Shown: positions 1-21,279 of the stretch, in pieces
How positions within the stretch are numbered: the first letter of the stretch is position 1
Layout: each line of letters starts with the position of its first letter
Source: a virus
DNA length: 21,279 nucleotides
Strand: one strand, 5' to 3'
IMG/VR virus record: IMGVR_UViG_3300025547_000039
Span: 1-21,279 of that record
The notes under the pieces: generated by a model
What the model was told of the DNA's origin: nothing
What the model saw: the letters and a program-made list of their open reading frames with translations, nothing else
Database searches by the model: none
Made by a program: the position numbers and the translations under genes

Positions 1-19
1 TGGACGTAATAATTTCAGA

Positions 20-52
20 GAAAAATAAGGTTGTGATTTTTCTTAGAACCTT
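20..52 (-). terminator. Possible terminator at the end of the operon
   Basis: On the minus strand, AAGGTT and AACCTT can pair (6 bp, 14-nt loop) and are followed by ATTTTTCTC, a short T-run. It lies about 50 bases after the metallopeptidase-like gene's stop, in a 103-bp stretch with no gene. The stem is short and AT-rich, so this is only a candidate. A 12-bp palindrome (TAACTATAGTTA, 64-75) lies between it and the gene. Confidence 0.35.
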
Positions 53-103
53 TAATGTTAACATAACTATAGTTAATAATATATATCAGATAGAAAACTC
101 AAA

Positions 104-499
104 TTAGAATTTATCTTTCCATTTTCTATTATATTCTTGTTTAGCCCAATTCTCAGCTTTCTTTTCCCACTTATTATCGTGATATCTTTCAAAACCTTGT
201 ACATCAGCCATATCATCTGCTTGTTGATACTTCTTCAGAAACTTTTTCCTACCATATTTCTTAACCATATCAGCATGATGAATTTCGTGTAGAACACTTA
301 CAATAAATTCCTTGACATTCTTGTAGGATTTTCGTAAATTAATAATATCTTTATCCCAATCATAATCACCATCATTATTACCCTTTACATTAAATTTTAC
401 TTTACTTCGTAATCCATAGTATTCAACTAATTCAGATGCAATGTATTGAAAATCAACTCGTTCCATCAGTAGATGTATTGTTGCTAGTTTAGGTATCAT
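104..499 (-). CDS. Small HExxH metallopeptidase-like protein
   Basis: A 131-residue protein with the zinc motif His71-Glu-Ile-His-His75 in the context FIVSVLHEIHHADMVKKYG. Downstream, WEKKAENWAKQ (from Trp111) resembles the 'E..A..FA' third-ligand helix of ImmA/IrrE-type gluzincins, with Glu112 as candidate ligand. The strand before the motif (DKDIINLRKSY) also fits this fold. The length is that of a minimal single-domain peptidase, with no signal peptide. AGGAG lies 6 nt before the ATG. Phages use such proteases for varied purposes (removing repressors, processing proteins), and similar HEIHHA proteins are, from memory, common in marine phages. Substrate unknown. It is the last gene of the block here and is followed by a weak hairpin. 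Confidence 0.68.
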   Translation of the reverse strand: MIPKLATIHLLMERVDFQYIASELVEYYGLRSKVKFNVKGNNDGDYDWDKDIINLRKSYKNVKEFIVSVLHEIHHADMVKKYGRKKFLKKYQQADDMADVQGFERYHDNKWEKKAENWAKQEYNRKWKDKF

Positions 500-508
500 T
501 TTATTCTC

Positions 509-661
509 CTACTTTAATCCGTTGAATAATGCTTTAGCAACTTTCTTTCCATACTTCTTATCAGATGGATTAGGTCTTGTAAACCTTTTTTTGTGTTTTG
601 GTTTTATGGTTTCTGTATAAACCATAGATTGTAATTCAATCAATTCTTTTAATTTTATCAT
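509..661 (-). CDS. Short basic protein
   Basis: A 50-residue protein: MIKLKELIELQSMVYTETIK, then KHKKRFTRPNPSDKKYGKKV and ending ALFNGLK. It begins with an amphipathic helix followed by a basic stretch. The ATG overlaps the TGA of the previous short gene, with GGGGAAG immediately upstream. Its TAG stop lies in the AGGAG site of the next gene, the same tight packing as the rest of the operon. No membrane segment or catalytic motif is visible and the function is unknown. Confidence 0.6.
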   Translation of the reverse strand: MIKLKELIELQSMVYTETIKPKHKKRFTRPNPSDKKYGKKVAKALFNGLK

Positions 662-798
662 CTTCCCCACTTCGGTTTGTTATCAACCTGTTTAGCTTTC
701 CATTTTTTATGTTGATTGGCGGTCCGACCTTCAATCTTCCATTTCTCATTTAATTTTTGTTTTTTTGCTTTTCTTGATTTTGCTGCTTTACTTGGCAC
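658..798 (-). CDS. Short lysine-rich protein with GTG start
   Basis: A 46-residue protein too short for standard ORF calling and using GTG. The sequence is highly basic (17 Lys or Arg in the first 40 residues): it opens VPSKAAKSRKAKKQKLNEKW, then IEGRTANQHKKWKAKQ and a Trp-containing tail KPKWGR. Its TGA overlaps the next gene's ATG (ATGA), and AAGGA sits 7 nt before the GTG. Such charge suggests binding to DNA, RNA or the ribosome. I do not recognise a family with certainty. Overlapping stop/start and a good ribosome site make it likely to be real. Confidence 0.62.
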   Translation of the reverse strand: MPSKAAKSRKAKKQKLNEKWKIEGRTANQHKKWKAKQVDNKPKWGR

Positions 799-805
799 TT
801 GATTT

Positions 806-810
806 TCCTT
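806..810 (-). promoter_or_regulatory. Shine-Dalgarno supporting a GTG start
   Basis: AAGGA lies 7 nt upstream of the GTG at 798. This spacing is what identifies GTG as the start of the short basic protein, since no ATG occurs near the beginning of that frame. Confidence 0.6.
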
Positions 811-834
811 TAATTAACATACTACTCTCCCTTA

Positions 835-1158
835 TTAATCATCTGCATGTTCTAATAACTTATTATCATTCTCTTGGTTATTAAACCAGAAATCAACAAC
901 TTTACTGAAACTTGCTATAAACCCACCTAACAACACCAATAGAATTTCCTTCCACTCTGGCATTAGGTCTTTTCCCTCTCCGATATAGAATAACATTAAC
1001 ATCAGTACACTCATAAATATCACCATAATAATTAAAGATACGTACCACTTTCTAGCTTGACGATATTGTATAATCCCAATCAACTCTTTATTAATCCAAT
1101 GTTTTTGGTCTTGGCGAGTGGTTGCATCGTTTAACTTTGCTATTTTCTTATCAATCAT
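835..1158 (-). CDS. Holin-like two-TM protein
   Basis: A 107-residue protein when started at the ATG at 1158, which overlaps the upstream stop as ATGA. A longer form starting four codons earlier (at 1170) is possible but has no better ribosome site. It has a charged 36-residue N-terminal part and two hydrophobic segments (37-59, WYVSLIIMVIFMSVLMLMLFYI; 71-91, EILLVLLGGFIASFSKVVDF), then a charged tail. The second segment with VVDFWFNNQENDNK resembles the 'vv.FwFGSS.gSk.K' end of phage holins of the GTA_holin_3TM type. Holins make lethal holes in the inner membrane to time lysis. Placement next to a spanin-like gene fits. No endolysin is visible in the window. Confidence 0.62.
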   Translation of the reverse strand: MIDKKIAKLNDATTRQDQKHWINKELIGIIQYRQARKWYVSLIIMVIFMSVLMLMLFYIGEGKDLMPEWKEILLVLLGGFIASFSKVVDFWFNNQENDNKLLEHADD

Positions 1159-1889
1159 TTCCAATCCCATATTTTTAGTGCATTATAAGTTACACCGAAC
1201 CCAATTACGGGTTCTGTTAAACCAGTACTCTTATCGTATTGAACTCCTACAAATGGTCCAACACTAATTTGGTTTTTTGGTGGTTTAACTTTTATTCTCT
1301 GTCCGTCACCACCACTCATATAAACACTATTACCACCTGATTCCCAAACTCTATCATCGTTATACACCAGATATTCGTGTTTACCAACTTGGTCAACCAA
1401 AGGTGCACCAAATTGTAATCTACCATCAAACCCAACATTAGTTTCTGAATCTACTATTGCGTTATTCTGTAATTTATATCCCATTCCACCAAACACTTTC
1501 ATATAAGCATCTTGTGAACCGAACTCAAACTGAAATGGAATTGTATTCATATATGCTAATCCCAATTCTATTCCAAGACTATCGAGGTCATCTTTCAAAT
1601 TTTTAATTTTCTGATTGTACTCGGTATTCCATTTTACTTGTTCGTAATATTTTACTTGTAAATCTTGAAGTTCATTGTGTTGGTCATTTGATAATTCCCT
1701 CAAATACTCAACCTCTTGATTTAAAGTATCTATCTCAACTTTATTGACAGTTATTAATTCTTCCTGTCTACCTGAATCTTTGGTTAAAAAATCCATTTCT
1801 TGTTTGGCGTAATAATATCTTATACCCACAACAGCAAGTACAATCAAGATGTTTATTACAACACCAAGAATCGTATCTTTTCTAACCAT
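1155..1889 (-). CDS. Spanin-like protein: TM, coiled coil and beta-rich C-terminal domain
   Basis: A 244-residue protein with an N-terminal hydrophobic segment (residues 6-23, TILGVVINILIVLAVVGI) and a coiled coil over about 41-105 (VEIDTLNQEVEYLRELSNDQ). The C-terminal region of about 130 residues is rich in Gly and Tyr and ends in VGPFVGVQYDKSTGLTEPVI, GFGVTYNALKIW. The first two parts are the architecture of inner-membrane spanins (Rz), which link to the outer membrane during Gram-negative lysis. I associate the 'vGP..G..yd....p.iG.g..Y' ending with spanin-like proteins of Bacteroidota phages. Its start overlaps the second CsgG-like gene (TAATG) and its stop overlaps the holin-like gene (ATGA). 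Together they look like a lysis cassette. No partner o-spanin is obvious. Confidence 0.65.
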   Translation of the reverse strand: MVRKDTILGVVINILIVLAVVGIRYYYAKQEMDFLTKDSGRQEELITVNKVEIDTLNQEVEYLRELSNDQHNELQDLQVKYYEQVKWNTEYNQKIKNLKDDLDSLGIELGLAYMNTIPFQFEFGSQDAYMKVFGGMGYKLQNNAIVDSETNVGFDGRLQFGAPLVDQVGKHEYLVYNDDRVWESGGNSVYMSGGDGQRIKVKPPKNQISVGPFVGVQYDKSTGLTEPVIGFGVTYNALKIWDWK

Positions 1890-2434
1890 TATTCAAGTGT
1901 AGATATTGCATTATCAATAGCTTTTCTAACTGCTCCACCCAACTCTGTTTTGTTGAATGGTACATCTTCAGAAATTTGTAATCCTGTCGCTGTAATTGTT
2001 GTTGCAATTTCACCCTCACCCCTCGATGATTTAACTATACCAGATTTGGTGTTTTCCATATTCACCAATAACCTAACTTCTGTTTTAGTACTTCTACGAT
2101 TAAATAATCCTACAATACTAAATGCTTCATTAGGTTTACCAAGATACACTACTTCTACTGATGCTACAAAATCTGCATTATTATCATCAGTTAAAATATA
2201 CCTTGTATCTGAAAATGATTCTTGTAATAATTGACGGATACCGAATGTTATTCTGTCATCCTCAACTACTACTTTTTCAGAAACACTAACAAACTCTGAT
2301 ATTCTTAAAGTAGGTCGTTTTAGATTACCCTCACCAATTATTGATGGTGTTGGTAAATCCTGTCCGTTAATCATAGACATACATGCCCATCCTAATACAA
2401 ATCCAAAAAGAAATCTTTTTGTAATTTTACCCAT
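1889..2434 (-). CDS. CsgG-like secreted protein, second copy
   Basis: A 181-residue protein from the internal ATG at 2434, which places a signal peptide (GKITKRFLFGFVLGWACMSM, cleavage near NGQ at 23-25) at the N-terminus. The mature part fits the CsgG fold: PTLRISEFVSVSEK, RITFGIRQLLQESFSDTRYI, ADFVASVEVVYLG, EVRLLVNMENTKSGIVKSSR with the GEGE turn, and a C-terminal helix LGGAVRKAIDNAISTL. The cysteine at residue 18 is preceded by Gly-Trp-Ala, a poor lipobox, so lipidation is uncertain. This contrasts with the first CsgG-like protein, which has a clear lipobox. Its stop overlaps the spanin-like gene's start as TAATG. Two unequal CsgG paralogues in one operon might form a mixed channel or two different channels. 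Confidence 0.75.
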   Translation of the reverse strand: MGKITKRFLFGFVLGWACMSMINGQDLPTPSIIGEGNLKRPTLRISEFVSVSEKVVVEDDRITFGIRQLLQESFSDTRYILTDDNNADFVASVEVVYLGKPNEAFSIVGLFNRRSTKTEVRLLVNMENTKSGIVKSSRGEGEIATTITATGLQISEDVPFNKTELGGAVRKAIDNAISTLE

Positions 2435-2440
2435 TTTCTT

Positions 2441-2446
2441 CTCCTT
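2441..2446 (-). promoter_or_regulatory. Shine-Dalgarno fixing the start of the second CsgG-like gene
   Basis: AAGGAG ends 6 nt before the ATG at 2434 and overlaps the TAA stop of the barrel gene. The longer open frame beginning at 2500 would overlap the barrel gene by 56 bases, has no such site, and would bury the signal peptide. The start at 2434 is therefore preferred. Confidence 0.8.
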
Positions 2447-3440
2447 AAAAGTAAGTTCCAAATAATAAACTATATGTTTTACTTCGTTCACCATAGTCAT
2501 TTACGACTGTATTTATTCCCATAGAGAAACCAAGATTTAATTTAAATGCTTGGCCCACTTTCCAATCCATCGAAATGGTAGGAAACATTATTATTGGACT
2601 TCTCAGTAATAAATATCGTTCACCTCGATTATTACCATCATAATATCTCAGTAAAGTATATGCCATATAATTACTTATTAACAAATCCGCATTACGGAAT
2701 TTGAATGGATATGTAATACCATATACTATACTAACATTAGCAAAATTATATTCACTAACATTACCATATGTTGCTGCCAATACAATTGCTTCTGACATTG
2801 GTTTTTGTAGGGATTTTGCGTAGGATACCGAAGCTAACCAATCCCACCCCTCAAAAGTTTCAAACGCTAAGACAGTACCATTCCATTGTACATTTTGTTT
2901 CTTAGCTTTAAATTTAAATCCTTGTCCGTATGTTATCGAACCCTTTCTTAAATCATCTGTAAAATTAAAATTCCCATCGTGTGTTCTACCACCATCAAAA
3001 CTTTCTTTTGTGTAAACACTATTAAAAGAAGTAATCCACTTACCTGTTAAGGAATCTCGTGTAGTACTCTGTATGGCGTAATTTACCTGCGATGCATCAA
3101 CTGATATATCATCTGTTTTACTAAATTGAGATGCCACACCACTGGCAATTACTGATGATAAAACCTCTTCTGCAACCCGAACTGCACACGGAAATAAATC
3201 TTCAAAATCATTGTAAACTGATTCCGCCCACGCTTCTAATTCACCATTTAAAACTTGTTCAAATGTAAAATATCGGGTACGATTATAATATGTAACTTGA
3301 AATCCACCACTATCATCTTCTTGTAGTGAATACGACTCCTTAATCGTTGTCTGGTTACAGGGGTCAATATAACTATAAAAAAAAGACTGGGCAGAAACCG
3401 AGCTACAAAGTACTACTAAGTATAGAAATTTCTGCCACAT
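2445..3440 (-). CDS. Predicted outer-membrane beta-barrel protein of the CsgG cluster
   Basis: A 331-residue protein with a signal peptide (LYLVVLCSSVSAQ, cleavage near residue 17-18). The N-terminal periplasmic part has two cysteines (Cys28 in YIDPCNQ, Cys85 in LFPCAVR) that could form a disulphide, and a VTYYNRTRYFTFEQVLNGEL segment. From about residue 130 to the end the sequence alternates polar and hydrophobic strands, and the last residue is Phe (LLFGTYF), the usual sign of BAM-inserted barrels. It lies between two CsgG-like genes and so probably belongs to the same export assembly. The Shine-Dalgarno is weak (only GGT in the upstream gene's end), suggesting coupling to that gene. I recall proteins opening with 'YSYIDPC' beside CsgG genes in marine viral contigs, but no function. 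Confidence 0.7.
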   Translation of the reverse strand: MWQKFLYLVVLCSSVSAQSFFYSYIDPCNQTTIKESYSLQEDDSGGFQVTYYNRTRYFTFEQVLNGELEAWAESVYNDFEDLFPCAVRVAEEVLSSVIASGVASQFSKTDDISVDASQVNYAIQSTTRDSLTGKWITSFNSVYTKESFDGGRTHDGNFNFTDDLRKGSITYGQGFKFKAKKQNVQWNGTVLAFETFEGWDWLASVSYAKSLQKPMSEAIVLAATYGNVSEYNFANVSIVYGITYPFKFRNADLLISNYMAYTLLRYYDGNNRGERYLLLRSPIIMFPTISMDWKVGQAFKLNLGFSMGINTVVNDYGERSKTYSLLFGTYF

Positions 3441-3448
3441 TCATTTTG

Positions 3449-4090
3449 TTACCAACCCTTTCGGTCAATTGCTCGTATTGCATTAACAACAGCAGTTTCC
3501 ATTGCCTTGTTACCTGCAGAACTTAAAGAACTTTGATTAAACTCCATGTTAGGATTCTTTAAAAATCCTTGGCCTGTAGTTTTAGCTCTACCTTGTCCAC
3601 TACCAACAACATACTGGGTGTTTTCTAAATTAACTAATTTAACTTGAATACCTATAATGGTTTCATTACTTGTTATTATTTTCCCACCTTTTATATCCTC
3701 AGTAAGATTTACTGCGAAATCATAAATGGTAACATATCCCCAATACTTGGCAACATCAATTTTTGCGTTGTTTGCTTTTAAATCATTCAACATCATTAAT
3801 TGATTATCTCTGTCGGCCTCTATCAAATTGAATCTTCCTGTATAAGATGCCACATTTTCCATTTCTTGTGTAAGACCAAATGCAACCCTTTTTTCTGCAA
3901 GTTCTGGATATCTTTCTTCGAGTTCTTTATTAATTTTTAACTCTACTATTTTTAATCCATCAACTTTGGTAATTTCTACCTCATCCAATGATTTCTGCTT
4001 TTCATACTCACCAACATATTGTTCGGTAGATACTGATGCAGCACACCCGTATAAACCTATTAGTAACAATATTGAGAATATCTTGTTCAT
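3449..4090 (-). CDS. CsgG-like outer-membrane lipoprotein
   Basis: A 213-residue protein. It has a lipoprotein signal peptide with lipobox Leu13-Tyr-Gly-Cys16, so the mature protein would be acylated at Cys16 and sent to the outer membrane. The body fits the CsgG family: RVAFGLTQEMENVASYTGRF, then LIEADRD, a KYWGYVTIYDFAVNL strand, TIIGIQVKLVNLENTQ and the closing SSLSSAGNKAMETAVVNAIRAI. CsgG forms the nonameric outer-membrane channel that exports curli subunits in E. coli. At 213 residues it is shorter than E. coli CsgG (277), so part of the channel may be missing. AGGAG lies 6 nt before the ATG. A second CsgG-like gene lies two genes downstream. I recall CsgG-like genes in some marine myoviruses. 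No curlin subunit gene is visible here. Confidence 0.75.
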   Translation of the reverse strand: MNKIFSILLLIGLYGCAASVSTEQYVGEYEKQKSLDEVEITKVDGLKIVELKINKELEERYPELAEKRVAFGLTQEMENVASYTGRFNLIEADRDNQLMMLNDLKANNAKIDVAKYWGYVTIYDFAVNLTEDIKGGKIITSNETIIGIQVKLVNLENTQYVVGSGQGRAKTTGQGFLKNPNMEFNQSSLSSAGNKAMETAVVNAIRAIDRKGW

Positions 4091-4103
4091 TTTTTTCTCC
4101 TAT

Positions 4104-4514
4104 TTATCTGAAATCCGATAACGGGTCTTTCAGTAGTTTTTCCAATCGTTTAATCTCACCATTTAATTTATCAATCTCATTTTCGAGTTTGATAATATCA
4201 CCATCATAAGATTTAATCTTTGGGTTTTTTAGTTTATCAACTTTCTCACGAAGATATTGTAACTCACCATCATATCCTGTAAATATCTCATCATACTTAT
4301 TGAATTTTTCTGTTACGATTTCGATATCACTTGCATCTGCAAAACCTGTAACTACTTCTTCCAACGAATCAATGCGGGCAGTAAAACTATACCAACCAGC
4401 AATAGCGGTAGAAAGAAAAGTAACAATAGCAACAATGTTATTAATCGATAATCCAAACTTTTTTCCTTTAATCTCTTCAACGAGATTCTCCGCATCTACT
4501 ATGTCTTTTGCCAT
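4104..4514 (-). CDS. Membrane-anchored coiled-coil protein
   Basis: A 136-residue protein with a 24-residue cytoplasmic head, one hydrophobic segment (about residues 25-44, INNIVAIVTFLSTAIAGWY) and a long periplasmic part. That part is a predicted coiled coil (about 46-58 and 85-130, including IIKLENEIDKLNGEIKRLEK). The start follows AGGAG with a 6-nt spacer. It lies directly upstream of a CsgG-like lipoprotein gene, so it may be an inner-membrane partner reaching towards the outer-membrane export proteins. Alternatively it may be a spanin-type or holin-accessory protein, since its topology resembles an inner-membrane spanin without a C-terminal domain. I do not recognise a named family. Confidence 0.72.
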   Translation of the reverse strand: MAKDIVDAENLVEEIKGKKFGLSINNIVAIVTFLSTAIAGWYSFTARIDSLEEVVTGFADASDIEIVTEKFNKYDEIFTGYDGELQYLREKVDKLKNPKIKSYDGDIIKLENEIDKLNGEIKRLEKLLKDPLSDFR

Positions 4515-4529
4515 AACTAACTCCTATTT

Positions 4530-4589
4530 TTAACATTCACAGCAAGAGCAATTACAACTCTCACATTCACATTGTTTACACTCACACAT
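4530..4589 (-). CDS. Cysteine-rich micropeptide (19 aa, nine Cys), metallothionein-like
   Basis: A 19-residue open frame, MCECKQCECESCNCSCCEC, exactly filling the space between the PorV-like gene and the TM coiled-coil gene. Nine of 19 residues are cysteine, arranged as C-x-C-xx-C-x-C-xx-C-x-C-x-CC-x-C, a density seen in metallothioneins and other metal-thiolate peptides. GGAG lies 7 nt upstream, and the TAA is followed after a short spacer by the next gene's AGGAG. It has no signal peptide, so it would stay in the cytoplasm unless exported. It resembles no phage protein I can name. It may be a metal-binding peptide, a redox-active peptide or a small regulator. Conservation in related phages would decide whether it is translated. 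Confidence 0.6.
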   Translation of the reverse strand: MCECKQCECESCNCSCCEC

Positions 4590-4590
4590 T

Positions 4591-5460
4591 TTATATCTCC
4601 ACATTTATGGTTAACTGAAATGTATTACTTAAAGGAAAGGTTTCATCACCATTGATGTACCCAACCCCTACTCTGTAACTATCTACTTTAAATCCTAAAC
4701 CAACTGAAGAATAATTTAGTTCGTGAGTTACATCATTAAAGTATCCAATGTTAAAATCCATTAAATTCTTGTATTGATATTTTAACCCTTGACCGTGTGT
4801 ATGATATCCATCATACAAATTCCATTGGTTGTAAAATCTAAAATCTTTTACTGGTACTGAAAACCCTACATTAACACTTGTAGGTACTTCTGTTTTCCAA
4901 TCATTAAATTTTGGTTGATATCCAAAGTTTTGAATTGCTAAATCTAAATCAACTCTACTCCATAGATTTTTAAAGTGTACTCCAGCATCTACAAGTATAC
5001 CAGTTGCTTTATCAGTATGTAATGTGTGGTTAACAATTTTACCACCAAAACCAATAGCAATGTTTTCTACTTTTTTTCTTTTGTGTTCTAATTTAGTACC
5101 CCACCCTACATATGCAACAAGTGAGTTAGGACTAAATTGTCCTGATATAGTTCCATTTATATCTGCAACATTTTGTTCACCATAATCAAAGTATAGTAAA
5201 CTAAATGTTAGATTTTTATATCCAGCACCAACATAGTTATATCCCATATCATCTGTAATATTAGTTAACCAATTTACTCTTGTAAAACTTAAATCAACTA
5301 AACTATCTGTATCAAAATACGCACGAGCAGGATTATGAAATGCCAATGATTGGTTTCCTAAACTTGCTTCTTCTGCTGTTGGTGATAATGTTAATATTCT
5401 ATTAACTTGTCCAAATAAAGAACTGATTAATAGTAAACTTAATAATATTTTTTTCATCAT
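4591..5460 (-). CDS. PorV/PorQ-like outer-membrane barrel protein (T9SS-associated)
   Basis: A 289-residue protein with a signal peptide (MMKKILLSLLLISSLFGQ) and a beta-barrel pattern throughout. The mature N-terminus (NRILTLSPTAEEASLGNQSL, then AFHNPA) matches the PorV/PorQ/UPF0164 signature 'P.a.. aSlGna..a...NPA'. It also has VGAGYKNLTFSLLYFDYGE, typical of these FadL-like barrels, and ends in alternating strands with a terminal Ile. PorV is the T9SS outer-membrane shuttle that binds sorting domains after translocation. This copy is shorter than typical host PorV (nearly 400 residues). It lies 6 bases after the T9SS cargo gene, which strongly suggests they act together. Two ATGs are adjacent. 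AGGA fits the second (5457) better. The alternative is a general porin-like barrel. The family call is good and the specific partner is inference. Confidence 0.78.
   Translation of the reverse strand: MMKKILLSLLLISSLFGQVNRILTLSPTAEEASLGNQSLAFHNPARAYFDTDSLVDLSFTRVNWLTNITDDMGYNYVGAGYKNLTFSLLYFDYGEQNVADINGTISGQFSPNSLVAYVGWGTKLEHKRKKVENIAIGFGGKIVNHTLHTDKATGILVDAGVHFKNLWSRVDLDLAIQNFGYQPKFNDWKTEVPTSVNVGFSVPVKDFRFYNQWNLYDGYHTHGQGLKYQYKNLMDFNIGYFNDVTHELNYSSVGLGFKVDSYRVGVGYINGDETFPLSNTFQLTINVEI
4597..4600 (-). promoter_or_regulatory. Shine-Dalgarno of the cysteine-rich micropeptide
   Basis: GGAG lies 7 nt upstream of the ATG at 4589, inside the last codons of the PorV-like gene (the Val-Glu codons, just before the final Ile and the TAA stop). 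This well-spaced site is the main support for calling the 19-residue peptide a real gene. Confidence 0.65.
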
Positions 5461-5466
5461 CTTTTC

Positions 5467-8100
5467 CTACTTCACGACCGTGAATTTGTTAGCTTTAATT
5501 CTCTTATCTGTTTCAAGAACAAATATATAAACACCTGGTTCTAATACTTTATGTTCTTGATAAACACTTTCTTCTGGTAACCAAGCACCTGGTGTGTTAC
5601 TAAAATCAAATGTATGAATACCTTGTGAAACTGGTTCATCTAATAATTTACCAACATATTGTCCCATTGAATTTAAGATGTATATTTTAACATCAGTTAA
5701 CTCATCTACATAAAATTGGAACTTTGTAGTTTCATTAAATGGATTAGGATAGTTATAAGTTATCTCATCATCATCTGGTTCTCCACCACCAAATGCCCAA
5801 TACTTATTCCATACTAATATTTTACCATCTTGTTTATTTACTAATAAATCTTGACCACTTGGATTACCAGCTACACCTTTACCAACAAATTGTACATCTG
5901 CTTCAGTCCACTCTGAATCAGGAAAATCTGCTTGGAAAATCATATTCAATGCAATCATAGGTTCATTAATCCAATATTGTTGTGGTGCATTACCTGGTGA
6001 ATAATCCATACCACCAAACGATACTTTCTGATACCCTATATCATCAGGTTCGTGTACATTTACATAAGTAAACCACGGGCCTGGAAGAACATCTGTTTTC
6101 ATATCAATAAATGTTAACTGATTGGTATTGAATAACACCTCGAACTCAAATCCAGCAACATCAATATTTTTTAATTGGTCTGGTGTAATATAAAATGGTA
6201 CTTCTATTTGGTCACCACTTTGTACTCTGACAGTTGAATCTGCTGGCATTGAGAAAAATACATCTGGAGTTTGAGTAGCAATTTTATTTGCCCAAGTACC
6301 TGGTGCACTTCCGTTACCCCAACGATAGAATGTTGTTCCATTTACATCTATATACCCATCTGCATCATTACCTGGTTCTTGTACTTTAGTACCAGTATTA
6401 TTAATATCTCCTGTAAAGAAATATCCCCAATCAGGTAAAGTTAAATCTGGATTAGCATCACTACCATATGTAGAGTTACCTGCACCTAATGTTACACCCA
6501 AAGTATCTAACCCAGTCTGAATTGTATTCATCAATGGATTAGTAACTTCAATCACTCCAAAGTTCAAATCTTCATCTTGGTCAAAATCATCATCCTCATA
6601 GACTGTAAATTCGTATTTCTGTGCTCCTAAATCTTCATACCATTCATATGGAAATGGATTACCATTTTCTTTTAATGTATCAATCGTACTCCAATTCTCA
6701 TATGAGTTTCCATTTAAGTGTGTATAGTTTTCAAATATACCTGAAGTATATGCCCATAAGAAATAAGCATCATTTAATTGAAATACATCATCACCATCAA
6801 CATCACCAATAAAATATTCAACTGCATCTAAAGTATCAACACCTGTTACTGATTTCCATTTGTTACTTTGAAAATTAAATGCAGCAATAGCATCATTAAT
6901 ATTTGTAATTGCATATCTATCAAGTTCGTATTGTGTATGTGTACCTATATCATCATCTGCATCTGGTGGATAAAACGATACACGATAGTAATTATTTCTT
7001 GGTAATTGAATATTAAAATATCCTCTATCATCAACAAATGTAGAATCATAATAACTAATTCCTAAGAAACCCTCACCTGGTAAAGTTTGTGCTGCAGTAG
7101 TTCCTTGGTCATCAAACCAAAATGTAGATGTTCCATCACCGATAACATCATCAGTAGTGGTTTCATCAGTATTACTTGTCTCATCATCTATATCCTCAAT
7201 GTTATACCAATTAGAAACACTACCTGGATTACTTTGGTCAAGTTCAAATACAACTTTCCAATAAGGATAAGTTCTATCATCATTAGTACCATTTCTTTGT
7301 GCGTATCTAAAGAATCCCTCAACATCTAAAAGTTTTGGATGTAGTGTGATATCTCCACGAGCACCACCATCATCAGTTTCGTCCGTTCCCCAATTACCAT
7401 CGATGTAAACCTTGTAATCTAAAAGATAATCGTCTGAAGCGTATGTGTAGTACCCAAAACCACCATTGTATAATGTTGGAACTCTAAACGATTGTGGTGA
7501 AAAATTATCTACTACATCTTCTATTTTAAAATTTAATTTTATTAATTGTTTTTGTACACCATCACCACCACCAAATTCAAAAGTATTTCCATTGTGTGAT
7601 ACCATAGTGATTCTTAACCAATCATATCTATTATTGTTTTCAGATATTTCACCATCTGCAGTTTGAAGTGAATCAATATATCCTACATTAGAATAGTGTA
7701 CAACTTCATATGAGTAATCTGCTCCTGCAGTTGAATCTCCCTCTGTTGCACTTGATAAGTGAGAACCCTTTAATACTTCTGTATCATCGTGGTCCCAATC
7801 AATTAAATCATTGTCAAAAACTATATCTAATCTAAATGCTGTTATATCTGCACCATTATCATCAAGTGTAACTTCCATTGTCATCACACTATCTCTAAAT
7901 GCATCAAAGTTATTGTTATACAATGCAGGATTATCTTTATCATCTGCAAGGTATGTTTGTAGTTGGAAAGTTTCCGATTCTCTCCACCAAGTTTTTGGTA
8001 AATTATATTCGCCTGTTTGTTTGATTCGGATTATCGGCTCTTGTGCCCACGATAGGGAAATTACCAATAATAGAACCAACGATTTTAAATAATTGGACAT
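5467..8100 (-). CDS. Secreted T9SS cargo with cohesin-like and dockerin-like regions
   Basis: An 877-residue exported protein. It has a Sec signal peptide (residues 1-19, ...VLLLVISLSWAQ). A beta-sandwich region at about 45-197 has a cohesin-like strand pattern (VTLDDNGADITAFRLDIVFD). Near residue 433, GDVDGDDVFQLNDA has Asp at positions 1, 3, 5 and 12 like a dockerin calcium loop, and a second, interrupted one lies near 566 (GDINNTG...DADGYIDVNG). A clearer cohesin-like domain spans about 620-762 (VRVQSGDQIEVPFYIT...VAGFEFEVLFNTNQLTF). Residues about 780-877 form a T9SS type A sorting domain: NYPNPFNETTKFQFYV, VKIYILNSMGQ, GVYIFVLETD and a final KANKFTVVK. T9SS exports such proteins across the outer membrane and then cleaves or anchors them. 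The start has AAGGA with a 7-nt spacer. The next gene is PorV-like. A phage-borne T9SS substrate is unusual. Its target is unknown. Confidence 0.85.
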   Translation of the reverse strand: MSNYLKSLVLLLVISLSWAQEPIIRIKQTGEYNLPKTWWRESETFQLQTYLADDKDNPALYNNNFDAFRDSVMTMEVTLDDNGADITAFRLDIVFDNDLIDWDHDDTEVLKGSHLSSATEGDSTAGADYSYEVVHYSNVGYIDSLQTADGEISENNNRYDWLRITMVSHNGNTFEFGGGDGVQKQLIKLNFKIEDVVDNFSPQSFRVPTLYNGGFGYYTYASDDYLLDYKVYIDGNWGTDETDDGGARGDITLHPKLLDVEGFFRYAQRNGTNDDRTYPYWKVVFELDQSNPGSVSNWYNIEDIDDETSNTDETTTDDVIGDGTSTFWFDDQGTTAAQTLPGEGFLGISYYDSTFVDDRGYFNIQLPRNNYYRVSFYPPDADDDIGTHTQYELDRYAITNINDAIAAFNFQSNKWKSVTGVDTLDAVEYFIGDVDGDDVFQLNDAYFLWAYTSGIFENYTHLNGNSYENWSTIDTLKENGNPFPYEWYEDLGAQKYEFTVYEDDDFDQDEDLNFGVIEVTNPLMNTIQTGLDTLGVTLGAGNSTYGSDANPDLTLPDWGYFFTGDINNTGTKVQEPGNDADGYIDVNGTTFYRWGNGSAPGTWANKIATQTPDVFFSMPADSTVRVQSGDQIEVPFYITPDQLKNIDVAGFEFEVLFNTNQLTFIDMKTDVLPGPWFTYVNVHEPDDIGYQKVSFGGMDYSPGNAPQQYWINEPMIALNMIFQADFPDSEWTEADVQFVGKGVAGNPSGQDLLVNKQDGKILVWNKYWAFGGGEPDDDEITYNYPNPFNETTKFQFYVDELTDVKIYILNSMGQYVGKLLDEPVSQGIHTFDFSNTPGAWLPEESVYQEHKVLEPGVYIFVLETDKRIKANKFTVVK

Positions 8101-8216
8101 TTAAAATTCCTTATATGTTGTTATTCTATCTCTATGTTAACCTTCCGCTCGCGGGTATGCTACGGATTAAATTTTGGAACTCTTCGTTCCAATAATAAAT
8201 ATAATATATTTACAAA
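8101..8216. other. Intergenic gap between tail module and secretion module
   Basis: This is the longest gene-free stretch among otherwise abutting genes (116 bp). It contains a 7-bp perfect stem with a 5-nt loop (8174-8192), a short GC-rich inverted element (CCGC TC GCGG, 8146-8155) that stands out in AT-rich DNA, and the Shine-Dalgarno AAGGA for the 877-residue gene. It probably separates two transcription units. No convincing -35/-10 pair and no T4-type TATAAATA late promoter on the minus strand could be identified. Confidence 0.5.
8174..8192 (-). terminator. Hairpin after the tail module (possible terminator)
   Basis: TTGGAAC and GTTCCAA pair perfectly over 7 bp around a 5-nt loop, 25 bases beyond the stop of the 335-residue structural gene. 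On the transcribed minus-strand sense the hairpin is followed by AAAATTTAATCC, so the U-tract is poor. It could be a weak terminator, an attenuator or an mRNA-stabilising stem. The pairing is plain, but the function is inference. Confidence 0.45.
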
Positions 8217-9224
8217 TTATACATCAAATCTAACAACTATCGAAGTTTGTGTTTCTTTTGATAATTTGACTGGTTTAGCTAATTTACCAACTACCAATAA
8301 TTCATTACTATCATTATACAAACCGACTGTTGTTAGATAAGGTTCGAAATCTGAATGTGTTACGAAACCCTCATACTTTGTTGCTGCATTATATTCTTCT
8401 TTATAACTCCCAGTCCCTTGTCCTGTAGGGTTAGAGTTGGGTGGAAAGAATTGTGAAATATTTTTACTACCCTTTCCTATAGATATACTACCACTTCGTT
8501 CAAATGTTGAACTTATATTTGTTGTGGCATTATATTCGTTTGGTTCTAACGTAACAATATATTCATATTCGTATATTGTTTGTGTAGATTTATATTTTAA
8601 ATCGTGTCCAGTATCAGTTCCAGCATTCCACAATGAACCTGTATCTGTGATTACTATCACACCATGTTCGTAAAAAGCATTTCCTACTTGAGAACCACTT
8701 CCGTTTGCATCTGCTTTATCATAATCCCATGATGATGATTTGTAAGCTGCAAAACTTGATGAGTAATTGTAATCGTAAATATTACCATCACCATCATCTC
8801 TTAAATCATAAGTAATCCCACCAGTAGTTACATCCATTTGGATACTACCAGGTTTTACTTTTTCACCAAATAAGTTTCTTGGTATTGTGAATACCCTTGC
8901 ACTTCCGTGTAATACTTTTTTTGTTTTTGTGTAATTGTTACTACCGAAAGTTCTAAATGGTTCATCATTTTCATAATACGCATTCTTAATCATAAAATAA
9001 TTTGGAATATCGTAATATGTACCAAACTCAAATCCACCACTTGCCTCAACATATCTTCCGAAACTTTGAGATGCGGCAGACCCAGTCATAAAATTATGAA
9101 TAGAACCACTAACTGCTTTTAAAACAAGATGTCCACTCCCACTACTAATATTAGTGAGAGTGAAGTTTTTAAAAACTTTAAAAGGTTTAATTGACTTATC
9201 AGATGGGTCAATGTTTTTTAACAT
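8217..9224 (-). CDS. Phage structural protein with VGLYN-type C-terminal module (paralogue B)
   Basis: A 335-residue protein, rich in Ser, Gly, Asn and Tyr. Its last 45 residues (EPYLTTVGLYNDSNELLVVG, KLAKPVKLSKETQTSIVVRFDV) align with the end of the preceding gene's product. An earlier block (FGEKVKPGSIQMDV, then DDGDGNIYD and YEHGVIVITD) matches in order the paralogue's REKIDPGNWEIKV, YNVVSG and PDLGIILLNA segments. This is therefore a tandem duplication with a diverged centre. It is the last gene of the tail module and is followed by the 116-bp gap with a hairpin. GGGGAAGG precedes the ATG. The centre is much more diverged than the ends, as expected for an exposed receptor- or partner-binding surface. 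No catalytic motif is visible. Confidence 0.73.
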   Translation of the reverse strand: MLKNIDPSDKSIKPFKVFKNFTLTNISSGSGHLVLKAVSGSIHNFMTGSAASQSFGRYVEASGGFEFGTYYDIPNYFMIKNAYYENDEPFRTFGSNNYTKTKKVLHGSARVFTIPRNLFGEKVKPGSIQMDVTTGGITYDLRDDGDGNIYDYNYSSSFAAYKSSSWDYDKADANGSGSQVGNAFYEHGVIVITDTGSLWNAGTDTGHDLKYKSTQTIYEYEYIVTLEPNEYNATTNISSTFERSGSISIGKGSKNISQFFPPNSNPTGQGTGSYKEEYNAATKYEGFVTHSDFEPYLTTVGLYNDSNELLVVGKLAKPVKLSKETQTSIVVRFDV

Positions 9225-9236
9225 TATCCTTCCCCT

Positions 9237-10250
9237 TTAGAAGTCAAGTTTTACTTTTATAATAGCTTCTCTTGAATATGATTTTAATATTGGTTTACTT
9301 AATTTTGCAACTGCCAACAACTCATTATCTTCATTATAAAGTCCAACTTGTGTAATGTACACTTTAGGGTCTTTAAAGAATGTTGAGTTTGTTAACGAAC
9401 CATCTGAACCCGTAAAGAAAGTTGGGTTAGAACTAAAGTTATACTTTTTATTATTAACCCTACAAAAGAAATTAGTAGAATTAATTTCTTCTTCTCTACG
9501 AACTTGGAACTTTGTTCCAGTTACAATTTTATTAAAGAACTTTTTAGGATTATCATCAAATGCATCGGTACTTCTTGCAGTACCCATTCCAGCGACGTCA
9601 TCCATATGTGTTGCGTTTAATAGTATAATCCCCAAATCAGGATAAAATGCTCCAATTGCTCCACCGGTTTGTGAAGTTGCTGCAGTTTTAATAACACCAG
9701 TTCCAGTCTCTAATGAACCCGAAACAACATTATACACTCTACCACCTTCATTGACTGTAGGATTATTTGTAGCACCACTATCATCAATCAAGTGTGTCGT
9801 ACCAACTTTAATTTCCCAATTACCAGGGTCAATCTTTTCTCTCATTCGTGCTCTGTTAAAACTAACAAAGTAGAAATCTTCAGATGCCGATGGTGAACTT
9901 GTAAAACTAAACTTTTCTGTTAATGGTGGTAACAATACATTAGAAAATTGTCTATACATTGTTGCAGAATCTCTACCACCTGTTGTTAACTTTGTGGTGT
10001 TTCCTGCCGAACCACTTCCGTGAAAGTGAGCATATCCCAACGAAAATTGAATTTCTGCTGTTGTAGAATTAGTAGCGGGGTCTTGATGATATATTGATAA
10101 GTGAGAACCTGTTACTTGTCCTTGTGAAGAAGCAGTATAGAATGCGGTCATTGTTCCACTTCCACCACTAAAAATACCACTCGATATTTTAACTCGTTGG
10201 TTTTCCACTACATCATTTGAAAAATCGAATCTTGTAAATACTGACATCAT
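9237..10250 (-). CDS. Phage structural protein with VGLYN-type C-terminal module (paralogue A)
   Basis: A 337-residue beta-rich protein with no signal peptide. The C-terminal 80 residues carry FFCRVNNKKYNFSSNPTFF, followed by VYITQVGLYNEDNELLAVAK, LSKP and a final strand IIKVKLDF. I recognise this module from tail-associated structural proteins of marine myoviruses. The same ending recurs in the next gene, so the two are paralogues. Two ATGs are adjacent. AAGGAG is only 3 nt from the first but 6 nt from the second (start at 10247), so the second is the better start (336 residues). It follows the 251-residue gene after 7 bases, consistent with one operon. A fibre, collar or baseplate-decoration role is possible but unproven. 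Confidence 0.75.
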   Translation of the reverse strand: MMSVFTRFDFSNDVVENQRVKISSGIFSGGSGTMTAFYTASSQGQVTGSHLSIYHQDPATNSTTAEIQFSLGYAHFHGSGSAGNTTKLTTGGRDSATMYRQFSNVLLPPLTEKFSFTSSPSASEDFYFVSFNRARMREKIDPGNWEIKVGTTHLIDDSGATNNPTVNEGGRVYNVVSGSLETGTGVIKTAATSQTGGAIGAFYPDLGIILLNATHMDDVAGMGTARSTDAFDDNPKKFFNKIVTGTKFQVRREEEINSTNFFCRVNNKKYNFSSNPTFFTGSDGSLTNSTFFKDPKVYITQVGLYNEDNELLAVAKLSKPILKSYSREAIIKVKLDF

Positions 10251-10257
10251 CTACTCC

Positions 10258-11013
10258 TTATAGTGTACTCTGGTCGGCTTTTATCGTAACTGCCACATTG
10301 TATGTAGCACCTGTTGATAATCCCACGACCGTTATATTGGTTGAAGTATCTGCTGTTACTGAACGAGAAACAAGATTTACTGATTGTCCAGATAAAGTGA
10401 TTGAACGCTTTCTCTCTTCTTCATTTAGGAATACTGGTGTTGTTGCACCTGTGTTCATTTGTAAATCTGCTATATCTTCTTTTTGTATGAAATCAAATTC
10501 CGACGCCAATGCTGCTCCTCCAAATCTTTGAGCTGGTCCAAGTTTAGTTTTTCTACTCTTCTTTCTCCTTTTCTTCTTCTTAATGATTACTGGTGTTAAG
10601 TTAGCGATAGTAGCATCGTGTAATACGAAACTATATCCTGCTTCTGCATCACTACCATTTCTTGTATTTGGTGTAATGGTCTGTGTAATACCAGGGCCAT
10701 TGAAAACCAATGATGGTGATGGAACTTCCAAGATTGGAAGTTTCGCAGTATTCTTTGGAAGAGATACTAATTTATATCTTAATATTTGGTTCTCATCTAC
10801 AAATGCTTCTAATAACGGCATGTTTTCAATTACTGCCCCGTAATAATTAGAACCATTAGGATGAGCGGTATCCCATAGTCGATAATCTACTTCATCGTCT
10901 GCTAAAGCAAATTTCGTTATTTTGAACTCGTCTTGACCTCTTGCGAGTAATTCTCGACCTTTCTTCGTAAGAACGGCATCGACGGTTACACTTGTGTTAT
11001 TTAAAAATCCCAT
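10258..11013 (-). CDS. Conserved marine-phage structural protein with polybasic insert
   Basis: A 251-residue protein. The N-terminus (MGFLNNTSVTVDAVLTKKGR, then ELLARG...FKITKFALADDEVDY) is a block I associate with conserved structural proteins of marine T4-like phages. YGAVIENMPLLEAF and a lysine/arginine run at residues 145-157 (KKKKRRKKSRKTK) follow. The C-terminal 70 residues are Ser/Thr/Val-rich beta strands resembling an immunoglobulin-like module (SITLSGQSVNLVSRSVTA...TNITVVGLSTGATYNVAVTI). The start follows AGGAG with an 8-nt spacer. It opens a four-gene block with the two paralogous proteins downstream. The exact place in the virion is unknown. Confidence 0.75.
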   Translation of the reverse strand: MGFLNNTSVTVDAVLTKKGRELLARGQDEFKITKFALADDEVDYRLWDTAHPNGSNYYGAVIENMPLLEAFVDENQILRYKLVSLPKNTAKLPILEVPSPSLVFNGPGITQTITPNTRNGSDAEAGYSFVLHDATIANLTPVIIKKKKRRKKSRKTKLGPAQRFGGAALASEFDFIQKEDIADLQMNTGATTPVFLNEEERKRSITLSGQSVNLVSRSVTADTSTNITVVGLSTGATYNVAVTIKADQSTL

Positions 11014-11083
11014 TGTTTCTACTCCTATTGATTTGAACTAAGATGGATTGCGTTCATTATATAAATATAAGAATCCAAAGTTT

Positions 11084-14000
11084 TTACTCAACTTTTAACT
11101 TAGAATCACCAGGTTCTTGTGTTACCAACCTTGAAGGTGTAGTAATCGTTATTTCAACTGGGTCTAATCCATCCATCGTGTTGCTTTTTGTTAAATTGCT
11201 ACCTTTATAGAATAACCTAAATAGTGATGAATCAAGTGCTACACTCGTGTATGAACTTCTTTCGTATGATGCACTAAATTGGTAATTCCCATTGTACTCT
11301 GTATGATATCCATATCCCTTTGCTATTGAATCCGATAATGAACTCGTATAGTAAGGAACTTTAATATCATTGTGTTCTGATAATCTTGAAGCAGTGATAA
11401 AAGGTTGAACCGCTTCTTCAAATGTTATATCTATATCACCAAATGTAATACTTGCTGTTGCATAAAGTGATTGGAATGGTGTTCTTGGGTCTATCTCTGC
11501 TATCTTATTTAATGTTGGATTCCCAAGTATTCCAATTGAACCACTATCCATTGTATATAAATTAATTTCAGCTTCATATAAAGGTAATGTACCAGAAAGT
11601 GTAAATGGATTAGGTGCTGCAGAACTACTTAACCTACTTGATAATTGTATTCCATCTCCAAATTGATTAGCATTTTCATAATATGTATTTTCGAAACTTG
11701 GTACTTTACCCACTACCTGTTTACTTCTCTCTAAAATATTTGGTTCTATTAATAAACCAAGTGTTGCATTTGTTCTTGCTGGGACCATATTCCTTAATTG
11801 ACTCCAAATACTTCCATCAAAGAAATGTATGATTCTCATATAATCCCAAAAGTTGTTTGAACGACTATACTTTTTCCAATACTCTCGCTGTACTCTCTCT
11901 AATCCTCGATAGGTATCCGCGTATTGGTCTCTTGGGTCACCAATTTCATTATCAAGGTTTATATCTGCTAATGAATACATTATATCTTCATTTATTACAT
12001 CAGTAGGTGAAAAGAATATACCGAGTTTATTACTATCTATAGGTGCGTAATCCATTGACGATTGTTCAACTCTAATGTTTGATGATAAGTTACCGCTTAG
12101 TTTAGTTGCCTCACTTCTAATCTTTGTTGCGTTTCTTCTTTGAGGTCCAATGTTGGGAACTCTTAATTTTTCTTGGTCTACTAAGCTTCTAAATGGATTA
12201 CCACTAAACCCAACTGCACTAGCACTTACATAATAACTTGTAGTGTAAGATTTATCATCGATGGATTCTGGTAAAGCATTTAAATCAGTATTATCATTTA
12301 ATGGTAATCTGAATATCATATTATCATACGCAGAACTTGTTGTATTTCCATTATAACTTTTTGGTGCTTGGACATGATTATCAAATGCACTTTGTGATAA
12401 TGGTTCACTCCACAATCTAAACTCCATCATTGAACCACTAAACCTTGTACCAAATTCTCCGTTACCACCTATATAAAATGTACCATCAGTATGGAACGCA
12501 TTATTAAATGCTGCTCCAGCAGAAGCATTTCCATCTATACTTACACTCTCACTTGTTTGATATAAAATAACTTGCCTTGTAGCATCATATTGTTTTGATG
12601 TTAACTGATATGTTATATCTTGTGCGTTTGCATCTGTTACTAAATCTAATCCACTCTGTGATACGCGTGTTAACATCACACTCCACATATCATTATTATA
12701 AAATGGTTGTAGTGATGATGTCATAAATTGAATACCTGTTGATGCAGATACACTAAATCTTAACTTACCATAAGAATCGGTTGCTCCGTTATCTTGTAAT
12801 TGGATTGCAAAACTATGATTACCAACACCTTTCTGAACTATTGTCATATCTTTTGATGTTGGTGCTCTAAATCTAAATTCTAAAGTTTCTGGTTTGATTC
12901 CACTTGTACCATCATCTTGCCAAGGAAATTGTAAATACTCACTTGATTTAAAATCAGCAGCATAATTAAATTTTCTTTTTATTTCGTAACTGATACTATC
13001 ATTTAAATCTGGCCCACCATATTCTCTAATTCTTAATATTGAACTCGGAATACCATAACAATTTATCAATCCTTTCATTGCTCGTTGGTTACCTTTGTTC
13101 TTCATAAAGAATGGCATATTGGCTAAAATTCTTTTCCATATTTCTTCGGTTACAGCTTCTTGTGGTGATTCATATTTATCTGCACCACTTTCGGTTTTAC
13201 CTAACAAATATTCGGGTAAGATAACTAAATCATTTCCGCTATCAACTTCAAATCCCATACTCTTCGCTACTTCGCGAACTATATCTTTTGAAATACCCTC
13301 TGATAATTTATTACTTCGCTCATTGATATCTGTGAAGTGTCTAATATAAGACCATATCTCATCAAATTGTTGTCCAGTCATATCCATAAAATCTAAGAAT
13401 ACTTTATTCTCTGTATCGCTCGCCACATGAAGTGGTAAATTATTTACTAAGCTATTTTGGTTATAAGTATCAAATTCTTTTGCGTATCCAGTCCAAGTAT
13501 TAAACCAAGTAGTAAATGTTGAACCACTTGTATGTTCTAACACAAAGTCTGTACCATCTTCTCTTGAACCACTTGTCTTAGGCCAAGATGCATCATAAAA
13601 CTCACCAAGTGAACTTGTTGAATAACTTGATGAGATAGTATATAGATAATTTTCATATGGGTCAAAACTATTTATCACTTCTCGTTTTCTCATATTAATA
13701 CTAGCACGAGTATCAGCTGATGAAGATATATTTATTAAATTATGTGAATCTACTTTATATCCCTCTAACAATGTTATTTTCTTTTTAAAATTTCTAACTC
13801 TATTTTCTGCTCCACCAAAGTTAATAAAGTTTCCAAATCCATAATCCGTACGGTCTAAGCCAATTGCATCAGTTCGTTTAGAATAATCAATTGATAGTTG
13901 TACATCTAATAAACTACTTGAGTGTATGTAATTTGTTATATCATCTTGAACTGAAGTATCAGTTCCAATTAAATCATCATACCTTTTATAATTAGTACCT

Positions 14001-16108
14001 CTAAAATTGATTGGATTTGTTGTTGAGTTTAAATTTGGAACTCTTAAAAATAATACTTCAGGAGTTTCCTCTACAAACTTTGTTAATCTTACCATATCTT
14101 CGTATGGCTCCATCTTTTCTTCTACGAAATAAACTAAATCATTTTTCTCAATCGTCTCTGGTAATGGTGAATATGTTTTAATATATCGTGCAGTTCTATC
14201 TGCCACATCACGTATCGGTAATTTCCTATCACTATCAGGAAGTGATGATTTGGGTGCATCAAGTATATTTATACATAAGTGATATCCCTCTTTAGTAACC
14301 ATGTAAGTATTTAATCTGGTTACTTTATTTTTTCTAAAAGTTAAAAACATATCAGTAAATACATCATTAAATCTATCTTCACCACTATGGTCTGCTTTAT
14401 TTGCTCCTTCTTCATATGAAGTATCAACTCTTATTCTATTATAATCCATTATCTCAACAACCTTAGCTGTAAAATCAACGGGTACTTGAGTGAACACATC
14501 AATTGGAACTAATTCGTTTTCAAATGTTACGACAGTTTTAAATTTTAGAATAGACTCTTCATCAGTAGCAAAATCTTCAATTATTTCTTTTGTAATTGGT
14601 CTTGGTTTTACATCAACAATATATTCGTTATCTGGTTCAAGTGGTGGTGCCGTAAGTCTTTCTTGTGGAAAATCTTCATCTTCTGGTATGTTATTAATTA
14701 CTTCTTCAAGTATTTCTTCCAATTCATCATCAGCCTGGTATGCGGTACCTGAACCACCTCCACTACCACCCCCATCTTCAAAATCTTCAGATAATCTTAA
14801 CATATTAATTCTTTTATCTCTATTCTCTAAGAAATGAGTAATACTATTCCACTTACCAAGTGTTGCAGATGTTACATTATTAGCAATAATAGTATGATGT
14901 TTATCCAGTATTAGATTCCAAACATCTAATGCCCCAGCTTTAAACTCAGTACCAACTTCATTTGCTAAGTACCATTTACCTTGATGTTTAATTGGGTGAT
15001 GGTCTGTAGTGGTAAGATTTTTGTAACGAACTAATTTATCTCCATAAGGTCGATTATCCTTAACTACCTTTAATACTTTTGCGTAACCTTGTTCGGTTTT
15101 AACTTTCATACCAGGTCTCATCATCTTGATTGGAATGGTACGATTATTACTTAATTTAATTTTTGTATCCCCAGTAAAACAAACACTTCCGTAATCATCC
15201 CTATCTCTATAATCTTCGTAATCTTGGTCAGGACCGGGTGTTGTTTCTAATATTTCTCGTACTGCAACAGGTTCTTTATCGATAGTAGTTTTTACAATAT
15301 CATTGAATAATACTTTTTTATCAGTAGGTTTGGGGGTATTTCTATTTCCTTTATCAACTAAAACTTGGGTTTCTTTTTTAACCTTAATCTCTACCATTTT
15401 AGTTTCGGTTAGTGTGTATTCATACATACCCTTAATAATAATATCACCACCCACCATAGCATCCGTGAACCCTCTTTCGGATTCACCAGGAGTAAGTATT
15501 AAGACATTACCATCAGTTTTGTCAAATCTGATTGTTCCAGCACCAGAACCACCTTTTCTATTTGGAACATAAACAAAATCTTTATTTATACCAGCAAAAT
15601 TCTTACGATATGGTATATTATTAATTAATTGAATATCTACCTTTACTTCATTTTTTGATGGTGAAACTTCTTTCACCACATATTTCATTTCTTTTGCATA
15701 TACCTCTTCTAAAGTTTGATTTGTTGGTGTTTCCCCACCTTTGAAAAATCTTGTTTTACCATTGATAACCTTAGTGGATATTTTTCCCATATTGATGAAT
15801 CCCTCATCATTTACCATAATGGTTTTCTTTTGTCCAGCTAATCTTCTAAGGAAAAGATACTTTACCTTGAACTCTCCCGAATCATATCCTAAATCTCTGA
15901 TGTGGCCACCGACATCTAAATCAATTGTATTATCATTACGGAATAATACATCTCCCATATTGAGAATATCATCTTCCAATAAGTTATCTTCCATATCATA
16001 TACATAGAAATGTATAAAGTCGTTAGGGTCTCTACCAAAACCACTAAACAATCTTTTTGGATATTCTAATTGTTCTCTATCTTTTTCAGTTAAGCCAAAT
16101 TGTAACAT
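11084..16108 (-). CDS. Giant baseplate/tail protein with embedded Hint domain and LamG-like domain
   Basis: A 1674-residue protein, the largest in the window. Visible parts: an N-terminal beta-rich region (1-300); a Hint (hedgehog/intein) domain from Cys310, with CFTGDTKI, the TTDHHPI block around residues 367-373 and a closing DVWNLILDKHHTIIANN ending near residue 411; a Gly/Ser linker near 445-455; a long middle with FDPYENYLY and a conserved helical segment at about 908-970 (FMDMTGQQFDEIWSYIRHFT, then KLSEGISKDIVREVAKSMGF); a LamG/concanavalin-like jelly-roll around 1055-1275 (LEFRFRAPTSKDMTIVQKG ... GSMMEFRLWSEPLSQSAFDNH); and a C-terminal structural region. The gene follows gp6 and two structural genes, the area where T4 has its large gp7, so a baseplate/tail role is likely. 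GGGG precedes the ATG. The Hint domain lacks a homing endonuclease and the usual C-terminal His-Asn. Confidence 0.82.
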   Translation of the reverse strand: MLQFGLTEKDREQLEYPKRLFSGFGRDPNDFIHFYVYDMEDNLLEDDILNMGDVLFRNDNTIDLDVGGHIRDLGYDSGEFKVKYLFLRRLAGQKKTIMVNDEGFINMGKISTKVINGKTRFFKGGETPTNQTLEEVYAKEMKYVVKEVSPSKNEVKVDIQLINNIPYRKNFAGINKDFVYVPNRKGGSGAGTIRFDKTDGNVLILTPGESERGFTDAMVGGDIIIKGMYEYTLTETKMVEIKVKKETQVLVDKGNRNTPKPTDKKVLFNDIVKTTIDKEPVAVREILETTPGPDQDYEDYRDRDDYGSVCFTGDTKIKLSNNRTIPIKMMRPGMKVKTEQGYAKVLKVVKDNRPYGDKLVRYKNLTTTDHHPIKHQGKWYLANEVGTEFKAGALDVWNLILDKHHTIIANNVTSATLGKWNSITHFLENRDKRINMLRLSEDFEDGGGSGGGSGTAYQADDELEEILEEVINNIPEDEDFPQERLTAPPLEPDNEYIVDVKPRPITKEIIEDFATDEESILKFKTVVTFENELVPIDVFTQVPVDFTAKVVEIMDYNRIRVDTSYEEGANKADHSGEDRFNDVFTDMFLTFRKNKVTRLNTYMVTKEGYHLCINILDAPKSSLPDSDRKLPIRDVADRTARYIKTYSPLPETIEKNDLVYFVEEKMEPYEDMVRLTKFVEETPEVLFLRVPNLNSTTNPINFRGTNYKRYDDLIGTDTSVQDDITNYIHSSSLLDVQLSIDYSKRTDAIGLDRTDYGFGNFINFGGAENRVRNFKKKITLLEGYKVDSHNLINISSSADTRASINMRKREVINSFDPYENYLYTISSSYSTSSLGEFYDASWPKTSGSREDGTDFVLEHTSGSTFTTWFNTWTGYAKEFDTYNQNSLVNNLPLHVASDTENKVFLDFMDMTGQQFDEIWSYIRHFTDINERSNKLSEGISKDIVREVAKSMGFEVDSGNDLVILPEYLLGKTESGADKYESPQEAVTEEIWKRILANMPFFMKNKGNQRAMKGLINCYGIPSSILRIREYGGPDLNDSISYEIKRKFNYAADFKSSEYLQFPWQDDGTSGIKPETLEFRFRAPTSKDMTIVQKGVGNHSFAIQLQDNGATDSYGKLRFSVSASTGIQFMTSSLQPFYNNDMWSVMLTRVSQSGLDLVTDANAQDITYQLTSKQYDATRQVILYQTSESVSIDGNASAGAAFNNAFHTDGTFYIGGNGEFGTRFSGSMMEFRLWSEPLSQSAFDNHVQAPKSYNGNTTSSAYDNMIFRLPLNDNTDLNALPESIDDKSYTTSYYVSASAVGFSGNPFRSLVDQEKLRVPNIGPQRRNATKIRSEATKLSGNLSSNIRVEQSSMDYAPIDSNKLGIFFSPTDVINEDIMYSLADINLDNEIGDPRDQYADTYRGLERVQREYWKKYSRSNNFWDYMRIIHFFDGSIWSQLRNMVPARTNATLGLLIEPNILERSKQVVGKVPSFENTYYENANQFGDGIQLSSRLSSSAAPNPFTLSGTLPLYEAEINLYTMDSGSIGILGNPTLNKIAEIDPRTPFQSLYATASITFGDIDITFEEAVQPFITASRLSEHNDIKVPYYTSSLSDSIAKGYGYHTEYNGNYQFSASYERSSYTSVALDSSLFRLFYKGSNLTKSNTMDGLDPVEITITTPSRLVTQEPGDSKLKVE
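14862..15181 (-). other. Hint (intein/hedgehog-like) domain coding segment
   Basis: This segment encodes roughly residues 310-416 of the giant tail protein. It opens with the catalytic-type Cys310 in the context SVCFTGDTKI. A PIKMMRPGMKVKTEQG strand follows, typical of the 'i.dl..GD.V.t..G' Hint strand, then a TTDHHPI block matching the TxxH motif of Hint block B, and a final 'WNLILDKHHTIIANNV' that resembles blocks F/G. At about 107 residues it is a mini-domain with no room for an endonuclease. After IIANNV comes TSATLG where a splicing intein would have His-Asn then Cys/Ser/Thr, so C-terminal cleavage and splicing look unlikely. N-terminal thioester chemistry could still be intact. Block matching was by eye and the boundaries are approximate. 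Confidence 0.75.
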
Positions 16109-16111
16109 TCA

Positions 16112-16747
16112 TTAATCCCCAGTAGTTTTCGCTAATAAATTTGTAACTGCATCTGCAGTTTTTTTACCTTGTTTCTCACTATCAAGTAATCCACTAGCAT
16201 TTTTAGCTCGTTCACTAATTTCTTCTCTTGATGCTTGAATATTTGCAAGTTCTTCATCCACATTTGGATATGGCTCCGGAAGGTCATTCGTAACTGCAAT
16301 TGAATTTTGTAATTGTTTCATAGTTACATCTAATGTTTGATTGAGTATATCTTGCTCTTCTATTTTACTTCTTAAATCAGTTTTCATCAAATTGAGTTCT
16401 GCTTCAGTCATAATTGGTTCTTCAGTTGCCCTTGGCATAATTTCTAAAAATTGTAAATCATCTCCAAAATGTCTAATCGTATCACCCGTTGCTGAAGATT
16501 TTTGCTCAACATTAAGTCGAACATATTGATAATCTTCTGTTAAAGTTTTTCCTGGTTCGTTTGGGTCCTCATACGATAATAAGAAACCATTTTCATCTCG
16601 TAACGGATTTAAAGCATCAATTGCAGAACCACTTATTGCAGCTCTGTTCTTTTCTTCTTCAACGGCTTTTAAATGTTTTTGTTCATCCGCATCTTGTATA
16701 TTGCGATAAAAATCTCTACTCTTAGCCTGTTCATACGTTAAAGGCAT
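16112..16747 (-). CDS. Predicted coiled-coil phage structural protein
   Basis: A 211-residue, charged, mostly helical protein with no signal peptide or membrane segment. The first 35 residues (YEQAKSRDFYRNIQDADEQK...) and residues about 113-200 are rich in Glu, Lys, Gln and Leu with heptad-like spacing. This points to coiled coils flanking a short central globular part (DYQYVRLNVEQ, FLEIMPRATEEP). The start has GAGG close upstream, which is part of the preceding gene's final codons and TAA stop. Its own stop precedes the 1674-residue gene by a few bases. By position it is a baseplate or chaperone-type assembly protein. I do not recognise a family. Confidence 0.7.
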   Translation of the reverse strand: MPLTYEQAKSRDFYRNIQDADEQKHLKAVEEEKNRAAISGSAIDALNPLRDENGFLLSYEDPNEPGKTLTEDYQYVRLNVEQKSSATGDTIRHFGDDLQFLEIMPRATEEPIMTEAELNLMKTDLRSKIEEQDILNQTLDVTMKQLQNSIAVTNDLPEPYPNVDEELANIQASREEISERAKNASGLLDSEKQGKKTADAVTNLLAKTTGD

Positions 16748-16748
16748 T

Positions 16749-17927
16749 TTACCTCACCACTTTAAATTCATAATCATCATCGTATATCATAGAAGTTTGA
16801 TTCACACCACTACCACTAACGACCTTAATCTCAAATCTATAAAATCTTTCGGGTTGGAAACCATCCATCCATACATTAAAGTAATTACCACTTGAATCAC
16901 AACTAACTATTGAGCCTGTACTAAATGGTATTATTACATCCTCGGTATGAGCATCCTTTACTGAATAATATGTACCTTGTCCCATTGCAGTAGTACCTTG
17001 TGGTAAAGTTTTAATTGTTAATGCTGCTGGAGTTGTCTCAAATCCTCTTGTTGGATATAATTCTCTACCCACAACTCTAAACTTTACTTTTGATTTCTCT
17101 TTGTATTCAGGCCTCATATTTTGAAAGTAAACGGTCAACCTATCTAAATCAGTTGCTGCTAATTCACCCAAACTTCCCGTGTTCCATGATGAATCATCCC
17201 ACTCCACTTCTAACTTTGGCGGAAAGATTGTGTGAGTTTCTCTTGAAAAGAATTTCAAATTACCAAGTGGTGTTGAATTTCCCTCTGCAGAACCAGTTGC
17301 TGTTGTGGGGTCAAATATAGAATATAAACTTTGACTGGTTGCTGTATTATTTCTTTTTACAATAAATCCATCATTTGGAAATACTGAACTTGAATAGATA
17401 TGATTCTTAACTAAATCTGTTACATCCATTCTTATATCTCGGGTTTCATAAACTAAATCAAATGATGATGAAACATTATATGAGCTATCTAAACTTGAAG
17501 TGTACCAAGTACCACCTTGTGTTGTACTACCACTAACCCATTCAGTTTTCTCGGTATCATTATCACGATACTTCCAACTAGCACCATCACTCAATACAGG
17601 GTCTCTATCTAATGTTCCTGTTCCACCAGTCCAACTTCCACTAACCATATAGGTTTCTAAAGTTTGTTCGGTAGCAAGTTCTGTTGAAGTTGCATCATAT
17701 AAGTTTAAAAAATATTTAGCACCAACTGGTATTATTCCACTCTGTACTGATGATGATATATAACTATAATCAAATTTTAATAATGCTCTTGATACACTAA
17801 TTGTTGTACCTGAAGAATTAACATTTTTTGAAACCTCTAATATCTCATCTAAACCTGTATTGATTGACGATGTGATATTGCCTTGATAAATTGTTGTATC
17901 TGTTATTGGGTATTCAAAATAAAACAT
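16749..17927 (-). CDS. DNRLRE-like phage structural/adhesive protein
   Basis: A 392-residue protein without a signal peptide. Residues about 5-245 follow the pattern of DNRLRE domains (beta-sandwiches common in secreted and surface proteins): an opening 'DTTIYQGNITSSINTG', then SRALLKFDYSYI, a Trp-containing segment around WTGGTGTLDRDPVLSDGASW, and the closing IRMDVTDLVKNHI...NDGFIVKRN. The remaining 145 residues are also beta-rich, with MDGFQPERFYRFEIKV near the end, and may pack against the baseplate. It starts with a one-base overlap with the gp6-like gene, with AGGAG 7 nt upstream. It sits where T4 carries gp7/gp8 baseplate proteins, so a peripheral baseplate or fibre-attachment role is the best inference. 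No direct T4 homologue is evident. Confidence 0.72.
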   Translation of the reverse strand: MFYFEYPITDTTIYQGNITSSINTGLDEILEVSKNVNSSGTTISVSRALLKFDYSYISSSVQSGIIPVGAKYFLNLYDATSTELATEQTLETYMVSGSWTGGTGTLDRDPVLSDGASWKYRDNDTEKTEWVSGSTTQGGTWYTSSLDSSYNVSSSFDLVYETRDIRMDVTDLVKNHIYSSSVFPNDGFIVKRNNTATSQSLYSIFDPTTATGSAEGNSTPLGNLKFFSRETHTIFPPKLEVEWDDSSWNTGSLGELAATDLDRLTVYFQNMRPEYKEKSKVKFRVVGRELYPTRGFETTPAALTIKTLPQGTTAMGQGTYYSVKDAHTEDVIIPFSTGSIVSCDSSGNYFNVWMDGFQPERFYRFEIKVVSGSGVNQTSMIYDDDYEFKVVR

Positions 17928-19897
17928 TAAATATCTCCTACTACTCTACCCTCGATATCTAAATTCGGGTATTTAAGTTCAAATATACTTGGGTCAAGTG
18001 ATGAGTAAATGATTCCATCTTTTGTTGCTGATTGTAAATCATATACATGTCCACTATATCCATTCTCGGTTCTCCACTTGTTCTCGATAACCACCAATTG
18101 TTTTTGTGGATTATCATCTTCAGGTGGAACAACACTTGCAACTCCATCAACTAACGATATTACATAAGCAATATCACTTAAAATAATTGGTTGATTAATT
18201 TGCCACTTTTGAGTATTAAAATGATTCTTTACGGCATCAATACATTTTAATAGTACTAAATTTTTATTAAATCCTCTTTGAGTAATAATTGAAAATCTCG
18301 CACCAATATTAATTGTGTAACCATCTTTAATATTTATTGCATCAGTTAGTATTCTATATTGTGATAAGTAAACTCTAAGATTTTGTTTAACTGCTGCATT
18401 CAATGCAACTAACTTTCTATTTCTATCATATCCCAATACATACATATTTAATGCTAATGGATTAGGTATTGTTGTTATGTTTTTCTCTCTAACAATCTTA
18501 CCACCCTTTACAATAGTTTGTGTGTTCTGTTCTAATTGTTCATCTTGTACAATATGTACTTTAGCAATGTTACCATACTTTTGTGGTAAGGAATAAACTC
18601 TTGTTACATAATCATCTTTAGTAACTGCTCTATTTTGTGAATTAAAATATGCTAAAGCATTTTGTCTAATTTCTTCAGGTGATTCTCCACCACTTCCACC
18701 AGTAGCAGGTTCTTTATTTGTAATACTAATACTATTTTTTGTGTCACCAACTTTATCAGAATCTAATCCCTCTTCATTTAATGTAGTAGAAAGACTATCG
18801 TTGTTTTTTAATTCACCAGTAAGAATATTATCTTCTATTGCTCCACCATAAGTGTAAGTTACAGTCAATGTAATATTACTTGGTGCTTGTCCAAATGCTT
18901 TTGTTTTTAAAAAGTTACTTGGGTCAAATGATGTATCAAGTTTACTAACACCAGTTCCTAATGATGAACCAACATTATCTGGGTTTGGAACTAATTCTTC
19001 ATCTGCGTTTGTTGATGTTCCCGCACCAAATCGTAATTCTGATTTACCATCACTTCTTGTATAGGTTGTAAATCTGTTTGCAGTTTTAATTAACTTTAAC
19101 ATATAAGGTGCATCTGCAGCGTTAGCAGAAACATCCGGCGTGGTTGTTGCATTATTTTCTGTTGATGAAAAGACTGTATCTTGTGCTAAGAAAGGAACTT
19201 CATACCAAGTATTCCCATCATCATCAACCACACTTAAAATCTGTATTATTCGTTCTTTACTTAAAATAACTTTATCAAATTTAACTCCTGCACCAAATGT
19301 AAAATTCTCGGAAGTTTTTGTACCAGATTCTAATAAACATTTTTTAGTTAATGTAAAGTGTGTTGGTGTCTCACTATCATATTGTGATATTTTTTCTACT
19401 CGTGAATCGAGTGATGAAGATGTTTTAAAATTAACATCATCTAACAATCTAAAAGTTCTACCTGTCTTAGATGAGAATAAACTATCAGCGTTAACCATTA
19501 ATGCATAATCTAAATCAGGTGATACATCTGTACCATCATCTTCTGCTGGTACTTCAATTGTTATTTCTGAAAGTACTGATGCTGGATGAGATAGTTTTGG
19601 TTTATACCCAAATGATTGTGCAATCTTATAAATATTTTTCTTTTCTTCCGCAGCATGTAATAGTGTTTCTCGATATTGTGTATCTATATAAAAAGATAAT
19701 GTATCACCAACATATGCAGCCATTTCAATAAACATCATTCCTGGTGAAGATTCATTGAAATCATTATATGCAGTTGGATAATAAGATTTAGCGTATTCTA
19801 ATAGATTAGCTCTTATGGACGAAAACTCCCTACCGATATATCTAATATCTCTTTTTTCTTTTTTATTATTTAGCCCATAATCTACATCATTAGCCAT
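17927..19897 (-). CDS. 6: Baseplate wedge protein, gp6 / baseplate J-like
   Basis: A 656-residue protein, almost the same length as T4 gp6 (660). gp6 proteins form the dimeric inner ring of baseplate wedges. The N-terminal half has the expected helical region (SPGMMFIEMAAYVGDTLSFY, then YRETLLHAAEEKKNIYKIAQSFGYKP) that recurs in gp6/J proteins. A beta-rich middle and the baseplate_J-like core follow, with the segment ALAYFNSQNRAVTKDDYVTRV near residue 425, a typical 'P..fr.q.RAVT..DY' pattern. The C-terminal part resembles the domain that contacts the neighbouring wedge. Start: ATG after AGGAGG with a 6-nt spacer. Its stop overlaps the next start as TAATG. The assignment is supported by sequence, length and order after gp25. 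Confidence 0.9.
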   Translation of the reverse strand: MANDVDYGLNNKKEKRDIRYIGREFSSIRANLLEYAKSYYPTAYNDFNESSPGMMFIEMAAYVGDTLSFYIDTQYRETLLHAAEEKKNIYKIAQSFGYKPKLSHPASVLSEITIEVPAEDDGTDVSPDLDYALMVNADSLFSSKTGRTFRLLDDVNFKTSSSLDSRVEKISQYDSETPTHFTLTKKCLLESGTKTSENFTFGAGVKFDKVILSKERIIQILSVVDDDGNTWYEVPFLAQDTVFSSTENNATTTPDVSANAADAPYMLKLIKTANRFTTYTRSDGKSELRFGAGTSTNADEELVPNPDNVGSSLGTGVSKLDTSFDPSNFLKTKAFGQAPSNITLTVTYTYGGAIEDNILTGELKNNDSLSTTLNEEGLDSDKVGDTKNSISITNKEPATGGSGGESPEEIRQNALAYFNSQNRAVTKDDYVTRVYSLPQKYGNIAKVHIVQDEQLEQNTQTIVKGGKIVREKNITTIPNPLALNMYVLGYDRNRKLVALNAAVKQNLRVYLSQYRILTDAINIKDGYTINIGARFSIITQRGFNKNLVLLKCIDAVKNHFNTQKWQINQPIILSDIAYVISLVDGVASVVPPEDDNPQKQLVVIENKWRTENGYSGHVYDLQSATKDGIIYSSLDPSIFELKYPNLDIEGRVVGDI

Positions 19898-19899
19898 TA

Positions 19900-20352
19900 T
19901 TATCCTCCTGAGTTAAAATTGAATGTTATCGTTTCTGGTGAATCAGGGTCATCGACAGTTACGACAAATTCTAAAGTAACCACTACTTGGTTTGGGTTTT
20001 GTTTATCTTGTACCACAAAAACATTTTGTGCTTTTATATAAGGTAACCATGTTTCTAAAGCTTCGTGGATTGCTTCTTCAATCCCATCAGCTAAATCTTC
20101 ACCAACTTGTTCAAATAATAATGATGGTAAGTTACTACCAAAATTAGGTTGGCCGACACGTTCACCCTTTTGAGTTAACAATAAATTTTTAATATTAGAA
20201 AATGCTTGTTCCTTGACTGTTTGGGCTCTTGGAAAAAATCCAACATTATCTCCCTTATATGTTAATGGAAATGTACACCCAAAGAATGAATCCTCATCCT
20301 CATTAATATGTCTGACAGATGGGTTATTGGTTACGTTTACATTTTCTGGCAT
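19900..20352 (-). CDS. 25: Baseplate wedge protein, gp25/GPW family
   Basis: A 150-residue protein of the GPW/gp25 family, a small structural subunit of the inner baseplate in contractile tails and related to the T6SS sheath-initiator TssE. The family signature is present: an LLLTQKGER segment (about residues 57-65) followed by QPNFGSNLPSLLFE, the usual 'T..GER...P.FG..L..lLFE' pattern. An acidic helix and a beta-strand C-terminus (VVTLEFVVTV) follow, also typical. Length is close to T4 gp25 (132 residues), with a short N-terminal extension. Its stop lies two bases before the gp6-like gene, and its last codons (GGA GGA) supply the Shine-Dalgarno for that gene. The order gp25 then gp6 matches other T4-like phages. 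The identification is firm. Confidence 0.93.
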   Translation of the reverse strand: MPENVNVTNNPSVRHINEDEDSFFGCTFPLTYKGDNVGFFPRAQTVKEQAFSNIKNLLLTQKGERVGQPNFGSNLPSLLFEQVGEDLADGIEEAIHEALETWLPYIKAQNVFVVQDKQNPNQVVVTLEFVVTVDDPDSPETITFNFNSGG

Positions 20353-20849
20353 TATTTTTTACTCTTCATCATATTATGTTTCATTAATTCACTATAATCT
20401 TTTGTCAACGCGTTAACTAAACTCTCAGGTAATTGGTCTGAAGAAACTCCTGCTTGTTTCATCGTTTGTACTGCTCCAACTTTTCTAGCAGTTTCTTTAT
20501 CTCCACCAACTCCACCTTCTCCATATCCTAATAGTTCCGTTGCTCGTGTTGAATCAAATACTCCACCACCCATTGTTGGATACTCATCAGTATCCCCCTT
20601 ACCTAACCCAACAGTCTCATTTAAAATGTTGTTTAATGATTCGTTTGATGTATAAGTAACGGGGTCTCGCTTTTTTACAACTTTCTTTTGAATCGGTCTC
20701 TTCTTCACGATTGGTGCGGTTGATTTGAGAGTAGTACGTTTAGCTTTCAAACTATTTATTCCCTCAGTAATAAATATCTGTTTGACCTCTTTTTGTACTT
20801 CTCTACGTACAACTTCTTGTATTATTTTAACTAATTCTTTTTTAGTCAT
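20352..20849 (-). CDS. Basic, coiled-coil-start phage protein upstream of gp25
   Basis: A 165-residue protein. Its first 30 residues form a charged amphipathic helix (KKELVKIIQEVVRREVQKEV). A lysine/arginine-rich stretch follows at about residues 35-62, then a segment SLNNILNETVG near residue 70 and a Gly-rich middle. There is no signal peptide. The ATG follows AAGGAG with a 6-nt spacer, and the stop overlaps the gp25 start by one base (TAATG), so the two are probably translationally coupled. The position suggests a structural or assembly protein of the tail/baseplate. The LNNILNET motif reminds me of small conserved proteins in marine myoviruses, but that is memory, not a search. No enzymatic motif is visible. 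Confidence 0.72.
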   Translation of the reverse strand: MTKKELVKIIQEVVRREVQKEVKQIFITEGINSLKAKRTTLKSTAPIVKKRPIQKKVVKKRDPVTYTSNESLNNILNETVGLGKGDTDEYPTMGGGVFDSTRATELLGYGEGGVGGDKETARKVGAVQTMKQAGVSSDQLPESLVNALTKDYSELMKHNMMKSKK

Positions 20850-20860
20850 TTCTAACTCCT

Positions 20861-21253
20861 TTATCCTGGTACATTGTAACCTGCAAATGGTAAAGGTATT
20901 GGTGCGGGAAACATTCCCGTTACCTGTCCCATGTGGTTTTTAAAACTCATTATTAATTGTTCTATAAAATCTTCTGTTGTTGCATTTGCTGCTCCCATTG
21001 GAACATATCCTGCAGTTATTCCTGGTACGATTACAGTCGAACCCGATGCCGTAACACCACCCAACCAATATAATTTTAATCCATTATCAAGTTGGATTGG
21101 AAAGGGGGTTACTCCATAAGATGAAAAACACAATTTTAACATTACTTCTAATCCTGCCACATTACCACTAGCTAATGGAGCGGGTGGTGCTGTACCAATT
21201 GTCATTCCAGTCTTAACACATTTATCATATGATTCAGCAATTACCTTTGCCAT
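20861..21253 (-). CDS. Conserved phage structural protein of unknown function (start uncertain)
   Basis: A 130-residue protein with no signal peptide or membrane segment. It is rich in Gly, Ala and Pro (PPAP near residue 24, a C-terminal PAPIPLPFAG stretch) and has a central hydrophobic beta-rich part. The ATG at 21251-21253 is preceded by GGAG with a 5-nt spacer, so it could be the true start. The same frame stays open upstream to the window edge, however, so the protein may begin outside the window. The next gene starts 11 bases after its stop and has its own AAGGAG site. Its place just before gp25 and gp6 homologues suggests a virion or baseplate-assembly role. I recognise the general style from marine T4-like phages but cannot name a function. 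Confidence 0.7.
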   Translation of the reverse strand: MAKVIAESYDKCVKTGMTIGTAPPAPLASGNVAGLEVMLKLCFSSYGVTPFPIQLDNGLKLYWLGGVTASGSTVIVPGITAGYVPMGAANATTEDFIEQLIMSFKNHMGQVTGMFPAPIPLPFAGYNVPG

Positions 21254-21279
21254 ATCATCTCCAGAATCTAAACCCTTTT

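Follow-up and report, generated by a model that had tools for sequence, protein, structure and literature searches.

A conserved late gene cassette of viruses that probably infect Bacteroidota encodes a T9SS type A cargo next to a PorV-family protein

The Cargo Protein

The window analyzed here is the whole stretch of 21,279 nt of viral DNA at positions 1 to 21,279 of the IMG/VR record IMGVR_UViG_3300025547_000039. Its minus strand bears a seven-gene cassette that encodes a T9SS cargo, a PorV-family protein, a membrane coiled-coil protein, a CsgG-fold lipoprotein, a probable outer-membrane protein, a CsgG-related protein and a spanin-like protein. The cargo is an 877 aa protein located at 5467..8100 (minus strand) and consists, from the N- to the C-terminal, of a Sec signal with Q at +1, a dockerin-like loop, a cohesin-fold domain and a type A sorting domain. 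An earlier note on this DNA, made from the letters alone, had proposed the Sec signal and the C-terminal sorting domain, and both are borne out. The sorting domain (residues 784–877; 5470..5751, minus strand) was matched by TIGR04183 over residues 784–875 in a profile search, with 26.6 bits for a cut-off of 23 (E-value = 4.5e-6); PF18962 of Pfam gave 18.6 bits, under its gathering score of 27. TIGR04183 also matches all 26 members of the cargo alignment, the window among them (E-value ≤ 0.01). Of 52 loci, 50 carrier contigs were covered: 49 match this profile and 48 do so above the cut-off, the two remaining carriers (G686 and G689) having a cargo that is cut by the contig end.

The cohesin-fold domain (residues 611–765; 5806..6270, minus strand) is predicted from a low-confidence model of the window cargo, with a poor mean pLDDT of 50 overall and ten-residue means of 49–82 within the cohesin stretch. 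VIA-align placed 136 residues of it, within residues 612–765, on 6kgf_A (Z 15.7, rmsd 2.6). Pfam cohesin gave no match in the window cargo at E ≤ 1, and a BFVD search with the cargo led to no meaningful match. The loop GDVDGDDVFQLND (residues 432–444; 6769..6807, minus strand), which we take to be dockerin-like from its motif, is present in all 49 distinct complete cargos. In the window cargo it has a pLDDT below 40, and Pfam Dockerin does not match that protein.

The PorV-Family Protein

Six bases separate the cargo ORF (8100–5467, minus strand) from the next one (5460–4591, minus strand), which encodes a putative shuttle of 289 aa. It had been described as PorV/PorQ-like, and this was confirmed by NF033709 (PorV_fam), which covers residues 23–288 with 100.7 bits (cut-off 90, E-value = 1.1e-28) and matches 26 of the 27 members of the phage PorV alignment at E ≤ 0.01. 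Both equivalog profiles stayed below their cut-offs on the 289 aa protein, with 53.1 bits for PorV (NF033710, cut-off 250) and 71 bits for PorQ (NF033711, cut-off 220). The PorQ profile thus scores higher than the PorV one, and it matches 27/27 alignment members at E ≤ 0.01. A PorQ identity was nevertheless rejected on the tree of 36 rows, where the phage proteins form one clade (support 100/97) that joins cellular PorV and not PorQ (96/94); the cellular rows are those we presume to be PorV or PorQ from their length and a porU-like neighbor. A profile of the 27 phage PorVs searched against the PDB had a single significant match, namely PorV 6h3i_F (E-value = 1.8e-14).

Other Genes of the Cassette

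Downstream of the PorV-family gene, a conserved 136 aa protein (4104..4514, minus strand) has one hydrophobic segment and a coiled coil, its topology being read by eye. It is followed by a 213 aa lipoprotein (3449..4090, minus strand), whose AF2 model (mean pLDDT 65.5) points to a CsgG fold. Foldseek placed PelC (5t0z, E-value = 7.4e-8) first and CsgG (4uv2, E-value = 3.6e-7) second, and the eight top rows of VIA were all CsgG (Z 13.2). No Pfam CsgG family matched this protein at E ≤ 1, and a lipobox-like motif is found in 27 of the 35 distinct members of its family. The 331 aa secreted protein (2445..3440, minus strand) ends in F and carries two invariant Cys; as a C-terminal aromatic residue is shared by 35/35 distinct family members, it is a probable outer-membrane barrel. 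A secreted CsgG-related protein (1889..2434, minus strand) was linked to the 213 aa family by hhalign (probability 95.8, E-value = 7e-9); its 203 aa ORF begins at 2500, and the start at 2434 was picked by eye so that overlap is avoided and the signal peptide is kept. The 213, 203, and 331 aa families had no credible match in the PDB by HMMER, and neither CsgF nor CsgA/B was matched by Pfam in the nine window proteins at E ≤ 1.

The last member is a 244 aa spanin-like protein (1155..1889, minus strand) with a TM segment and a coiled coil assigned by eye. It has a weak match to the Rz-like spanin phrog_739 (E-value = 5.6e-4) and 19 bits with the LysB profile TIGR03495 (cut-off 92.75). The cargo–PorV pair had been placed between structural and lysis-type genes; the structural side stands, with gp6/gp25 baseplate genes in the window, and the lysis side is weakly supported.

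Pattern-based inspection for a hydrophobic N-terminus followed by Gln (loose pattern, distinct proteins) succeeded in 49/49 complete cargos, 43/43 PorVs, 35/35 of the 331 aa proteins and 35/36 of the 203 aa proteins, and the post-signal Gln column is invariant in the family alignments. The same pattern matches 11/35 lipoproteins, 11/34 spanin-like proteins and none of the 36 coiled-coil proteins. Gln after the signal is the Q-rule of Bacteroidota (PMC5837995), and the carrier viruses probably infect bacteria of this phylum.

Distribution and Conservation

Among 76 related viral loci, a PorV gene lies downstream of the cargo on the same strand in 55, the other 21 meeting the contig end first; the co-occurrence that the earlier note asked about is therefore found in every locus that reaches far enough. 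Retrieval by the 331 aa gene gave the same picture, with cargo and PorV on the contig in 40 of 43 loci (nearby in 38, elsewhere on the contig in L123 and L157) and the other three beginning at a contig end. In this locus survey the contig of L045 displayed an odd gene order, because the 203 aa profile had matched the 213 aa ORF. The cassette occurs in two different phage backbones, which we do not call unrelated because a structural protein (phrog_38766) is common to both. PorV (two representatives), the cargo, and the 331 and 244 aa proteins had no tblastn match in 50,697 phage records.

A chimeric assembly, named beforehand as a refuting case, is very unlikely, since a homologous cassette shares one contig of 83 kb with terminase, portal and head protease genes; it was rejected, many contigs being concordant (phrog_2 matches 4 of 25 contigs, two of them strongly). 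A host origin of the gene was rejected as well. Across 296 genomes of the order, the cargo body occurred only on a phage-like contig, in one Flavobacteriales MAG, and in 48 other genomes the match was limited to the tail region of the cargo. Gene adjacency of cargo and PorV is not special to phages. Among the short stretches around the 20 nearest cellular PorV-family loci, a CTD gene lies directly upstream by profile in one (L081), with one gene between in L084, and was recognized by eye in L088, L089, and L096.

The cultured Flavobacterium phage immuto carries a sister cassette that lacks PorV and has strong cohesin and T9SS domains; this cassette type was also examined in 79 further viral loci. 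Family profiles detected the T9SS tail in 28/28 and Pfam cohesin in 24/28 of the sister cargos scanned; these profiles were used instead of a loose end motif, which is found in just 15/58. PorV was detected in none of the 80 sister loci and in none of 15 long sister records including immuto, the same profile finding it in 4/4 carriers, and a separate 203 aa homolog is present in 71 of the 80. The two genes are thus neighbors in 55/55 loci that extend far enough, but PorV is not obligatory for the cassette.

Mosaic Loci

Four related loci have a cargo body that is nearer to the other type (identity 0.67 vs. 0.54), whereas their cargo tail (0.76 vs. 0.49) and PorV (0.48 vs. 0.29) are nearer to the resident one. 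Tail types were compared by group means, as two-way clustering of the tails was uninformative, and the contrast narrows to 0.76 vs. 0.61 when the tails are compared with the three nearest loci of the other type. PorV is tracked by the cargo tail (partial rank correlation 0.74) and by the body too (0.59). A single event probably underlies the mosaic, for which linkage could be a sufficient explanation.

A Putative Surface-Display Module

Sequences, gene order, conservation, fold similarity and PorV kinship lead us to a reading that we regard as fairly probable, namely that this late module remodels the outer surface of the infected Bacteroidota cell by displaying a cohesin-bearing protein via the host T9SS, with a dedicated shuttle in one lineage. 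Use of the host T9SS had already been suggested for the cargo and PorV; a T9SS-addressed cargo beside PorV in a late operon agrees with it, but the pair does not stand alone and belongs to a larger envelope cassette that is conserved. Both the cargo and its partners would pass through Sec and be cleaved before Gln, after which the host translocon (SprA) would recognize the type A tail. The phage PorV-family protein may then receive the cargo as it leaves the translocon, and either keep it on the surface or hand it over; being made beside the cargo, it would render the phage cargo burst independent of the host PorV pool. Cohesin-fold and dockerin-like parts could let the displayed cargo bind itself or surface partners, and the CsgG-fold lipoprotein, the outer-membrane protein and the coiled-coil proteins may build an envelope complex that houses it. 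Masking or coating of the surface, leading to exclusion of other phages or to aggregation, would be the most likely benefit, lysis being less likely. A more elaborate version, possible though rather doubtful, is that the phages operate a branch of the host T9SS for themselves. The phage PorV would selectively pick up phage type A cargo at the host translocon and deposit it on a CsgG-fold/outer-membrane platform built by the phage; there, cohesin–dockerin contacts from one cargo molecule to the next would polymerize the cargo into a cell coat.

The PorV-like protein could instead be a generic barrel of the PorV/PorQ family that serves a phage complex or alters permeability, the cargo using host PorV. 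This is an unlikely alternative in our view, as the phage proteins group with cellular PorV, the gene follows a type A cargo wherever the contig extends far enough, and the mosaic loci have a tail and a shuttle of the same type, although the scores under the equivalog cut-offs and the sister type A cargos without PorV speak for it. Less probable still is that the cassette serves lysis above all. The outer membrane would then be opened by a CsgG-fold pore together with the outer-membrane protein and the spanin-like protein, and PorV and the cargo would weaken the cell surface or strip it ahead of release. The spanin-like profile match, the endolysin gene that the second phage type has about 4 kb away from its cargo gene and the CsgG pores of marine phages, proposed as lysis regulators (PMC9004378), fit such a role. 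However, the spanin match is weak, the cohesin and dockerin-like parts suggest binding instead of lysis, the annotated endolysin of immuto lies about 6 kb past its sister cassette, and the spanin-like family had no match among the nine immuto proteins tested.

It also seems very improbable that the cargo belongs to the virion or serves adsorption, being placed in the envelope by its signal and tail in order to decorate released particles or the host receptor. In the window it directly follows the 335 aa and 337 aa genes, called tail-fibre-like by their position, and in immuto a neighbor has a C-type lectin domain. Yet the Sec signal and T9SS tail direct the cargo to the cell exterior and not to assembly, and in the second phage type it adjoins the portal gene and not the tail genes of the window. 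The role of the module is directly testable, since immuto, which carries the sister cassette, and its host Flavobacterium sp. LMO8 are both in culture.

Comparison with Known Systems

Searches of the open-licence literature found neither a PorV encoded by a phage nor a type A cargo paired with a phage shuttle dedicated to it. The earlier statement that no phage system of this kind had been described was too strong, because T9SS cargos of phages have been published before: Cryophage encodes proteins with type A sorting domains, and its authors presume use of the host T9SS (PMC7468147). Those are three variable genes (an endoglucanase, a glycoside hydrolase and a PA14 protein) of one phage, with no shuttle mentioned in the available part of that paper, whereas here one conserved cohesin-type cargo sits in a fixed cassette with PorV.

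Type B cargos often have their cognate shuttle gene directly downstream, as in the cargo–SprF/PorP pairs of Flavobacterium johnsoniae (PMC12618676). The present pair resembles these in gene order but differs in having a type A tail and a PorV-family member and in being phage-borne. The type A cargos of F. johnsoniae are all described in the same study as using a single PorV, and a dedicated type A shuttle is therefore without known precedent. Compared with host T9SS PorV (PDB 6h3i), the phage proteins share profile homology and the same side of the family tree, but they are shorter (275–315 vs. 367–410 aa in the cellular PorVs of the tree) and form their own clade. If the proposed role is correct, the pair would, to the extent of the literature searches, be the first example both of a T9SS shuttle encoded by a phage and of a type A cargo served by a dedicated shuttle.

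The T8SS (curli) cassette of pelagiphages is likewise a module for surface secretion carried by phages; it has a CsgG pore and a conserved gene order and has been transferred between phage families (PMC9599517). It uses curli fibers, CsgF and FecR according to that report, in place of the T9SS cargo and PorV seen here, and the CsgG-fold protein of our cassette has no Pfam CsgG match. Bacteroidota phages would then, if our reading holds, own a surface-display module that parallels the pelagiphage curli module.

Cargo and PorV Genes

The window comprises one entire virus record (21,279 bases), and its named genes, including those for the cargo and PorV, lie on the minus strand. The earlier note had assigned a type A sorting domain to the 877-aa cargo and called the next gene PorV/PorQ-like, and profile searches bear out both assignments. 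TIGR04183 matched residues 784-875 of the cargo with 26.6 bits (cut-off 23); the PF18962 score falls below Pfam's own cut-off. The 289-aa ORF starts 6 bases downstream of the 877-aa ORF and matches NF033709 (PorV/PorQ) over residues 23-288 with 100.7 bits (cut-off 90), and the phage PorV family profile retrieved a single significant sequence from the PDB, PorV 6h3i_F (E-value = 1.8e-14). A 36-protein tree unites all 16 phage PorVs in a single clade (support 100/97), which joins five cellular PorV proteins (96/94), among them the PorV of the MAG holding the phage contig, with PorQ-like and other family members placed apart. At L088 and L089, cellular PorV-family genes lie directly 3' of large proteins whose ends look T9SS-tail-like by eye.

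All 26 members of the cargo alignment carry a T9SS tail, and 48 of 50 contigs encode exactly one tail above cut-off, never more. A cohesin fold was assigned to residues 611-765 (Z 15.7) in a cargo model with a mean pLDDT of 50. Every distinct complete cargo has a dockerin-like loop (49/49); the tail motif is YPNP[FY] in 47 of them and FPNPF in the remaining two. When 296 genomes from the order of the sole MAG hit were searched, the tail region alone was matched outside the phage-like contig (48 genomes), which argues that the cargo body is phage-specific and the tail is an address label of the host. Furthermore, in four mosaic loci (L047, L048, L060, and L063) the cargo body resembles the body found with the other phage PorV type, with the tail and PorV of the resident type, so that body and tail behave as separate units. 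This mosaic probably stems from one recombination event, and linkage alone could explain the agreement of tail and PorV.

Conservation and Composition of the Cassette

The cargo scan (52) and a profile scan (75; best 80 of 82 matches) led to 76 viral loci in all, and the pair singled out in the earlier note recurs among them: PorV lies downstream of the cargo on the same strand in 55, with a gap of -4 to 495 bases. It is not visible in the other 21 because the contig ends in the cargo (17) or 58-107 bases after it (4). Retrieval by the 331-aa gene instead gave 43 loci, 38 with cargo and PorV within the locus stretch; two (L123 and L157) have both elsewhere on the same contigs and the last three start at a contig end. 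All seven genes are present in 33 loci, in the order cargo, PorV, 136-aa, 213-aa, 331-aa, 203-aa, and spanin-like. Near-copies are frequent among the contigs, and the comparison set was made up of 45 distinct cargos, each complete and accompanied by a complete PorV. A small protein at 104-499 (minus strand) shows by eye a zincin-like HEIHH motif (PF18818 weak, below cut-off); 26 of the 52 loci carry a homologue after the cassette, many others being cut short.

Structural comparison gives the 213-aa protein a CsgG fold (Z 13.2, the top eight rows all being CsgG); Foldseek ranked PelC first and CsgG next, and Pfam gave no CsgG match. The 203-aa protein is related to the 213-aa protein. In the 331-aa protein the C-terminal residue is aromatic in 35/35 cases and two cysteines are invariant, as expected of a putative outer-membrane barrel.

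Host Evidence

With a loose pattern, Gln follows the signal in 49/49 distinct cargos, 43/43 PorVs, 35/35 331-aa proteins and 35/36 203-aa proteins, the sole miss being a protein of the 213-aa type that the 203-aa profile had captured. This pattern is also matched by 11/35 lipoproteins, 11/34 spanin-like proteins and 0/36 coiled-coil proteins. The Q-rule is described as Bacteroidetes-specific (PMC5837995) and as obeyed by Porphyromonas gingivalis phage proteins (PMC10367356). One cassette-bearing phage-like contig (L064, 9160 bases) is binned in the Flavobacteriales MAG NAT55. The terminase of G003, a cassette-bearing contig, is nearest to that of phage Mel-JY01 (L185; 55%), recorded from Microcystis, and to Flavobacterium phages (immuto, 54%); the window's baseplate query gave 46% with Mel-JY01. 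The terminase match to Mel-JY01 counts against a simple host reading. None of eleven Mel-JY01 proteins tested matched any cassette profile significantly, and the host recorded for this phage may merit re-examination.

A Sister Cassette Without PorV

Flavobacterium phage immuto (NC_055915; host Flavobacterium sp. LMO8) encodes a 243-aa protein, gp015, annotated as 'cohesin domain-containing protein' (Pfam Cohesin 36.7, cut-off 24.1; T9SS tail TIGR04183 44.8, cut-off 23). After it come three proteins annotated as hypothetical, gp017, gp018, and gp019, homologous to the 213-aa (E-value = 3.7e-48), 331-aa (6.8e-14), and 203-aa (3e-15) proteins, respectively. Among the best 80 of 113 viral relatives of gp017, immuto itself included, a gp018 homologue is found in 80/80 (some cut) and a separate gp019 homologue in 71, the other 9 stretches ending 0.3-2.1 kb past gp017. 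A cargo lies upstream by the rule applied in 74; of the six exceptions four begin at a contig end, and in L203 and L204 the cargo profile instead matches proteins of 136 and 246 aa. Sister cargos (28 of 58 distinct scanned) have the T9SS tail in 28/28 and a cohesin domain in 24/28. PorV occurs in 0 of these 80 loci, and a profile search found none in 15 long sister-type records, immuto included; the same profile was positive in 4/4 carriers. The distribution thus indicates that PorV was either gained by one of the two lineages or lost from the other. Two further proteins, each with a signal-like start, precede the cohesin cargo of immuto (gp013 and gp014, L184 9782-11944), and gp013 has a C-type lectin domain; in place of this layout many relatives have one cargo of 627-646 aa, and this cargo also matches the gp014 profile.

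Phage Backbones and Probable Cassette Movement

A chimeric assembly, which the earlier note had named as a refuting finding, is very unlikely: the 83 kb contig G003 joins the cassette with a head protease, a portal, and a T4-type terminase. The same cassette is found on the 34 kb contig G012 with an endolysin and with a portal and a head protease/capsid gene that belong to different PHROG families from those of G003; its ORFs outside the cassette matched no window protein at E ≤ 1e-4. L043, L046, and L062 share this second backbone. A virion structural protein (phrog_38766) is common to both, so the two backbones are evidently not wholly unrelated. The G012 cassette is closer to that of L049, a window-type phage (cargo 65%, 331-aa 77%), than the L049 cassette is to the one in L018, which has the same backbone as L049 (55 and 45%), and the cassette was therefore probably transferred as one unit between phage lineages. 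Beside the baseplate genes, a 1674-aa protein (11084-16108, minus strand) has from residue 310 a stretch, beginning with CFTGDTKI, which we take from its motif to be Hint/intein-like; the motif occurs in 6 of 33 family rows, pointing to a variable insert.

Comparison With Known Systems

The earlier note knew of no described phage system of this kind; that view needs correction, as phage T9SS cargos are already in print for Cryophage (PMC7468147). Transfer of phage secretion cassettes across families is likewise described for pelagiphage curli (PMC9599517; PMC9004378). Within the open-licence papers searched, neither a phage PorV nor this cassette was found. For Flavobacterium johnsoniae, PMC12618676 describes all type A cargos as PorV users and gives each type B cargo a cognate shuttle of the SprF-like kind, whose gene often lies immediately downstream and which is suggested to be necessary in stoichiometric amounts. 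Compared with that account, the phage genes are arranged like a type B pair and belong to the protein families of type A. Because these are combined, we propose that the phage PorV would act as a dedicated shuttle for the phage's own type A cargo.
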